Shown: positions 1 through 64,000 of the stretch, in pieces
Layout of the letters: every line of letters starts with the position of its first letter
Position numbering within the stretch: position 1 is the stretch's first letter
Translations under genes and position numbers: made by a program
Notes under the pieces: generated by a model
The model's input: only the letters and a program-made list of their open reading frames with translations
Databases searched by the model: none
Told to the model about the DNA's origin: nothing
From: Verrucomicrobiia bacterium
Lineage (GTDB): Bacteria; Verrucomicrobiota; Verrucomicrobiia; Verrucomicrobiales; DEV007
Reading direction: 5' to 3'
Assembly: GCA_030425385.1 (NCBI GenBank)
Contig: JAUIAH010000008.1
Location: forward strand, 142,153-206,152
Length of the DNA stretch: 64,000 nt

Positions 1-866
1 AGCATCTTGGCTACAAGCGCTACGTCGATATTCCGATCAGTAAGACCAAGGTTCCTGCCGCCGCACTGCCTACAATTGGAACAGTACGATGCGCCTTGAA
101 TCACCCCATAGAATATGGCTCAACAACCCTCCTCGGAAGCAGCCCGCGCAATGGACAAATCGTGCTCACGTTTGCAACGAGCAACCGGATCGACAATCGT
201 CATCCAGAAGATCCTCTTTCTTCTTTGCCTGGTATCAGCGCCACAGCTGAATTCATCCAAGTCGACGCCGAGTGGTTTGCGACAACCATGGAGGCATTCG
301 GCAGCCGATCCTTAGATGGGCGATTGATACGCAACCAAGTCCAGGATCAACTGAGCGAAGGCAAAGCAACGATCATCGATATCGCCATGACTGCTGGGCA
401 GGCCACCAATGCCACTCACCAATCCGAAGGCGTCACTGAAATCATCTATCCCACAGAATACGACCCACCACAGCCTTCCCCAGTTCTGGACAAACGCCCC
501 TCTACCGAAACGACTGAGCACTTCTGGCCAGCAGGCGCTTACCCAACACCCACGGCCTTCAATACCCGAAACACCGGAACCACTCTCAAAACCACGATCG
601 ATGATCTTGGTGAAACCAAAGGCTATCTCATGGACATCGTTGCGGAAAGCGTCCGTCACCAGGGGGAAACCGCTTCCAATGCCTACGTCACCCCTCACGG
701 GGAAGAGCCGCAGTGTCCCATGCCACTCTTCACCACGCATCGGGTGACGTCGAGCCTCTACGTGCAACCCGGCGAGGTTCTTCTGTTAGGAGCCATGACT
801 CCCCGCACGAAGACTGGGGCAGATCGCGAGCATCGCTTGTTAATCTTTCTTCGGCTGGCCAAGTAG
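1..866 (+). CDS. 3' part of an unrecognised protein gene
   Basis: The reading frame is already open at base 3 and runs to TAG at 864-866, so the start lies outside the window and about 287 codons are visible. A TTG at 96 and other internal codons are unlikely to be the true start, because the frame upstream of them is open and protein-like. The last 35 residues (PGEVLLLGAMTPR, then RLLIFLRL) alternate hydrophobic and polar positions like beta strands, but I do not recognise a family. It lies 24 bp before the histidine kinase gene on the same strand, so it may share its transcript. Function unknown. Confidence 0.7.
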   Translation, partial: HLGYKRYVDIPISKTKVPAAALPTIGTVRCALNHPIEYGSTTLLGSSPRNGQIVLTFATSNRIDNRHPEDPLSSLPGISATAEFIQVDAEWFATTMEAFGSRSLDGRLIRNQVQDQLSEGKATIIDIAMTAGQATNATHQSEGVTEIIYPTEYDPPQPSPVLDKRPSTETTEHFWPAGAYPTPTAFNTRNTGTTLKTTIDDLGETKGYLMDIVAESVRHQGETASNAYVTPHGEEPQCPMPLFTTHRVTSSLYVQPGEVLLLGAMTPRTKTGADREHRLLIFLRLAK

Positions 867-890
867 CCAGCATCCTCCTAAAGTTGCCCG

Positions 891-2423
891 ATGAAATGGG
901 AAGCGCCTGAGGCCTGTTTGGCCCTGTTTGTGGCTGCCGCCGGTCTGTGCCTGGTCGGTGGGTGGCCACTGGCACGGGAACGCGTGGAAACGCGCATGGA
1001 ACGCTCGCGCGAAGCTCATCACACATTTCTCAAACGGCTCGATGACGAGTGTGACCGATTGGAGCAACTCTATCAATCCCACCTCAAGCGATTGGCGACT
1101 TTCGAGCGCCTCCACGACACCATTGCCCTCCGTCAGGAAGCCGAGACCATCATTGGCGTCGTCCAGATCTCCTCCCTCTCCCCCACCCAGCCATCGCGCA
1201 CACCCTATCATTTGCCTGTGCATGAGGCGCCCCTGCCAACACCCACCTTCTCCGAGGACGACTCGCCCTTCCAAGATGAGCATGTTCGTCTCGATCCTAA
1301 GACCTTTGTGGGAACGGAAGGCTGGATCGATGACCCTGGCAAACCTCTCTTCTATTGGCATCAACGCAAGGATCGCTCCGTGGCTTTGTTGCTGATCGAT
1401 CGACCCGCCGTGGCTGCTGCCATGACAGAAGGCTTGAAATCATGGCTTCCAGAGGCCTTCGCTCCGCTGGCCGTGCAAGAAGGTGAAGACGCCTTGCTCT
1501 CACCTGCCGGTGCCCTCATCGCCGGCGCGCCACTCACCGAGCGCCCACACGCCATCATGCCCTTGCCCACACGCTTTGGCACCTGGCAGCTTACACTTCG
1601 CGATCCCATTCGCTCACAGATTCACTATCGTTGGCCCTTCCTCATCACCAGCGGCCTCCTCGCCGCACTCTTCCTCGGGCTTGGTTTCCTCGTCTACGGT
1701 TATCAACGCCGCGCTGCCAAGCTCGCCCAGACCCGCGTGTCGTTTGCCAATCAAGTCTCGCACGAACTGCGCTCACCGCTGACCAACATTGTACTCAACG
1801 CCGATCTCATTGAGGATCAACTGCCCGATGATGGTTCCGCTCGCCGCCGACTCACACTCATTCAGGAAGAAGCTCACCGCTTAGGCCGTCTCATCAGCAA
1901 TGTCCTCACGTTTTCCCGAAGAGAATCGGGACGCCATCAACTCCAGCTCGCCCCCGCCACCATGGATTCCCTGGTCGATGATGTCCTCTCTCAGTTCGCC
2001 GTTTCCCTTGAACGCCTCCACATCGAAGTCGACTTCCATCGAGGAGCCGCGACGCCCGCCTTGCTCGATCACGACGCCGTCTTTCAGATCGTGGCCAACC
2101 TCGTTTCCAACGTGGAGAAATACGCTGCCCAAGGCGCTTGGCTCTCCATTCGGACCTCTATCCGAGACGCTCGCCTCCATCTAGAAGTCGCCGACCGTGG
2201 CCCTGGCATTGCGCGAAACGATATCGCACGCGCATTTGAGTCCTTTGTCAGACTCAATGAACGCGTGGACGAAGGCACCAGCGGCACGGGACTGGGATTG
2301 GCCATCGCCCGAGGCCTCGCCGAGGACATGGGGGGCACCCTGAATCTCGTCCCGTCTGAACAAGGCGCCCGATTCGAGCTCACCCTCCCCTTAGTCACGG
2401 CAGCGTCTCCCCACCTTTCATGA
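891..2423 (+). CDS. membrane sensor histidine kinase
   Basis: The 510-aa protein has an N-terminal membrane segment (about residues 6-26), an extracytoplasmic sensor region of about 220 residues with no recognised fold, and a second membrane segment (about 247-270). A HisKA domain follows with phosphoacceptor His291 in SHELRSPLTN. The HATPase domain shows an N box (NLVSNVEKYA), G1 (DRGPGIA) and G2 (GTGLGLAIA). All catalytic motifs look intact. It should autophosphorylate and pass phosphate to the response regulator, whose start codon overlaps its stop by 4 nt, which indicates translational coupling. The signal is unknown. Confidence 0.93.
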   Translation: MKWEAPEACLALFVAAAGLCLVGGWPLARERVETRMERSREAHHTFLKRLDDECDRLEQLYQSHLKRLATFERLHDTIALRQEAETIIGVVQISSLSPTQPSRTPYHLPVHEAPLPTPTFSEDDSPFQDEHVRLDPKTFVGTEGWIDDPGKPLFYWHQRKDRSVALLLIDRPAVAAAMTEGLKSWLPEAFAPLAVQEGEDALLSPAGALIAGAPLTERPHAIMPLPTRFGTWQLTLRDPIRSQIHYRWPFLITSGLLAALFLGLGFLVYGYQRRAAKLAQTRVSFANQVSHELRSPLTNIVLNADLIEDQLPDDGSARRRLTLIQEEAHRLGRLISNVLTFSRRESGRHQLQLAPATMDSLVDDVLSQFAVSLERLHIEVDFHRGAATPALLDHDAVFQIVANLVSNVEKYAAQGAWLSIRTSIRDARLHLEVADRGPGIARNDIARAFESFVRLNERVDEGTSGTGLGLAIARGLAEDMGGTLNLVPSEQGARFELTLPLVTAASPHLS

Positions 2424-3115
2424 TGAAAGTGCTCATCGCGGACGACGATCCCATCACGCTGGAGGCGGTGGAAACCTGTCTCGTCTCAGAGGGCTTCACG
2501 CCCCTCCCCGCCCGAAATGGGGAGGAGGCCCTCCAACTCTATCAACAGCACCACCCCGCACTCATCTGCCTCGACATCATGATGCCCGTGCTCGATGGCT
2601 TCGAAGTCTGCAAGCGCATCCGCAAACAGGATGCGCACACACCAGTCCTCTTTCTCTCCGCCAAGAATGAAGAGATCGATGTCGTTGTCGGGTTGGAACT
2701 CGGCGCGGATGACTTTGTCCGCAAACCCTTTGGCAAACGCGAACTCCTCGCCCGCGTGCGTGCTGCACTCCGTCGTCCTGCCACCGCATCGTCCACTTCA
2801 TCTCAACCCGATCGCATTCCCTTTGGTCCCTGGCACTTCTTCCCAAAGCAACTCCGCGCCACGCACGAAGACGGCAGAGAAATCGAGCTCTCCCCGCGTG
2901 AAGTAACGTTGTTAGCCTGCCTACACGAACGCGCCGGAGAAGCCGTCCATCGCGACACCCTATTAGAGCAATGTTGGGGCCTCGACTACTATCCCGAATC
3001 GCGCACACTCGACCAACACATCGCCAAACTCCGCAAGAAGATCGAACGCGACCCCGCTGACCCACAGCTCATCGAAACCATCCGCGGCGTCGGCTATCGA
3101 CACCGAAACCACTAA
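2420..3115 (+). CDS. OmpR/PhoB-family response regulator
   Basis: The 231-aa protein has a receiver domain (residues 1-120) with the acidic DDD cluster near residues 9-11, phosphoacceptor Asp52 in CLDIMMP and the conserved lysine in RKPFG. A winged-helix DNA-binding domain follows (about 130-231), with the typical ending GVGYRHRNH. It is the cognate partner of the kinase just upstream (4-nt ATGA overlap; a second ATG directly follows the first). Its target promoters are not evident here. The palindromic repeat region starts about 40 bp after its stop. Confidence 0.94.
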   Translation: MMKVLIADDDPITLEAVETCLVSEGFTPLPARNGEEALQLYQQHHPALICLDIMMPVLDGFEVCKRIRKQDAHTPVLFLSAKNEEIDVVVGLELGADDFVRKPFGKRELLARVRAALRRPATASSTSSQPDRIPFGPWHFFPKQLRATHEDGREIELSPREVTLLACLHERAGEAVHRDTLLEQCWGLDYYPESRTLDQHIAKLRKKIERDPADPQLIETIRGVGYRHRNH

Positions 3116-3157
3116 CATTAATTTATTGCATACAACCAATAAAGTTGGCATTGAATG

Positions 3158-3252
3158 ACCACTGATTTCACAGAACCCACAGATAACAGATCCCGCTGCC
3201 TCACTCTTTATTTGTGGTCATCCGTGCCATCTGTGGTCCAGATCCTGGTCCC
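3158..3252. repeat. 95-bp palindromic repeat, copy 1
   Basis: This copy is about 94% identical to 3775-3869 in direct orientation, with about five substitutions and a 1-nt indel. It is itself an imperfect inverted repeat: bases 3157-3184 pair with 3211-3238, both arms reading GACCAC-x-GAT-xx-CAC-x-GA when each is read inward. It lies between the response regulator and the GxxExxY gene. It has no coding potential. Confidence 0.85.
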
Positions 3253-3295
3253 TTACTGCTCCGACAAGAGCTGATCACAATCCAGCCGAGAGCCA

Positions 3296-3676
3296 TCAGT
3301 TCGAGACACGTTTGATTCCGAGTTTCGCAAATTTGAAGTTAAGGAGTAGAGCGGTCTTAAGACCAGTGATATTGAGATAGCCTAGCATCTGAGCGATGTG
3401 GCTCTCGCTGAAGTCGCTCACCACTTTAGCATCGACGATGAGCCACCCTTCGACGATGAGATCGGGAACGAGTGTGCCGATGAGTTGCCCTTCATAGTGA
3501 ACGTTATGCTGTTTCTGTTGCTCGCAGCGGATGTGCCGCTTGGTCAGCTCAATCACCAATGCCCGTTCGTATAGCTTCTCATCCAGCCCAGGACGAAGGG
3601 TGTTGAGCACACTCATCGCCGCGCCGATGACGGTTTGAGTCAGACCAGTGTTAGCAGCACCAATGATAGGAGTCAT
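3296..3676 (-). CDS. GxxExxY family protein
   Basis: The signature GLDEKLY (G-x-x-E-x-x-Y) is followed by a basic helix and by LVPDLIVEGWLIVDAK, the PD...(D/E)xK-like strand pair that links this family to PDDEXK nuclease folds. The usual E-x-K reads D-A-K here. The end LLLNFKFAKLGIKRVSN is typical. Biochemical function is unknown for the family. ATG at 3676 gives 126 aa, the normal length; a GTG at 3742 would add 22 residues unlike the family. The gene is bracketed by two near-identical palindromic repeats, which suggests it moved in, or is maintained, as a repeat-bounded cassette. Confidence 0.85.
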   Translation of the reverse strand: MTPIIGAANTGLTQTVIGAAMSVLNTLRPGLDEKLYERALVIELTKRHIRCEQQKQHNVHYEGQLIGTLVPDLIVEGWLIVDAKVVSDFSESHIAQMLGYLNITGLKTALLLNFKFAKLGIKRVSN

Positions 3677-3774
3677 GACGGGAAAGATCTCACACAAAGA
3701 TAATGATAGATCAAGCTTCAGATTCACAGAAATTGCTACCACCGCCCTATTGTGGTCATCGATGCGCCGAGTGA

Positions 3775-3869
3775 ACCACTGATTTCACAGAATACACAGA
3801 TAACAGATCCCGCACCTCACTCTTTATCTGTGGTCATCCGTGCTATCTGTGGTCCAGATCCTGGTCTCC
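3775..3869. repeat. 95-bp palindromic repeat, copy 2
   Basis: This is the second copy of the repeat at 3158-3252, in the same orientation, about 617 bp further on. An extra partial right-arm word (TGTGGTCATC at 3751-3760) sits just before it, so the element may have been duplicated more than once. Together the copies frame the GxxExxY gene. Confidence 0.85.
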
Positions 3870-3944
3870 TTTCTGTCTGTTACCGTACGCTCAATCACAG
3901 GCAAACGGTCGCGCACGACGCACTGCTCTGTTAGAGTTTCTACA

Positions 3945-5483
3945 TCATCCATAAAGACCTTCTAAGCGCCACTGTTCACGAAACCTCACCAAGCAACAAA
4001 GCGGTCCATTCTCGAGTTCCACATCCCATTCTTCGCGTTGCCAACGCGCGGTGTCCCACCAGTCTCCAGAGCTTCTCCAGGGGCCGTGCGCGGACTGGAT
4101 GATGCCTGGGTGCGGTCCATCATGAATCTGCTTGGGTTGCGACGCTCCCATCCCGCGTAGGCGTGTCGTACTCACACGGATGGCAATGGGCGGGCGACAG
4201 CGTTGGAGTGGAAGTCCCAAGGGAATGGGCCCCTCTTCGGAAGCTTGTGAGAATCGGTCCGTGACGGCTTGCTCCACCGAGCGATCAAACGGCTCCAGGA
4301 CAAAGGCATCTGGCCGATGCGTGTCCAGCGCGCGCGGGCGCCCCACTCGTTCCGAGCCTAACAAGGCCTCCAGTTCTCCTAACGTGTGCGCAAAGCGATT
4401 GGGATCATTCAATCCCGCATGAAAGAAATCGCGCTGCCGTTTCTTCGATTTGCCGGGCGTCATCCCGAGCACGAGACCAATCACAGGCGACGACGACGCG
4501 AGCGTCTCCAAACGCCGTCTCACGATGCGAAAGAGCATCTCCACATCGGCGGTGGGATCTGGCACACGAAAGGTCTCACACGATTCTTCCCCCCCGGCCA
4601 GCCGAAGGGTCACACGCACCTGCGCGGCGACGAGGTAATGGTTCGCCAAGCGCGTCGCGAGCGTTTCGATCCCACGACGGAGAAGAAAGAGCAAGGGTTC
4701 CAAGTTCTCCAACTCGTGATCGAGATCACAACGGTGCTCGTAGGATACGGGAGGACGCACAAGGCGTAGCAAGCGTCGCCGTTTCCCTCCCACCAGATCC
4801 CAGAGACGCACCGCATCCTCTCCCAAGCGTTCACCGACAGCATCACGCGGCAGCGCGAGGAACTGACCCACCGTGGACACACCCCACAGATGGAGCACTT
4901 CTCGCAAAGACGACGATGGTTCTAGCAGAGACACGGATTCCTCCGCCAGCGCGGCGGCAGCATCCTCCCCTAGCACCTTCACTACCGCCCCCCCTTCGAT
5001 CAAGGCGAGCGCCGCGACCCGCGCCTGATCTGGCGTGCGCCCGATGCCCAAGACCACTTCTAGCCGCAGGGCTCTTCCCAGAGCACGGCAAAGCCCTTCT
5101 CCAAAGCCTTTCCAATCGGCACGCCATGCTCCACAGCCATACAGATCCATGGTCACCAAGCCCGGTTCAGTCGCTTCCACGTCCGCACAATGCTCTAACA
5201 CATGATCGATCACCGTACGATAGAGCGCCACTTCTTCTACCCGATCCCGGGTCAGCACGCGTAGACCAGTTCCCCGTGCCTGCGCCTGTGTCGCTGTCAT
5301 GCCTAACTGCACGCCAGCCTCCCTCGCCTGCGCATTCATCGCCACCACGGGCGCTTTGCCCGAGCGGCCACGCACCCGCTTCACCGGCACGGCATCATCC
5401 ACCACCACCGTCGGCATCGCTTGTGACTGGCCTCGCAGCAAGCTTTGCAAAGGGAACTGCGGGATGAGGAGAACGGCATACAT
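3945..5483 (-). CDS. imuB: ImuB-type Y-family DNA polymerase homologue
   Basis: The 512-aa protein begins with a UmuC/DinB-like fold (YAVLLIPQFPLQ; palm strand VTMDLYGC) and ends with the ImuB-specific C-terminal signature GPWRSSGDWW ... REEWDVEL ... WRLEGLYG. ImuB proteins usually lack the polymerase catalytic acidic residues and act as a hub that joins the beta clamp, ImuA and DnaE2 in SOS mutagenesis. Neither imuA nor dnaE2 is adjacent here, so this is an orphan copy or the cassette is dispersed. A perfect TGTTC-N4-GAACA operator lies about 50-65 bp upstream, so LexA control is expected. Confidence 0.88.
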   Translation of the reverse strand: MYAVLLIPQFPLQSLLRGQSQAMPTVVVDDAVPVKRVRGRSGKAPVVAMNAQAREAGVQLGMTATQAQARGTGLRVLTRDRVEEVALYRTVIDHVLEHCADVEATEPGLVTMDLYGCGAWRADWKGFGEGLCRALGRALRLEVVLGIGRTPDQARVAALALIEGGAVVKVLGEDAAAALAEESVSLLEPSSSLREVLHLWGVSTVGQFLALPRDAVGERLGEDAVRLWDLVGGKRRRLLRLVRPPVSYEHRCDLDHELENLEPLLFLLRRGIETLATRLANHYLVAAQVRVTLRLAGGEESCETFRVPDPTADVEMLFRIVRRRLETLASSSPVIGLVLGMTPGKSKKRQRDFFHAGLNDPNRFAHTLGELEALLGSERVGRPRALDTHRPDAFVLEPFDRSVEQAVTDRFSQASEEGPIPLGLPLQRCRPPIAIRVSTTRLRGMGASQPKQIHDGPHPGIIQSAHGPWRSSGDWWDTARWQREEWDVELENGPLCCLVRFREQWRLEGLYG

Positions 5484-5533
5484 GGAGAGCCCCCACCCTC
5501 TCCCAGACAGCGATGACGATCAAGCAGAAATGC

Positions 5534-5547
5534 TGTTCATTTGAACA
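5534..5547. promoter_or_regulatory. probable LexA (SOS) operator of imuB
   Basis: The 14-mer TGTTCATTTGAACA is a perfect TGTTC-N4-GAACA palindrome. It sits in the 71-bp gap between the upstream gene's stop and the imuB start. From memory, this is the LexA-binding motif described for Verrucomicrobia. Its position in front of an SOS mutagenesis gene makes chance unlikely. Confidence 0.82.
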
Positions 5548-5554
5548 ACTACCA

Positions 5555-6820
5555 TCAATCGCGCCAATACGTCGATGCCTCACTGACCGCGTAACGCACG
5601 TCCAGGTGCGGCGTTTCCACGGGCACAGATCCACGGTGCATCGAGTCCACTGCAGCGATCACCATGCCAGAGGTGAGCAAGGTTCTTTCCACTGGGTAAG
5701 GCACCTTCCCGCCGATGACCGCGTCTTCGATATGACGACACAAGGGATGAAAGAAGTCCGCCGTGGAGGAGCCATGCGTAGGCATGGGCAGGTACATCTG
5801 AGTGGAAATGATCTCATCGGTATCCGCACGTAACCCGGCGTAATTGAAATCCTGAATGCCCACCAGAAACATGCTCGTTCGGAAGCCATCGCGGTGATCA
5901 ATGAAGTAGCCAATGGCCTCTGGAAACTGGTCACGCGCCCAGTCGACGGTGATGGGCGCGGTGTAGTAGCCGCCCTCCACTGGCAAATTATGGCTTCTCG
6001 TGAGAGCGGCCACAAAGAGGCGACGGGTATCTGCACACGCATCCGTCATGAGCTTCTCCCACATGGGAGCGCCCTTTAGGGCCAGCACCCGCGACACGCC
6101 CACTTCGCCCCCAGCGCGGCGCTCCGACATGCATTGCGCCGTTTCCAAGGCATGGATGTCGTAGCTGTCCACTCCGCCATAGGCCACGCACACACTTTCC
6201 TTCAACGGCACTCCGTGCGGCATCTCGAGATCCGGCAGGCGTCGCGTCACCGGAAGCGAGGACCCAGCAAAGAAAGGAAAGTCTAACCGTTTGGCATCGG
6301 CCACCATCTCGGCACAGCGTTCCCAGGTCGTGGCCAAGTGCTTGTCATTGAAGACCGGCACACCCCGCCCACTGGCCTCAAAGACCTTCACACATTCCTT
6401 AAACCATTCGTACCGTGGATAGAGTTTCTGACCCCTCGCATTCCTGGGATAATCACCGTGCTCGGCAATGATCACGACCCCATCCACTGCGAGTTTCCCC
6501 GTGCCCAACGTCAGCGCATCGGCAATGGTGGGAAAGGCCTTCAGGCCATATTTCGCCAGGCGCTGTTTCCCCAAGTCGTCATCCGGGAACTGATCGATGT
6601 AGACCGAGGCTATCTCCACCCGTGGATCCTGCCACTTTCCTCCCCACGCATACCCCATCGCCAAGCGATCGAGGAAATGCTGCGCATGCGAATGCTGGCG
6701 CACCTCCGTTCCCAGGAAGGCGATCCGCTTCTTCCCAGTGGATTCTGCGGCTCCAAGCGGGAGCACCATCGCCGTCAACCCAAGCTGACTAAGAAATTGG
6801 CGTCTGTTAGATCGATTCAT
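5555..6820 (-). CDS. Tat-exported Gfo/Idh/MocA-like protein of unknown substrate
   Basis: The reading frame extends upstream to 6943, but the plausible start is one of two adjacent ATGs at 6823/6820. From there a twin-arginine-type leader (NRRQFLSQLG then a hydrophobic stretch and GAAES) opens a 421-aa protein. The next segment KRIAFLGTEV looks like the first strand of a Rossmann fold. The remainder does not show the usual E-K-P motif, so an oxidoreductase role is only suggested. Such proteins are common in Verrucomicrobia and Planctomycetes next to sugar-degradation genes. It lies 20 nt downstream of the Nramp-like transporter gene and is probably co-transcribed with it. Confidence 0.6.
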   Translation of the reverse strand: MNRSNRRQFLSQLGLTAMVLPLGAAESTGKKRIAFLGTEVRQHSHAQHFLDRLAMGYAWGGKWQDPRVEIASVYIDQFPDDDLGKQRLAKYGLKAFPTIADALTLGTGKLAVDGVVIIAEHGDYPRNARGQKLYPRYEWFKECVKVFEASGRGVPVFNDKHLATTWERCAEMVADAKRLDFPFFAGSSLPVTRRLPDLEMPHGVPLKESVCVAYGGVDSYDIHALETAQCMSERRAGGEVGVSRVLALKGAPMWEKLMTDACADTRRLFVAALTRSHNLPVEGGYYTAPITVDWARDQFPEAIGYFIDHRDGFRTSMFLVGIQDFNYAGLRADTDEIISTQMYLPMPTHGSSTADFFHPLCRHIEDAVIGGKVPYPVERTLLTSGMVIAAVDSMHRGSVPVETPHLDVRYAVSEASTYWRD

Positions 6821-6840
6821 CATAGTTAACACGTTTGTAT

Positions 6841-8118
6841 TCAGGAGCCAATCCACAACTGCCAGAGTTTCCACCCGGCAAGCGAGGAAACCCCAAGGAC
6901 AACCAATCCTCCCAAAGCATTGGAGACCAATCCATTCCGCCATTCACCTAACATCTTCTTTGAATTCATCACGACCAACAACGTCGCCGCCACGAATGGT
7001 AGCAAGACCCCATTCGCGGTCTGCGCGAACAAGATCAGAGCCTGCGGACTCCTCCCGGCCGTGAGGGCCACGACGACGCCAATGACCACCACCAGCATGG
7101 CAGTCGCCAGAAACTTCCGATCACGCCAGCCACCTTCCCACCCCAGGCACCCTTGCGTGGCATACGCCGCGGCCAAGGGAGCCGTGATGGCACTGGTGAG
7201 CCCTGCGGCAAAGAGCCCCACCGCAAACAGCCCCTGCGCCCCCGCCCCGATGACGGGTTCCAATTGCCGGGCACCTTGACCGAGACTCTCGAAGGCAACG
7301 GGCGTTCCGTAGAACGTCGCCACTGCCGTGAGCAGAACCGCAAGCGTGATCACCCCTCCTAACACGATGGCCACGAGGGCATCCCAACGAGCTTCCCGCA
7401 GCGCGGTCGCTGTTTCGACGTCCTCAGACCATTTCTCCTGCACACTGCGCGCGTGGAGAAAGAGATTGTAGGGAACGACGGTGGTCCCGATCAATCCGAG
7501 CACCATGCTCAAGCTCTGATCGGGAAGGGCTGGCCGGGTCACCGCCAGGCGCCATTGATCAAACGATAAGCAAGCGCCCCCGACAAAGACCGCGCTCATG
7601 ATCCCAACGAGCCCGATAAGCCCCGTTTGCACGCTGCGATAAGCACCTAAGGCTAACAGAAGCATCGCAACCACTCCGGACAGAAGGATCCACACCCTTG
7701 AAGACCCTCCTAACAGAGCTTCTAACCCTGCAGCAGCACCGGTCAGATTCCCAGCTTGATACGCCGTATTCCCGACGAGAATGGCTCCCAGCACCATCCC
7801 AATCATGAATACTCTGGGGATCGGTGTCGGAAAGAGGGTGACCAGCGTTTCCCCCAGGCCCCGGCGGGTGACAATGCCTAACCGAGCCGCCATCTCTTGC
7901 AAGATCACCGCAGCGACGACGGCAATTACCAAAGCCCAAATCAAAGCGGTGCCATGACTCGCCCCCGCCTTTGTCGCCGTCGTGATGGTGCCCGGTCCGA
8001 CAAAGGCCGCCGTCACGAGGATTCCCGGCCCAAATCGTTTCCAGAAAGCGCGTTTCACGAGAGAGGCATCCTGTACCACCCAACCATCTTGGCCAAGAAG
8101 CAACTTGGCGTTTCCCAT
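6841..8118 (-). CDS. Nramp-like metal ion transporter
   Basis: From ATG 8118 (MGNAK) the protein is 425 aa with about eleven membrane segments; the longer frame to 8265 overlaps the divergent gene and is not needed. Helix 1 reads FVGPGTITTATKAG and helix 6 reads TTVVPYNLFLHA. Canonical Nramp transporters have DPGN and MPHN at these two metal-binding kinks. Here the Asp and Asn of DPGN, the Met and the His are all replaced. It therefore belongs to the Nramp/APC superfamily, but its substrate may not be Mn2+ or Fe2+. It is divergent from the Gfo/Idh/MocA gene across a 50-bp promoter region. Confidence 0.85.
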   Translation of the reverse strand: MGNAKLLLGQDGWVVQDASLVKRAFWKRFGPGILVTAAFVGPGTITTATKAGASHGTALIWALVIAVVAAVILQEMAARLGIVTRRGLGETLVTLFPTPIPRVFMIGMVLGAILVGNTAYQAGNLTGAAAGLEALLGGSSRVWILLSGVVAMLLLALGAYRSVQTGLIGLVGIMSAVFVGGACLSFDQWRLAVTRPALPDQSLSMVLGLIGTTVVPYNLFLHARSVQEKWSEDVETATALREARWDALVAIVLGGVITLAVLLTAVATFYGTPVAFESLGQGARQLEPVIGAGAQGLFAVGLFAAGLTSAITAPLAAAYATQGCLGWEGGWRDRKFLATAMLVVVIGVVVALTAGRSPQALILFAQTANGVLLPFVAATLLVVMNSKKMLGEWRNGLVSNALGGLVVLGVSSLAGWKLWQLWIGS

Positions 8119-8168
8119 TGACGCCGTGGATGGAGATAGAGAGGATCGCCTAACGCCTCCGCTGCTCC

Positions 8169-9533
8169 ATGTCGCCACCCTCCTATCATCGTCGCCAATT
8201 TCTATCCACCAGTACGAAAGCCTTAGCAGCACTCGGTGCCACAGGTATCTCCCATGCGCAGACACCTGCTGCCAGCGAGAAACTCAGCGTGGCCTTCATT
8301 GGGATGGGAGGGCGCATGCAGGTCCTCCTACAAGAGATCCTACAAGCAGGGCACCACGCCGCGGCCGTGTGTGATGTGGATAAGGCGCAGATCACGGCCT
8401 CACAGAAGCGTCATGGCGAGGGACTTGCCCAAGCGACCACCTATGACGATTACCGTCAGCTCTTCGAGAAGGAGAAAGGCATGGATGCCGTCGTCATTGC
8501 GACGCCTGACCACTGGCACATGCCGCTCTGCCGTATGGCGATGGCTGCGGGAAAACACGTCTATTGCGAGAAGCCGCTCACGCATACCCTCGCAGAAGCT
8601 CGCGAACTTCGCGAATTGGCGCGCACTTCCCAAGTCGTCACGCAGACGGGCAATCAGGGGAGTGCCTCTGGTAATCTCCGTCGGAGTATCGAACTCATTC
8701 AGGCCGGTTTGTTAGGCGAAATCACCACCATTCACGTCTGGCACCCTGTCCATGGAGCCCCTTATGGCACGGATCGCCCCAGCTATTCCGACCCGATACC
8801 CGATGGTCTCGATTGGGATTTCTGGGTCGGCCCCGCTCCTGAACGCCCTTACAAAGATGCCATCTATCATCCTGGGAAATGGCGCGCCTGGTATGACTTT
8901 GGCAATGGCTCATTGGGAGACTTCTGTTGTCACAGTTTCAACATGCCGGTACGCGCCTTGGGTCTCGATCACCCCGATCGCATCCATGTCAGTGGACGCA
9001 AGCTCGGTAAGGAGAGTTTTCCAGAAGCTTGCACCGTTTCCTACCACTTTCCCTCCAAAGGGAATCGAGGACCAGTGAAGCTCCATTTCTACACGGGCGG
9101 GGACGAACCGCACGAGGGCATCACAAAAGAACTTGTGAGGACCTTTGGCAAGCTTCCACGAGTGGGTTGTTTGTTAGAAGGCACAAAGGGACAACTGTCT
9201 GCAGGCCTATGGAATTCTCAGTGTTATGTCAGGCTGCAGGGCGAGGAAACGTTCCTGGGAGCCGACAAGCATGAAGCCGCCAAAGCCATCCCCGAATCGC
9301 TTCCTCGGTCCGCGGGGCACATGGCGGAGTTCCTCCAAGCATGCCAAGGAAAGGGCACGACCTATTCCGACTTCGACCTAGGGGGACACCTCACAGAGAT
9401 CGGCCTCGCAGGGGTAGTCGCCCTTCGCTTGGAACCCAACGAGATCCCCTGGGATGGGACCCGACTGCAGGTGCCCGGGGTTTCCGCAGCAGATGCCTTC
9501 ATCCGCAAGACGGATCGCCCTACCTACCTTTAA
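8169..9533 (+). CDS. Tat-exported Gfo/Idh/MocA family oxidoreductase
   Basis: The 454-aa protein starts with a twin-arginine leader (HRRQFLSTSTKALAALGATG, cut near SHAQ). The Rossmann NAD(P) domain follows (VAFIGMGGRM near residues 40-50), then DAVVIATPDHWHMP and the family hallmark CEKPLTH with the conserved lysine. The C-terminal alpha/beta domain includes GSLGDFCCHSFNMP. Such exported enzymes oxidise or isomerise sugars or sugar acids in the periplasm, carrying a tightly bound nucleotide. Its stop overlaps the stop of the convergent metallopeptidase gene. Substrate cannot be inferred. Confidence 0.9.
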   Translation: MSPPSYHRRQFLSTSTKALAALGATGISHAQTPAASEKLSVAFIGMGGRMQVLLQEILQAGHHAAAVCDVDKAQITASQKRHGEGLAQATTYDDYRQLFEKEKGMDAVVIATPDHWHMPLCRMAMAAGKHVYCEKPLTHTLAEARELRELARTSQVVTQTGNQGSASGNLRRSIELIQAGLLGEITTIHVWHPVHGAPYGTDRPSYSDPIPDGLDWDFWVGPAPERPYKDAIYHPGKWRAWYDFGNGSLGDFCCHSFNMPVRALGLDHPDRIHVSGRKLGKESFPEACTVSYHFPSKGNRGPVKLHFYTGGDEPHEGITKELVRTFGKLPRVGCLLEGTKGQLSAGLWNSQCYVRLQGEETFLGADKHEAAKAIPESLPRSAGHMAEFLQACQGKGTTYSDFDLGGHLTEIGLAGVVALRLEPNEIPWDGTRLQVPGVSAADAFIRKTDRPTYL

Positions 9534-10597
9534 GCAGCTCCCGAACCACGCGCACCGAAGGGAAGCACGAGTTGATGCACGAAGCGCAGTTTCTCAACTA
9601 CCGGAGGCGCGATCGGTTTGGGGAGGAAGTCGAGTAACCCCATGGTGCGGTTCATCTCGTTCATGGCGATGCCTATCCCACGGTATTTCTCGATGAGCAT
9701 GTCTGTATCCGCGGTGTGTACGTCCGGGACATTCACAAAGCCAAGGTGATGGGCTGAGTCGAGCACTCCTATCATATCGAGCCAGGTCGCAAAGGTCTCA
9801 GCAAAGTCTTCCCAGGGATGCATCGTCGCGTAGGCACTCACAAAGCTCTGAGGCCAATCGTCAGGGGCACCCTCCTGGTAGTAGCGTTCGAGGGCATCGG
9901 CATAGGATGGGTAATGATGATCGCCAAACACGGCGACACAATCCGCCTCGCACTGCCCACGCACGAGAAGGTCCCAATAGTAGTGGCCAATCTCGTGGCG
10001 AAAGTGCCCGACCAGAGTGCGGTGCGCTTCACCGAGATCGACGCGCATGGCCTCGCGCTCGACTGGATCAGCCTCACGAATATTGATCGTGATCTTTCCA
10101 TTCGCATGCCCGGTGTAGACACGTTCGGTATTGCCCATCGTGCGCCAGAATTCATTGGTCGGAATCACGTCAGCCTTGAAGTCAAAGGCGAGGGGCAATG
10201 GCGCATCCTTGCTTGGCGTCAGATGCGGGAGTCCGAGCAAATCGAGGACATAGATCAGACGTCGCTTGGCAGCTTCGAGCCGCGACCATTTCTCGTGATT
10301 CCCAGCCACTGACAGGTCGGGCACAGTATCATTGTGCAGGCAGCAATCGCAAAGATTAGCGACGTCGCTCGTCTTCTCGACGCATCGATTGCAGACGTCA
10401 TGCACGGCATAATTATCGCATTTCACCAGTATCGCCTCGCACGGCTCATGACCACAACGGAACCCCTCATCTCCATCTGGAATCAATGCGGAGATCTGTT
10501 CGCACAGGGGACACCAACCGACCGCGGCACCGCATCCTAAACAGACTGAATTCTCAAAGAAGAGGGAGTTCCCACAGACACACGAGAAGACTTTCAT
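9530..10597 (-). CDS. putative zinc-binding metallopeptidase with N-terminal zinc ribbon
   Basis: The 355-aa protein opens with Cys pairs of a zinc-ribbon (FSCVCGN, VCLGCGAA, WCPLCEQ, and later CxxC pairs to about residue 90). A peptidase-like domain follows, with HEIGHYYW fitting the HExxH metal site around residues 205-215. This matches the family annotated as putative zinc-binding metallopeptidase, whose substrates are unknown. No signal peptide is present, so it is cytoplasmic. Its stop codon overlaps the end of the convergent Gfo/Idh/MocA gene by 4 nt. Confidence 0.88.
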   Translation of the reverse strand: MKVFSCVCGNSLFFENSVCLGCGAAVGWCPLCEQISALIPDGDEGFRCGHEPCEAILVKCDNYAVHDVCNRCVEKTSDVANLCDCCLHNDTVPDLSVAGNHEKWSRLEAAKRRLIYVLDLLGLPHLTPSKDAPLPLAFDFKADVIPTNEFWRTMGNTERVYTGHANGKITINIREADPVEREAMRVDLGEAHRTLVGHFRHEIGHYYWDLLVRGQCEADCVAVFGDHHYPSYADALERYYQEGAPDDWPQSFVSAYATMHPWEDFAETFATWLDMIGVLDSAHHLGFVNVPDVHTADTDMLIEKYRGIGIAMNEMNRTMGLLDFLPKPIAPPVVEKLRFVHQLVLPFGARGSGAA

Positions 10598-10630
10598 TGC
10601 GAGTTAGCTCATTGCTGGGGGAGCTTGGCA

Positions 10631-12118
10631 TCACTTTAGCCTCGCAGCAAGAGGCTTGAGCACTCGGTCTCCAAAGGCGACATTCCACTCCCCAGAGAGG
10701 GTCAGCTGACGTTCATCGTCCCCATTCCATTGACATGTTAGTGTGAGCGCATATGGCGTTTCCACATACCAGATCTTGACCGTAAGCGTTCCTTCGCTCC
10801 AAGCGGCGCTGGCGGCAATGGGCTCACGCGCACGGGCCAATCCTCGGTCAATGAGCGTCGGACCAAAGCCGGTCTGTGAGGCGTGCCAGGCACCATGCGT
10901 GTAGGCGACTATGTGAGTGTCTCCGTGAACGGTGAACTGGAGGGCGTTCTCCACGAACTGAACCGCTTCCAGACCGTAGGGATTCTCGTCGACATGATAG
11001 TCACCCTTCGGCATCGCGGGCAGGTCCTCACCCTTTGGCAGGGGCAACGCTAGCCTTTGCAGATCGTTACTGAGAGCCTCGTGCTCGCGCACATTCTCGG
11101 GGAGAGGCGCAGGACGCAGGGCGGGCAGCAGCTTCTCCCAAAGAACATTCATGACGCCTTGCATCCTTCCCGTTCCACTGGTGATGGCCACTACCGTCTC
11201 TTGCTCGGGAAGGACAATGCAGAATTGGCCAAAGGCGCCATCGCCGCGATAGGCTCCGTGGCGGCACCGCCAGAACTGGTAGCCATAACCTTGATCCCAA
11301 TCGCTCTCCGGATGACTGCCATTCGATGTCTGGCGGGCGGTGGCCGCTCGCGTCCATGCCCTTGAAAGAAGGCGCTTCCCTTGCCATTCGCCCCCTTGCA
11401 GGTAGAGCTGACCAAGCTTGGCGATGTCCTCCGTCCTAACACTGAGCCCATAGCCTCCCAAGGCAATCCCTTGAGGACAGGTCTCCCAAGAAGGCGTTCC
11501 CATGCCGAGAGGATCGAAGAGACGCGGCCCCAAGTAGTCGACCAGAGACTCGCTGGTGACCTTCTCCACGATGGCGGCGCACAGGTAGGTAGCTGGTGTG
11601 TTATAGAGGAAATGCGTCCCCGGCTTGTGCTTGACCGGAAGGGCTAGGAAGTCGTCGACGAGATTGCTTTCGGCTCGGAAAGAGAATGCGCTTAGATCCT
11701 CTGAGACGTGGCCCGTCGACATGGCAAGGAGATCGCGCACCCGCATGTTCTTTAGATGATTGCTAGGTGATTCTGGTACTTTGTCAGGGAAGAATGCCAT
11801 CACGGGGTCGTCCAAGGAAAGCTTGCCTTCCGCAACGGCCATGCCCACGGCTGTGGACGTGAAGCTCTTACTCAGCGAGTAGAGTTTATGCGGTGCGTGC
11901 GGCTCGAAAGGAGCCCACCAGGCCTCCGCGACGACATACCCATGGCGAACGATCAGACAACTGTGGATGGCATCGATTTCATGGAGCGCCGCAAAGACCG
12001 CGCGCAATTCTTGCGAACGGATGCCCTGACTTTCTGGGGTGCGTCGCGGCAGGGGCGCGGCCATCGCGACCGATTGGAGAATGAGAATCGTTCGAACGGC
12101 GTGGAGGAGGCAGTGCAT
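10631..12118 (-). CDS. secreted serine hydrolase, class C beta-lactamase fold
   Basis: The catalytic S-x-x-K motif is SLSK in KLYSLSKSFTS, and a Y-x-N-like motif appears as YNTPATY. The fold is that of penicillin-binding-protein or esterase-type serine hydrolases. ATG 12118 gives a classic signal peptide (MHCLLHAVRTILILQSVAMA) cut before APLPRR, and a 495-aa precursor; ATG 12136 is an alternative. The longer frame to 12316 would overlap the divergent aminopeptidase gene. The last 120 residues form a beta-rich accessory domain. Substrate unknown; likely periplasmic. Confidence 0.88.
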   Translation of the reverse strand: MHCLLHAVRTILILQSVAMAAPLPRRTPESQGIRSQELRAVFAALHEIDAIHSCLIVRHGYVVAEAWWAPFEPHAPHKLYSLSKSFTSTAVGMAVAEGKLSLDDPVMAFFPDKVPESPSNHLKNMRVRDLLAMSTGHVSEDLSAFSFRAESNLVDDFLALPVKHKPGTHFLYNTPATYLCAAIVEKVTSESLVDYLGPRLFDPLGMGTPSWETCPQGIALGGYGLSVRTEDIAKLGQLYLQGGEWQGKRLLSRAWTRAATARQTSNGSHPESDWDQGYGYQFWRCRHGAYRGDGAFGQFCIVLPEQETVVAITSGTGRMQGVMNVLWEKLLPALRPAPLPENVREHEALSNDLQRLALPLPKGEDLPAMPKGDYHVDENPYGLEAVQFVENALQFTVHGDTHIVAYTHGAWHASQTGFGPTLIDRGLARAREPIAASAAWSEGTLTVKIWYVETPYALTLTCQWNGDDERQLTLSGEWNVAFGDRVLKPLAARLK

Positions 12119-12200
12119 GAGGCAAATGTAGGGCATCAGGGGGTGCCACGTCCCGACAATTCCGCTTCCCACGTGGAGGGTCTTGCGCATAGTGGCGTCC

Positions 12201-13295
12201 ATGAAAGACCCGCGAATCCAGAAACTCGCTCGCCAACTCGTCACCCACTCCACGTCGCTGAAGAAAGGTGACCACCTCTTGATTGATGCCTTTGATGTTC
12301 CCGCCGAGGTACCCATGGCCTTGATCCAGGAAGCGCGCGCGGTAGGAGCCTATCCGCACGTGCAACTGCATGACTCACGGGTCACGCGTGAACTGGCGGA
12401 AGGTGCGGAACCCGAGCGGCTGGATGTGGTGAGCAAATGCGCCCTCACGCAAATGCGCGCGATGGATGCCTACATCGCCATCCGTGGAAGCCATAACATC
12501 AATGAGATGTCCGATGTGGAGCCGACGACGATGAAGGCGATCATGAAGAAGGCGCGGAAAGTCATGAACTATCGGGTGAATCACACTCGGTGGTGCGTGC
12601 TTCGCTGGCCCAACCCCTCCATGGCGCAACAGGCGGGCATGAGCACGTCAGCTTTCGAAGACTTCTATTTCAAAGTATGTCTGTTAGACTATCAGAAACT
12701 GCAACCGGCCATGGAAGCTCTGAAGCGCCGCATGGAGGCGACTGACGAGGTGCACATCACGGGGCCTGGCACGGATCTGCGTTTCAGCATCAAGGACATT
12801 CCCGCCATCGTCTGCGGAGGCGAGTATAACATCCCGGATGGCGAAGTGTTCACGGCACCTGTGCGCAATTCCGTCAATGGCACGATCCGCTACAACGCGC
12901 CGTCCATCTATCAGGGTGTGAGTTTCGATCAAGTCACCTTCCGATTTGAGAAAGGCAAGATTGTGGAGGCTACGGCGAATAACACGGAGAAACTCAATGA
13001 GATCCTGGATGCGGATCCCGGCGCGCGCTACATCGGTGAATTCGCCATTGGGTTCAATCGTGAGATCAAGCACCCCATGCGCGACATCCTCTTTGACGAG
13101 AAGATCGGTGGCTCCTTCCACTTCACGCCAGGACAATGTTATGAGCAGGCGTCAAACGGGAACAAAAGCCAGATTCACTGGGATCTTGTTAGCATCCAAC
13201 GGAAGGACTACGGCGGCGGTGAAATCGCCTTTGATGGCACCGTGATCCGCCGTGACGGCAAATTTCTACCCAGCGACCTCAAGCCCCTGAACTAG
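12201..13295 (+). CDS. M29-family metal-dependent aminopeptidase
   Basis: The protein (364 aa from ATG 12201; a TTG at 12183 is less likely) aligns by eye with the AmpS/AmpT aminopeptidases. The N-terminal Rossmann-like half contains KKGDHLLIDAFDVPAE, and the C-terminal half has metal-ligand motifs GGEYNIPDGEVFTAP, GEFAIGFN, GSFHFTPG and IHWDLV. It should remove N-terminal residues from peptides using a dinuclear metal centre in the cytoplasm. It is transcribed divergently from the serine hydrolase. Confidence 0.9.
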   Translation: MKDPRIQKLARQLVTHSTSLKKGDHLLIDAFDVPAEVPMALIQEARAVGAYPHVQLHDSRVTRELAEGAEPERLDVVSKCALTQMRAMDAYIAIRGSHNINEMSDVEPTTMKAIMKKARKVMNYRVNHTRWCVLRWPNPSMAQQAGMSTSAFEDFYFKVCLLDYQKLQPAMEALKRRMEATDEVHITGPGTDLRFSIKDIPAIVCGGEYNIPDGEVFTAPVRNSVNGTIRYNAPSIYQGVSFDQVTFRFEKGKIVEATANNTEKLNEILDADPGARYIGEFAIGFNREIKHPMRDILFDEKIGGSFHFTPGQCYEQASNGNKSQIHWDLVSIQRKDYGGGEIAFDGTVIRRDGKFLPSDLKPLN

Positions 13296-13299
13296 GCGA

Positions 13300-13638
13300 T
13301 CAGAAAGATTTCATCACGCCCAAGTAGGCAGCACCAATCCCAAGCGCGAGCGCGACGCCCCAACCGGCGGCGGGGGGCAAGATCTTGCGTTTCACGAGGA
13401 CAGGGAGGGCACCGATGAGCAGCCAGATGACGAGCTTGGCAATGACCCAACTGGGAAATCCAAGCTTCATCTTCGCGAGCAATCCAAAGCCTGCGACGAG
13501 AATGACGGCGAGGCCGATGCCGTGAAAGAGAGCGCCTTGCTTACGGTTGGCAGACTCCGGAAGAAGCGCGATGCCTATCCCGAGGAAGAGCACCATGACG
13601 CCAGCGAGATGAAGGATTCGATAGGTGAGTGGGTCCAT
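13300..13638 (-). CDS. small hypothetical membrane protein
   Basis: From ATG 13638 (MDPLTYR) the protein is 112 aa with four predicted membrane helices separated by short loops (near residues 8-25, 39-56, 62-81 and 90-107). The frame extends to 13707, but that would overlap the LysM gene upstream. I see no catalytic motif and do not recognise the family. It ends 4 nt from the stop of the convergent aminopeptidase and follows the LysM gene by 44 nt on the same strand. Confidence 0.7.
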   Translation of the reverse strand: MDPLTYRILHLAGVMVLFLGIGIALLPESANRKQGALFHGIGLAVILVAGFGLLAKMKLGFPSWVIAKLVIWLLIGALPVLVKRKILPPAAGWGVALALGIGAAYLGVMKSF

Positions 13639-13682
13639 GCCTGGAAGGTGGCGTCGCGTTTCGAACGTGTAAAGCAGGAACG

Positions 13683-14492
13683 CTAGTTGAAGCCGTCCCT
13701 GGCCCAAATGACACAGTATGTCAGGGCGTTTCCGAAATGTTCATGTGCTAGATTTGCTTTGGAACTGGCACTCCCCTTCCCATTGGCAATGTCTCCCATG
13801 AGCAAGCCGACCGTGCGAAGCTGCTTGATGGTACTGTTAGGCAATCCAGTCGTGCCTTCAGGCTTGGCGGCGAAGAGTTCCTGAGACTGCGCGAGTAATT
13901 TCTGGGCCTCTGCGAGCTTTCCTTTCACATCCTCAGTCAGACCGCTCTCATCAATCCCCGACTCAGCTTCCATGAAAAGCTGACGTGATTGCATCATCTT
14001 GTCAGAGGCCTCTTGAAACAAGGGAATGATATTCTCTTTCGCCAAGAGCCAATCAAGGTCGGGCGCCTTCACCACCTGACCGATCTTGAGTTTGCTCGGA
14101 TCGCAATCGTTGTAGAGCTTGAGCAAGCGCCAGTAGCCACTCCGTCCATACGCTTTGGCCGAGACCTTGGTGAGACTGTCCCCACTGGCGATGACGTGCT
14201 CGGACACATGGGCCTTCTCTTCAGCGGTGGGTTTCGGCTCAGTAAACCGTGGCTTGGGCTTGGGCTTCGCATCTGGATCAGTGAATCGGGGCTGAGGCTC
14301 TGCCTCTGGTTGCGGCACTGGAGCTGCCGCCACCTCAGCCGCTGGCTTCTGCGCCTGCTTGTCTGAGCCCGTCGGATCCACCAATGGAGGCACGGGATCT
14401 TTCTTGGCCTCGCTAGGTTTGCGGGGAAAGACATCTTGCCCCGTGGCCATGAGGGTGGTGGCCCCAAGAAGGGCGATAAGTCGGGTCATCAT
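13683..14492 (-). CDS. exported LysM-domain protein
   Basis: Starting from the tandem ATGs at 14492/14489, the protein (about 269 aa) has a signal peptide (MTRLIALLGATTLMATG), a Pro/Glu/Lys-rich linker (about 20-90), and a LysM domain (SEHVIASGDSLTKVSAKAYG ... KIGQVVKAPD, about 95-145). A helical C-terminal region rich in Gln, Ala and Lys follows. LysM domains bind the glycan strands of peptidoglycan, so a cell-wall-associated periplasmic role is inferred. The C-terminal helices suggest oligomerisation. Confidence 0.85.
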   Translation of the reverse strand: MMTRLIALLGATTLMATGQDVFPRKPSEAKKDPVPPLVDPTGSDKQAQKPAAEVAAAPVPQPEAEPQPRFTDPDAKPKPKPRFTEPKPTAEEKAHVSEHVIASGDSLTKVSAKAYGRSGYWRLLKLYNDCDPSKLKIGQVVKAPDLDWLLAKENIIPLFQEASDKMMQSRQLFMEAESGIDESGLTEDVKGKLAEAQKLLAQSQELFAAKPEGTTGLPNSTIKQLRTVGLLMGDIANGKGSASSKANLAHEHFGNALTYCVIWARDGFN

Positions 14493-14620
14493 GATCAGGA
14501 AGGATTGAGAGCTGGAAACGGGAACCATGCTCGGCAACATCCCTCTAGCAAGTCCAGGCGCATCTTTCTCTCATCTTTAAGTCAAAGGTCCTGAACCGGA
14601 TACGACTCACGAGTGCGTGA

Positions 14621-16405
14621 TCATTGATAGAATTCCCCGTAGCGCTCCTTGGCCAAGGCCCGGCAACGATTCATCACTTCCTCGACGGTAGGAAGCCTGA
14701 GCAATTCTTTAACCATCACCTCGCACTCCAAGCTATCGAGCTGCCGCAAGGCATGCTTCACCCGGAGGATCTGACTCGGCCCCACACTGAGTTCGTCAAC
14801 CCCGAGACCTACCAGAACCGGCGTGAACAAGGGGTCTCCTGCCATTTCCCCACACACCCCCACCCAGATATCGGCATCATGAGCGGCCTCCACGACCATC
14901 TCTAACAAGCGCAGAATGGCGGGATGACCCGGTTGATACAAATCCGCCACGCGCTCATTCACGCGATCCACCGCGATGGTGTATTGGATGAGGTCATTGG
15001 TTCCCACACTGAAGAAATCCACCTCTTTGGCCAATTCAGGAGCCACCATCACCGCACTGGGCAATTCGATCATGCAGCCCACCTCCATGTCCTCGTCAAA
15101 AGGCACCCCCTCTCTTCTCAACTCAGCCTGACATTCTTCCAAAAGACCATTGGCAGCAACCAATTCTTCCACGCCTGAAATCATGGGATACATCAAGCGC
15201 ACATTCCCACGCGCACTTGCCCGCAAGCACGCACGCAGCTGTGTCTTGAATAATTCGGTCTCTTGCAGACTCACACGAATGCCTCGCCACCCCAGAAACG
15301 GGTTCTTCTCTGCAAGTCGACCATCCGCTGTCTGAAACTTATCGGCCCCCACATCCAAGGTGCGAATGATCACGCCCGCGTCGCCAACCTTCTCCGCCAC
15401 CGCGCTATACGCAGCCGTTTGCTGCTCCTCATCAGGATGCCGATCCTGCTCGTAGTAGAAGAACTCCGTGCGATAGAGGCCCACGCCATCGGCACCACGC
15501 CTCATGATTGCATCCACCTCGTGGCCAAACTCGATATTCGCTGACAGCACCACCCGCGCGCCATCATGCGTCTCCGCAGGCTCCGCCCGGAGCTGATCCA
15601 GCCGCTGATTGAGCACGTCCTGTTGCTCTGCTAGTTTGCGATATTCCTCCAGCGTTTCTTCCGTTGGATCCGTGATGAGGATGCCATTGAAGCCATCGAG
15701 AATCACCTCACGCCCTGCCCGCAAGGTTCCCGGGGGAATCTTGAGACCCACCACGCCAGGGATTCCCAAGGCACGCGCCATGATCGCGGTGTGCGAAGTG
15801 AAACTTCCTAACCGAGTTGCAAAGCCTAACAAGAGCGACCGATCCATCCCCACCGTATCTGAAGGCGCGAGATCATCGGCAAAGAGGACCCGCGGCGATT
15901 GCTGCATGGCCGTGTTGTCATCCGCATCCGCCAACGCCACGAGGACGCGCCCAGCCACGTCTTCGATATCCACCGCCCGCTCACGCAAGTAGGGATCCGT
16001 GATGGCCTTCAACGATTCAACGTAACGACGAATCACTTCATAATAGATGCTCTCCACATTAAAGCGATCCTTGTGAAGACGCTTGCGCACATCCGAAATG
16101 ACGGTCTGATCTTCCAGCACCAGCAGATGTGCATCAAAGACGCGCGCCTCCGCATGGTTCCCATCTGTCTTTAAAAGCTGCTCCTGCAACTGTTCGATCT
16201 GCCCTCGGGTGCGCCGCAGGGCCTCCTCAAACCGCGTCTCTTCGCCCTGGACTTCCACCTCGGTGATGGGCCATCGCCGCGGACGTTGAAAGGGCTGTCC
16301 CTGAAAGCGCAGAGGGCCGACGGCGACACCACGCGAAACCGCGAGTCCCCGATAACGGATCTCGGTTTCGGTGACATCTTGAGAAGAAGCCTGCGGTTCC
16401 GACAT
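14621..16405 (-). CDS. ptsI: PTS enzyme I (phosphoenolpyruvate-protein phosphotransferase)
   Basis: The 594-aa protein has the normal enzyme I layout: the HPr-binding and phosphohistidine domain with SHTAIMARALGIPG (active His near residue 194), then the PEP-binding TIM barrel with DVGADKF, RGIRVSLQ, MYPMISGVEEL and VGTNDLIQYT, and the catalytic Cys loop GVCGEMAGDP. It transfers phosphate from PEP to HPr. ptsH lies 48 nt upstream on the same strand. No sugar-specific EII genes are in the window, so the pair may serve a regulatory PTS. A 5-bp hairpin follows the stop but has no T-tract. Confidence 0.96.
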   Translation of the reverse strand: MSEPQASSQDVTETEIRYRGLAVSRGVAVGPLRFQGQPFQRPRRWPITEVEVQGEETRFEEALRRTRGQIEQLQEQLLKTDGNHAEARVFDAHLLVLEDQTVISDVRKRLHKDRFNVESIYYEVIRRYVESLKAITDPYLRERAVDIEDVAGRVLVALADADDNTAMQQSPRVLFADDLAPSDTVGMDRSLLLGFATRLGSFTSHTAIMARALGIPGVVGLKIPPGTLRAGREVILDGFNGILITDPTEETLEEYRKLAEQQDVLNQRLDQLRAEPAETHDGARVVLSANIEFGHEVDAIMRRGADGVGLYRTEFFYYEQDRHPDEEQQTAAYSAVAEKVGDAGVIIRTLDVGADKFQTADGRLAEKNPFLGWRGIRVSLQETELFKTQLRACLRASARGNVRLMYPMISGVEELVAANGLLEECQAELRREGVPFDEDMEVGCMIELPSAVMVAPELAKEVDFFSVGTNDLIQYTIAVDRVNERVADLYQPGHPAILRLLEMVVEAAHDADIWVGVCGEMAGDPLFTPVLVGLGVDELSVGPSQILRVKHALRQLDSLECEVMVKELLRLPTVEEVMNRCRALAKERYGEFYQ

Positions 16406-16453
16406 AGGAATGGTGATCCATACTAGCGCAGAGCGCGCTGCGAGCGAGAACCT

Positions 16454-16720
16454 TTATTCGTCGTCGAAACCACCCACAACCAGCGCCTCAAGCGCGTTCA
16501 TGGCCTCGGTCTCGTCCGAGCCATCTGTGGAAATGGAAATGGTCGCCCCGGAAGGCGCTGCCAACATCATCAGCCCCATGATGCTCTTTCCATTGACGCG
16601 TTCTTCGTCGCGCTCCACCCAAATGTCGCACTCAAACTGGCTGGAAACCTTCACAAACTGCGCCGCTGGCCGGGCGTGCAGGCCATGTTTGTTATTGATG
16701 GTGAGGTCCTTCTGGATCAT
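16454..16720 (-). CDS. ptsH: HPr phosphocarrier protein
   Basis: From ATG 16720 the protein is 88 aa, the standard HPr length; the frame runs on to 16780 without family resemblance. The active-site motif is HGLHARPA with His15, and the regulatory-serine motif NGKSIMGLMML puts a serine at position 46, the site modified by HPr kinase in other bacteria. It accepts phosphate from enzyme I encoded just downstream. It is divergent from argB across about 150 bp that contain a GC hairpin. Confidence 0.95.
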   Translation of the reverse strand: MIQKDLTINNKHGLHARPAAQFVKVSSQFECDIWVERDEERVNGKSIMGLMMLAAPSGATISISTDGSDETEAMNALEALVVGGFDDE

Positions 16721-16739
16721 GGATCGGAGGTTTAACGCT

Positions 16740-16758
16740 CCCGCCGGAAGACGGCGGG
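16740..16758. other. GC-rich hairpin between ptsH and argB
   Basis: CCCGCC and GGCGGG (16740-16745 and 16753-16758) form a 6-bp stem around a 7-nt loop in the divergent intergenic region. No T-tract follows on either strand, so it is not a convincing terminator. It would fall in the ptsH 5' leader. Confidence 0.35.
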
Positions 16759-16873
16759 GCGAAGGATACACCGGTTTCATCCCAGGGCGAAGACAAATTC
16801 AGCCGCAGAACGCTCAGGCCCTCCCTTCCAAGGAAGCCTCTTGAATTTGAGAAGATTCCCCGTAAAGCCAGGC

Positions 16874-17755
16874 ATGGACGAACACATCGCCAAAGCACGC
16901 GTGCTCATCGAGGCTCTCCCCTATTTGCAGGAGTTTCGCGGCCAGACTTTCCTGGTCAAACTGGGTGGGAGCGCCATGGAAGACCCTGAGCTGGTGGACA
17001 ATCTGCTCCGTGACATCGTGTTTCTCGAGGTGGCGGGGATCAACCCCATCCTCGTGCACGGCGGAGGCAAGGCCATTTCCGCTGCCATGAAGGAAGCCGG
17101 GCTCGAGGCGAGGTTTGTCGGCGGGCTCCGGGTGACCGATGCAGCCTCCATCGCCATTGTGGAGAAGACGCTGAGCGAGATCATCAATCCTCGCCTCGTG
17201 AACGGATTGACGCAGTCCGGTGGGCGCGCCGTGGGCATCCCAGGCAATCAGGTCTTCCTTGGTGAGAAACTCCCTGGCACCGATCCAGAAACGGGCGAAT
17301 CCGTCGATCTAGGCTTCGTAGGGCGCGTAACAGACTTCCAGCTGGAGGCGATTCATGCCGCCGTACGCGACGAAACCGTTCCGGTTGTTTCTCCAATCGC
17401 CCGCCTCCAGGGCGCCGAAAGCCAGAGCCTCAATGTGAATGCCGATCTCGCCGCCAGCGCTCTCGGCGCCCGCCTGCAAGCTTCCAAGATCGTCTATCTC
17501 AGCGATGTTCGCGGCGTCCTCCAAGACCCCGCGGACGAAAGCACCCTCATTCCGACCCTCAATCGCGCCAGCGTGGAGACACACATCGAGCAGGGGGTCA
17601 TCTCCGGCGGGATGATTCCAAAGGTCCGCTCCGCCCTCGATGCGCTCGATGCTGGAGTGGGCAAGGTGCACATGATCGATGGGCGAATCCCCCACTCCCT
17701 TCTCTTAGAGATCTTCACGGAACGTGGCATCGGCACGGAGATTGTCGCGAGCTGA
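16874..17755 (+). CDS. argB: acetylglutamate kinase
   Basis: The protein (293 aa from ATG 16874; a TTG at 16841 is the alternative) catalyses the second step of arginine synthesis, phosphorylating N-acetyl-L-glutamate. The family motifs are KLGGSAM near residue 30, the substrate loop VHGGGKAIS, then NVNADLAA and YLSDVRGVL, and the end GGMIPKV. No other arg gene is adjacent. The DUF167 gene follows 7 nt downstream. Confidence 0.96.
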   Translation: MDEHIAKARVLIEALPYLQEFRGQTFLVKLGGSAMEDPELVDNLLRDIVFLEVAGINPILVHGGGKAISAAMKEAGLEARFVGGLRVTDAASIAIVEKTLSEIINPRLVNGLTQSGGRAVGIPGNQVFLGEKLPGTDPETGESVDLGFVGRVTDFQLEAIHAAVRDETVPVVSPIARLQGAESQSLNVNADLAASALGARLQASKIVYLSDVRGVLQDPADESTLIPTLNRASVETHIEQGVISGGMIPKVRSALDALDAGVGKVHMIDGRIPHSLLLEIFTERGIGTEIVAS

Positions 17756-17762
17756 CCGTCCC

Positions 17763-18041
17763 GTGGAAGCAGTCAGGATCGCGATTCGCGTCGTTCCAAA
17801 TGCAAGCGCCACGCGGTGTGAAGGCCGTGACACAGAAGGGGTCTTCAAGATCCGCTTGCAAGCTCGTCCAGAGAAAGGCAAGGCGAACAAGGCTCTGATC
17901 CTCTTCCTCGCCAAGCAGCTAGGCATCGGCCGCACGCAAGTCACCCTCGTCCGTGGCGAAACTGCGCGACTCAAACAAGTAGCAATCACTGGCCTAACAG
18001 AAACCGAAATCGCTTCCCGTCTACAGCCTACTCAAAGTTGA
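17763..18041 (+). CDS. DUF167/YggU family protein
   Basis: From GTG 17763 the protein is 92 aa, the usual size of this small alpha/beta family. Characteristic segments are IRVVPNASATRCEG, IRLQARPEKGKANKAL and the end of the family motif VTLVRGETARLKQV. An earlier GTG at 17724 would overlap the argB end. The molecular function of the family is not established. It follows argB by 7 nt, probably in the same transcript, and its end overlaps the convergent FHA gene by 14 nt. Confidence 0.88.
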   Translation: MEAVRIAIRVVPNASATRCEGRDTEGVFKIRLQARPEKGKANKALILFLAKQLGIGRTQVTLVRGETARLKQVAITGLTETEIASRLQPTQS

Positions 18042-20526
18042 GATCCGAGAAGACGAGTTCTTCTCCTTTCAATTCAATCAGCTCTTTCACGCGCGCTCTT
18101 TCTTCCGCCGTCAGGGGCTTTGTGAAACCGGCAACCTTGGTGAGATTCTCAATGATCGTGTCCAAATCCTTGGCATCGGTAAGTCCTTTCTTTCCGCGTT
18201 CGAGCGACTCCTGATAGGCGCTCACGAGTTGCCTCGCCTGGCGGAGGGGGCGAGATGCCACGGCTCTCGGATCCTCACGGAGTGCTTGCACTTCCTCCGT
18301 CGGTGTGAATGACAGGGTTCCATCGCGAAAACTCAGGTGGGCCAAAGCCGCTTCTTTCTCCAAGGGGCTCAAGGGCAGATGAAACGGCGCCCCAATCGCC
18401 ACCAAACCTGGCGCGATCACCAATCCATTCACGGCCGCCGCCACGTCCTTGATCCCACTCAAGTCAGCCCCTGCAGCAGTTGCTTCCGCATAGAGAGTCG
18501 CCAAACGCTCGGCATGATGATAGGCCTGCAGTGATAACTCAAAGGCGTCCATCTGCGAAGCGTTCTCGACGAACTCCAATTCATTGCCTTTCCAAGCAAG
18601 AAATTTCTCTAACACACGCCGCTCTTGCATCGAGTAGGCTCGCGCCTGAAACACGCGGTCCTTCCATTCAGGCTTATTCCCTTGCACTCCCTCGATCATC
18701 ACCGCGATGGCTTCGGGTACGTTCTTGACGCTCGCCAAATCCGCACCGGCTTCTTTCGCCGTGTGATAGAGCGCCGCCAAATGCTGCGCTTCTTTCTTGA
18801 GCACATCGACGGAGGCTGAGCCTATTTCCGCGCCAACCGGATCGACCATCATTTGCACCACACCCGCGATCAGATCCTTCTGCGCCGGAGGTAAGGTCCA
18901 GCGCACTTCGCTCGTGGTCCCGTCCACGGTCGTGACGATGCCTTCTACCGCGGCCTGGAGGTCTCCATGCGAAAGCTCTGACAATTGCCCCAGCCCTGCC
19001 TGCATGGCACTTGGATAACTGCTAGCGTACGCTTCGGCACTAGCAGCTTCCTCATACTCGGCCATCACTTCCAAGGTCGCGTCCTTTCCGAAGGACAAGG
19101 AAGCGTATTTGTAAACGAGATCCGATCCTGGATCGGATAGGAAGAACGGCAAATTACCCCGTTCTAAGAGGCTGGTATTGAGGAAGCTCACCACCCGCCC
19201 ATCGGTCCCTTTCAAACGATTCGCCAACGTGTCAGGCAAAGGGGTCTCATCCAATTCCTTACCCTCAGGCAAGGCAGAGGCCTTGGCTATCACGACCAGA
19301 TCTTCTTCAATCACCTGAGCCACAAACTCACCACGCAAAGTCTTAAAGGTAAGTCGCTTCGTCAATTCACCTGTCTGGTTGCTCGGCTCAAAGCGGATCG
19401 CCATGGAGAAATCCGTCGCGGTGGCACCGACGGCTACCAACTGCCGCACCTGATCTAGTTCCATGTGCAAATACTGTTGCAACCACGCGCGCAGGCGCGG
19501 CACAGCGCCTAACTGATCTTCTTCGGCCAGGCGCTTCACGTCCACGGCCACAACGGCGGCCGGTCGCGTGATGGAGGCCAACCAACTCGCCATCCGTGCG
19601 CTGTCGCCACTCACCGATTGGCCGCGTCCCGTCGGCATCACCGGATCCGCCGCTTGCGAACCGAAACGCTCTAACAGTGCCGCCTTCATGTCCTCATTGC
19701 GCGAAACATAGAGCACCGCTCCAGCGAACAGCACGCCTAACAACGCCACTGCAGCCCCCAGCATCGGGCGCCGTTTGCGCTCGGAGGCCTTCTTTCGCTG
19801 GGGGGTGCGTTTGGATGCGGCCTGCTTGCCACGAGCAGCGCGTTTGCCCGCTGCCCTCGCCTTGGGCGGTGCCTTGTCATCTGGCAAGGGTTTCAACGTT
19901 CCTAGATTCGGTGGCACCTCGTCCTCGGACGATGGTGCGGGAAATCCCCCTTTCGGCTCGGGGAGGGGTCCCGATTGCCCAGCCGCCTCGCGCAGGGCCG
20001 CCTTGGCAGACTCCGTGTTCAGCGGTGTCTGCGGAGTCAATTCAGGGCTCTCCGGCGGAGGCGAAAGCACTTGTTCGGCGCTAGAATTGGGCTCCACGGG
20101 AAGAGGTTCCGGAGTCGGCTCCATCGCCATGGGAGACGGCATCGCGGACTCGGGCGGCACCGCCGATTCTACCCGCGCGGTTTCTGGCACTGCCGGAGAC
20201 GGTGGCACCGTTTGCTCGGGCGGTGAAGGCATCGGGGCGGCCATCTCCGCGGGATCGAGCCCAAACTGCATCTCGATTTGTCCTAACTGGAGGATGTCTC
20301 CGGGCGCCAGAATCACCTGATTCACAGCCTGCCCATTCACCAAGGTCTCCCCTTGCGTATGATCCTCTAAGACAAAGCGCCCCTGATCCAAATGGATGGT
20401 GCAGTGCCGCTCGCGCACCCCCAGGCCAGCCTGCAACGGCACGTGGCTCACAGGAGCGGTTCCAATGAGGCATGGCGGGGCGGGCAACTCCAATGAGTGC
20501 CCACTTCTTGAAATCAACTTAGGCAT
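18028..20526 (-). CDS. FHA-domain membrane protein
   Basis: The 832-aa protein begins with an FHA domain (about residues 1-95: CLIGTAPVSHVPL, GVRERHCTIH, LVNGQAVNQV), a phosphothreonine-binding fold. A long Pro/Glu/Ala linker (about 95-230) and a Lys/Arg-rich stretch come before one membrane segment (RRPMLGAAVALLGVLFAGAV, about 248-268). The C-terminal 560 residues form a helix-rich extracytoplasmic region with paired repeats around 'AxLYHTAKEAGADLASVKN' and 'ATLYAEATAAGADLSGIKD'. I do not recognise that region. A cytoplasmic kinase signal coupled to an envelope function is plausible. An AT-rich palindrome lies directly upstream. Confidence 0.82.
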   Translation of the reverse strand: MPKLISRSGHSLELPAPPCLIGTAPVSHVPLQAGLGVRERHCTIHLDQGRFVLEDHTQGETLVNGQAVNQVILAPGDILQLGQIEMQFGLDPAEMAAPMPSPPEQTVPPSPAVPETARVESAVPPESAMPSPMAMEPTPEPLPVEPNSSAEQVLSPPPESPELTPQTPLNTESAKAALREAAGQSGPLPEPKGGFPAPSSEDEVPPNLGTLKPLPDDKAPPKARAAGKRAARGKQAASKRTPQRKKASERKRRPMLGAAVALLGVLFAGAVLYVSRNEDMKAALLERFGSQAADPVMPTGRGQSVSGDSARMASWLASITRPAAVVAVDVKRLAEEDQLGAVPRLRAWLQQYLHMELDQVRQLVAVGATATDFSMAIRFEPSNQTGELTKRLTFKTLRGEFVAQVIEEDLVVIAKASALPEGKELDETPLPDTLANRLKGTDGRVVSFLNTSLLERGNLPFFLSDPGSDLVYKYASLSFGKDATLEVMAEYEEAASAEAYASSYPSAMQAGLGQLSELSHGDLQAAVEGIVTTVDGTTSEVRWTLPPAQKDLIAGVVQMMVDPVGAEIGSASVDVLKKEAQHLAALYHTAKEAGADLASVKNVPEAIAVMIEGVQGNKPEWKDRVFQARAYSMQERRVLEKFLAWKGNELEFVENASQMDAFELSLQAYHHAERLATLYAEATAAGADLSGIKDVAAAVNGLVIAPGLVAIGAPFHLPLSPLEKEAALAHLSFRDGTLSFTPTEEVQALREDPRAVASRPLRQARQLVSAYQESLERGKKGLTDAKDLDTIIENLTKVAGFTKPLTAEERARVKELIELKGEELVFSDLNFE

Positions 20527-20537
20527 CGACTACTCTG

Positions 20538-20569
20538 ATTTCCGTATAATTTCTATAAATTACGGAAAT
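20538..20569. promoter_or_regulatory. AT-rich palindrome upstream of the FHA gene
   Basis: ATTTCCGTA (20538-20546) and TACGGAAAT (20561-20569) are perfect inverted arms. An inner ATTT-CTAT-AAAT extends the pairing after a 2-nt bulge. It lies 12 bp before the FHA start codon and 40 bp after the previous gene's stop. In the gene's direction it overlaps possible promoter words (TTGAAA, TTATAC). It could be a repressor operator or a transcript hairpin. Confidence 0.5.
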
Positions 20570-20609
20570 TTCAAGCAGCCTTTCTTGATATATCTAGAAA
20601 ACTGGAATT

Positions 20610-23600
20610 TTACGGATTCTCAGTCACGATCACCCGAACAAAGCCCCTTGCAGGCGAAAGGTTTGCCCAGCCATCCACGTTCTCATAGGTGACTTTGACG
20701 CTACCATCCCCCATGACAGTCTCTGTGGGCACTCCCGGGACGGGTAACCACGCTCCGGGCGAGGGCGCATATTGCACTTCGTAGGTCACCCCCTGAATGG
20801 CCACCGGCTTATAATACGACAGGTTCATCCCACCACCGGAATTCTCCTCAAAGATCAGCCCCTGATTCTCCGAAGTGGCGTCAGCCGCCACGGGGGCTCC
20901 CGTCTCAGGATGCATCCAGAGGGCAAACTCCAGAAGATTGCTGAGCCCATCCAGATCCATGTCATCCTCAGGTGCGTTGAACCCTCGGCCAGGATGATCC
21001 GCCCTAAAGCGGGCATACGTGCCCACAGGTGCCAGCGGATCTCCTGAAAACAAGTCAGCCTTCTCGGGCGTGTAGCCTCCCAGGACATCCACCGGGACGA
21101 CGCTGATTGTAGGATCCGGCTGTGGCGTCCGCACCGGGTCAAATTCCCCAATGCCCGTGATGTCCGATTGATAGTCGTAAGGCAAGGTTGTGGTCATCAT
21201 GGCATCATCCGCGTCGATGGCCCCAGTCGCATCCACCTGAGGATTCACCGTGTACACCGTTTGGGTGGAATCATGCGTGGCGGTCAGTTCAAAGATCAAA
21301 TTCCGATAATCGTAGGTGATGTCACTCAGATTCTCCCCAGGCAACTCATTCGAAACACCCATTGCAAATAGCTGAGGTGATCGCCCATACATGTGATTGG
21401 GAAAGGTCTGCATCAAATTGGGATGGGCAAAACACCCGACAATTTCGTGCTTCGTCTCTCCGCTCGGTAAAAATACTTCGAGTTGCGGGCGGAAACGCTG
21501 GTTGGTACTTGGATTCCTCCACTTGGCAAATGAAGTGATTCTAAGACCTATTCCAAAAGCATTGTTGGCCATTTCAGCTGGCAATGTCACAGGTCGATGA
21601 ATACACCAATAGGTTGTCCCTAATATTTGTTGCGGCCCATTAAATCGCGATCCGTCGAAAGGTCTGAAGGGCACATAGGCACTTGGCTGGAGGGGATTGG
21701 AGATGGCCAATTCCATCTCGGTTTCACGAATTGCATTGCTGTCTTTCGCATGAAAGACGCCAATCACATCCACGGTGTCTCCAGGTGCCACCACAGATTT
21801 ATTAAAGAAGAAGGCGACAGGCACCACTCGAGATCGGAAATCTTCTGGAAGCGTCTCTGGCCCGCTAATCAGCGTCAAGCTGTCGAGCGACACCTCGTCA
21901 TCGAATTCGGCGATCGTGTAGTTGGCTTTATCCTTAAAGCCAAGCGGAAACTCCATCGTCCGCTCCATCAGCAATTGTTCCATCATGTCGAAAGGGGTGT
22001 CATCGGTGGTGGGATACCGATCATCCAAGGGATCTCCAGGGTCCTCATTCTGATTCTCCTCGCCAATATACGCTGTGAGGCGATAGATTTCGGGATCATC
22101 CATGAGAAGACTCTTCGTCATCGGGGGGTATCCAGGAGCCGTGACACGAATATCGGAATCGGGATAGATATTGACGGCAAAGTGGCCATTGGCATCCACC
22201 TGCACCGGACTCCCACCATTCAGCGAGTTCCCATAACGAATGATCTCTACTTCCGCGTCGTCAATGGGTGTTCCCGTTTCAAAGTCATAAACCCGCCCCT
22301 TCACCGTGGAGACGAAGGGCTCTTTCTTTAGTGGGCGCACTTCATTGTGGAAATAGATCGGACTGGTGACCGCATACTGCCATTTCTGGTGCACTCCAAA
22401 CATGCGCACCATGTAGTAAGATTCCTCATCCTCGTTAATGGTGAATTCTGTCTCAAAGTGCTTCGCATTCGGCTTCCAGCTCATGATGGGCTCGGAATTA
22501 CGGAGCAACTGCACTTCTGCCACGATCACCGGACCCGGATTCGCATTGGCGTTCCGATCCCAATCATCGTAGGTCAACATCCACATATCGAAGTGATAGT
22601 CCGCTTGAATCCGAACCGTCCGCTCACTGCCATCGGGAACAAGGGTGTCTCCTGATATATGGTCATCAATCGAGAATTGGAGAATGGGGCCATTGGTCGC
22701 AAATGTCCGCCCATGCCGGATCGCCTCGGCGAGGTTGGTCCCATTGACTTCGCGGTTGCCCAAGAAGACACACGAGAAGAAGAATCCTGCACCCTGCTCG
22801 TCCCAATAAAACTTGTCCACCGAGTAGTCGGAATCCGCCATCACGGGAAGGTGGTGGCCGCGCTTCAACAGCGTGTGGTATGCGGCATCACTATGGCGAT
22901 TGAAGGGCTCATTATGAACCGAACTAAAGGCGTCAAAACTGGGACCAAGAAAGGAATCAAAGACAAGCTCTTTATTATAGTTGAACCCGTTGTAGAGATC
23001 TTGTTGAGGAAACATTCTCGTTGGGTGCACGGGTATCACGATCCCTCCCTGAGCCTGCGCGAGGGCATGCGACTGATAATAGGGCGGACGCTCAAAGATA
23101 CTAAAGGGATCCGTATTGATGATACCGGCATGCCCGAAGACGGATTTGGGTTTCTCCCCACCATACCACGCCTTAAAATCTTCATCCCACTCATTCTGAA
23201 GTTGAGCCTCCATCCAAGGGTAAGGCATGGCATCGTCCCCATCCGTTCCAGGATATTCTTCATTGTAATAGATCCAGTCGAAGCCACTTCCTTTGGCAAT
23301 GCGCGCCGCCATCTCCGAAGTAGGCATACGATCCCGTTCTCCATGCACATAGTGCGCGTGAAATTCTCCCGCATACCAGCCCATATCATTGAGCCGCATC
23401 AAGGGTGATAAATCGATTTCCACCAAATGACTGCCACCCTCGATCACGTTCACCACCACCGTCTCCGGAAAGTAACCGATGCCGTGCGCCACCGTGATAT
23501 AGATATTTCCGGCAGGAACCGAAGCCGTGTATTGCGTGCCCGCCTTGATCTCGAGCACCTTCCCAATGAGATCCGCACGGAGCACCGCGTCCGTCGAGAT

Positions 23601-24065
23601 GGCTTCATCACTTGGCGGACTGCCATTTAATGAATCCTTGAGTGCGGTTAGCGCCTCGCCCGGCATGAGATCGACCTCGACCATATCAATGATGCGAACG
23701 CCAGCGTGGTCAAAGATCCTCAAGACCAATTCGCCGCCATCCAAACCCACGGCAATCAAACGCGCCCCTGATTCAGGGAGACCTGCCGGACGCATGACCA
23801 AATCATAGGTAGAGAAATTCTCTCCGCCCACAAACATGCCATAGTGATACATACCGGGGGGCCACGAACGCTGTCCCTTGTAGAAATTGTCTCCACCCAC
23901 GAAATTGGTGGCCGGATCGTAGGGATCCTCACCATCTAGCATTTGCACGCGAGCAGGCAAATCCTTGCCCGTTTCAGCATCGTAGACGCGGAGGTGGATG
24001 AGCCCATCCGCTAGGATGGTGCTCGACCAACACACAAGAGGAAGGAGGGTCAGAAGGAAGCGCAT
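20610..24065 (-). CDS. secreted CehA/McbA-type (PHP-like) metallohydrolase
   Basis: The 1151-aa precursor has a signal peptide (MRFLLTLLPLVCWSSTILAD). Around residues 225-460 lies a PHP-like metal-binding domain (GWYAGEFHAHYVHGERD with an H-x-H pair; later HPTRMFPQ and GHHLPVMADSDYS) of the CehA/McbA kind. A carboxypeptidase-regulatory-like beta sandwich follows (VKGRVYDFETGTPIDDAEVE). Near the C-terminus a calcium-type motif (DDDMDLDGLSNLLEFAL) precedes a beta-rich end, a layout common in secreted verrucomicrobial proteins. CehA itself is a carbaryl ester hydrolase; the natural substrate here is unknown. Confidence 0.78.
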   Translation of the reverse strand: MRFLLTLLPLVCWSSTILADGLIHLRVYDAETGKDLPARVQMLDGEDPYDPATNFVGGDNFYKGQRSWPPGMYHYGMFVGGENFSTYDLVMRPAGLPESGARLIAVGLDGGELVLRIFDHAGVRIIDMVEVDLMPGEALTALKDSLNGSPPSDEAISTDAVLRADLIGKVLEIKAGTQYTASVPAGNIYITVAHGIGYFPETVVVNVIEGGSHLVEIDLSPLMRLNDMGWYAGEFHAHYVHGERDRMPTSEMAARIAKGSGFDWIYYNEEYPGTDGDDAMPYPWMEAQLQNEWDEDFKAWYGGEKPKSVFGHAGIINTDPFSIFERPPYYQSHALAQAQGGIVIPVHPTRMFPQQDLYNGFNYNKELVFDSFLGPSFDAFSSVHNEPFNRHSDAAYHTLLKRGHHLPVMADSDYSVDKFYWDEQGAGFFFSCVFLGNREVNGTNLAEAIRHGRTFATNGPILQFSIDDHISGDTLVPDGSERTVRIQADYHFDMWMLTYDDWDRNANANPGPVIVAEVQLLRNSEPIMSWKPNAKHFETEFTINEDEESYYMVRMFGVHQKWQYAVTSPIYFHNEVRPLKKEPFVSTVKGRVYDFETGTPIDDAEVEIIRYGNSLNGGSPVQVDANGHFAVNIYPDSDIRVTAPGYPPMTKSLLMDDPEIYRLTAYIGEENQNEDPGDPLDDRYPTTDDTPFDMMEQLLMERTMEFPLGFKDKANYTIAEFDDEVSLDSLTLISGPETLPEDFRSRVVPVAFFFNKSVVAPGDTVDVIGVFHAKDSNAIRETEMELAISNPLQPSAYVPFRPFDGSRFNGPQQILGTTYWCIHRPVTLPAEMANNAFGIGLRITSFAKWRNPSTNQRFRPQLEVFLPSGETKHEIVGCFAHPNLMQTFPNHMYGRSPQLFAMGVSNELPGENLSDITYDYRNLIFELTATHDSTQTVYTVNPQVDATGAIDADDAMMTTTLPYDYQSDITGIGEFDPVRTPQPDPTISVVPVDVLGGYTPEKADLFSGDPLAPVGTYARFRADHPGRGFNAPEDDMDLDGLSNLLEFALWMHPETGAPVAADATSENQGLIFEENSGGGMNLSYYKPVAIQGVTYEVQYAPSPGAWLPVPGVPTETVMGDGSVKVTYENVDGWANLSPARGFVRVIVTENP

Positions 24066-24233
24066 CAGAATTGAGGGGGTTGATTATCAAGCGATGGGGA
24101 ATCGAGGACCTACGATTAAGCCACTCGACGCACAGTTTCTACCATAGATCCGGCAAGGAATCTTCCAAAGGATGCCCACGCTCCCAATAAATTCCTGGTT
24201 TTAATAGCCACCAGAAATTCTGAGACCAGACCG

Positions 24234-25463
24234 CTAAGATTTCGTCAGCGCTCGGAGGACTGTGGCATTGGCGGCCGACCACTCGGGATCCGCCGCGTGC
24301 CGCTGCTGGAGCGCCGGATCTGCCGTGCGCGTGCGCCCCTGAACCCCTTGGCTCCGGCCAATCGGCACTCCTTGAAAGCTGAGTTGAGGATCGGAGAACC
24401 AAAGAATACGCGGGCCCCAGGAGGCTTCTTGCGCCATGATCGTCGATAGCCGCACACCAGTGGGCGAGCGGAATCGCCAGGCGTGCGCTTCCCCTTCCCA
24501 TTGCCCGACGTCATCAGCCGCGTGCCCCGCCCCCATGAAATGCCCCCAATGATGGATCATCCCGTGCTTGGGAGCGCCCATGTCGGCGAGCCGACACGCC
24601 AGCAAGACTTCCGTGGATGCCGGCACTCTTCGGTTTCCCGTAACCCAGACGCCCATGGTTCCCTCTTGCCGCGAGCGCCATTGTTCCAACTCCTCCAGGC
24701 CAGCAGCTTCCACAGTGGCGACGAGACGCATGCTCATCTCCACCTCACTGTTCTTCAGTGCCAGATTGAGCCCATCCACCGAGGCGAGGATCATCGCCTC
24801 AATCCCAGCCACGCCACCGGCACTCGTGCGCGCAGCCGCATCATAGCCAACCACCAAGGGAACAACTGGTCCGCTAATTGGCACCCGGTCGTTGCGATTG
24901 GAAACGATTCCACAATCGAGCCGCTGGTCGCTCGGATCCGCTTCACGAATGGTCACCCGCCCGGGCCCTGCCGAACGGAGTTGGAAGTGGCGATTCTCAT
25001 CCAGAAAGAAGATGGAACCCGCCACCGCACCGTCGTGCACGACAAGGATGGCGCCACTGTGACGTCGGCCTGGTTCGCGCGCTAGGAGGGTATGTGTCTT
25101 TGGACCCCGCTCCCACACATGATCGATGGCCAAGGTCACGTCCTTGCTTTCCGTAAGCGGAATCGCCAGGTACTGCGCACCGGAACGGAGGTAGGAATCC
25201 CACTGGGCGAGATCGAAGCCAAGTTCGTCACCACCTATGCGCCAGAAAAGTTGGCGCTCGAACCCTTTTCCCGGAATGGTCTTACGCCCCTCCGCAGACA
25301 CTTGCTCGAACGTGAGCAGCGCCGATTTCCCGCGCGTCAATCGACCGTCCCTCAAGTTCTCACGCATGCCGTAGAAGACGAGTCCTCCCACCCCGGCCAA
25401 GAGCACCAGGAGATAGAGATCCTTTGCCCGCCGCTGCTTTCGTTTCGGTGCCGCCAGCGCCAT
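24234..25463 (-). CDS. membrane-anchored reprolysin-like protein lacking the catalytic Glu
   Basis: From ATG 25463 (MALAAPKRKQRRAKD) the 409-aa protein has a cytoplasmic basic tail, one membrane anchor (about 15-33) and a large extracytoplasmic domain. Around residues 305-315 it reads HHWGHFMGAGH, which lines up with the M12B motif HExGHxxGxxH except that the catalytic Glu is His. Further on come STIMAQ (Met-turn-like) and RILWFSDPQLSFQGVPIG, both typical of reprolysin-like domains. An enzyme without that Glu should not hydrolyse peptides, so a binding or inhibitory role is more likely. It starts 7 nt after the sulfatase gene ends. Confidence 0.65.
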   Translation of the reverse strand: MALAAPKRKQRRAKDLYLLVLLAGVGGLVFYGMRENLRDGRLTRGKSALLTFEQVSAEGRKTIPGKGFERQLFWRIGGDELGFDLAQWDSYLRSGAQYLAIPLTESKDVTLAIDHVWERGPKTHTLLAREPGRRHSGAILVVHDGAVAGSIFFLDENRHFQLRSAGPGRVTIREADPSDQRLDCGIVSNRNDRVPISGPVVPLVVGYDAAARTSAGGVAGIEAMILASVDGLNLALKNSEVEMSMRLVATVEAAGLEELEQWRSRQEGTMGVWVTGNRRVPASTEVLLACRLADMGAPKHGMIHHWGHFMGAGHAADDVGQWEGEAHAWRFRSPTGVRLSTIMAQEASWGPRILWFSDPQLSFQGVPIGRSQGVQGRTRTADPALQQRHAADPEWSAANATVLRALTKS

Positions 25464-25470
25464 GTCTTTG

Positions 25471-26757
25471 TTAGGAATCTGCCCCACCCAAGTGCGCTGG
25501 TCGGGCATCTGCGTAGCGATCCAGCGCTGCCTGCAACATGGTTCGAGTCCTCCGCTGCTCCTCGTCCAAAGACGCTTCTGCTAGAGGCTGTTTCTCTAAC
25601 ACATCCTTCTCGATGTCGAAGAAGCGGCCATCGCGATAGAGCTTGTAGCGCTGATTCCGAGTGAAGACTTTCGCGTCTGCGTTCTTTCCGCTGCGGGCAT
25701 ACCACATGTAGATCCACTCGCGATGGCGCTCATCGCTCCCCTTCAATGTAGGAAGCAGGCTATGCCCATCGAGTCCTTTGGGGATGGGAAGGTCACTCGC
25801 GTCGCACAGGGTGGGAAAGAAATCACTGAGGTCCAGGATCTCGTGAGACACGCCCCCTTTCGGAATCGTCCCCGGCCACGTCGCGATGCAAGGCACCCGG
25901 TTTCCCCCGTCATGCATGGCTCCCTTGGCCCCCGCCACTTCGCGCCCGTCTAACATCGACACCACCGGTTTATCCGTCCCGTTGTCGCCGAGAAAGATCA
26001 CCAAGGTATTCTCACGCAATCCCAAAGCATCTAGTTTCCCCAGCATCTTGCCTACGATCTTGTCCATGTAGGTCACCATGTCGCCGAAGTAGGTGGCGTC
26101 CCCCTTGTAGGTCTTGGATCCTGGGCTCTCAGGATCCCAATCAGCCGAATCCGGCGTGGGTTCGAATGGGCAATGGGTGAGAATCATCGGATAGTAGATC
26201 AGAAACGGCTCCTCACGTTTCCGCTCCATGAAGTCACAGGCGTAGTCACTCACGACATCGGGCAAATATTCGCCATTCTGATAGTTCACCTGTTTCCCGT
26301 TGATCTCCAACCCGCCATTAGGGTATCGGCTAGGGCGTCGATTCAGTTGCCAGAGCGCGTATTCATCAAAGCCGAAGCCTGTGGGCCCCTCGTAGTCGCC
26401 CAACAACTGCCATTTCCCCACCACACACGTCGCATACCCGGCATCCTGCAAATGATTGGCAAATGTCCGCTCTGTGGGATCGAGCAGGCCAAACTTCACG
26501 TAATTCCGCACGTTTGCCTTCCCCGTCATCAGCTTCACCCGAGAAGGCGTGCACAACGGCTGTGCATAACAGTGGGTGAAGCGCATGCCTTCCGCGGCCA
26601 TGCGATCCAAATGGGGCGTCTGGTAGGAGGTGCCGCCATTGGCCCGCACGCATTCATACCCCAAGTCATCAGCCATGAAGACCACGATGTTAGGACGCGC
26701 CGAGACGGGTAGCACCCCGAGGATGCTCACGGCCAGAAAGAAGAACCACGCTTTCAC
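25471..26757 (-). CDS. secreted type I sulfatase (formylglycine type)
   Basis: From GTG 26757 the protein is 428 aa with a signal peptide (MKAWFFFLAVSILGVLPVSA). The mature part starts with RPNIVVFMADDLGY, whose Asp pair binds the active-site metal. The formylglycine motif C-x-P-x-R is CTPSR with Cys69, so it is the Cys type that needs maturation by formylglycine-generating enzyme. FLGDNGTDKPV is the second metal-site motif. It should remove sulfate from a polysaccharide or sulfate ester in the periplasm. The reprolysin-like gene follows by 7 nt. Confidence 0.93.
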   Translation of the reverse strand: MKAWFFFLAVSILGVLPVSARPNIVVFMADDLGYECVRANGGTSYQTPHLDRMAAEGMRFTHCYAQPLCTPSRVKLMTGKANVRNYVKFGLLDPTERTFANHLQDAGYATCVVGKWQLLGDYEGPTGFGFDEYALWQLNRRPSRYPNGGLEINGKQVNYQNGEYLPDVVSDYACDFMERKREEPFLIYYPMILTHCPFEPTPDSADWDPESPGSKTYKGDATYFGDMVTYMDKIVGKMLGKLDALGLRENTLVIFLGDNGTDKPVVSMLDGREVAGAKGAMHDGGNRVPCIATWPGTIPKGGVSHEILDLSDFFPTLCDASDLPIPKGLDGHSLLPTLKGSDERHREWIYMWYARSGKNADAKVFTRNQRYKLYRDGRFFDIEKDVLEKQPLAEASLDEEQRRTRTMLQAALDRYADARPAHLGGADS

Positions 26758-26799
26758 AAGGTCATCATGGCACAAAGACAGACCGCTGCCAATGCTCGC

Positions 26800-28737
26800 C
26801 TAGCCGCTCCTGCGAAAGCCCTGGCGCAGCTCGGTCCTGGAAGTCGCGCCCAAGGTGAAGGCACACGCGCCATAAGAAGCGATGCCCACGCCGATGAGCA
26901 ACGTCAAGCTCAGGAGACATTGCCAGCGTCCCGAACGCAGGAAGTCGTCGAGGGCTTGATTGAGCACGAAGAGGAGGATCCCCATCAAGAGACTGGCCAC
27001 GGCAATGCGCCACACACGATCAAGCAAACGTTTGTCCACCTGCAAGTAGCCGCGACGGCGAAGACCTATCGCTAACAACACCACATTCACCCAGGCCGCG
27101 ATGCTCGTGGCCAAGGCGATGCCAATATGCCCGATGCCTTTCGAACGCAGCAAGTTGAAGAGGATCAGGCTGAAGACAATATTGGTCAGCACCGTCACCC
27201 CAGCGATGTACATCGGCGTCTTCGTATCTTCCCTCGCAAAGTAGCCAGGTTGCAGAACCTTGATGAGGACATAGCCAGGCAAGCCTAACGCAAAGGCACT
27301 CAGCGCCGGCGCCGTGGCCAGACTCTTCTGCAAGGTGAATTCACCCCCTTGAAACACGCCCGAAATGATGGGAAAAGCGATCACTAACAAGGCTATGGTC
27401 GCTGGCAAAGTGATGAGGAGCGAGTACTCGATTCCGCGATTGATACTCGTGAGGGCATCCGAGTCGCGCCGCGCGCGCACCGCGCGCGTGATATCAGGCA
27501 AAAGCACCACGCCAAAGGCGATCCCCACCATTCCGAGGGGTAATTGATAGATCCGCTCCGAGTAATAGAGATAGGAAACCGCGTTCTGTTGAAACGAGGC
27601 GATGATGCCTCCGATGAGCAAATTAATCTGCTGGATACCCGCGCTCATGATCCCCGGCCCCATGAGAAGAAACAAGCGTTTCATCTCCGGACTCATCTTG
27701 GGACGTACCAGACGGATGTGATACCCAGCGCGTCGGCAGGCCCACCACAAGGCGCCCAATTGCACGAATCCTGCCACAAACACACACCATGCGAGAACAT
27801 GCCCCGCCTTTCCTTTGCCTATCGTTGGCACAAAGATCACCAAGCCGATGATAAAGATCACGTTTAGCATGATGGGCGCCGCCGCTGGCATGCCAAAGAT
27901 GCGCACCGTATTCAGGACGCCACTTAGATGCGCCGCCAAGGCCATGCAGAGAAGATAGATGAAGGTGATGCGTGCCAAGGTCACGGTGAGATCAAAGGTG
28001 CCCGGATCATTGCGATATACTTGCAAGCGCACGTTCTCTTCACCCTGTCCACCCGCCGCGCGGACTTCTAATTCCACCGCCTCCGCTTCGAGCCCGTTCG
28101 GCAAGGGGAAGCGGACCGTTCCCCCATTGAGCAGCCGGAAACCGGCCGCGCCCTGCAGCGGTGCAGCCAAGGTGGGCGATGGTGGATGCTGACGGAAATC
28201 CCACAGCGCGCGGCGCTCACCTGCCTTCGTGATTAGATCAGCCTTGGTGAACGTGAGTTCAGGCGCTTTCGCCCCCTCACTTTCATAGAGAAGGAACACA
28301 TCCTTGGCACCCGCCAGTTTGATAGGATTTGCCAGCCCTTCTAACACCTGTCCTTGGGCCACCCAGCCGGAATCCGCCTTGGCTTTGAAGCCGGGAGCGA
28401 CCACAGACATGATCAGGCCCATGCAGGGAATCGCGATGAGCGTGGCGATCGCCAAGACAAGGCCCAGCATGGAAAACGTGTGAGAGCCAAAGTGAACGGC
28501 TTCCTTCTTTCCATCGCCCTCGAGTTTCTTGGCAAACAATGGCACAAAAGCCGCATTGAACGCCCCTTCCCCAAAGATCCGACGGAACATATTGGGAAAA
28601 CGAAAGGCTGTGAAGAAGGCATCCGTGACGAATGAAATGCCCACGATGCGCGAGATGAACACATCTCTCAGAAAGCCCAACACCCGGCTTATCGCCGTGA
28701 ACCCACTCACTGTCGCCAAAGATCGTAGCTGCGCCAT
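26800..28737 (-). CDS. murJ: lipid II flippase MurJ with a large periplasmic insert
   Basis: The 645-aa protein is a MATE-like polytopic membrane protein with the MurJ start (SGFTAISRVLGFLRDVFISR, then FRFPNMFRRIFGEGAFNAAF) and later the conserved LPLGMVGIAFGVVLLPDI. It flips lipid II for peptidoglycan synthesis. Typical MurJ is about 510 residues. The extra length lies at about residues 120-245, between membrane helices 3 and 4, as a hydrophilic beta-rich segment that should face the periplasm. All other segments look intact. Confidence 0.93.
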   Translation of the reverse strand: MAQLRSLATVSGFTAISRVLGFLRDVFISRIVGISFVTDAFFTAFRFPNMFRRIFGEGAFNAAFVPLFAKKLEGDGKKEAVHFGSHTFSMLGLVLAIATLIAIPCMGLIMSVVAPGFKAKADSGWVAQGQVLEGLANPIKLAGAKDVFLLYESEGAKAPELTFTKADLITKAGERRALWDFRQHPPSPTLAAPLQGAAGFRLLNGGTVRFPLPNGLEAEAVELEVRAAGGQGEENVRLQVYRNDPGTFDLTVTLARITFIYLLCMALAAHLSGVLNTVRIFGMPAAAPIMLNVIFIIGLVIFVPTIGKGKAGHVLAWCVFVAGFVQLGALWWACRRAGYHIRLVRPKMSPEMKRLFLLMGPGIMSAGIQQINLLIGGIIASFQQNAVSYLYYSERIYQLPLGMVGIAFGVVLLPDITRAVRARRDSDALTSINRGIEYSLLITLPATIALLVIAFPIISGVFQGGEFTLQKSLATAPALSAFALGLPGYVLIKVLQPGYFAREDTKTPMYIAGVTVLTNIVFSLILFNLLRSKGIGHIGIALATSIAAWVNVVLLAIGLRRRGYLQVDKRLLDRVWRIAVASLLMGILLFVLNQALDDFLRSGRWQCLLSLTLLIGVGIASYGACAFTLGATSRTELRQGFRRSG

Positions 28738-28799
28738 ATTGTCGAAATCGAACCCATCCCTAACCTGGGAATGCGAAGAAACCAGCGAGAAGTCGGTGT

Positions 28800-29825
28800 T
28801 TAGAACGCGCCAAAGAAGGCAAAGTCACTGCCAATCCAATAACCAGTGATCGAATCCCCCGGATAGGTGAACCCCGTGGGCGGACACTCTCCAGAACACT
28901 GCGCACCTTCGAACGTCGCCGCGAGGGCATTCACCCAAGTCAAATCCGCGTCGGAGAGATCCGCCTCATTGAAGTTGCTGGCACGCATGTCTGCTCGTAG
29001 CAGGATCGCATCCACAAAGATCGCCCAGCGAAACGACGCCTGCGCCATGCGCGCATCCGTGAGGTCTGCTCCAGTGAAATCCGCCCCTTCCGCGCGGAAC
29101 CCTTCATCCATCTCGACGTCATCCATGATAGCCCCTCTGAAACTTGCCCCGTCGGCATGCGCATCCCCCAAATTGGCATCATCCAGACGCGCCATGTCGA
29201 AACGCGCATTTGTCAGGGTCGCATCCTTCAAGCGCGCATCAACCAACCACGCCTCCGAGAAGTCTGCTTCACTAGCATTCACCCGGCTGAGCCGGGCTCC
29301 CTTCATCGCCGCCCCGCGAAACGTGGCTGCACGCACATCGGCCCGCTCTAGGATCACCCAAGCCATGGACGCCTCAACAAATGTCGCATTGGCCATCGAG
29401 GCCCCTCGCAAGTTGGCTTTGTCGAGCGTGGCACCATCGAAATGCGCTGACGTCAAATCCGCCCCCTCAAGATTGATCCCCGACAGATCCAAACCTGACA
29501 GATTCGCCGAGCGAAGATCCAGAGACTCTGCTACCAGACGGAAATAGCCTTGGTTCTCCGAAAGAGCCACCCGCACGGAATGCGATTCCAAGGTTCCCCG
29601 CAAACGCTGAGCGGAGCCCTCACCAGTATCCTCCCATTGCTGCAGATCCTCACTTTGCTCTAAGCGCAACGCGGGCGCCAACACCGCCGTGTCGATGACC
29701 GACTGCTCTGTCCAGGTCACCGTCACTTCCCCTTCGCCGCGCACGATCGAGAGCGTCGGCTCGGCACTGATGCAGACCTGCCCCATCACCCAACTGATGG
29801 CCAAGAAGAGCGCGCGTTTCATCAC
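28800..29825 (-). CDS. secreted pentapeptide-repeat protein
   Basis: A signal peptide (MMKRALFLAISWVMGQVCIS) is followed by a beta-rich segment (about 22-105) of the kind seen before repeats in verrucomicrobial secreted proteins. From residue about 105 to 305, more than 30 A(D/N)LxX pentapeptides build a right-handed quadrilateral beta-helix (for example ANLSGLDLSGINLEGADLTS). The protein ends with a short region holding a Cys pair. Pentapeptide helices serve as protein-interaction surfaces; the partner is unknown. Confidence 0.88.
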   Translation of the reverse strand: MMKRALFLAISWVMGQVCISAEPTLSIVRGEGEVTVTWTEQSVIDTAVLAPALRLEQSEDLQQWEDTGEGSAQRLRGTLESHSVRVALSENQGYFRLVAESLDLRSANLSGLDLSGINLEGADLTSAHFDGATLDKANLRGASMANATFVEASMAWVILERADVRAATFRGAAMKGARLSRVNASEADFSEAWLVDARLKDATLTNARFDMARLDDANLGDAHADGASFRGAIMDDVEMDEGFRAEGADFTGADLTDARMAQASFRWAIFVDAILLRADMRASNFNEADLSDADLTWVNALAATFEGAQCSGECPPTGFTYPGDSITGYWIGSDFAFFGAF

Positions 29826-30009
29826 CCCATAACCAACGTGGCGGCGACAACCGAATGCAAGGACGATCTGCGCTGGTCGAGCTCTTGCGTTTTCTCATGA
29901 AGTAGACCCGGAAGGTGCTGAACGGCGGCGCCTCGGAAGGAACCCTTCCCAACGCCCATCCCCGTGCATTCTTCACGCTCTTGTCTGCGCACGAACTCTT
30001 CGTCGAGCT

Positions 30010-30058
30010 TTCACACAGCCTTCACACTCCTTTCACCTTGAGAGTCCAGGCTCTTCAC
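30010..30058 (+). promoter_or_regulatory. three phased TTCAC boxes (CreB-type operator) before the cre operon
   Basis: TTCAC occurs at 30010-30014, 30021-30025 and 30032-30036, each separated by exactly 6 nt. A fourth copy at 30054-30058 is two 11-nt steps further on. TTCAC-N6-TTCAC is the 'cre tag' bound by CreB in enterobacteria. The array ends just before the ATG at 30060 of an operon encoding CreB, CreC and CreD homologues, so autoregulation is inferred. Confidence 0.78.
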
Positions 30059-30059
30059 G

Positions 30060-31745
30060 ATGAAAGCCCTGCTTCTGATCCTTCCATGGACACTCCTCAC
30101 CACCCTTCCCACCGTCGGAGAAGGAACCCCTTCCCCACCGCTCGCCCTGGAGACGGCACAGGTGACCCTACCCTACGACGAACTTCTCCGCCTGTGGAAA
30201 GCAGCCTCTCCGCCTCCTCCAGAAACGTCTCTCACACAAGCGCCACCTGTGGATTTCGCGATCACTCAGGCTTCCTACCAGCTAGACCTCAGCGCGCAAC
30301 CTCCGACCATCCGGGCCGAGTGGCGGGTAGACCAGTTTCTTAGCGGGTGGCAATTGATCCCTCTGCTAGGCGGAGATGTGCATCTCCAAGGCCAACTTCC
30401 CGAGGGCCGCCATCTCGTGTGGCGAGACGAATTCCTCACCCTCATGCAGTCCGAGGCAGGGGGCGATACCATTGCCCTCACCTTCTTCCTTGAGGACTCG
30501 ATGCTCCGATCTCCTGAAGGCGTCACCCTGATGGAGACACGCGCCACTGCCAGGCAATTCACCATCGTAGGCACCTCTCCCGACTGGCAACTGACGGTCA
30601 ATGGCCAAGCCGTCTCCGACGACCAGCTTCCTAGCGGAAACGCAACGGGCAATCTGGTGCTTCGGCTAGAGCCCGCTAGCGCGGTCTCGCCCACCAGCGT
30701 TCCCTCTCTTTGGTCGACCCAATCCGAGAGCGTTGTCCGGCTATCCGAAAGCGAAGGCCACCTCCTCATTCACGGCAGGCTCTACCTTCGCGCCACCGAG
30801 GGAAATGGGCTCACCGGCACCTTGCAGTTTCCCATCGATGCGACTGACATTGTCCTGGAGGGAAGCGATTTGTCCGAATGGAAGCAGACGCGCGTGGATG
30901 GCCAGCGCCAGGTCGATCTCACTTGGGAGACGCCCGATGTCCCCTCGCGTGTCCTCACCATGTCCTACAAATTGCCTCTGCCACCCTTTGCCGACGCATG
31001 GGCCCTTCACGCGCCCACAGGTTCCGCAACCTCTGGGCGCCATCGCTTTACCTTGGTGCGGCCTAATGGCCTGACCTTCGCAGTCGACGGCCTCCGCGAA
31101 GGCTTAGAAGTGACCACGCTGCCCTCGTGGCTGCCAGCAGATCTATCGGAGACCGCGGTGCTCGATCAGGTCGATCGGGAGGGAACGGCCACGGTCACGC
31201 TTTCCGTGCAATCCACCCCAGAGAGCGCACCCATCCCCAGCGTCATCCCTAGCGCCAGCTTCCGCACTCGCTTGGTGGCGGACGGCGCTGTGTTAGTCGA
31301 AGCATCCTACCAAATCGCTCACGAAGGCCATAGCCATTGGGAGGTCACCCTTCCTGAAGATGCGTCTCTCCTCACCGCAACCGTAAACGGCGACGGACGG
31401 CAACCGCACCAAGAGGAATCGCTGTTGTCCTTTCCACTCACCTCCTCCGCTACCAAAGAAAGCAAAGTCACCTTCAGCTACACTCAGAAGCTTGACGCCC
31501 TTGACCCGATCACGGGCAAGCTGCGTATGGAACTCCCTCTCACGGCTCTCTTCATTGATCGCCTTCAGTGGGCACTCACCATCCCGCAAGGTTACGAGAT
31601 CGAGGCCACCGAGGGCAATGTTTCCCATGACCGCACGCAAGGAGCCACATCGCCATCATCGACCTTACATTTGCTCAAGGAACTCTGTCGCGACGAACGC
31701 CCAGGGATCGATCTCTACTACCGCCGTTCGTCTACCCAATCCTAA
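30060..31745 (+). CDS. large secreted protein, first gene of the cre operon
   Basis: The 561-aa protein has a signal peptide (MKALLLILPWTLLTTLPTVG) and a long, mostly beta-strand, extracytoplasmic chain with no membrane helix at the C-terminus. I recognise no domain. The regular hydrophobic alternation suggests several beta-sandwich modules. It is followed 20 nt later by creD, and its start lies 23 nt after the third TTCAC box, so it is probably the first target of CreB. A role in sensing or in the envelope response controlled by CreBC is inferred from context only. Confidence 0.72.
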   Translation: MKALLLILPWTLLTTLPTVGEGTPSPPLALETAQVTLPYDELLRLWKAASPPPPETSLTQAPPVDFAITQASYQLDLSAQPPTIRAEWRVDQFLSGWQLIPLLGGDVHLQGQLPEGRHLVWRDEFLTLMQSEAGGDTIALTFFLEDSMLRSPEGVTLMETRATARQFTIVGTSPDWQLTVNGQAVSDDQLPSGNATGNLVLRLEPASAVSPTSVPSLWSTQSESVVRLSESEGHLLIHGRLYLRATEGNGLTGTLQFPIDATDIVLEGSDLSEWKQTRVDGQRQVDLTWETPDVPSRVLTMSYKLPLPPFADAWALHAPTGSATSGRHRFTLVRPNGLTFAVDGLREGLEVTTLPSWLPADLSETAVLDQVDREGTATVTLSVQSTPESAPIPSVIPSASFRTRLVADGAVLVEASYQIAHEGHSHWEVTLPEDASLLTATVNGDGRQPHQEESLLSFPLTSSATKESKVTFSYTQKLDALDPITGKLRMELPLTALFIDRLQWALTIPQGYEIEATEGNVSHDRTQGATSPSSTLHLLKELCRDERPGIDLYYRRSSTQS

Positions 31746-31765
31746 CTGAAACCGCCTTTTCAAAG

Positions 31766-32989
31766 ATGACCATTCCTCGATTCATCGCTATCATTCTTAT
31801 CTTCGTCGGAGCTTGCCTGGCATGGGCCATGCTCGGAAGTGCCCTGACTTACCGGGCGACCAATTTCTCGTCTCGTCTTCATTCTGAAGTCGTGCAGAAC
31901 TGGGGTGCCCCCATGATCCAAGGCCACCCGGAGGTCTACTACGAAACGACCGGGGGCATCGCCGCACGACGTCATGTACTCCCAGAACGGAGCGACGTTG
32001 AAGTGGACTTACACTACGACAAGAAGAAGAAAGGTCTCTTCTGGCATCGCACCTACACCGCGACTTTCCGAGCGCGCTATCAAATTACCAATCCTACGCC
32101 CATTGCGCAGACCGTCTACGTGGGCTTCAAGTTTCCCTGTGAAGGCACGCGCTATGATCAATTCACGTTCACCATTGGCGATCGCGAGAGCGCGCAAGAT
32201 CCGAGCCAGAGTTGTGGCCTCACGGAATCGGTACGGCTAGAGGCTGGGGAAAGCGTTCCAGTCACGATCACCTATCGCGCGGGCGGAGTGGACCATTGGC
32301 TCTACTCCTTTGGCAATCATGCACGGGTGCGCCAATTCACACTCGCTCTCACCACCAATTTCCACGACATCAATATTCCGTTAGGCGCCCAATCGCCCAC
32401 CGAACGCGAACAGACTGAGGACGGCTGGCGTTTGCAGTGGGCCTATACGGACGTGATTCATGCCCAGGGAGCTGTCGGCTCGGATAAAGGTGCCATCGGC
32501 ATGGACATGCCCAAGGTTCTCAATCCAGGGCCCGTCGCCGCCCGGATGGCCTTCTTCGCTCCCGTATCGCTACTCTTCTATTTCACCGTGCTCATCATCA
32601 TGGCCACGCTCCGCGAAGTGCGCCTCCATCCTGTGAACTATTTCTTCCTCGCCGCGGGATGTTTCGCCTTTCAATTGCTCTTTGCTTACACGGTGGATCT
32701 GATGGCCATTCATTGGGCCTTTCTCGTCGCTGCGGGCGTGTCCACGCTGCTCGTCAGCGGGTATCTTTGGCGGGCTGTGGATGCAGCTTTTGCCAGGCTA
32801 TCCTTCGCCGCTCAGTTAGGATTCATGATCCTCTTCAGCTACAGCTTCTTCTTCGATGGACTCACCGGAATCACCATCGCCGTTGGTGCGGTCGTCACCT
32901 TGGCCATCCTCATGACGGTGACCGCGAAGGTTGACTGGTCCACGAAATTCCGTCTCCCCTCCCGGAAGGCATCCTTGCCCCAAACGTAG
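31766..32989 (+). CDS. creD: CreD-like inner-membrane protein
   Basis: The 407-aa protein has an N-terminal membrane segment (about 5-27) and a periplasmic beta-rich region (about 28-250). The C-terminal membrane domain begins VSLLFYFTVLIIMATLREVR and includes LHPVNYFFLAAGCFAF, and the protein finishes with MTVTAKVDW plus a short tail. The L-H-P-V-x-Y motif and the KVDW end are hallmarks of CreD (inner-membrane protein of the Cre regulon, about 450 aa in E. coli). CreD's biochemical role is unsettled; it is linked to envelope stress and beta-lactam responses elsewhere. creB starts 6 nt downstream. Confidence 0.83.
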   Translation: MTIPRFIAIILIFVGACLAWAMLGSALTYRATNFSSRLHSEVVQNWGAPMIQGHPEVYYETTGGIAARRHVLPERSDVEVDLHYDKKKKGLFWHRTYTATFRARYQITNPTPIAQTVYVGFKFPCEGTRYDQFTFTIGDRESAQDPSQSCGLTESVRLEAGESVPVTITYRAGGVDHWLYSFGNHARVRQFTLALTTNFHDINIPLGAQSPTEREQTEDGWRLQWAYTDVIHAQGAVGSDKGAIGMDMPKVLNPGPVAARMAFFAPVSLLFYFTVLIIMATLREVRLHPVNYFFLAAGCFAFQLLFAYTVDLMAIHWAFLVAAGVSTLLVSGYLWRAVDAAFARLSFAAQLGFMILFSYSFFFDGLTGITIAVGAVVTLAILMTVTAKVDWSTKFRLPSRKASLPQT

Positions 32990-32994
32990 ATGCC

Positions 32995-33732
32995 ATGCAT
33001 GATGCGTCGCGCCCTGCCTGCATGACCAATCTCCGCAAACAACGCATTCTCATTGTCGAAGATGAACCATCGATCCTCGACAATATCGCCTATTCGTTAG
33101 AGACAGAGGGATTCGATCCCGTGGGATGCCACACAGGTGGCGATGCCTTGGAGCGTTTCCAAGAGGGATTCGATCTCGCCGTGCTCGATGTCGGACTCCC
33201 CGATGTGAGCGGTTTTGAGTTGTGCAAGCAGATCCGAGAGCAATCACGTCTCCCTATCATCTTTCTCACCGCACGCGCTTCGGAAGTGGATCGCATTGTT
33301 GGTCTGGAGATTGGGGGCGATGACTACATGGTGAAGCCCTTCAGCCCGCGAGAGTTAAGCGCACGCGTGAAGGCGGTGCTGCGACGCACGCAGGAACGTG
33401 ATCCACCCCTCGCCGCCCCGCCCACCGCCGCTTCTCCGAGCCATCCCTTCCTCATTGATGACGAACGCATTCAGATCAGTTACTTTGGCACCGTTCTGAC
33501 ATTATCCTCGACTGAATTCCGCTTGCTCCGTCTCCTCTGTCGTCATCCTGGAAGGGTCTACTCGCGCGCGCAGTTGATGAACAGTGTGTGGGAGGAGCCG
33601 GAAACCGCCATGGAACGCACGGTGGATGCCCACGTGAAGAGCCTCCGCGCGAAGATGAAAGCCGTCCGGCCCGAGGTGGATCCGATTGAGACGCATCGCG
33701 GCATGGGCTACTCGCTCAGAGAAGACTGGTGA
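32995..33732 (+). CDS. creB: CreB-like response regulator
   Basis: The 245-aa protein has a receiver domain (ILIVEDEPS; phosphoacceptor Asp65 in AVLDVGLPD; lysine in VKPFSP) and an OmpR-type winged helix ending THRGMGYSL. If translation begins at ATG 33022, the protein is 236 aa. Its assignment to CreB rests on the adjacent CreC and CreD homologues and on the CreB-type boxes upstream of the operon. Its stop overlaps the GTG start of creC by 4 nt. Confidence 0.88.
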   Translation: MHDASRPACMTNLRKQRILIVEDEPSILDNIAYSLETEGFDPVGCHTGGDALERFQEGFDLAVLDVGLPDVSGFELCKQIREQSRLPIIFLTARASEVDRIVGLEIGGDDYMVKPFSPRELSARVKAVLRRTQERDPPLAAPPTAASPSHPFLIDDERIQISYFGTVLTLSSTEFRLLRLLCRHPGRVYSRAQLMNSVWEEPETAMERTVDAHVKSLRAKMKAVRPEVDPIETHRGMGYSLREDW

Positions 33733-35177
33733 GCACGTCCGTCCGCATTCTCATCGCCTTCCTCTTCCTCCTCTTCGGAGGCCTGGTCTACTTTGCTAAT
33801 GATCTGACGGAACGGGTAGAGCGTCAGTACATGGAGGCCGCGGAAGAACCGATGGTCGATGCGGCACAAGTGATGGCCGCCTGGGTGGAAACGTTAGTGC
33901 GAGACGATGGCACGATCGATGTGTCCCCCTTGCGAGAGACGTTTGGCCGTGCCCATCAACGCCGTTTCCTCGCCAAGATCTACAACTTTGAGAAAGTCGC
34001 CCTCAGCCTTCATCTCTACGTGACTGATGCGAATGGGATCGTCCTCTTTGATTCTCGTGGCAAGGCTGAAGGCGAGAATTATCGCTGGATGTTAGATGTG
34101 GGTCGCACGTTGAAAGGCGAGTATGGAGCGCGTTCCTCACGCACGGATGAGGCGAACGCGTTCTCCTCCGTTCTCTTCGTCGCCGCTCCAGTGCGGCGAG
34201 GCGACGCCATCGTGGGCGTGGCCAGCGTTTCCAAGCCTCAGGCAGACATGTTTCCGTTCATGGAAGAAACGAAGGCGCACATCCGTTGGATGGCTCTCAG
34301 CAGTTTTGTGGGCATGGCGCTCCTTGCCAGTGTCTTCACCAATTGGTTGGCCAGCCCCATCCGCAAGCTTACCACCTATGTACAACAGTTGGGACGAAAG
34401 GAGCGTCCTCCGACTCCCAAACTACGTGGAAGCGAAGCTCGCACCCTTGGCGAAGCGTTTGAGCATCTGCGAGACAAGTTGGAGGGACGCCAGTATGTCG
34501 AGGGCTATGTGAGGACACTCACGCATGAAATGAAGAGTCCCATTGCGGCCATCAAAGGAGCGGCTGAACTCCTGCAGGAGGACGCCATGCCCATCGAGAA
34601 ACGCACGCGATTTCTCCAGAACATCCATGCGGAAACCACTCGCATGCAGAATGTCATTGATCGTTTGCTAGCCCTTTCCAGTGTAGAGAATCGCAAAGCG
34701 CTCGATGACGCCACCACTCTCGACCTCAGCATGCTCGCCAACGCTGTTGCGGATGCCTATGGAGCCGCCTTGGAAGCACATGCTCATTCCCTGGAGATGA
34801 GCACTCCTGCCGACGCCTGGGTGCGTGGGGAGAGCGTGCTTTTAGAAATGGCACTCGGCAATCTCCTGCAGAACGCGATCGATTTCTCTCCACCTGGAGG
34901 CCGCATATGGGTTGATGTTAGCCAATCGACCAATGGCGTTCGCTTGGACGTGTGCGACGAGGGCCCCGGCGTCCCTGAGTATGCCCTCAAGAAGGCATTC
35001 GACCATTTCTATTCCTTGCAACGACCAGACTCGGGCAAGAAGAGTTCCGGTCTTGGGCTCTGCCTTGTCCGAGAGATCATGGAACTGCACGGAGGCATGG
35101 CGAGCATTCACAATCGTTCAGAAGGCGGCACCTGCGCACGCCTGCAATTTCCACCCATCTTCAGCGACACGCCCTAG
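33729..35177 (+). CDS. creC: CreC-like sensor histidine kinase
   Basis: The 482-aa kinase starts at GTG 33729. It has a membrane segment at about 6-24 and a periplasmic sensor (about 25-190) with the CreC-typical segments LYVTDANGIVLFDSRG and GEYGARSSRTDE. A second membrane segment is at about 194-212, followed by a HAMP-like linker. The HisKA motif is LTHEMKSPIAAIKGAAELLQ with His266, and the HATPase motifs are NLLQNAIDFS, DEGPGV and GLGLCLV. It should phosphorylate CreB. The phospholipase-like lipoprotein gene starts 1 nt after its stop, so the operon may continue. Confidence 0.9.
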   Translation: MSTSVRILIAFLFLLFGGLVYFANDLTERVERQYMEAAEEPMVDAAQVMAAWVETLVRDDGTIDVSPLRETFGRAHQRRFLAKIYNFEKVALSLHLYVTDANGIVLFDSRGKAEGENYRWMLDVGRTLKGEYGARSSRTDEANAFSSVLFVAAPVRRGDAIVGVASVSKPQADMFPFMEETKAHIRWMALSSFVGMALLASVFTNWLASPIRKLTTYVQQLGRKERPPTPKLRGSEARTLGEAFEHLRDKLEGRQYVEGYVRTLTHEMKSPIAAIKGAAELLQEDAMPIEKRTRFLQNIHAETTRMQNVIDRLLALSSVENRKALDDATTLDLSMLANAVADAYGAALEAHAHSLEMSTPADAWVRGESVLLEMALGNLLQNAIDFSPPGGRIWVDVSQSTNGVRLDVCDEGPGVPEYALKKAFDHFYSLQRPDSGKKSSGLGLCLVREIMELHGGMASIHNRSEGGTCARLQFPPIFSDTP

Positions 35178-35178
35178 C

Positions 35179-35610
35179 ATGACTCCGCGCACCCTTATCA
35201 TTACATTGCTCGCATGCTGCCTGAGTCACTGTGCGTATCCGAACGCGAATCTCCAGCCATTCGTCTCCGATGGCTGCTCCTGTTTTCCCGATGGCACCCT
35301 CGCAGACCCACAGAAGTGGCGTGCCGCCTGCGTGAGACATGATTGGGCCTATTGGCAGGGTGGCACCGCTACGGATCGCCTCAAGGCGGATCGGGCGCTG
35401 CGCCAAGCACTCCTCTCCAAAGGCCATCCGCTCACGGCTCACATCGCCTACCTCGGCGTGCGCGCGGGTGGTCATCCCCTCCTTCCCACTCCCTGGCGCT
35501 GGGGTTACGGGTGGCCCTATCCGCGCGGTTACCGATCCTTGCAGAAACACGAACACGACCAGATTCATGCAGACGACTTCTCAAATGCTATCCGCGCAGA
35601 ACGTGATTGA
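35179..35610 (+). CDS. small lipoprotein with a phospholipase A2-like Cys/His-Asp motif
   Basis: From ATG 35179 the protein is 143 aa. The leader MTPRTLIITLLAC contains a fitting lipobox (LLAC). The conserved core reads DGCSCFPDGT, then CVRHDWAYWQGGT and DRLKADRALRQAL. A C-x-x-H-D pair with a nearby Asp resembles the active site of phospholipase A2-like folds, but only one C-x-x-HD is present and activity is not assured. The C-terminal third is rich in Trp, Pro, Gly and Tyr. It begins 1 nt after creC and overlaps the cupin gene by 44 nt. Confidence 0.7.
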   Translation: MTPRTLIITLLACCLSHCAYPNANLQPFVSDGCSCFPDGTLADPQKWRAACVRHDWAYWQGGTATDRLKADRALRQALLSKGHPLTAHIAYLGVRAGGHPLLPTPWRWGYGWPYPRGYRSLQKHEHDQIHADDFSNAIRAERD

Positions 35611-36082
35611 TCTTCTCGAACTGACTCCCCTCCCGGCGGAAGGCGGCTATTTCCGCGAGACTTATCGATCCACAGTCACCATGCTCTGGCAGCAGCAATC
35701 CACCCGGGCAGCGGGCACAGCGATCTACTATCTCATCACGCCCGAAACCTTCTCTGCCCTCCACCGCTTGCCCATTGATGAAGTCTGGCATCACTACATC
35801 GGTGATCCTGTTGAGCAATTCTGCCTGCAGGAAGACGGTACGGCTGAGACGCGGCATCTCGGAAGCAATCTTCTAACAGATCCGCCACAACACCCTCAAA
35901 CCACTGTCCTTGCAGGGGTCTGGCAGGGCACGCGCTTGCTTCCCGGAGGCCGTTGGGCGCTTCTCGGCACGACCATGTCTCCGGGATTCGAGTTTCAGGA
36001 TTTAGAAATGGCATCCCGCAGCACTCTCTGCCAACGTTACCCCCAATTCGAATCCAGCATTCACACATTCACCAATCCATGA
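35567..36082 (+). CDS. cupin-fold protein of the DUF985 family
   Basis: From ATG 35567 the protein is 171 aa; a second ATG at 35585 would reduce the overlap with the lipoprotein gene. Motifs EGGYFRETYRS, TAIYYLI, EVWHHYIGDPVE and WALLGTTMSPGFEF match the DUF985 cupins, which form a beta-barrel related to sugar-epimerase-like cupins. The catalytic role is not established. Its TGA overlaps the ATG of the SDR gene by 4 nt, so it is translationally coupled. Confidence 0.88.
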   Translation: MQTTSQMLSAQNVIDLLELTPLPAEGGYFRETYRSTVTMLWQQQSTRAAGTAIYYLITPETFSALHRLPIDEVWHHYIGDPVEQFCLQEDGTAETRHLGSNLLTDPPQHPQTTVLAGVWQGTRLLPGGRWALLGTTMSPGFEFQDLEMASRSTLCQRYPQFESSIHTFTNP

Positions 36083-36825
36083 CTCCATTCTCCCTCATCG
36101 ACGACGTTGCCCTTGTGACCGGCGGGGCTATCAATATTGGCAAAGGTATCGTACAGTCTCTGTTAGAAGCGGGCGCTCGGGTCGCGATCGGTTACCGTGA
36201 CCATGCGGAGGAAGCAGAAGCCCTGGCCCGGGAAGCTGGCGATCAAGCGTTTGCCGTGCCACTCAATGTCTGTTCCTCGCATAGTGTCAAGGATGCGATT
36301 CGGGCTACCATGACAGCGTTCGCTAGACTCGATCTCCTGGTCAACAATGCGGGCATCTTCAGTCTCTATCCTCAGAGCGATCTGCCGACGGAGGAGTGGG
36401 ATCGCATCTTTCAGGTGAACGCGCGCGGGCTCTTTCTCTGCTCCAAACTGGCCATTCCCGAACTCTCGACGCGCGGAGGCGCCATCGTGAATATCGCGAG
36501 TATCAACGGCTTCCACCCAGGCTTCGGCAACACTGCTCACTACGATGCTAGCAAAGGTGCGGTGGTCGCCTACACCCGATCCCTCGCAGCGGAACTGGCC
36601 CCCAAGAATATCCGCGTCAACGCCATCGCCCCGGGACTCGTCGATTCCGAAGAGCTACGCGATCAATTCCAAGATCTCGCTGAAGCGGTCGAACGCAAGA
36701 CGCCCACTCAAACTCTTACAGAAGCACGGGACGTCGGCAACACAACCGTCTTCCTCGCCTCCCGCGCCGCCCGTCAGATCACGGGCGAAACCATCATCGT
36801 GGATGGTGGCTATTTGCTGACGTAG
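36079..36825 (+). CDS. short-chain dehydrogenase/reductase
   Basis: The 248-aa protein (ATG 36079) has the SDR cofactor motif TGGAINIGKGI, the structural motif NNAGIF, catalytic Ser in NIASING and the Y-x-x-x-K pair in HYDASKGA, and ends with GETIIVDGGYLLT. An arginine and tyrosine after the second strand (IGYRDHAEEAEAL) could favour NADP(H). The Asn-Ile in the glycine motif suggests pteridine-reductase-like members, but the substrate is not clear. Its last bases are overlapped by a truncated gene on the other strand. Confidence 0.93.
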   Translation: MTPFSLIDDVALVTGGAINIGKGIVQSLLEAGARVAIGYRDHAEEAEALAREAGDQAFAVPLNVCSSHSVKDAIRATMTAFARLDLLVNNAGIFSLYPQSDLPTEEWDRIFQVNARGLFLCSKLAIPELSTRGGAIVNIASINGFHPGFGNTAHYDASKGAVVAYTRSLAAELAPKNIRVNAIAPGLVDSEELRDQFQDLAEAVERKTPTQTLTEARDVGNTTVFLASRAARQITGETIIVDGGYLLT

Positions 36826-36938
36826 AACGACGGCCCCACACACTTGCTCACGAAAGCGGCTCGCCCATAGAGCGTGAATTCCACATCGTCTTCCAGCCTC
36901 GAATCTAGTTCCGCTAGGATACGCTTCGCGTTGCTCAT
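36810..36938 (-). pseudogene. 5' fragment of a nucleotidyltransferase-like (DUF6036-type) gene
   Basis: ATG 36938 overlaps the stop of the 181-aa gene by 4 nt (ATGA). The frame gives about 42 codons: RILAELDSRLEDDVEFTLYG, then RAA. The words 'LDxRL..(V/E).(F/L)TLYGRAA' are the usual opening of small nucleotidyltransferase-like proteins of bacterial two-gene modules, as I remember them. After that the sequence runs into the SDR 3' end and stops at 36810. A normal protein of this type would exceed 150 aa, so the gene is cut off, probably by recombination beside the SDR gene. Confidence 0.55.
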
Positions 36939-37480
36939 GACACTAGCCGCCAACTCTGAGCATTTGCTTTTCCGAAGGCCATCACTGGCTCGGCAAGACG
37001 TGTCCAGTGGATGAGCGTGTCCCGTAATGGGCGCTCATTTGCGAAGGCCTTTAAAAGGCGTTTCCAAGCGTCATGGTTAGGGTCGACGCGGAGCGCCTGT
37101 CGGGCGAGTTCTGCTAGAATGCGCCCGGTGCGTTCTCGCTTTGCTGTGAGGATCAATCTTGCCATGTCGAGCTGACCACGTGAAATGAGCTGCGCTGGGG
37201 GGCGCAGCAGTTGCGGATGATCGACTGCATTCGGCTGACAACAAGCGACGACCAGCTCTTCGTTCGAAAGATCGTCCTCGGTGGGACACGTCGACAGCGG
37301 CAACGCCTTCGGACGGCGAATCACGGTCGCGCCACGAGCATTGGCCACGTCAAGCAACCACGCCTCCAGGGTCAATGAACCCGCATCATCGCCTGAGGCT
37401 TTCAAGCGTTCTAACTTGAATCTTAGCGGAGACTGATGCGTCGTGAGTGCCATCCGTTGGGCAAGTGTCGCGTCTGTCAT
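36935..37480 (-). CDS. hypothetical protein, partner of a truncated nucleotidyltransferase-like gene
   Basis: The 181-aa, helix-rich soluble protein starts at ATG 37480. Recognisable features are a C-rich segment (CPTEDDLSNEELVVACCQPN) and an Arg/Leu-rich C-terminal helix region. I do not recognise a family. Its stop overlaps the start of the truncated gene fragment by 4 nt, which is the arrangement of a two-gene module such as antitoxin plus nucleotidyltransferase toxin. Whether it retains function without its partner is unclear. Confidence 0.6.
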   Translation of the reverse strand: MTDATLAQRMALTTHQSPLRFKLERLKASGDDAGSLTLEAWLLDVANARGATVIRRPKALPLSTCPTEDDLSNEELVVACCQPNAVDHPQLLRPPAQLISRGQLDMARLILTAKRERTGRILAELARQALRVDPNHDAWKRLLKAFANERPLRDTLIHWTRLAEPVMAFGKANAQSWRLVS

Positions 37481-37576
37481 GGGCTTCAGCCTAAGCGATG
37501 TCTATGCAGATCGCTATCAACCATTTCAGTCTGGTTTGGCAAAACGGAATGAAAGAGCGGACAACAAGGTTCACGC

Positions 37577-39469
37577 TCACCTATCTTCCCGATCAAAGAA
37601 CGCCTGCATGGCAGCCGCTTGATCAATCCTTTGTTGGACCTTATCTCGGCTCGCTTCCGGCAACGTCACTTCATCCAGCCACGCTCGGGCTTGGTCCACG
37701 TCGCGATCTGCGAGGACCTGAATGCTCTCATTCATGAGGCGCTCATGAGCCTCATCGTGAGGCAGGTCACGCAACAATGCCAGAGAGGCGGCCGGATCAC
37801 GACGCTTCAGTGCCTCCGCTAGCCCCCATGCGGCAGCCTCCCGTGGCGCCCCTGCCGGAAGCGTCGCATACCAATCTTGGGCCGCTTCTGGGTCGTGGCG
37901 CGCCCAGTTTCTAACAAGATTACGAGACGCGTAGGCTCGCTGATCTCCGGCTGGCAAATCGTTGATCCAGACGGCAGCCTGCTCAGGATCCATCCCCGCC
38001 CATCGGCCGATGGCTTCCTGCAGGGCTCGCTCACGTTCTCGACTGACGGGCTGTACTTGCAGGAACGCCACCGCTTCCCCAGGCGCCTGGTCTGCAAATT
38101 GCCTCACATAGCTCTCAAGAAAGGGCGCTCTCGCAGCTTCAGGAAGTTCTGCGATGACGGCCTGAGGATCTTCTCCTGTAGCTGCCAGGGATTCTAAGAA
38201 CTGCCGAGCACCCCAAGAATCTAGACTTTGATTCCCTGAGGCCGCGGCTTCTGCGGCGTAGATCTCTAGGGCTCGGCGAGGATCACGCTGCGCCAGGTCT
38301 CCCACGAGAGCCCGCACGGCCGCCTTCCTCACGTGTGGATCTTCCACGGTGTCCAACCATTCGGACATGCCTTCACCATCGATCTCAGCCCACCGGCGAG
38401 CCGCTGATTCAATCGCCGATCGCATCATTCCGTCTTCCGCATTCAGATACGTGACAAGATCTGCCAAGGCTTGAGGACGATCCGAGTTCTGCAGGCCTGT
38501 CACTGCTTCATAAAGGAATCGTGAACGCACGACTTCAGATTCCACATACTCATCAATCAATGTCAGGATCTGCTGGGCTTTCACCGTCTTTCCCATCGCT
38601 CGTCCGAGCTGATCGGTCAGACGCGTCCTCTGTTCCACATCCAGCTGGCCCCACATCTTTTCTAGACACGCCTTGGGGTCTTCCTCTGCCCAAGCTTCTG
38701 CTAGTCTGGAAAGAGCAAGCTTCTTGTCGGCCGCCTTCCCGAGACGCTCTACCCAGGCAAGGGCGGCCTCGGGATCATCCTCCACCCAGCGCTCCATGAC
38801 GTACTCGAGCCCGTCCTCGCCGTCTTCCTTCCCCAATGCGTGATCTAGCGCTTTCCTCACGGCTTGTTCAGGACCAGCCTCATAGAGCTTTCCGATAAGC
38901 CAGCTGAATCGCCTAGGCTCACTGGCGTCGAATCCTCGATCTCGCAGCAGGTCATAGAGCTTGAGCGCCTTCTCCCCATCAAGGTCGCGGAGAAGTTGAG
39001 ACAGGGTATCTCCTGACGGATCCACACGAAACCATTCTTCCACAGCAGCCGCCAGGTCATCCTCGGCCCAGGCTCGAATCGCCTCATGCCGATAACGCTC
39101 CAGCTCAGGGACTGACGCCGCCAAGTCAAGCGCCCGCTTCCAATCGAGTTCAACAAGACGACTGAATAGCAATCGGGCCCATGCACTGTCATGGGAAGGG
39201 TTTCTCACCAACTGCCGCAACCAACTCTCTAACACTTCCGCATGAGCTTGCTGAATGGCCATGAGCGCCTCCAAGGAGGGCGTTGAGAGAGAGAAAGACT
39301 TCTGCAGGCTCGTCGGCAAGGCCACGCGGACCCGGCGCTGGTTGAGAATCGACAGAGAACGCGTTTCTTTCACTAGCATTCCCTCAGCAGCACGGCGCGT
39401 CTGGACAACGTCGATCACCAACCAACCAAGAACAGCGCCGGCAAGTAACAGCAGTATCGCCTCCTTCAT
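37577..39469 (-). CDS. membrane-anchored W-A-x-x-D-P repeat protein A
   Basis: The 630-aa protein has an N-terminal membrane anchor (EAILLLLAGAVLGWLVIDVV) followed by about 580 residues of paired helices. A repeat of roughly 30 residues recurs, with signature W-A-x-x-D-P-x-A-A-x-x-W-(x)3-L-P: for example RWVEDDPEAALAWVERL, NWARHDPEAAQDWYATLP and RWAGMDPEQAAVWINDLP. This suggests an alpha-solenoid exposed outside the cytoplasmic membrane. The function is unknown. It overlaps the upstream paralog by 4 nt and belongs to a four-member divergent cluster. Confidence 0.82.
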   Translation of the reverse strand: MKEAILLLLAGAVLGWLVIDVVQTRRAAEGMLVKETRSLSILNQRRVRVALPTSLQKSFSLSTPSLEALMAIQQAHAEVLESWLRQLVRNPSHDSAWARLLFSRLVELDWKRALDLAASVPELERYRHEAIRAWAEDDLAAAVEEWFRVDPSGDTLSQLLRDLDGEKALKLYDLLRDRGFDASEPRRFSWLIGKLYEAGPEQAVRKALDHALGKEDGEDGLEYVMERWVEDDPEAALAWVERLGKAADKKLALSRLAEAWAEEDPKACLEKMWGQLDVEQRTRLTDQLGRAMGKTVKAQQILTLIDEYVESEVVRSRFLYEAVTGLQNSDRPQALADLVTYLNAEDGMMRSAIESAARRWAEIDGEGMSEWLDTVEDPHVRKAAVRALVGDLAQRDPRRALEIYAAEAAASGNQSLDSWGARQFLESLAATGEDPQAVIAELPEAARAPFLESYVRQFADQAPGEAVAFLQVQPVSRERERALQEAIGRWAGMDPEQAAVWINDLPAGDQRAYASRNLVRNWARHDPEAAQDWYATLPAGAPREAAAWGLAEALKRRDPAASLALLRDLPHDEAHERLMNESIQVLADRDVDQARAWLDEVTLPEASRDKVQQRIDQAAAMQAFFDREDR

Positions 39470-41217
39470 GGTCGGGCCTCCTGCTCAAGTTGGCGGGCCA
39501 AAGCAAGGTTGAGTTGATCCCGAAGCGACACGTCCTCCACCGAAAGCGCCCAGCTCTGGGCCGCAGCGAGATCACGATTAGGATTTCCGCTAGTCATGAG
39601 CCCGAGCACCATGCCCGCCACGGCATGGTCGCGTGGCAGCCCTTGCGGAAGCGCCGCGATCCATTCCGATGCTGCCAGGGGCTCGTCCACCACCCAATCC
39701 TCCGACACCTGGGATAGCGTCAGGTTCAGGTCCATTTCGGCAGAACGTTCCCAAACCCAGTCTGCTGCCGTACGTGGATCGGTTCGTGCAAGGGCAGAGC
39801 CCACTTCCTGAGCGACCTGTTGCCGCCATTCGACGTCGGGAAGGTCATCGACGCGATCGATGATCCATTCTGGATGGCGCGCCGCGATACTTGTGAGCGC
39901 CTCGGGCATCATTGAGGCCTGCGCCTCCTCCGGCAAGGAATCCGTCCAAGCAAGAAGTTCTTCAGGCCCACGCTCGGCCCACGTTTCCACTAGAGCCTCG
40001 CGGAGACTGCCAGTCGCGAGGTCTAACAGATCACGATTGGATAGAAAGGTTGCGGCCTCTTCTGGAGTTGCGCGCACCCAAGCCTCAAAGGGGTCTCGGA
40101 TCACCCGCGCTGCAACTTCGCTGTCCGGAATCTCCATCAGCCAGGTCAGCGCCGAAGCGGGATCGTCTGCTACCCATTGCGCTAACGCCTGTTCTCCCCC
40201 ATCTTCGTGAGCCCATCCCGATCCATAAAGTTCATACGCCATCGCAATGGCTTCTTTCGGCGACTCGTTGCCAAGAGCAGACAGCGCTTCTGTAAGTTGA
40301 CTACGAATGCGCCAGCTGCCTCGTGACCTCGCTGAGTTTCCATGCTCGCTCACCGTGTCGATTCGCACCAGATCTCTCAACCCTTCAAGATCGATATCCA
40401 AATCACGCACCAACTCTAGCATGCCCTCATGCGTCGTGTTGGATTCGACGATCTTGCCGAAGAGGAAATCGCGGTAGGGCCCCTCGGGAGTTCCTCTTAA
40501 CATTGCCACGGCAGCTTCTCGGTCTTGCGCTGCGAAGCGCTTGATGATCTCACTCTCCACCAAGGCCCGTTTGGGATTGCGAGGCCATTCCGCCAGAGCT
40601 TTCTGCACTTGAGGCAGCTGATCCAAGGCTAATCCTTGCACCAGCCTCTCGTAGAGTTTGGCCTTCTCAGGAAGCGCCTCCTGAGATTCAAGCCAGCTAA
40701 GCGCAGCGCCAGAATCCTCATTCTCCCAAGTCGCTAACATGATCCCTAGCGCGTTCGTTCTCGACGTATCGCTAGACAAGGCAAGCGCCTCTTCCAGAGC
40801 GCCTTCGCGATCCGCGTGAAAGCGCTCCTGCCACACCCAAGATTCGAGCTCGCTTCGTTGATCAATTCGACCAAGCCGTTCTTGCTGAAACATTGTCAGG
40901 GCTCTAGCCGCGTCTTGCTCTCCGAGAAGTCCGATCACCATTTCTCGAATCTCACGGGATTGCTCACGACTGGCTTCGAAAGCCGCCTCCACGTCAAGCG
41001 AGCACCAGTCATCAACGATCCAGCGACGCCACCTTGGATCCGCATGCGCCACCATCGCCTGTGGATCCAAGGTCACCCCCTTCCGAACAATCATCGCGCT
41101 GACCGGCGACAACGAATTGCCTCGTCTCTCACGGCTAAGCGCCAGGAGTTCCAAGATCTCCTCAATCGATGCCTCTTGTAGCCACACTCGTTGCCAACAC
41201 CCTTCAAACCATGACAC
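39466..41217 (-). CDS. W-A-x-x-D-P repeat protein B, without export signal
   Basis: The 583-aa paralog of its downstream neighbour is an alpha-solenoid with motifs QWVADDPASALTWLMEIP, TWENEDSGAALSWLES and SEDWVVDEPLAASEWIAALP. Unlike the other three members, it shows no signal peptide or membrane anchor. The first start, GTG 41217, overlaps the 5' end of the divergent paralog by 7 bp; GTG 41187 is an alternative. The N-terminus may have been lost, or the protein may act in the cytoplasm. It is co-transcribed with protein A (ATGA overlap). Confidence 0.78.
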   Translation of the reverse strand: MSWFEGCWQRVWLQEASIEEILELLALSRERRGNSLSPVSAMIVRKGVTLDPQAMVAHADPRWRRWIVDDWCSLDVEAAFEASREQSREIREMVIGLLGEQDAARALTMFQQERLGRIDQRSELESWVWQERFHADREGALEEALALSSDTSRTNALGIMLATWENEDSGAALSWLESQEALPEKAKLYERLVQGLALDQLPQVQKALAEWPRNPKRALVESEIIKRFAAQDREAAVAMLRGTPEGPYRDFLFGKIVESNTTHEGMLELVRDLDIDLEGLRDLVRIDTVSEHGNSARSRGSWRIRSQLTEALSALGNESPKEAIAMAYELYGSGWAHEDGGEQALAQWVADDPASALTWLMEIPDSEVAARVIRDPFEAWVRATPEEAATFLSNRDLLDLATGSLREALVETWAERGPEELLAWTDSLPEEAQASMMPEALTSIAARHPEWIIDRVDDLPDVEWRQQVAQEVGSALARTDPRTAADWVWERSAEMDLNLTLSQVSEDWVVDEPLAASEWIAALPQGLPRDHAVAGMVLGLMTSGNPNRDLAAAQSWALSVEDVSLRDQLNLALARQLEQEARP

Positions 41218-42645
41218 ATGCCAAACTCAAAGTGGCCATCGTTGTGGGGCTACTCTCTGCCAGCCTTCCGGTCACGGTAGAATGGCGGATGGAAACCCGT
41301 TCCGCCCGAATGACGATCCAGCAGATTTCTAACAATGCAACCACAATCAACTCAGCACCGTCTTTGGCGTGGGCGGATCCTCTCCATCACCCACACGAAT
41401 CGATCACCGCTCAGATGATCCGCATCCTTGCCCTCGAACACGACGCCCATCGGGAAGCAGAACTTGGTGCTCTTGTCAGAAACCTGGAGGCAAACGGCAT
41501 TGAAGAAGCCCTCCACGTGCTCATGCAAGAATGTCCCAACGAGGACGGGCTACGCGAGGCCTTTCTCGAAGCCTGGGGGACGTCCGATCCCGAGAGTGCG
41601 CTTATACACGCAGCTGAGACCACGGACCTGGACCGCCAGTTTCTCTTCATCTCTGCCGCCTACAAAGGGTGGACCCTGCGTGATCCTGCAGGGGCTTGGG
41701 CTTACCTGGAGACGGCAGACGCAGCACAACGACCGAAGCTGGCGAATCACTTCTTCAGGACCGTGGCCGATCAAGACCGCGCGAAAGGGCTCGCCATCGC
41801 GCTCGATTCCCCATCGGACTTCTTACAAATGCATCACGTGGCCCAGCTCTTTCAGAATTGGGCCCGCACCGATGCCGAGGCCGCTCTCGCTGCCTGCGGA
41901 ACCATCGAGGATGCAGTCTTTCGAAATCAAGCCTATCAAACAGTGATTGCCGACCTGATCCTGACAGATCCCTCACGAGCCATGGACCAGCTGACGCAAT
42001 TGGACGACGGCGAGCCACGCCGAGAGGCTCTTGAGAAGGCCATCAGACGCTGGAATAGCGCCGATGTGGCATCCATGGCGAACTTTATCCAGAACGAATC
42101 CGATCCAGAATGGCGACGGCAAATGATCGAAGCTGCCCTGCCAGGAACCTACTCCCTGGAAGCCATTCAAGCGAAATTGACTTTGTTAGAACAATGCGAT
42201 GACCTGGAGCTCAAGAAGCGTCACGCGGCCGACTATCTTGAATTCTGGGCCGCCAATGACGCACCCGAAACCGCCCGCCTCGCCCTGACGCTATCCGCAG
42301 AACTTCAAGAAGTGGTCTTCCCTCGCATCGCGAAGCAGACAGTCTCCTGAGGAGGCAGAAGACTGGTTTGCGAGTCACGCGGATCACCTAGACCGAGACG
42401 AAGCGATCCAAGGATTGGTCGATGGCTTCCGCTATGCCCAGACAGAGCGTGCAGCTCATTGGGCAATGCAACTCTCAAGAGAGGCCGAGCGCACCAAAGC
42501 GCTGCAACGCCTAGTTCCCTTGTGGATCCGTGAGGACGCACGCTCGCTTCAATCGTGGCTGAGCATGCAGGAGGATTCGCTACAACAAGACCTTCTGAGC
42601 CGATTCCCCCGCCTGGCTGCCTACCTTTCTAACGCAGACTTCTAA
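41211..42645 (+). pseudogene. W-A-x-x-D-P repeat protein C, frameshifted near its 3' end
   Basis: From ATG 41211 a membrane-anchor leader (LKVAIVVGLLSASLPVTVEW) precedes solenoid repeats such as NWARTDAEAALAACGTIED and FWAANDAPETARLAL. The frame stops at TGA 42348-42350. The +1 frame continues directly as SPEEAEDWFASHADHLDRDE ... HWAMQLSREAERTKAL and ends at TAA 42645, 1 nt before the next paralog. The continuation has the family's composition, so one gene of about 478 codons has been split by a one-base shift (mutation, assembly error or recoding). If unshifted, the product of the first frame alone is 379 aa. Confidence 0.72.
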
Positions 42646-42646
42646 C

Positions 42647-44371
42647 ATGTATCGCGTGATCTTTCTTTCCGCTCTTTCTGGGCTGCTTCTTGGGCAATCC
42701 TTGAAACACCTTTGGCTCCCTAAGCCACCAACGAAGGCTCCAATGGTCGCCAAAGCCCCAGCGCCGCGATCGGTCCTCACATCCACATTAGAATCTCACG
42801 CCCGCTCGACACCCCATCCTGTGACGGATCGCCTGTGCGCTCTCAAGGAGACCGCTTTCCAAGATCCTGATATTCGGCGTCTAATCTATCACATTCCCAC
42901 GACGCATTTCCCCAAAGTGATCGATCATCTTGCTAGGGAGCATCAATGGGCGCTGATTCAAGAGGTCTTCACCTATTGGGGTGCAATAGACCCTGAAGCC
43001 GCCCTTAAAAAGCTCCTTTCTATCGGGGAACCCTTGGATTTGCACACGACGACGTATGTCAGTATCCATCAATCATTCGTTCGCCCTTTCTTCAGCCGTG
43101 CCTCTGCTGCGAGAACGATTACGAAGGCGTGGTTAGCACGCGATTCCGACAACGCCCTGAAGACACTCCTCGAAATCCCTGACGATTCTCTCAAACGAGC
43201 TATCCAGCACCTGATCATCGAGCATCTGATTGCTGAGGATCCTGCCAAGGCTTTTCAAGTAGCCATCGAGAAGATGGACCTGCGAGGAGGGTACTCCGCA
43301 AGCGGCTTTTCCACTACTGGAGATACCTCCGAAGTGCGGAAGATCTTTGAAGCCTGGGCGGAGAAGGATCCACCTGAAGCGGTGGCACAGGCCCAAGAAT
43401 TGGCTGATACAGAGCTGCGCAAGAGTGCCGTGAATGCCATTGCCCAACAGTGGGCTCGTCGGGATCCAGAGGCCGCTGAAACCTGGGCGAGCACCCTACC
43501 TCACGATCTTCAATCAAGCGTGTTGCTGTCCTTGAAGGGGCCAATGACAAAACGCGATCCCGAGCGGGTGCTTGCTCTAGCAGAATTTAACGAATCTGAT
43601 GGTCCAGTCCGATCCCATAGGGACACCCCATGGGGAATAGAGAAGGTGCGCCACTCCAAAGAAGGGTCGATCTACGCTCAATGGCTCGAAGATGATCCGA
43701 ATGCGGCCCTCACTTGGCGTGAGGCGCTGACGGACATTCCAAGACAGCGCAACATTGCGGCTGCCACGGTCCGCCATTTCATAGAGGCCGACCCCATGAA
43801 GGCGGCCTCGTTCGCCCTTGATGCCCCACCTGCCGCGCAGCAAGCGGCCTTGGAAGAGCTGGCTAATGCTTGGAGCCTGCGTGATCGGCAAGCCGCTCTC
43901 GACTGGGCACAACACATCAGCGATCCTGTTCTCCAGCGTCACTATCTTTATACCCTCTATGAGCGCGACATCGAGCACTCTGCTAGTCAGTTTGCAGGTG
44001 CGTTCGAGAGCACGGTCGTTCCCGAACTTCAGAACGTGGTCGCCGACCAACTGATCCGACGGTGGACCTCACAGAACCCTCAAGCTGCTGCCGATTGGCT
44101 AGCGACCCAGGACTTTGGCACTCATATGGCGGCCCATTTCGGAACAGTGGCTCAGCGGTGGGCGCGCAAGGCCCCGCACGAGACGATTCACTGGGTGACC
44201 GCGATCGAGAGGCAAGCGGTTCAACAAGGAGCCATCCAAGGACTCGCACAAACCTTGCATGAAGACATGGGGGAAACGGCCCATGATTGGGTCAGGAATC
44301 AGGCACAGGTGGACCCTTCACTGAGAATGGCCATCTTCGACCATCTCAACTCCCTCGCACGATCTCCCTAG
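42647..44371 (+). CDS. membrane-anchored W-A-x-x-D-P repeat protein D
   Basis: The 574-aa paralog has an N-terminal hydrophobic leader (MYRVIFLSALSGLLLGQSL). Repeats include YWGAIDPEAALKKLLSI, AWAEKDPPEAVAQAQEL, QWARRDPEAAETWASTLP, QWLEDDPNAALTWREAL and RWTSQNPQAAADWLATQ. It starts 1 nt after the frameshifted paralog, so the two are co-transcribed and probably coupled. No enzymatic motif is seen. A scaffold or binding role in the envelope is inferred from the solenoid architecture. Confidence 0.82.
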   Translation: MYRVIFLSALSGLLLGQSLKHLWLPKPPTKAPMVAKAPAPRSVLTSTLESHARSTPHPVTDRLCALKETAFQDPDIRRLIYHIPTTHFPKVIDHLAREHQWALIQEVFTYWGAIDPEAALKKLLSIGEPLDLHTTTYVSIHQSFVRPFFSRASAARTITKAWLARDSDNALKTLLEIPDDSLKRAIQHLIIEHLIAEDPAKAFQVAIEKMDLRGGYSASGFSTTGDTSEVRKIFEAWAEKDPPEAVAQAQELADTELRKSAVNAIAQQWARRDPEAAETWASTLPHDLQSSVLLSLKGPMTKRDPERVLALAEFNESDGPVRSHRDTPWGIEKVRHSKEGSIYAQWLEDDPNAALTWREALTDIPRQRNIAAATVRHFIEADPMKAASFALDAPPAAQQAALEELANAWSLRDRQAALDWAQHISDPVLQRHYLYTLYERDIEHSASQFAGAFESTVVPELQNVVADQLIRRWTSQNPQAAADWLATQDFGTHMAAHFGTVAQRWARKAPHETIHWVTAIERQAVQQGAIQGLAQTLHEDMGETAHDWVRNQAQVDPSLRMAIFDHLNSLARSP

Positions 44372-44919
44372 AGGGATGCTACCAGCGGCGGCTTGATGCT
44401 GTGGGAACTTCTCCGCGCCCATCACCGCATTCTCTTTCGCCCTCCGGCCGAGGTCCGTCCATGCTACGCACTGTGAGTGCGTTCATGACTTCGCCGGTGC
44501 GGACATCCTTCGTGAGGATGGTGACACTTCCTTCGTATTGGATGATCTCGATGCCTCGGCGTTGTGGGAACCATCGGGGGAGAGACTGATTGTTCATAGA
44601 AAAGAGGGCTTCCTACACACCGCAATGGTTCCTAGGAACGGGGCAAAAGCAGACGGCGGAAACATGGATACTTGTTTGAAGATGGAGTCGCTAGGAGTTC
44701 CTAGCCGCGGTAGATTCCCTCGAATAGGCCTGATTTCAATTCTTAATGCCCCTTCAACGCCCCTCATCCCCTTGAGACGCCGTTCCATCAGAGGATTCCG
44801 ACAAGATTTGTATCTGTTCGCGAATCTGAATCGCGGCATTAGTCGCTCCGGCTCCGATTCGGCCGCTGGCCCGCATTCTTGCGAAGCACTCTTGGCAATC
44901 CCCCACCTCCATTCTCGCC
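44372..44919. other. 548-bp intergenic region without a convincing gene
   Basis: The only sizeable frame is a 72-codon minus-strand one (44597-44379). It ends in a low-complexity Gly/Glu/Arg-rich stretch and matches nothing I know, so it is probably not a gene or is a degraded fragment. The stretch holds two short palindromes sharing the word GTTCCTAG (44628-44639 and 44690-44705) and must contain the helicase promoter. Confidence 0.5.
44628..44639. promoter_or_regulatory. GTTCCTAGGAAC palindrome upstream of the DEXH helicase
   Basis: This perfect 12-nt palindrome has the core GTTC-N4-GAAC of the LexA-type box seen before imuB, but with G on both outer flanks instead of T and A. A second palindrome, GCTAGGA-GT-TCCTAGC, lies at 44690-44705. 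Both are 210-290 bp before the helicase start, which is far for an operator. Confidence 0.3.
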
Positions 44920-47355
44920 ATGCCGTCTAGCGCACCCATGAGGGAATGGTTCGCCACTCGCGGGTGGTCCCCCTTCCCGTTCCAAGAACAGGTGTGGGAG
45001 GCCTATTTTTCTGGAAAGAGTGGCCTTCTCCACGCACCGACTGGTTTGGGAAAGACCTATGCGGTCTTCGGCGGGCCTGTGCTTGAAGGCTTGGCGAGCA
45101 CGCAGACCGATCCCGCCCCGCTCACCGTTCTCTGGATCACCCCCCTCCGCGCTCTGGCCAACGACACCGTCGAGGCCCTGCAGAAACCCCTCACCGCCTT
45201 GGCGCTTCCCTGGACCACCGCCTTGCGCCACGGTGACATTTCTTCCTATCAGAAGCAGAAACAACGCAAGCAGTTCCCCTCCGTGCTGGTGACCACACCC
45301 GAATCCCTCTCGCTCCTCCTGAGCTACAAGGACACGCGCACGAAGTTTCGCCATCTGCAGGCCGTGATTCTGGATGAGTGGCACGAACTCTTAGGATCCA
45401 AGCGCGGCGTGCAGACGGAACTCTGCCTGACCCGACTTCGGAAGTGGCAACCCTCGTTGCGCGTGTGGGGCTTGTCTGCCACTCTGGGGAATTTAGACGA
45501 GGCGAAACGCGTCTTGTTAGGCACTCGCCACGCAGACGGCCTCCTCATCGCTGCGGAGGAGAAGAAGCCTGTGGCAATCGAAACCCTGATCCCGAGCAAG
45601 ATGGAGCGCTTTCCCTGGGCAGGACACCTGGGAACGACCATGGCGGCGCAGGTCGCCGATGCGATTGATGAGGGGGACACCAGCCTTGTCTTCACCAACA
45701 CCCGATCTCAAGCAGAAATCTGGTTTCAGAAACTGCAGGCCCTCCGTCCCCAATGGGGAGATGCCCTCGCCCTTCACCATGGCTCCATTGACAAATCGAT
45801 TCGGGAAGCGTTAGAGCAACGCCTGGATGCAGGTGCCGTCAAAGCGGTGGTGTGTACTTCTAGCCTTGATCTGGGCGTGGATTTCTCGCCCGTGGATCAG
45901 GTGTTTCAGATAGGCTCCCCCAAAGGGATCGCTCGTTTGATGCAGCGGGCAGGGCGATCTGGCCATCGGCCCGGAGCATTGAGCCGCATCATTGGCGTCC
46001 CGACCAATGCGTTAGAGTTGGTAGAATTTGCGGCCTCGCGAGATGCCGTGGACCGCCGAGAGATCGAGTGCCGGATGCCTTTGTGCCGATCCCTCGACGT
46101 TCTTGTCCAGCATGTGATCACCCTGGCGCTAGCAGGCGGATCGACGTTTGCTAGTCTCCGCGAGGAAATTGCGAGCACACATGCTTTCGCCGACCTGACA
46201 GAAGCCGAATGGGCTTGGGTGGTCGACTTTGCCTGCCATGGTGGGCAGACGCTGCGGCGCTATCCCGCCTATCAACGCGTCCACATCGATCCCGAGACCG
46301 GCGAATTGTCTGTTCCGTCGCGTCAGGTAGCGCAATTTCATCGCCTTTCCATTGGCACCATCACGAGTGGCACAGAAGTCTTGGTACGAATGCGAGGAGG
46401 GTCATCCTTGGGATCCGTCGAAGAAGGATTCATCTCCGCATTGAAGCCGGGGTCTTGCTTTCACTTTGCCGGTCGGGCGCTGGAATTGATACGCTTCCAT
46501 CAACTCGTCGCCACGGTGAAGCCTGCGAAGCGTGAGACCGGTGGACAAACGCCCGCCTGGCAGGGCGGACGCAGCCCCCTCTCAAGTGAACTGGCCGAAG
46601 CGGTCAGTCGACGCCTGACTCAGACCATGCCACACGCTCCCGAGATGGATGCGGTGAAGACCTTGCTCGATCAGCAGCGAAAGCATTCTGAAGTGCCCTC
46701 GATGGATCACCTCCTGATCGAAACCACTCGTGTCGATGATCACCACAATCTCTTTCTCTTTCCCTTCGCCGGGCGTCTTGTGCACGAAGGCTTGGCCGCC
46801 CTCTTCGCCTACCGCCTCAGTCGCCAGACCCCTCTTACCATTCGCACCACCGTGAATGACTACGGGCTCTCTCTCCAACTGAAGCAATCCATCGATCTCA
46901 CTCGTGAAGAAGTCCTTCGCCTGCTTTCACCTGACAATCTGTTAGACGACCTCATGGCATGCATGAATACCAGCGAGCTCGCGCGTCGTCAGTTCCGTGA
47001 AATCTCGCGCGTGGCAGGACTCGTCCTCCAGGGTTACCCGGGCAAACAGAAATCCATGCGCCAGATTCAAACATCATCGAGCCTTCTCTATGATGTGTTT
47101 GAGCAATACGATCCTGACAATCTCCTTCTTGCTCAAGCCAAACGGGAAATCATGGAACGCCAGTTAGAGCTCACCCGCCTACGCGCCACTTTAGAGCGCC
47201 TGCAGCAAGCGCCGCTTCACTTCCACCAACCCAAGCGCCTCACACCAATGGCCTTTCCCCTATGGGCCGAACAGATGCACGCCGAGATGTCGACGGAAGA
47301 CTGGCGCTCGCAATTGGAAGCGATGGTTGCCAGCCTGGAGTCGGACGGCGTCTAA
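44920..47355 (+). CDS. ligase-associated DNA-damage-response DEXH helicase (Lhr-like)
   Basis: The 811-aa protein has helicase motif I HAPTGLGKTY, motif II DEWHELLGSKRG, SATLGN (motif III), and the C-terminal RecA lobe with FTNTRSQAE, LDLGVDFSPV and RAGRSGHRPG. The full-length layout and the start SPFPFQEQVWEAYFSGKSGL match the Lhr-like helicases found with ATP-dependent DNA ligase, an exonuclease and a phosphoesterase. None of those partners is next to it here. It should translocate 3'-to-5' on DNA in repair. Its end overlaps the convergent ceramidase-like gene by 4 nt. Confidence 0.9.
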   Translation: MPSSAPMREWFATRGWSPFPFQEQVWEAYFSGKSGLLHAPTGLGKTYAVFGGPVLEGLASTQTDPAPLTVLWITPLRALANDTVEALQKPLTALALPWTTALRHGDISSYQKQKQRKQFPSVLVTTPESLSLLLSYKDTRTKFRHLQAVILDEWHELLGSKRGVQTELCLTRLRKWQPSLRVWGLSATLGNLDEAKRVLLGTRHADGLLIAAEEKKPVAIETLIPSKMERFPWAGHLGTTMAAQVADAIDEGDTSLVFTNTRSQAEIWFQKLQALRPQWGDALALHHGSIDKSIREALEQRLDAGAVKAVVCTSSLDLGVDFSPVDQVFQIGSPKGIARLMQRAGRSGHRPGALSRIIGVPTNALELVEFAASRDAVDRREIECRMPLCRSLDVLVQHVITLALAGGSTFASLREEIASTHAFADLTEAEWAWVVDFACHGGQTLRRYPAYQRVHIDPETGELSVPSRQVAQFHRLSIGTITSGTEVLVRMRGGSSLGSVEEGFISALKPGSCFHFAGRALELIRFHQLVATVKPAKRETGGQTPAWQGGRSPLSSELAEAVSRRLTQTMPHAPEMDAVKTLLDQQRKHSEVPSMDHLLIETTRVDDHHNLFLFPFAGRLVHEGLAALFAYRLSRQTPLTIRTTVNDYGLSLQLKQSIDLTREEVLRLLSPDNLLDDLMACMNTSELARRQFREISRVAGLVLQGYPGKQKSMRQIQTSSSLLYDVFEQYDPDNLLLAQAKREIMERQLELTRLRATLERLQQAPLHFHQPKRLTPMAFPLWAEQMHAEMSTEDWRSQLEAMVASLESDGV

Positions 47356-48653
47356 TCGTCCACCGGAGCGCCGCCCGGTTGCCTTGCTTCTTTCATCATT
47401 GCTAACAACTCCTTGATGAGAATCTCGCCGGTCTGTTCCCCCAATGACGTTCGCGAAATGTAGTCATAGCGCTTGAAACTCTCGAAATCGACTTCTGTCA
47501 GGATATAACCAAAGGCGTCGTTGGTAAGGCCGAAGAGAAAGGGATGACTGCCCTCATCCATCTTGCGCTTCAGATACAGGCCAATGTTAGGCAACGCTTC
47601 TCCTGGGATGGTGAAGATCTGAGCTTTGCCTACGGTGACCACATTCAGCGTGGTCACAATGCTTTGATCATCGTTGTGAGGATACTTGAGGGGCGAGCCC
47701 GTGACCACGGCCCACAACATTTCTGACTCGACGGGGAAACGGACGCGACGGGCCAGACAATGCAGGCGAGGTGCTTGCTGGGCTTCTGCCGTTTCGAGGA
47801 GACGCAGGGCTTCGCTCGCCATCAAATGCCCGATCCGAAGACATTCCTCCCAAGTGCCTTCGGATTCCCAATAGCCACCGAGCGGATCTCGGGGCTGATC
47901 TAACAAACGGTTGTCCGCTGTCACCATGCCGCCGACGGCGCCATTCATGAAGAGCGCCATCCCACCGGTTTCCATCTCTAACTGATCACACAAGGGACCG
48001 ATGCAGTCCGGGCTCAAGATGCCGCGGCGATTGCCAATCACTTCGGGGTGAATGGCATAGTTGACGAGGGTAGCGATGACCGCTTCTTCAGGAGTGCACA
48101 CTTGTAGAACGCTCATTTCCCGATCGTAAAGATCCGGCGCGTAATAGTTGAACGCGATCTTGCCTTGCGCCTCACCGACAACGGTCTTGAGGCGGGCGGG
48201 CTGCAATCGCGCCAGCCCTTCATGAATGGCTTCCACCGTCTTGGCACAAACGTCGTCAATATAGTCAAGATTCGCCGTGTGGCCGCCCTGCCCATCCGGG
48301 AACGCATAGCAATCCGGCGTGCTATGCGCATGAGAAGCGCCGATGAGGATATTCTCTGGAGGAATAGCCGCGACCTTCTCGCGAATACGATCGCCCAACA
48401 CAGACGGGAACCCCAGAGAATCGATGGCGACGAAAGCGACGGTTGTTTCTCCCTCACGAAGTACCAACGCTCGCGTCGTCAGCTCGCCGCGTTTCTCCGT
48501 GGTCGGTTGGGGGATGCCGATCCCGCCGGACACCGGCAAGAGCGGGTCTGGCGTGATGATCCGTTTGGCGGCCCCCGCCTGGAAAGCCTGCCCCCAAGCA
48601 GAGGATACAGCCACCGCGAGCAGCGCCAACAGGACGACCTCTCTCAGAATCAC
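47352..48653 (-). CDS. secreted neutral/alkaline ceramidase-like hydrolase
   Basis: The 433-aa protein has a signal peptide (REVVLLALLAVAVSSAWG) and then AGAAKRIITPD, the usual opening of these proteins in Verrucomicrobia and Planctomycetes. GASHAHSTPD supplies the zinc-binding His pair, and ALFMNGAVGGM a later conserved segment. At about 430 residues it is shorter than true ceramidases (about 650), so it lacks the C-terminal domain and its substrate may differ. It is coupled to the YceH gene by a 4-nt overlap. Confidence 0.85.
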   Translation of the reverse strand: MILREVVLLALLAVAVSSAWGQAFQAGAAKRIITPDPLLPVSGGIGIPQPTTEKRGELTTRALVLREGETTVAFVAIDSLGFPSVLGDRIREKVAAIPPENILIGASHAHSTPDCYAFPDGQGGHTANLDYIDDVCAKTVEAIHEGLARLQPARLKTVVGEAQGKIAFNYYAPDLYDREMSVLQVCTPEEAVIATLVNYAIHPEVIGNRRGILSPDCIGPLCDQLEMETGGMALFMNGAVGGMVTADNRLLDQPRDPLGGYWESEGTWEECLRIGHLMASEALRLLETAEAQQAPRLHCLARRVRFPVESEMLWAVVTGSPLKYPHNDDQSIVTTLNVVTVGKAQIFTIPGEALPNIGLYLKRKMDEGSHPFLFGLTNDAFGYILTEVDFESFKRYDYISRTSLGEQTGEILIKELLAMMKEARQPGGAPVDD

Positions 48654-49321
48654 GAATCGCCCTCCTCTTTCTCAGAAAAGCCTAACTGATCGCGCAACTC
48701 AGCCATTTCTTTCTGCAATCGGGCAACCGCCTCCTCCAAGGCGAAGATCCGCTCATCACTCACACTTGCCGAAGGCGTCGCCGTCGTTGACGACGCCACC
48801 TGCGCGAATTCTCCCGGATCCACCTCTCCCGCCAGCAAGTGCATGTAGCGGCGCTCTTTCTGCCCTGGCCCGGGAGGAAGGAGCACGACAAGCGCGCCTT
48901 CCTCGCGATCGATCAGTTCTTCTAACGTTTCCGTTACCGCCTGAAGGGAGTCGAATCGCGTCATGCGTTCCGTGCGCGTGCGCAATTCCCCCGCCGTCTG
49001 CGGACCACGCAACATCAAGACGCCTAACAACGCCTGTAACTTGGCATTGAGTCCAAACTCATAGGCGAAATTATGCCGATACTTGGCTGTCCGTGAGGAC
49101 CCCGGAAAGACTGTCTCCACCAGGCGCCGATCACGAAGCTTATCGAGCGCTTGCACCACCGTGTGGTCGTCATAGCTCACCACGGGATGCCGGTTGCTCT
49201 TCTGATTGCACGCCGTAGTCAGCGCGTTGATCGTGAGAGGATAGGAGAGTGGCGTGGTCATCTCCTTCTCAATAAGCGCCCCTAGGACGCGCACTTGAAC
49301 ATCAGTGAGTGGGTTCTCCAT
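48650..49321 (-). CDS. YceH-family protein (DUF480)
   Basis: The 223-aa protein has two winged-helix-like halves: VRVLGALIEKEMTTPLSYPL, then NALTTACNQKSNRHPVVSYD, and further RGPQTAGELRTRTERM, all characteristic of YceH/DUF480. A C-terminal coiled coil follows (about 190-218, ALEEAVARLQKEMAELRDQL). The function is not established; a DNA- or protein-binding role is inferred from the fold. It lies 35 nt after rpoN and overlaps the ceramidase-like gene by 4 nt. Confidence 0.92.
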   Translation of the reverse strand: MENPLTDVQVRVLGALIEKEMTTPLSYPLTINALTTACNQKSNRHPVVSYDDHTVVQALDKLRDRRLVETVFPGSSRTAKYRHNFAYEFGLNAKLQALLGVLMLRGPQTAGELRTRTERMTRFDSLQAVTETLEELIDREEGALVVLLPPGPGQKERRYMHLLAGEVDPGEFAQVASSTTATPSASVSDERIFALEEAVARLQKEMAELRDQLGFSEKEEGDS

Positions 49322-49356
49322 CTCGACAGATAGCCCGTCTTCGCTCAGAACTCACC

Positions 49357-50784
49357 TCAATATTTGCGGCGGAGATTGCTGGGGAGAATGTGCAGTTCTT
49401 TCCGATACTTCGCCACGGTGCGGCGTGCGATCGGGATCCCTTGCTCGTGCAACTTCTCCACGAGATCCGAATCACTGTAGGCCTTGCCGACCGGTTCATT
49501 CTTCACCAACTCCAGGAGAGCATTCTTCACACTCGTGTTGCTCAAAGATTCGCCATCCTCCGTTTCATAGCCCGTGGTGAAGAAGTATTTCAGCTCGAAG
49601 ACGCCCTGTGGCGTGAGCATGTATTTGCCATTCACAGCACGGGAAACCGTGGTCTCGTGCACCCCGATGGTATCGGCCACCGTGGCCATGTTGAGCGGAC
49701 GGAGAGCTGAGGGGCCCTCGAAAAGAAACGCCTCCTGATGCCGCACGATCTCCCTAGCGATCTTCTCAATCGTTTCCTGACGTTGATAAATACTCCGGAT
49801 GAGAAACTTGCCGTTGCGGATCTTTTCCCGAACGTAACGCCGCGTGTCCCCACTGCCACCATCGGCCATGATGTCTTTGTAGACATTGCTGATGCGCAGT
49901 TGCGGCACATGCTCGTTATTGAGGCGAATCACCCATTCCCCTTCATCCCTCGTGACCAAGACGTCTGGTTGCACCGTCGAGTTGTAATCGGGGCGAAACA
50001 CATTTCCAGGCCAGGGATTCAAGGTCGCAATGAAGTCAGCCGCCTTGACGATCTGCTCTAACGTCACACTTAATTTCTTGGAAAGAATAGGATAACGCTT
50101 CTTGGCAAGATCATCCAGGTGCTGACTGACAATGCGCGACTCCAATGACGGCACCTTACCCAAGCGCTCCAATTGCAAGAGAAGGCATTCGCGGAGATCC
50201 TCCGCACCCACGCCCACAGGGTCGAAACTTTGTAAGAGTTCTTTCGCCTCTTCCAGGGGCTCGATGGGCAAGCGCTCAACCATGGAAATGTCTTCCACTC
50301 TGGCGGTGAGAAAGCCGCGATCATCGACCATGCCAATGAGGAGTTCGGTCGCTTTGCGCACCTCTTCCGACGCATCCGAAAGGCCTAACTGACGCATCAG
50401 GTGCTCCTGCAAGGTCTCGGGAGCAGTGATCGATTCTAACAGATACGCTTGTTTCTCCTCATCGTCAGAGGCACCCGTCGCCGTGCGCCGCGTCTGGATG
50501 AGGTGCTCGCGCCAGTCATCCTCAAGGTCCGCCAGTTCTGCGAATTCCTTCTCAAACTCACTCTCCTCATCGATCTCATTTGAGTCATCGACTTCCAGCG
50601 GATCTTCTGCAGGTGGCTCTTCCTGGTCTTCCTCGAGAACAGGATTCTCCAACATCTCCTGAGCGACGAGTTGGCTCAACTCCAACGTCGGTGCCTGCAG
50701 AATTTGCAGGCTTTGCTGCATCTGCGGCGTGATGGTCGTTTGCAGAGAGAGATTCTGCGATTGTTGGAACCCAACGTCTGGCAT
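49357..50784 (-). CDS. rpoN: RNA polymerase sigma-54 factor
   Basis: From ATG 50784 the protein is 475 aa. Region I is Gln-rich with the typical opening (LSLQTTITPQMQQSLQILQA), region II is strongly acidic (EEDQEEPPAEDPLEVDD), and region III ends with the RpoN box ARRTVAKYRKELHIL, which contacts the -24 element. It directs transcription from -24/-12 promoters with enhancer-binding activators. The YceH gene follows. No activator gene with an AAA+ domain is in the window. Confidence 0.95.
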   Translation of the reverse strand: MPDVGFQQSQNLSLQTTITPQMQQSLQILQAPTLELSQLVAQEMLENPVLEEDQEEPPAEDPLEVDDSNEIDEESEFEKEFAELADLEDDWREHLIQTRRTATGASDDEEKQAYLLESITAPETLQEHLMRQLGLSDASEEVRKATELLIGMVDDRGFLTARVEDISMVERLPIEPLEEAKELLQSFDPVGVGAEDLRECLLLQLERLGKVPSLESRIVSQHLDDLAKKRYPILSKKLSVTLEQIVKAADFIATLNPWPGNVFRPDYNSTVQPDVLVTRDEGEWVIRLNNEHVPQLRISNVYKDIMADGGSGDTRRYVREKIRNGKFLIRSIYQRQETIEKIAREIVRHQEAFLFEGPSALRPLNMATVADTIGVHETTVSRAVNGKYMLTPQGVFELKYFFTTGYETEDGESLSNTSVKNALLELVKNEPVGKAYSDSDLVEKLHEQGIPIARRTVAKYRKELHILPSNLRRKY

Positions 50785-50860
50785 GGCTTTACTCTCTCGC
50801 AGTCGTCCGCATGGCACGATACGCAAGCAGAATTCGGACCAAACAGTCAGAAATAACTAC

Positions 50861-51586
50861 TCAGGGGTGGAAGGGAGGCACTTCCTGCACGCGCTTGCCC
50901 GAAAGCATCTCTTCCGCGTAGGCAGCGACTCGCGCGACGATGCGTTCGTGAAAGGCTTCCCCTTTCGCCGCTGTGGCCATGGATGGCGCCTGGTCCGGCT
51001 GATCCTTCCACACGTCTTGACGGACGTTTTCGGGGAAATGATAGAGCGCCGTCGACGTTTCAAACTCTTGCGCGTGCCCAGGCAGGTCTTCTGGAAGGCG
51101 CGACCCACTATCGAGCAGTTCCTCGGCATCGGCCTTGGTGAGCACGGACCAGTAGGGCAGGAAGTGGAGATTGACCTGAAACTTTCGCAGGAACTGATCC
51201 CAGGTGGCCTCGCTAGCGGCGATGTTCCCCCCGTGCCCATTGAGCACGAGGATGTGGTCAAAGCCTGCCCGCACGAGAGAGTCGAGCAGATCCGATAGCA
51301 CCATGAGAAAAGTGCCAGGCTGCAAACTCAGCGTGCCTTTGTGAATCATGTGATGCTCGCTGATGCCCGCCATGAGCCCCTCGGCCACGAGCGCACGGGG
51401 CGCCAAACGCTCCGCAACAGCTCCCGCAATGAGGCGAGCGGAACGCCAATCGTGTTCCATCGCCAGATGCTCCAGATGCTGCTCCATGGCAGCGACCGGC
51501 AAGATGGCTAACTGAAGATCTCCCCTGGCCATGCGCTCGCGGAATTCGCGACGCGTGTGTTTGCCTAACCAAATCTCACTACTCAT
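50861..51586 (-). CDS. creatininase-family amidohydrolase
   Basis: From ATG 51586 (MSSEIWLGK) the protein is 241 aa. Motifs LAILPVAAMEQHLEHLA (metal ligands Glu and His), SEHHMIHKGTLSL, VLNGHGGNIAA and GHAQEFETS are the family's dinuclear metal-binding signatures. Members act on creatinine, on formamides in riboflavin/F420 synthesis, or on mycofactocin-like peptides; which applies is not clear. ATGA overlap with the upstream peptidoglycan-binding gene indicates coupling. Confidence 0.9.
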   Translation of the reverse strand: MSSEIWLGKHTRREFRERMARGDLQLAILPVAAMEQHLEHLAMEHDWRSARLIAGAVAERLAPRALVAEGLMAGISEHHMIHKGTLSLQPGTFLMVLSDLLDSLVRAGFDHILVLNGHGGNIAASEATWDQFLRKFQVNLHFLPYWSVLTKADAEELLDSGSRLPEDLPGHAQEFETSTALYHFPENVRQDVWKDQPDQAPSMATAAKGEAFHERIVARVAAYAEEMLSGKRVQEVPPFHP

Positions 51587-52515
51587 GGCGTGATCGCAGT
51601 ATTGGGCAACGACGTCTCTTCTGGCTCCGGCGGCCTTAATGCCTCCACCACCGCTTTCGCCAAGGCCGCGTCCATGGCATTGCTCTTCTCCAAACCCGCC
51701 TCGGCTCGAAAGGCATGCAGCGCCTTCAAGGTGCGATTGCCAAAGACCCCATCGATGTCCCCGGAATAGTGTCCCTGCTGACGGAGAAAGCGCTGCATGG
51801 CATGCTTCGTCCGCCAACCGTTCACGCCATCGATTTCCCCTTCATACAGCGCAGCTTCCTGCCAGGCCTCCTGCATGGTACGCAGAGCTTTCAAGCGTTC
51901 TTCCTGGGCTCGAAAAGCATCCGCCAGTTCGCGCCGGAAAAGTGCCCGCTGTCGGCTGTTGCCGGTGAGAAAGGCTTCAAACTGATCTGGCACTTTCGTC
52001 GGCTCCGCCTTGTTATATTGATAGAAGATGAAATAGGTCCGTGCCGCACGTTTCACCTGCACTGGAAACTGCGCACGATCACCCTCAAAGCTCTGCAGCG
52101 GATGCAGGTCCCGCCATTTCTCCATGGGAAATGCGGCCGTGTCTGGCAAGGTCGCGTTCTCGGTAAAGGTCAGCGCATCCACTCCCAGATCGATTTCTTC
52201 CCCCGCGGGATCTGGGAAATCACTATGGAAACTCCCGCGCTGCAAATGGAGCGTGCCCCAGCGCTCGTAGCGCTCAGGGGGATTCCAATCCACTTTCCAT
52301 CCGTGATCGCCGAGGATCGATCCAAACGCACGCAGCTTCTTGAGCGCGTCCTCATCTTCTGCCGCCAAGACAGGCAAGGCCCGCTCTTCGCGCAAGGTGC
52401 GCTTCAACTTCTGCATGCGCCCCATGAGTACCACAACTACCACAAATAGAAAGACACTAACGCCCACGGAAATCCCCAAGAGCTTCCGGTAAGGCAGGGA
52501 ATCTTTCGCAACCAC
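51583..52515 (-). CDS. membrane-anchored peptidoglycan-binding-domain protein
   Basis: The 310-aa protein has an N-terminal membrane segment (LLGISVGVSVFLFVVVVVLM) followed by a coiled-coil-like stretch and an extracytoplasmic region. The C-terminal PG_binding_1 domain shows two related halves (ALYEGEIDGVNGWRTKHAMQ and GHYSGDIDGVFGNRTLKALH). The domain typically binds cell-wall peptides or glycan. It is the first gene of a short minus-strand run with the creatininase-family gene, and its role is unknown beyond wall binding. Confidence 0.85.
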   Translation of the reverse strand: MVAKDSLPYRKLLGISVGVSVFLFVVVVVLMGRMQKLKRTLREERALPVLAAEDEDALKKLRAFGSILGDHGWKVDWNPPERYERWGTLHLQRGSFHSDFPDPAGEEIDLGVDALTFTENATLPDTAAFPMEKWRDLHPLQSFEGDRAQFPVQVKRAARTYFIFYQYNKAEPTKVPDQFEAFLTGNSRQRALFRRELADAFRAQEERLKALRTMQEAWQEAALYEGEIDGVNGWRTKHAMQRFLRQQGHYSGDIDGVFGNRTLKALHAFRAEAGLEKSNAMDAALAKAVVEALRPPEPEETSLPNTAITP

Positions 52516-52606
52516 GACTCACGTTAGCATCAAAGCCGCGAAGGCCCAAACGCAAGTCTGCTATCTGCAGCTAACGGGTAGCGGATGTAGCACAGACTCT
52601 ATCGGA

Positions 52607-52745
52607 ACAGAAGGACACAAAGGTCGCAAAGTGGAAATGATTCGAGTAGACACGGCCTGATTCCTCAGACGGTGCAAGAATGCACTCAGCAACCTCATCC
52701 ACCACCCCTAACATCCTCGCCTTCGTTCCCTTTAGTTCCTTCTGT
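52607..52745. repeat. imperfect inverted repeat of AAG/GGA-rich words
   Basis: The arms 52607-52631 and 52721-52745 match at 18 of 25 positions when the second is reverse-complemented; both begin ACAGAAGGA and contain AAAGG. About 90 bp separate the arms. It lies in the 284-bp gap between the peptidoglycan-binding protein's start and the small exported protein's end. In word structure it resembles the palindromic repeats near the GxxExxY gene. No gene is seen in this gap. Confidence 0.55.
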
Positions 52746-52799
52746 CCAAGCTAACCTATCGCTGTCGCTCGATAACCTCGCCGAAGCGCGAGGCTCTTT

Positions 52800-53297
52800 C
52801 TAGCCACCTAGCAGGACTGGATTGATCCCCGTGGCCTCTGTGGCACTCGCTTGGGGCAGTGTAAGAGGCTGGAGGTCCGGTTGGGGATCAAGGTAGGCTT
52901 CCGATGCGGATTCCTCAGGTGTCAACGCTTTCACATTCGAAGCCAAGACACTGCCAAGCTGGCCACTGGTGAGTTGCACATCCACCCAGGCCCCATCCCG
53001 ATTCCGCATGATCAGGTAAGCATCCGTTTGCACCATGCCCACCGGCACCATACTGCCATCCCCAGGATGTTTGGCAAAGAAGAGACAGCCCTGGCGCACC
53101 TTGATATAGTCCGGGGCGTCCGGCAGCGGATGGGGCACGAGCGAGGCACGGATGGCCTCCCGCTCGGCCGCGCTGAGGTTCCCCGAGTTGGTATCAGCCG
53201 GAGCCTCGCGTTGAGCCGTGGGCACCTGTTGGCACGCCAATGGTCCACTGAACATGACTAGTGGGAAAGAGAGGAGGATGAGCGGGGGAAATCGCAT
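52800..53297 (-). CDS. small exported protein, possible SH3-like domain
   Basis: From ATG 53297 the protein is 165 aa with a hydrophobic leader (RFPPLILLSFPLVMFSGPLA) followed by Cys, a weak lipobox (PLAC). The middle segment (YIKVRQGCLFFAKHPGDGSM, about 70-130) has SH3-like beta-strand pattern, with GAWVDVQLTSGQLGSVLASN at its end. The last 35 residues are Pro/Leu-rich. Family not recognised. It is divergent from the dGTPase gene across about 100 bp. Confidence 0.65.
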   Translation of the reverse strand: MRFPPLILLSFPLVMFSGPLACQQVPTAQREAPADTNSGNLSAAEREAIRASLVPHPLPDAPDYIKVRQGCLFFAKHPGDGSMVPVGMVQTDAYLIMRNRDGAWVDVQLTSGQLGSVLASNVKALTPEESASEAYLDPQPDLQPLTLPQASATEATGINPVLLGG

Positions 53298-53394
53298 CGC
53301 AATGATAAGAGCGTCACCGGCCAAGGCATTCGCGTCAACTTCTTCGCCCGACCGATATTCCTTGTTCCCCACGCGAAATACGATAACCGCAGAC

Positions 53395-54693
53395 ATGCCC
53401 AACCGGTTCTACCAGCCCTTCGACTTCGCCACCCCGGCCGAAGGCTACCCACGGCCCGATGACTACCGGACGCCTTTCCAGGTCGATCGCGACCGGGTCC
53501 TGCACACCTCAGCCTTCCGGCGCTTGCAGAGCAAGACCCAGGTCTTCCTCTCTGGGGAATACGATTTCTATCGCACGCGCCTCACCCATTCGCTCGAGGT
53601 CGCCCAGATCGGGCGCTCCATTTGTCAAAGGCTCCAACAACGCTCCGAACACCTCACCGACGACTTTCACATCGACGCTGACCTCGTGGAGGCCGCCTGT
53701 CTCTCGCACGACCTCGGCCATCCGCCCTTCGGCCACACCGGCGAGCGCACTCTCCACGCCTGGATGAAAGCGTTAGGTGGCTTTGAAGGAAATGCGCAAA
53801 CCCTGCGCATCCTGACGGAAGGCATCTATGCCAATCCCGCCAAGGGCTCCCAAACGGGCATGAATCCCACGCGCGCCTTCCTCGATGGCATCCTCAAATA
53901 CAAAGCCTTCCTTCACGAAACGCCCCAGGCGCACCACCATTTCATCTATGACACGCAGGAACCCTGGCTCGCCTTTGTCTTTGGCGATGCCTGGGACCAG
54001 GTCCGCAGCGAATGGCCTGGCAAAGCACGCAACGGCCTTCGTTCGATCGAATGTCAGATCATGGACTGGGCTGACGACACCGCCTACAGCCTGAACGACC
54101 TCGTCGATAGCATTCATGTCAGTTTCCTCAACCTCGAGAAAGTAGAGCGCTGGGCTAGTGAGCAATCCCCTGCCCTCACCGACACCCAGAGCACCCACAT
54201 CGAGGAACTCCTCAGCGCCATTCGCAAGCAAAGCATCGAGCGCGTGCTCGGCCGCAAGATCGGGCAATTCATCGCCGCGTGCCATCTTGAGCCCACCCCA
54301 CAGCACACCCTCGCCTCACAAAGCCACCGCTACGGCTATCAACTCGTCATCGATCCCGAGATCCGCGACGAAGCCAACCTCTACAAACGACTCGCCCTCG
54401 ACGTCGTCTTCCGCTCGCAACAGCTGCAGCAGCTCGATCACAAAGGGGATCACATTCTCCGCCAACTCCTCGACGTCCTCGCCAAGCACTACCTGGATCC
54501 TGACAAACCTGCCGATCTCCCCCTGCGCCTTCTCCCCCCACTTTACGAGAAATTGTTAGAATCCGCTACCGACACCTCCGGCCGCGCCCGCATCCTTTGC
54601 GACTACATCGCCAGCATGACAGACGGCTTCGCCACCCGCATGGTCAAGCGTCTCTTCAATGCCGACTTCGGCTCTATCGTGGACTTGGTGTAG
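53395..54693 (+). CDS. dgt: dGTPase-type HD-domain triphosphohydrolase
   Basis: From ATG 53395 the protein is 432 aa; the longer frame lacks family sequence. Motifs are RDRVLHTSAFRRLQSKTQVF, then RTRLTHSLEVAQIGR, the HD core CLSHDLGHPPFGHTGE, and DWADDTAYSLNDLVDS with the distal Asp. It hydrolyses dGTP (or other dNTPs) to the nucleoside and triphosphate and keeps dNTP pools in balance. It stands alone between the small exported protein gene and the convergent selenoprotein gene (25 bp apart). Confidence 0.92.
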   Translation: MPNRFYQPFDFATPAEGYPRPDDYRTPFQVDRDRVLHTSAFRRLQSKTQVFLSGEYDFYRTRLTHSLEVAQIGRSICQRLQQRSEHLTDDFHIDADLVEAACLSHDLGHPPFGHTGERTLHAWMKALGGFEGNAQTLRILTEGIYANPAKGSQTGMNPTRAFLDGILKYKAFLHETPQAHHHFIYDTQEPWLAFVFGDAWDQVRSEWPGKARNGLRSIECQIMDWADDTAYSLNDLVDSIHVSFLNLEKVERWASEQSPALTDTQSTHIEELLSAIRKQSIERVLGRKIGQFIAACHLEPTPQHTLASQSHRYGYQLVIDPEIRDEANLYKRLALDVVFRSQQLQQLDHKGDHILRQLLDVLAKHYLDPDKPADLPLRLLPPLYEKLLESATDTSGRARILCDYIASMTDGFATRMVKRLFNADFGSIVDLV

Positions 54694-54718
54694 CCAAACT
54701 TTCCAACGCAAATGCCCC

Positions 54719-57238
54719 CTATTCCGGCGCTGAGGCTGCTGTGAGGACGCGGATTCGGTAGAAAGGGCCAGTGTCGCGTGTGGTGGTGATCGTGCTGGTC
54801 GGACCCTCGGCCTCCCATTCGTCTACAGGTCCCCACATTGGCTCAGCATTGAGGGTGCCACTTTCTAACACATAGCGCAATCCAGCGACGCTTTCCCATG
54901 TGATACTCACGCTCTCACCTTGAATCTCAATCACACGGATGTGGAGCCGCGATTGAGGATTGTTCGGATCCGTAGCAGCGAGAAATTCGTCCTGGTTTGA
55001 TAATCCATCGTTGTCTTTGTCCAAGGCGGCATCACTCGGATCCATGGGATCGAGCTGATGCCTCTCCTCCCACTCCGTGGGCAAGCCATCGCCGTCTGGA
55101 TCTGGGTCCGCGGGTGGGATGGCTTCGAAGAGCGCTTCCAAGGTGAGATCTCCAGTGAGTGCCACGGTGGTGAGCGCATCGGCAGGCACCATCACCGCAT
55201 CGATCGCGTCACCCTGCCATTGCACGAAACGAAAGCCTTCCTCGGGAAGCGCACGGATGGTCGTGGGCACCGATTCATCGACCACCCCTCCTCCTTCTAC
55301 TTGTCCGCCAGACGCTGCAATGAGCGTGAGCTCCCACACTTTCACAAACCTGGCTTCCAAGGTGAGATCATTCTGCACACGCACTTCGAGCACGGGCGAG
55401 GTAGGATCCCGTTCACCCAGTTCCCCCACCCAACCGCCAAAGCGATAGCCTTCGGCTGGCATGGCCGTGAGTCTTGCCGTGCTGCCTGCATCAAGCGTCC
55501 CCGCACCCTCAGCCGTACCGCCTTCTTGGGCCTCCAGGACGATGGCCCACACTTTCACAAAGGTCGCTTGAAGAGTGACCTCTCCGGTAACAGCCGCCAC
55601 CTCAGTCACCGCGCTGGTGGGATCCGTGATTCCTTCGCCTATCCAAGAGTCAAATCGGAATCCGTCGTCTGGAATGGCGGTCACGGGTATGGTGCTCCCT
55701 TCGTCCACGACGCCACCGCCTTCCACCCTTCCACCTTCACCAGCCTCCAATCCGACCCGCCACACCTTGACGAAGTTCGCCTCGATCGTGGTGTCTTCTG
55801 TTAGCGTAACCTGCGTTTGGAGGGCATCGACATCGGCCACAGGCCCGGTCCACCCACCAAAGCGATAGCCTTCCTCGGGCGTCGCGATGACAGTGGTTTC
55901 CATGCCCTCATCAAAGATGCCCGAACCTTCTACGGATCCACCTTCACTTCCAGTTACGGTGAGGTTCCATACTTTGACGAAGTTCGCCTCTATGGTGACG
56001 TCTTCTGTTAGCGTGACCTGCGTTTGGAGGGCATCGACATCGGCCACAGGCCCGGTCCACCCACCAAAGCGGTAGCCTTCCTCAGGCGTCGCCGTGAGCG
56101 TGACTTGAGATTCACTGTCATAAAGGCCAGCACCGTCGACAGAACCGCCTTCACTCACCGAAATACTCAATTTCCACACGCGGACGAAGTTGGCCGTCGC
56201 GGTGGTGTCCCCTGACAGTGTCACTGATGTTGTGGGTTCCAGTGGCGCCACGATCCCATCTCCTTCCCAGCGATCAAAGCGGAATCCAGGGTCGGGCGTA
56301 GCGTTGATGGCTACGATCGTTCCCCTATCAAACACACCACCTCCCGCAACGGTGCCACCAGCACGCGCAGAGACCATGAGCGTGCTGATAGGGACGAAGA
56401 TTGCTGTAATGTTAGAATCAGCAGTCGCAAGCAAAGTCGTCTCTGGGCTCATCGGAGAGGCGACGTCCCCACCCGACCAGCGATCAAAGCGGAAGCCTGT
56501 ATTTGCCGTGGCAACGAGCGCTACTTCCGCGCCGTCGTCGACCAAGCCAATCGTGTTCACCATTCCCCCATCAACAGGCATGGCCGTGGTGGTGATGTCC
56601 ACTTGTGGCGTGGAAGACTGCGGGCCGACCACTGAATCAATGATCGATCTGACAGTGCTGGCCTGGCCAGATGAGAAATTGTTAGAAACGTAGAGGACCT
56701 TCCATTGCTCCGGGCCTGCTTGCCCATCCAGGATGACGAAACGCCGTCGAACCGAAGAGCCAAGTTGACTGGGCGAGCGGGAAGCCGGCTCTCCCGAGTA
56801 GTAGGAAAAGCCATTTCGGATACTCGTGCGTATGCCGCCTTCCTCAACAAGATCCAAAGCCGCCTCGAATCCAATGTTTCCAGCGAAGCTCGACACACTG
56901 CTATCGAAACCATCGGCCTCGATGCCGAGCACCACGTAGCGGATAGGCACGCCTTGATCATTGCGTCCTTGGTTCTCACCTCGGCTGGCAGCATTATAGA
57001 AATCCGTAATCGAGTCGCCGAACTGGCGACCAGCAGTGCCTCAGATCGGTCACCACGGCGTGTAATAGTAGAGGACCACGATATTTCCCGCGTAGTCCGT
57101 GAGCTGCGTGTTCGTTAGACCTCCCTCGAGGGTGGCAAACGCCACATTCTTGGAAAGGGTGCCGACAGGCAATTCTTGTGCGAGAGCCAGCGACGTGAGT
57201 CCAAGCGAGAGAACAATGGGAGCAAGAGCTATTCTCAT
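54719..57238 (-). CDS. probable secreted U-x-x-U selenoprotein: thioredoxin-like domain plus InlB-type repeats
   Basis: ATG 57238 opens a signal peptide (MRIALAPIVLSLGLTSLALA) and a thioredoxin-like domain with NIVVLYYYTPW at residues 52-62. Codons 63 and 66 are TGA (57052-57050 and 57043-57041), exactly where the redox motif W-C-x-x-C should have its cysteines. The frame then stays open to 54719. Read as selenocysteine, the motif is W-U-P-I-U-G and the protein is 839 aa. Residues about 25-205 are thioredoxin-like, about 210-715 are seven InlB-type B-repeats (GYRFGGWTG, EANFVKVW), then a calcium-type motif (DPDGDGLPTEWEE) and a beta-rich end. A fitting SECIS-like hairpin follows the second TGA. 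A disabled gene is the alternative; two nonsense changes at precisely both cysteines would be a striking coincidence. Confidence 0.8.
55767..56092 (-). repeat. near-identical adjacent InlB-repeat units (207-bp period)
   Basis: Bases 55767-55885 and 55974-56092 are nearly identical, 207 bp (69 codons) apart, and encode repeat units 3 and 4 of the selenoprotein. The other units are much more diverged, so this pair reflects a recent duplication or gene conversion and could change copy number by slippage. Confidence 0.8.
57013..57031 (-). promoter_or_regulatory. candidate bacterial SECIS hairpin
   Basis: On the mRNA strand GGTCGCC (57031-57025) pairs with GGCGACT (57019-57013), giving 6 Watson-Crick pairs plus a G-U, around the loop AGTTC (57024-57020). 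The loop begins 16 nt after the second TGA and 25 nt after the first. It has a G in its second position. These values meet the bacterial SECIS criteria as I remember them (16-37 nt, G among the first two loop bases). Confidence 0.7.
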
Positions 57239-57389
57239 GAGAGATTCATGGGGGGCTAGAATTGGAAAGAGGACACCGGACGCGACTCTTTATTCCCACA
57301 GAAAGAATCGGAGGGTGCTGAGGATGAAATCGTGCACTTATTTGCCCGTCAGCTGTAAGGATTTCACCTTGAGGGCGCTATTCAAGGAT

Positions 57390-59570
57390 ATGGCTCGTTG
57401 GACCCCACCCGCGTTTATTCTACCTTTCTTGATTGCTGTTCCGTTTGGAAACGCAGCAATCACTCCCGAAATGATCGATTCTTTCGTCGTGCGCAGCCCG
57501 CTACCGACGGCCGCCAGCCTGGAAGGGGTGACCAGTGATGGTCAACGGCTGGTGGGCGTTGGTACACGCGGCGGGGCGGTGAAGAGCCTGGATGGCGGTC
57601 TGACCTGGTCAGAAATGCCGCCGATCGTGTGGGGCGATACCCGTCAGGACATGTATGGCGTGGCCACGGACGGCTCGCGCTTTGTGGCAGTGGGTAGTTA
57701 CGCCGCCGTCACCACCGATTTGGAGACGTGGGAGGTGCATCGTTTCAATCCACACAGTTTCAATCTCGATGTCGCCTACGGTGGAGGGAAATTCGTCGCC
57801 GTCGGCCGCAGAGATTCGGTCAATGTCAGTCCCGATGGCGTGACCTGGGAGGCTGCCACGCTTCCCGAGGGCACCAGTTTGGAAGCCATCGCCTTTGGTG
57901 ATGGTGTCTTTGTCGGGGTGGGTACAAGCGCGCGCATCGTTCGGAGCACCGACGCGGTTTCCTGGACGATCACGCACCCAGATGTGGAAGGGGCTGGTCG
58001 ACTACGCTCGGTCAGTTATGCCAACGGCCAATTCATCGCTGGCGGCGACCAAGGCCTCTTCTACACGAGCCCCGACGGCATCACCTGGTCTGCCCCCGCT
58101 CCGGAGAACACCCTCACATTCGGCGACGTGGTCTATCACCAAGACCAATACATCTTTCTGGACACGCTTTCGACCACGCACCTCTCCACCGATCTCAGCA
58201 CCTTCACACGCAATGCTTTCGCATTCCCGGGCGGCCCTAACGCCATCACGAAAGTGGGCGATTCTCACATTGCGGTTGTCGGGCGGGAGGGCTTACTCGC
58301 GACAAGTTCGGATGGGACCACATGGACGGAGCGCCGCGAACGCTTGGGACGCAGTTTCTCCCAAGTCGTCTTTGGCTCAGACCTCTTTGTCATCAATGAT
58401 CTTTCGACCAATCGCCTCTTCTCAAGTGCCGATGGGGCGGTGTGGACGCAACGCTATGAAGCAGACCGCGGACTGGCAGATCTTGGTGCCTATGGAAATG
58501 GGGTCTTCTGTTTCTTTGATAGTGATTGGCGCGTTCTCCGGAGTGCTGATGGGAAAACCTGGGAACGCGCGGCCGAGGAACTCGGGTTCATTCCCTACGG
58601 CATGCGTTTTCTCGAAGGGCAGTTTGTCGTCGTGGGGCGTGATGGCATGCTCGCTACCAGTACCGACGCCGCCACCTGGACGTTCCAATCGGTCGGGACG
58701 ACCACTCATTTGCGGGATGTGAATGTCGCCAACGACACGTATGTGGCTGTGGGCGATTCTGGAGATATCTACACAAGCCCTGACCTGCAATCGTGGACCA
58801 CGCAATCTCAAGTGATCGAGGGAGCTGACGCTTTCCGCAGGGTGGAAGTTACTGGGGACACCTTCTACCTTTTCCAAATCCGCGCCATTCCCGCGACGAG
58901 CACCGATGGCGTGACCTGGGCACCCATCGAAGGAGCCCGCAGCTATTACCTCCAAGGATCAGGCGTGGATGAGACGTTAGGCGTTTACCAACTGAGCTCC
59001 GGCCAGATTGTCTATCTTTCTCCAGACGCGGAACCCTCTGATTGGGAGATCATCCGCTATCATCACACGAATAGCCTGCGCAGCCTCACCTCGGGCAATG
59101 GGCACGTCATCGGAGTGGGCACTGGCGCACTGATCGTTGGCACTCCGTTAGAGAACGAACCGGGAAACGGCTCACTCACGGGCTATGACGCCTGGGCAGG
59201 AAGCCGGTTCGCCGCCTTCGACGGCGACGCGGTGCGCGGTCGCCTTGCGGATCCCGATGGCGACGGTGCGTCGAATTTCGAGGAATATGTGCGCGGGACC
59301 GAACCACGATCCGCGAATGGACCTCTGCGCACGACAGCCACACGAGGCAGCTTTGGTCCGGAGATTCAATGGACGCAACGAGCGGGATTGGACGATGTGG
59401 AGATTGTGGTGGAACATTCGTTCGATCTCCAATCGTGGTCGACAGAAGGAGTGGGAATCGACATTACCCACACAGAGAATGGGGAACAAACCGTCGAGGC
59501 AAGGGTAACTGGGGACGCCGGGCAAGCGGAAGCCCTATTCATGCGCATTCGATGGGAGTCGCAAAGGTAA
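57390..59570 (+). CDS. secreted BNR/kelch-like repeat protein
   Basis: From ATG 57390, preceded by AAGGA, a signal peptide (WTPPAFILPFLIAVPFGNAA) opens a 726-aa protein. About ten repeats of 40-45 residues carry S-x-D-G-x-T-W Asp-boxes (SPDGVTWEAATLP, SPDGITWSAPAPE, SADGKTWERAAEEL) alternating with FVxVG strands, typical of sialidase-like beta-propellers. No sialidase catalytic residues were identified. A calcium-type motif (DPDGDGASNFEEYVRGTEPR) precedes a beta-rich C-terminus. It is divergent from the selenoprotein gene across 151 bp, so the two secreted proteins may share regulation. Confidence 0.85.
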   Translation: MARWTPPAFILPFLIAVPFGNAAITPEMIDSFVVRSPLPTAASLEGVTSDGQRLVGVGTRGGAVKSLDGGLTWSEMPPIVWGDTRQDMYGVATDGSRFVAVGSYAAVTTDLETWEVHRFNPHSFNLDVAYGGGKFVAVGRRDSVNVSPDGVTWEAATLPEGTSLEAIAFGDGVFVGVGTSARIVRSTDAVSWTITHPDVEGAGRLRSVSYANGQFIAGGDQGLFYTSPDGITWSAPAPENTLTFGDVVYHQDQYIFLDTLSTTHLSTDLSTFTRNAFAFPGGPNAITKVGDSHIAVVGREGLLATSSDGTTWTERRERLGRSFSQVVFGSDLFVINDLSTNRLFSSADGAVWTQRYEADRGLADLGAYGNGVFCFFDSDWRVLRSADGKTWERAAEELGFIPYGMRFLEGQFVVVGRDGMLATSTDAATWTFQSVGTTTHLRDVNVANDTYVAVGDSGDIYTSPDLQSWTTQSQVIEGADAFRRVEVTGDTFYLFQIRAIPATSTDGVTWAPIEGARSYYLQGSGVDETLGVYQLSSGQIVYLSPDAEPSDWEIIRYHHTNSLRSLTSGNGHVIGVGTGALIVGTPLENEPGNGSLTGYDAWAGSRFAAFDGDAVRGRLADPDGDGASNFEEYVRGTEPRSANGPLRTTATRGSFGPEIQWTQRAGLDDVEIVVEHSFDLQSWSTEGVGIDITHTENGEQTVEARVTGDAGQAEALFMRIRWESQR

Positions 59571-59605
59571 GGAGCGAAGAGCGAAGCATCCGCTGGCATA
59601 AAGAA

Positions 59606-60640
59606 TCAAGCCACTGGCCGCCTATTTCTCAAATCAACCAACCCACGCCAGCCGGCCATTCCCGCCGTCTTCACGGAGCGCGCCCCGCGTTCGCGTTTCA
59701 CCTGCATCTGCTCTCGATGCCGCGCAAACACCTCCTCAACAAACGCCTCACTCCCTAACGCTAGACTATCACTGAAATAGCGCACCCGAACCCGCACGAC
59801 TTGCGCCACGTTCAATTGCCCCCCTTGACGCTCCACCTTTGCCACCGCTTCCCCAGGCATCCCTGCGCGGCGTTTCCCGCCCTCTTCAGTGACTGCAGCT
59901 TGTTCCTCCCCGACACCATACAGATAACGCCGATACTGTGCCTGGCAGGAGCGCCACTGATGCCCACTTCCATGCTCAATGCCTAACACCCGCATCAACC
60001 CACGCCGCCGCGCTTTATTCCCCGCCACCGCCTCCCCATAGCTACTCCAGCGATAATCCTTCGGATCTTTCACAATCCCCGCCCGCACAGGATTGAGATC
60101 GATGTAAGTAGCCATTGTCAACAACACCGTCTCGTCATTCTCTAGCAACACACTCTTAAACCGATCCTCCCAAAGCGGTCCCTTTCGCTGAACCTTCTTG
60201 TTATACCACTGCGTAAAGCGCTGCTTCAATTCCTTCACAAACATCGACAAGTCGGCCATCCGATTCAGAAAGCGCTGGCGATACTCGAGGTAGCCCTTCT
60301 CGGGTGACTGCTCCTTCAAGCGCGCCAACATCTGCCGCACCCCGATCAGTTGCTCTTCTGAAGTTGTCACCAAAGCCAAGCGCCGCAGCAACTCCGCATC
60401 ATCAATGGCCGCGCGATGTTCCTCCGCGTTCGGCACCTCGATCAGCAAGTGCACATGGTTCGACATGATGCAAAAGCAAAGCAGCTCGACCCCGGCGAAC
60501 CCGCACTGAATCTCCAAGAATTCCCGAAACTTCTCCTTCACCGGCCCTTCCAGGAGGAATCGTCCCTCAAGGATCCGTGACATCACATGGTAATAATTGG
60601 CCGCCGCTCCCGGCTCCCCTAAAATTCTAACCGATCTCAT
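59606..60640 (-). CDS. REP-associated tyrosine transposase (RAYT, IS200-like)
   Basis: From ATG 60640 (MRSVRILGEPG) the protein is 344 aa; the TTG at 60712 would translate part of the adjacent repeat and is unlikely. The Y1-transposase motifs are present: YYHVMSRILEGRFLL, the metal-binding H-x-H in SNHVHLLIEVPN, and the catalytic tyrosine in FTQWYNKK. PLWEDRFKSVLLEN and TYIDLNPVRAGIV are RAYT-typical. These single-copy enzymes nick and move short REP-like palindromes rather than themselves. A 32-bp tandem repeat lies directly upstream. Confidence 0.9.
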   Translation of the reverse strand: MRSVRILGEPGAAANYYHVMSRILEGRFLLEGPVKEKFREFLEIQCGFAGVELLCFCIMSNHVHLLIEVPNAEEHRAAIDDAELLRRLALVTTSEEQLIGVRQMLARLKEQSPEKGYLEYRQRFLNRMADLSMFVKELKQRFTQWYNKKVQRKGPLWEDRFKSVLLENDETVLLTMATYIDLNPVRAGIVKDPKDYRWSSYGEAVAGNKARRRGLMRVLGIEHGSGHQWRSCQAQYRRYLYGVGEEQAAVTEEGGKRRAGMPGEAVAKVERQGGQLNVAQVVRVRVRYFSDSLALGSEAFVEEVFARHREQMQVKRERGARSVKTAGMAGWRGLVDLRNRRPVA

Positions 60641-60670
60641 CGCACCACCCTTCGCTCCAAGCCCCACCAC

Positions 60671-60749
60671 CGTCAACCTTTTAATGGTCAAACCCTTAAA
60701 ATCCTCTACCAAGGGCGCGTCAACCTTATAATGATCGCACCCTTATTAT
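60671..60749. repeat. two 32-bp repeats upstream of the RAYT gene
   Basis: Bases 60671-60702 and 60718-60749 share CGTCAACCTT-x-TAATG, and both then carry an ACCCTTA word, so each unit contains the motif ACC(C)TTxTAATx twice. They are 47 bp apart and 30 bp from the transposase start. Possible end sequence or REP-like substrate of the RAYT. Confidence 0.65.
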
Positions 60750-60811
60750 GGAGAGCGAGGCGAGTGGCTTCTCAGACTTGATAAGTCTCCGGCCATCGCG
60801 AGAGTGCTTGG

Positions 60812-62029
60812 ATGAAGTTAAGCCCCCTTCTGCCCGCAATCGCCCTCCTTCTGCCCAAGGTGGCTCAAGCTGATGATTGGCTCTATTTCACCGGTCCTCA
60901 CCACACAGGAGTTTCTGAGGAATCTTCGTGGAATGCCCGATGGGGAGGTAGTGGTCCCAAGATCGCTTGGAAAGCCGAGGTCGGGACGGGTGCCGCTAGT
61001 TTCGCCGTCAAAGGCGAGCGCGTAGTGACTTCTGGTGGTGGGAAGAGGAAAGATACCGAGACCATCTTCTGCCTTCACCGCGACACAGGCGACGTGTTAT
61101 GGAAACATGAGTATGAATGCGAATTCGATGAGCGCATGTTTGAAGGCGGTACGGCGGCGACGCCGACCATTGATGGTGACCTCGTCTACAACGCTTCCTA
61201 CGATGGCCAGGTGAAGTGTTTGCAACTGGCTGATGGGAAAGTGGTGTGGGAAACGCATCTACTGAAGGATCACGGCGGCGAATTGTCGCGATGGAAGTAT
61301 GCCACTTCCCCTCTCGTCATCGGTGACTTGGTGATCCTCGATTGTGGCGGCGAGCCGAATTCCACTCTAGCACTCGATAAAAAGACTGGTAAGAAAGTGT
61401 GGGGACAAGGAGACGAGAATGCCGGATACGCCACGCCAACGCCTATCCTTCATCAGGGCAAGCCTGCCGTCGCTGTATTCAAGGGCAAGGCATTAGTCGC
61501 ACACGATGTGAAGACCGGCAATCGCCTGTGGACGCTGCCATGGAAGACCTCCTACGATGTGAACGCGTCCTCGCCCGTTCCGGTGGGTAAGACGCACTTG
61601 CTCGTATCCAGTGGCTACGGCGGTGGTCGAGCCGCGCTCTTTGACCTGCGAGGGAGCAAGCCCAAGCGGGTCTGGCAGAATGACGAGATCAAGACAAAGA
61701 TGTCTAGTTGCGTGGTCTATCAGAATCACGTCTACGCCGTATGCGGGGACAGCGATGGGAGGCTCATTTGCGCCTCACTTCGCGATGGCTCAACCAAATG
61801 GTCACAGAAGGGCTTCGGCTTCGGCACCCTGACTCTTGCGGGCGATAAGTTGATCGCTCTTAGTGACAAAGGCAATCTCGTCATCGCTCAGGCGACGGGA
61901 GACGGTTACCAACCCATTTCCCAAGCACACCTTCTACGAAAAACTTGTTGGGTGAAACCCGTGCTCTCTCAGAAGCGCCTCTTCATGAAGAACAATGAAG
62001 GGTCCGTGGTTTCGCTAGACCTCCGATAG
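60812..62029 (+). CDS. secreted PQQ-binding-like beta-propeller protein
   Basis: The 405-aa protein has a signal peptide (MKLSPLLPAIALLLPKVAQA) and then DDWLYFTGPHHTGVSEES, the common opening of verrucomicrobial/planctomycetal 'outer membrane protein assembly BamB-like' propellers. Propeller blades carry typical W-D/K-G-K tryptophan-docking sequences (DGKVVWETHLL, TGKKVWGQGDE, TGNRLWTLPW, DGSTKWSQKG). No PQQ-dehydrogenase catalytic residues were identified, so it is likely a scaffold or sensor. It may be followed in one transcript by the protease pair. Confidence 0.88.
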   Translation: MKLSPLLPAIALLLPKVAQADDWLYFTGPHHTGVSEESSWNARWGGSGPKIAWKAEVGTGAASFAVKGERVVTSGGGKRKDTETIFCLHRDTGDVLWKHEYECEFDERMFEGGTAATPTIDGDLVYNASYDGQVKCLQLADGKVVWETHLLKDHGGELSRWKYATSPLVIGDLVILDCGGEPNSTLALDKKTGKKVWGQGDENAGYATPTPILHQGKPAVAVFKGKALVAHDVKTGNRLWTLPWKTSYDVNASSPVPVGKTHLLVSSGYGGGRAALFDLRGSKPKRVWQNDEIKTKMSSCVVYQNHVYAVCGDSDGRLICASLRDGSTKWSQKGFGFGTLTLAGDKLIALSDKGNLVIAQATGDGYQPISQAHLLRKTCWVKPVLSQKRLFMKNNEGSVVSLDLR

Positions 62030-62080
62030 TATTCCTCGGCTTTCTTCATTACATTCGAGGTGAACGCAGGCCGCCTACGC

Positions 62081-62758
62081 ATGACGCTCTTCGCTTGGAT
62101 CTTGTTGGTCGCAAGCGTCTCAGCACACGCCAATGAGTGGACAGCGACACCAAGAAATGGCCGCGATCTCCAGCGCATTCAGAGCCAGGTTCAGCGGCTT
62201 TTACCCAGGGTGAAACCAGCCACCGTGGTTGTGTTAGGCGACGGATCGGGGAGCGGTGTGATCATTTCTCGCACCGGTCTTGCTCTCACCGCGGGGCACG
62301 TTTGTGGCAAGGCGGGGACGCCGTTGAAGGTCCTTCTGCCGGATGGCCGCCTCGTCTCCGCCAAGTCTCTTGGCGCCGTGAAACGGGCGGATGCCGGGCT
62401 CATTCAACTACGCCCTGGCCGCTATCCTCATGTGCCGATCGCGAACCCAAGCGAAGAACGCGTTGCCATGGGTACGTGGTGCCTTGCTCTAGGTCATCCC
62501 GGTGGTTGGGATGGACGCAGAGGCGTGGTGATCCGGTTAGGACGGATCCTTTCGCGGTCCAAGGATACGCTCCGGAGTGATTGCAAATTGGTCGGTGGTG
62601 ATTCTGGCGGTCCCCTGTTCGATCTAAGAGGTCGCGTCATTGGCGTCCACAGCCGCATTTCTCGCAAGGCACACCAGAACTATCATGTTCCCATGGAGAC
62701 GTATCGTCGTCACTGGCCGGAGCATTTCGTTTCACCCACGGCCCGTCGCACCCCATGA
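62081..62758 (+). CDS. secreted trypsin-like serine protease
   Basis: From ATG 62081 the protein is 225 aa with a signal peptide (MTLFAWILLVASVSAHA); a GTG at 62060 is possible. All three catalytic residues are in place: His in LTAGHVCGKAG, Asp in KRADAGLIQL and Ser in GGDSGGPLFDLRG. No PDZ domain follows, so it is shorter than DegP. Its stop overlaps the start of the next gene by 4 nt; that gene encodes a related but apparently inactive protein with PDZ domain. Confidence 0.9.
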   Translation: MTLFAWILLVASVSAHANEWTATPRNGRDLQRIQSQVQRLLPRVKPATVVVLGDGSGSGVIISRTGLALTAGHVCGKAGTPLKVLLPDGRLVSAKSLGAVKRADAGLIQLRPGRYPHVPIANPSEERVAMGTWCLALGHPGGWDGRRGVVIRLGRILSRSKDTLRSDCKLVGGDSGGPLFDLRGRVIGVHSRISRKAHQNYHVPMETYRRHWPEHFVSPTARRTP

Positions 62759-63756
62759 AAGGACTGAGCTTGGTTGCGATCGTCTTCACGGTGGCCAGTT
62801 GCTCCTGGCTACCGACCGAATCCCTCACCTCAGACCACCGGCTCAATGGGGCCGCCACCTTGCAGGCGTTTTCCCTTCCAGAAGGAGTCCTCAAGCAACA
62901 GGTCGCCGAGGTGTTAGACTCCGCTGATCGGCGTCGGGGGCTTGCAACCCGATTTGACGGTGGACGCTCGTGGGTGTGCAAAGCGAGTGATCTTCCCAAG
63001 GAGGCGCGCGCGCTCCACCTTCGCTTGACCGACGGCAGCGTGCGCACCGTCCGTTTCGTCGGTCACGACCGAGTAAGCGATGTGGCTCTGCTAGCAGAAA
63101 CGAGCAGATCCACCGCGCGTCTACCCCGCCCCGCTTGGGCCTCTCCTCCCTCGGAAGGCGCCTGGGTGACCACCCTTCGCGATCCTGATACCATTCATGC
63201 CGGCGTCGTGAGTGGTCGCCCTCGCAGCATTGCCAAATATCGCCCCATGTTAGGGATCGTTCTCAAGGATAGCGACGGCGCACCCGGTGCCGTGATCGAG
63301 GAAGTGATCAAACAAGGAGCGGCAGAGCAGGCACGCCTTCAGCCAGGGGATCGAATCTTATCCTTTAACGGACGCCCCATCAGCCACTACCGTGAATTGC
63401 AGGAGGCCGTCTGGGCCCTCCAACCCGGCGTTCATGTAGCCGTCGACTTCGTCAGAGAAGGCCGCCGCCAACAGAAAGCGTTCACTCTGGGTGATGAGAC
63501 CATGAATGAGGGAGATAATCGCAATCTTAAGATGAGCGGCCCTGTTTCGAATCGGCGATCTGGATTCGAAGAAGTCTTTCAACACGATTGTCCTCTCCTC
63601 CCCTCCAGCATGGGTGGGCCGGTGGTGAATCTGCAAGGGCAACTCATCGGCGTGAATATCGCACGCAATGATCGGGTGACCACCTACGCCTTGACCCAGC
63701 GTGCCGTCCGCAGAGCCGTGGCTCGTATTCTCCGTCAATCGGAGAGCAGTTTCTAG
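62755..63756 (+). CDS. lipoprotein with degenerate trypsin-like fold and PDZ domain
   Basis: The 333-aa protein has a lipoprotein leader (MKGLSLVAIVFTVASC). In the protease-like region the Asp motif survives (SDVALLAE). The His position reads SWVCKASDL, and the G-x-S-G-G-P motif reads SSMGGPVVN, so the nucleophile is Met. A PDZ domain (about 163-250: LGIVLKDSDGAPGAVIEEVI, LQPGDRILSFNG) is inserted before this last motif. It is translationally coupled to the intact protease, so it probably positions or regulates its partner at the membrane. Confidence 0.82.
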   Translation: MKGLSLVAIVFTVASCSWLPTESLTSDHRLNGAATLQAFSLPEGVLKQQVAEVLDSADRRRGLATRFDGGRSWVCKASDLPKEARALHLRLTDGSVRTVRFVGHDRVSDVALLAETSRSTARLPRPAWASPPSEGAWVTTLRDPDTIHAGVVSGRPRSIAKYRPMLGIVLKDSDGAPGAVIEEVIKQGAAEQARLQPGDRILSFNGRPISHYRELQEAVWALQPGVHVAVDFVREGRRQQKAFTLGDETMNEGDNRNLKMSGPVSNRRSGFEEVFQHDCPLLPSSMGGPVVNLQGQLIGVNIARNDRVTTYALTQRAVRRAVARILRQSESSF

Positions 63757-63782
63757 TTTCTAACATTCACAATAGATACGAA

Positions 63783-63908
63783 ATGCCCATCAAGATCACA
63801 GAACGGGATTCAGCCGCTGAGATCGCGTGGCTTTGCGACGATGACTGGGAGCTTCCGAGACAACTTCGGACCCTAGGAATGGCGCACAATTTAGTTAAGA
63901 CATCTTAA
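63783..63908 (+). CDS. short open frame, doubtful gene
   Basis: ATG 63783 to TAA 63908 gives 41 codons starting MPIKITERDSAAEIAWLCDD. The composition is protein-like (acidic, Trp-containing) and the start follows the PDZ protein's stop by 26 nt. It matches no family I know and could be a gene remnant. Its last bases form half of the palindrome at 63895-63908. Confidence 0.3.
   Translation: MPIKITERDSAAEIAWLCDDDWELPRQLRTLGMAHNLVKTS
63895..63908. promoter_or_regulatory. TTAAGACATCTTAA palindrome, possible operator
   Basis: TTAAGA-CA-TCTTAA is a perfect 14-nt inverted repeat in an AT-rich stretch 23 bp before the ATG at 63931. The position and symmetry fit a repressor site overlapping a promoter. 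Confidence 0.45.
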
Positions 63909-63930
63909 ATAAATGTGCGATATTGGGTGC

Positions 63931-64000
63931 ATGAATGTAAACGATCATTGTCCCGGCCCTTACGACGATAACACGAACAGGCGCATGGTCACCTTTGCGT
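63931..64000 (+). CDS. 5' end of a gene cut by the window edge
   Basis: ATG 63931 opens a frame that is still open at base 64000 (23 codons, beginning MNVNDHCPGPYDDNTNRR). Too little is visible to assign a family. The AT-rich region with a palindrome just upstream supports a real promoter and start. Confidence 0.4.
   Translation, partial: MNVNDHCPGPYDDNTNRRMVTFA

What the first reader, a model, noticed from the sequence alone, without database searches (positions are those of the whole stretch)
54719..57238. Secreted selenoprotein with two TGA codons at both cysteines of a thioredoxin-like W-C-x-x-C motif
Seen: the minus-strand frame from ATG 57238 is open to 54719 except for TGA at codons 63 and 66. 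These fall exactly after TPW, where thioredoxin-like domains carry C-x-x-C, so the motif becomes U-P-I-U. TGA is an ordinary stop elsewhere in this window (many ATGA overlaps), so general recoding is excluded. Known: U-x-x-U diselenide motifs exist in the SelL family of aquatic organisms, as I recall. Inference: an 839-aa exported selenoprotein that automatic annotation would break into a 62-aa peptide and a headless repeat protein.
Basis: partly seen in the sequence, partly recalled or inferred. Interest (0 to 1): 0.95.

Follow-up and report, generated by a model that had tools for sequence, protein, structure and literature searches.

The report
Exported diselenide thioredoxin-like selenoprotein
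This bacterial gene has UGA codons at both active-site positions of a predicted thioredoxin-like domain, nearly all relatives examined have UGA or cysteine codons at the same two places, and the genome carries the selenocysteine genes, so the gene likely makes an exported protein whose two neighbouring selenocysteines would form a rare selenium-selenium bond.

Summary
Confirmed and strengthened. The minus-strand frame 57238-54719 is open except for TGA at codons 63 and 66, the two Cys positions of a domain modelled as a ResA/AhpE-like thioredoxin fold (pLDDT 91.8). The genome has tRNA-Sec, SelA, SelB and SelD over cut-off.

The gene belongs to a family: I found 18 UxxU and 12 UxxC loci, plus CxxC forms, always at these two positions; near-identical orthologues differ U versus C. 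Codons on both sides of the TGAs are under purifying selection. A hairpin just downstream covaries in 26 Sec loci (84.0% paired; 0 of 500 shuffles) but not in 17 Cys loci (38.2%). In the window it lies 25 and 16 nt from the two UGAs, within published SECIS limits for both; in many relatives it is weak.

UxxU thioredoxin-like selenoproteins are known (SelL; Prx-like PF00578). This family passed no Pfam or NCBIfam cut-off in the members tested, and its cis-Pro position is not Pro in any of 29 Sec rows, Arg in 25. Sec insertion, export and the diselenide are inferred, not tested at the bench.

The parts
54719..57238 (-). Whole predicted selenoprotein gene, 839 codons plus TAG
57176..57238 (-). 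Predicted signal peptide, residues 1-21 (read by eye from the sequence; no signal-peptide program was run)
   Evidence: low pLDDT for residues 1-20
56618..57175 (-). Predicted thioredoxin-fold domain, residues 22-207
57050..57052 (-). UGA codon 63, first predicted Sec
57041..57043 (-). UGA codon 66, second predicted Sec
57013..57031 (-). SECIS-like hairpin, 7 bp, loop AGUUC, 25 nt after UGA 63 and 16 nt after UGA 66
56744..56749 (-). Codons of Arg164-Arg165, Arg164 standing at the aligned cis-Pro position
55139..56596 (-). InlB-like repeats (PF18998, seven matched stretches; outer limits approximate, about residues 215-700)
54956..55021 (-). Weak TSP3-like match, residues 740-761 (20 bits, below the cut-off of 25)

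Best explanation
The gene reads as one 839-codon frame with UGA at both Cys positions of a predicted thioredoxin-fold domain, and these two UGAs are most likely decoded as selenocysteine by the genome's SelA/SelB/SelD/tRNA-Sec, giving a predicted exported protein with a Sec-x-x-Sec active site that would cycle between diselenol and diselenide. Shown by sequence: the two UGAs, their conservation or exchange with Cys in relatives, purifying selection on both sides, a covarying hairpin downstream, and genes of the whole Sec pathway. Inferred: one SECIS hairpin serves both UGAs, since it lies within the accepted distance of each. Inferred: a signal peptide sends the protein across the inner membrane, the domain acts as a thiol:disulfide or peroxide-reducing oxidoreductase in the envelope, and the InlB-like repeats display it at the cell surface. 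Inferred: electrons could come from the one DsbD-like protein found. The diselenide would guard the selenium against over-oxidation outside the cytoplasm.
For: Frame and TGAs. TGA an ordinary stop: 18 of 42 ORFs. Machinery: tRNA-Sec 65.1 bits (cut-off 47) and ARAGORN SeC; SelB 283.4 bits; SelA 490.6 bits; SelD 361.2 bits with one in-frame TGA. Family: 18 UxxU and 12 UxxC loci; near-identical orthologues UPTC in G544 and CPTC in G540 and G666. Selection: window against L019, pN 0.252 and pS 0.745 over 141 codons after the second TGA. Hairpin: A5, 26 Sec loci, 84.0% of cells paired against 59.5% in shuffles, 42 cells with double changes against 16.1, covariation 0.663 against 0.209, each reached by 0 of 500 shuffles; Cys set A6, 17 loci, 38.2% paired and RNAalifold predicts no stem. 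Loop A and G invariant in 26 of 26; in L086 the Gln codon CAG became GAG (Glu), which keeps them. SelA over cut-off in 19 of 20 genomes with a Sec form and 6 of 22 with only non-TGA matches. Fold. DsbD-like protein.
Against: No protein evidence. With a strict contiguous stem, 8 of 17 Sec loci had a hairpin at or below -4 kcal/mol, 3 of 17 at or below -7.5, and 3 of 17 had none; 3 of 5 Cys loci in the same scan also had one at or below -4 (L036, L037, L044); of 3539 background codons 9.7% had one and 6.0% had one that could serve two codons 9 nt apart. The wider 131-nt stretch is not unusually stable (z -0.72, 43 of 200 shuffles as good; the hairpin is in the MFE but not the centroid fold). The outermost pair fails in 12 of 26 loci. 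SelA association is not free of kinship: of 5 independent pairs about 2 agree, 0 disagree, 3 do not differ. tRNA-Sec was under cut-off in G051 and G052. G050 copies are decayed and L020 has an in-frame TAG. Substrate, reductant and location are untested.
Confidence: 0.87

Rival explanations
1. Decaying gene: the two TGAs are ordinary stop mutations and only the headless part, if anything, is made.
For: TGA is a normal stop here. In G050 a related copy is visibly broken, with TAG and TAA as well.
Against: The same two codons are TGA in 18 loci over three genera and two families; purifying selection on both sides; the hairpin covaries only in the TGA forms.
Confidence: 0.02
2. Only one UGA is decoded well: the protein is mostly a one-Sec enzyme, and the other UGA truncates it when selenium is low.
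For: 12 UxxC loci show that one Sec suffices in some relatives; the second UGA is 16 nt from the loop, the lower limit of the published range. Two Sec insertions in a row are expected to be inefficient (recalled).
Against: UxxU is kept in 18 loci, which suggests selection for both; 16 nt is still within range.
Confidence: 0.15
3. It is a bacterial member of SelL, the aquatic UxxU diselenide family, rather than a separate family.
For: Same UxxU motif in a Trx-like fold; SelL is reported from fish, invertebrates and marine bacteria (PMC2397514, passage).
Against: Not comparable here. The nearest Cys relatives that carry a source's name are Verrucomicrobial TlpA-type proteins.
Confidence: 0.12
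4. The Sec pair binds a metal or metalloid rather than cycling as a diselenide.
For: Copper-binding Sco1 structures are among the structural matches, and the Pro that in thioredoxins is said to hinder metal binding (recalled) is replaced.
Against: ResA, DsbE and AhpE match as well as Sco1; four neighbouring window genes given to Pfam showed no metal-related family.
Confidence: 0.1

Closest known systems
Selenoprotein L (SelL)
   Same: A diselenide in a redox motif, in fish, invertebrates and marine bacteria (PMC2397514, passage and reference title); UxxU in a Trx-like fold (recalled)
   Different: This protein is predicted to be exported and is fused to InlB-like repeats; homology to SelL could not be tested (SelL paper not held)
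Prx-like thiol:disulfide oxidoreductase selenoproteins (PF00578; UxxC, UxxU) and GOS Prx-like 2 (UxxU)
   Same: Trx/Prx-type domain with UxxC and UxxU forms (PMC13188914, PMC9312934, PMC2398784, passages)
   Different: None of 6 members tested reaches the PF00578 cut-off (window 25.2 bits against 26; the CxxC paralogue L030 has 36.5), and PF04592, tied to Prx-like 2, is not listed for them at E up to 1
ResA / TlpA / CcmG (DsbE) thiol:disulfide oxidoreductases
   Same: Predicted fold and active-site place; some nearest relatives are named TlpA family
   Different: UGA for Cys; cis-Pro position is Arg; InlB-like repeats follow
UGC-containing TlpA family selenoprotein
   Same: TlpA-like selenoprotein (PMC13188914, table passage)
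   Different: Motif UGC with one Sec, not UxxU

Membership tests
Bacterial selenoprotein | In-frame UGA aligned with Cys of homologues | tested here: met
Bacterial selenoprotein | SelA, SelB, SelD and tRNA-Sec in the genome | tested here: met
Bacterial selenoprotein | SECIS hairpin: loop 3-9 nt, stem 4-16 bp, G in first two loop positions (mostly then G or U), 16-37 nt from UGA, MFE at most -7.5 kcal/mol | tested here: met
   window: 7 bp, loop AGUUC, 25 and 16 nt, -11.1 kcal/mol (limits from PMC13188914 passage). Only 3 of 17 Sec loci reach -7.5 with a contiguous stem
Bacterial selenoprotein | Selenium shown in the protein | not testable with these tools
   needs mass spectrometry
ResA/TlpA-type thioredoxin fold | Fold with the active-site motif at the start of the first long helix | tested here: met
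   model helix 64-82 follows W62-U63; structural matches
ResA/TlpA-type thioredoxin fold | cis-Pro before the strand that faces the active site | tested here: not met
   by alignment: Arg 25, Ser 3, Ala 1 of 29 Sec rows; Pro in 9 of 15 Cys rows
AhpC-TSA (PF00578) selenoproteins | Passes the PF00578 cut-off | tested here: not met
   25.2 bits against 26 for the window domain
SelL | UxxU motif | tested here: met
SelL | Sequence homology to SelL | not testable with these tools
   no SelL sequence at hand
SelL | Diselenide bond | not testable with these tools
   needs chemistry

The most novel reading that the evidence does not exclude
Verrucomicrobiota have their own Sec-dominant family of envelope enzymes in which an extracytoplasmic diselenide replaces the thioredoxin disulfide, the near-universal cis-Pro is exchanged for an Arg that tunes the selenolates, one SECIS hairpin decodes two UGAs 9 nt apart, and some copies are displayed on InlB-like repeat stalks at the cell surface.
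Probability: 0.5. Interest if true: 0.78.

Novelty: new variant of a known kind. Interest (0 to 1): 0.66.

Why it matters
Two-Sec active sites are rare and hardly studied in bacteria. Here is a natural series of UxxU, UxxC and CxxC forms, down to near-identical orthologues that differ at one position, so the worth of one or two selenium atoms could be measured directly. The family also makes testable whether a single bacterial SECIS can decode two UGAs, and how an extracytoplasmic diselenide is reduced. It is also a clear case of systematic mis-annotation: the protein collection searched holds headless pieces of these genes.

Tried and rejected
Pseudogene and general recoding were tested and rejected. 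Viral contigs: no relative by tblastn. Synteny: of 12 window ORFs compared with five stretches around relatives, only the selenoprotein itself and, at 27% identity, the PQQ protein matched, so no operon partner was found. The tRNA-Sec model separated genomes poorly, as other tRNAs also score, so SelA was used for the comparison. The strict hairpin scan loses stems with a mismatch, so the alignment-wide count is the main evidence. A5 holds 26 of the 30 Sec loci: L041, L068, L046 and L069 were left out as another branch; L041 and L068 have a hairpin with loop GGUC at 23 nt, L046 and L069 none by that rule. A6 holds 17 Cys loci; not used were L036 and L037 (close copies of L077 and L078) and L042, L043, L049, L052, L054, L057, L058. 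In one search my script wrote L024 and L027 twice (46 rows, 44 distinct). L025 is in A5 but not in the tree. Of the 22 genomes counted as non-TGA I saw no CxxC motif in G106, G525 and G656, and only the 7-8 best candidates per genome were scored. Literature: searches listed nothing on this family in Verrucomicrobiota; the library is open-access only, and I read passages, no whole paper.

Full report
Observation. The minus-strand frame from ATG 57238 to TAG 54719 has 839 codons and two in-frame TGAs, at codons 63 and 66, in Y-T-P-W-U-P-I-U. TGA ends 18 of the 42 non-overlapping ORFs of at least 200 aa picked, so it is an ordinary stop. The protein collection holds a headless 743-aa version from a contig of the same length as the window's own. 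In alignment A1 all nine relatives (35-65% identity to the window domain) have TGA at the first position, and seven of the nine have it at the second too; the other two, L028 and L031, have Cys there.

Machinery. The genome (G000, 8.0 Mb, 95.5% complete) has tRNA-Sec (65.1 bits; ARAGORN tRNA-SeC), SelB (283.4 bits), SelA (490.6 bits) and SelD (361.2 bits), each over its curated cut-off. SelD has one in-frame TGA, in ...TCGUAAK....

Family. Of 74 genomes of the same family 4 matched, all of one genus. Of 384 genomes of the class 77 matched at E up to 0.001, many by short stretches only. Of 386 genomes of the order 28 matched at E up to 1e-8. By motif I count 18 UxxU loci: window, L019, L022, L025 (decayed), L023, L024, L027, L029, L020 (one in-frame TAG), L026 in the window's genus; L040, L082, L084, L085, L086, L087, L092, L094 in a second family. 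UxxC loci are 12: L028, L031, L079, L081, L088, L093, L095, L098 in the same clade, and L041, L068, L046, L069 in another. CxxC forms inside the clade are L039, L077, L078, L080, L083. L081 (UPTC, G544) and L077, L078 (CPTC, G540, G666) are near-identical orthologues. A metagenome relative, P0004, has Trp where the first Sec stands in its kin.

Tree. The core family is one side of a branch with support 100/100 (32 rows, 30 distinct), apart from the other TlpA-like relatives; on the whole tree at least 6 changes between having Sec and not are needed (rooted at the midpoint for drawing only). Named relatives are Verrucomicrobial (Verrucomicrobiaceae bacterium TMED86; Limisphaerales and Puniceicoccales), so I infer that the window is from Verrucomicrobiota; no name was given for its genome.

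Selection. Window against L019: over 141 codons after the second TGA pN is 0.252 and pS 0.745; over 40 codons before the first, 0.134 and 0.725. Window against L022: 0.266 and 0.775 after, 0.257 and 0.715 before. Synonymous sites are near saturation, so only the contrast counts.

SECIS. In the window a 7-bp stem with loop AGUUC (57031-57013) has -11.1 kcal/mol and lies 25 nt after UGA 63 and 16 nt after UGA 66. Published limits are loop 3-9 nt, stem 4-16 bp, G in the first two loop positions, 16-37 nt, MFE at most -7.5 (PMC13188914, passage). Across 26 Sec loci the stem pairs in 84.0% of cells (shuffles 59.5%), with 42 double-changed cells (16.1) and covariation 0.663 (0.209); 0 of 500 shuffles reach any of these three, while the number of pairs with a double change is not unusual (236 of 500). 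Slid versions pair at most 54.5%. The outermost pair fails in 12 of 26. In 17 Cys loci pairing is 38.2% (37 of 500 shuffles as high) and RNAalifold predicts no stem. The loop A and G are invariant in all 26 Sec loci; the Cys loci share them in 2 of 17. The Gln codon over the loop is CAG in all 25 rows with Gln, against 55% CAG in 15 window ORFs (rows are related, so this is no test), and L086 changed Gln to Glu with the AG kept. This points to selection on the RNA.

Results against the hairpin. Under a strict contiguous-stem scan 8 of 17 Sec loci had a hairpin at or below -4 kcal/mol, 3 of 17 at or below -7.5 (window, L022, L025) and 3 of 17 none (L028, L046, L069). In the same scan 3 of 5 Cys loci (L036, L037, L044) had one at or below -4. 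Of 3539 background codons 41.6% had some core hairpin, 9.7% one at or below -4, and 6.0% one that could serve two codons 9 nt apart. A 131-nt stretch around the UGAs is not unusually stable: z -0.72, 43 of 200 shuffles as good; the hairpin is in its MFE fold but not in the centroid.

Association with the pathway. SelA is over cut-off in 19 of 20 genomes with a Sec form (the miss, G690, is 72% complete) and in 6 of 22 genomes with non-TGA matches only; Fisher p 6.4e-6. In the first 20 genomes SelB gave the same 11 as SelA. Kinship is not removed: of 5 independent pairs about 2 agree, none disagree, 3 do not differ, too few for a test. tRNA-Sec stayed under cut-off in the fragmented G051 and G052, and was over it in some genomes without SelA.

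Known and new. UxxU selenoproteins are in print: SelL with a diselenide (PMC2397514, passage), PF00578 Prx-like UxxC/UxxU (PMC13188914 and PMC9312934, passages), several UxxU sequences in GOS Prx-like 2 (PMC2398784, passage), UxxU SelW (PMC7539508, passage). Searches listed no description of this family in Verrucomicrobiota, within an open-access library. I therefore call it a new variant of a known kind. Odds: 0.87 that both UGAs encode Sec in a working exported protein as described in outline; the enzymatic role is less sure.

Noticed in passing
G000:C35:15743-17394 (L073): Two further UxxU paralogues (both U-S-T-U) lie in tandem in the same genome.
   Followed up: partly
G050:C57 (L025, L021) and G050:C417 (L028): One species of the genus keeps SelA and SelB, but its copies look decayed: TAG, TAA and a frame break in one, no recognisable start in the other.
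   Followed up: partly
P0004: A metagenome relative has Trp (W-W-S-E-C) where the first Sec stands in its closest relatives; TGG is one base from TGA. Sequencing error, loss or something else is open.
   Followed up: no
L044 (G193) and L041, L068 (G352): Within one genus L041 and L068 are U-P-V-C with a GGUC-loop hairpin, while L044 is C-S-I-C and still has such a hairpin (-8.0 kcal/mol), as if Sec had been replaced by Cys recently.
   Followed up: partly
window 59606-60712: A Y1/IS200-like transposase gene (PF01797) lies two genes away from the selenoprotein.
   Followed up: no
G000:C41 around 75455 (L009): Beside tRNA-Sec are a pyridine-nucleotide oxidoreductase-like and a glycosyltransferase-like gene that resemble selenium-associated genes (by recall, not tested).
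   Followed up: no
P0092-P0098, P0100, P0103, P0104, P0106-P0110: Headless metagenome proteins with A-S-R-Y or A-A-R-Y before V-I-I-N-G resemble the UxxC group of G169 and may be further mis-annotated selenoproteins; several have immunoglobulin-like domains.
   Followed up: no
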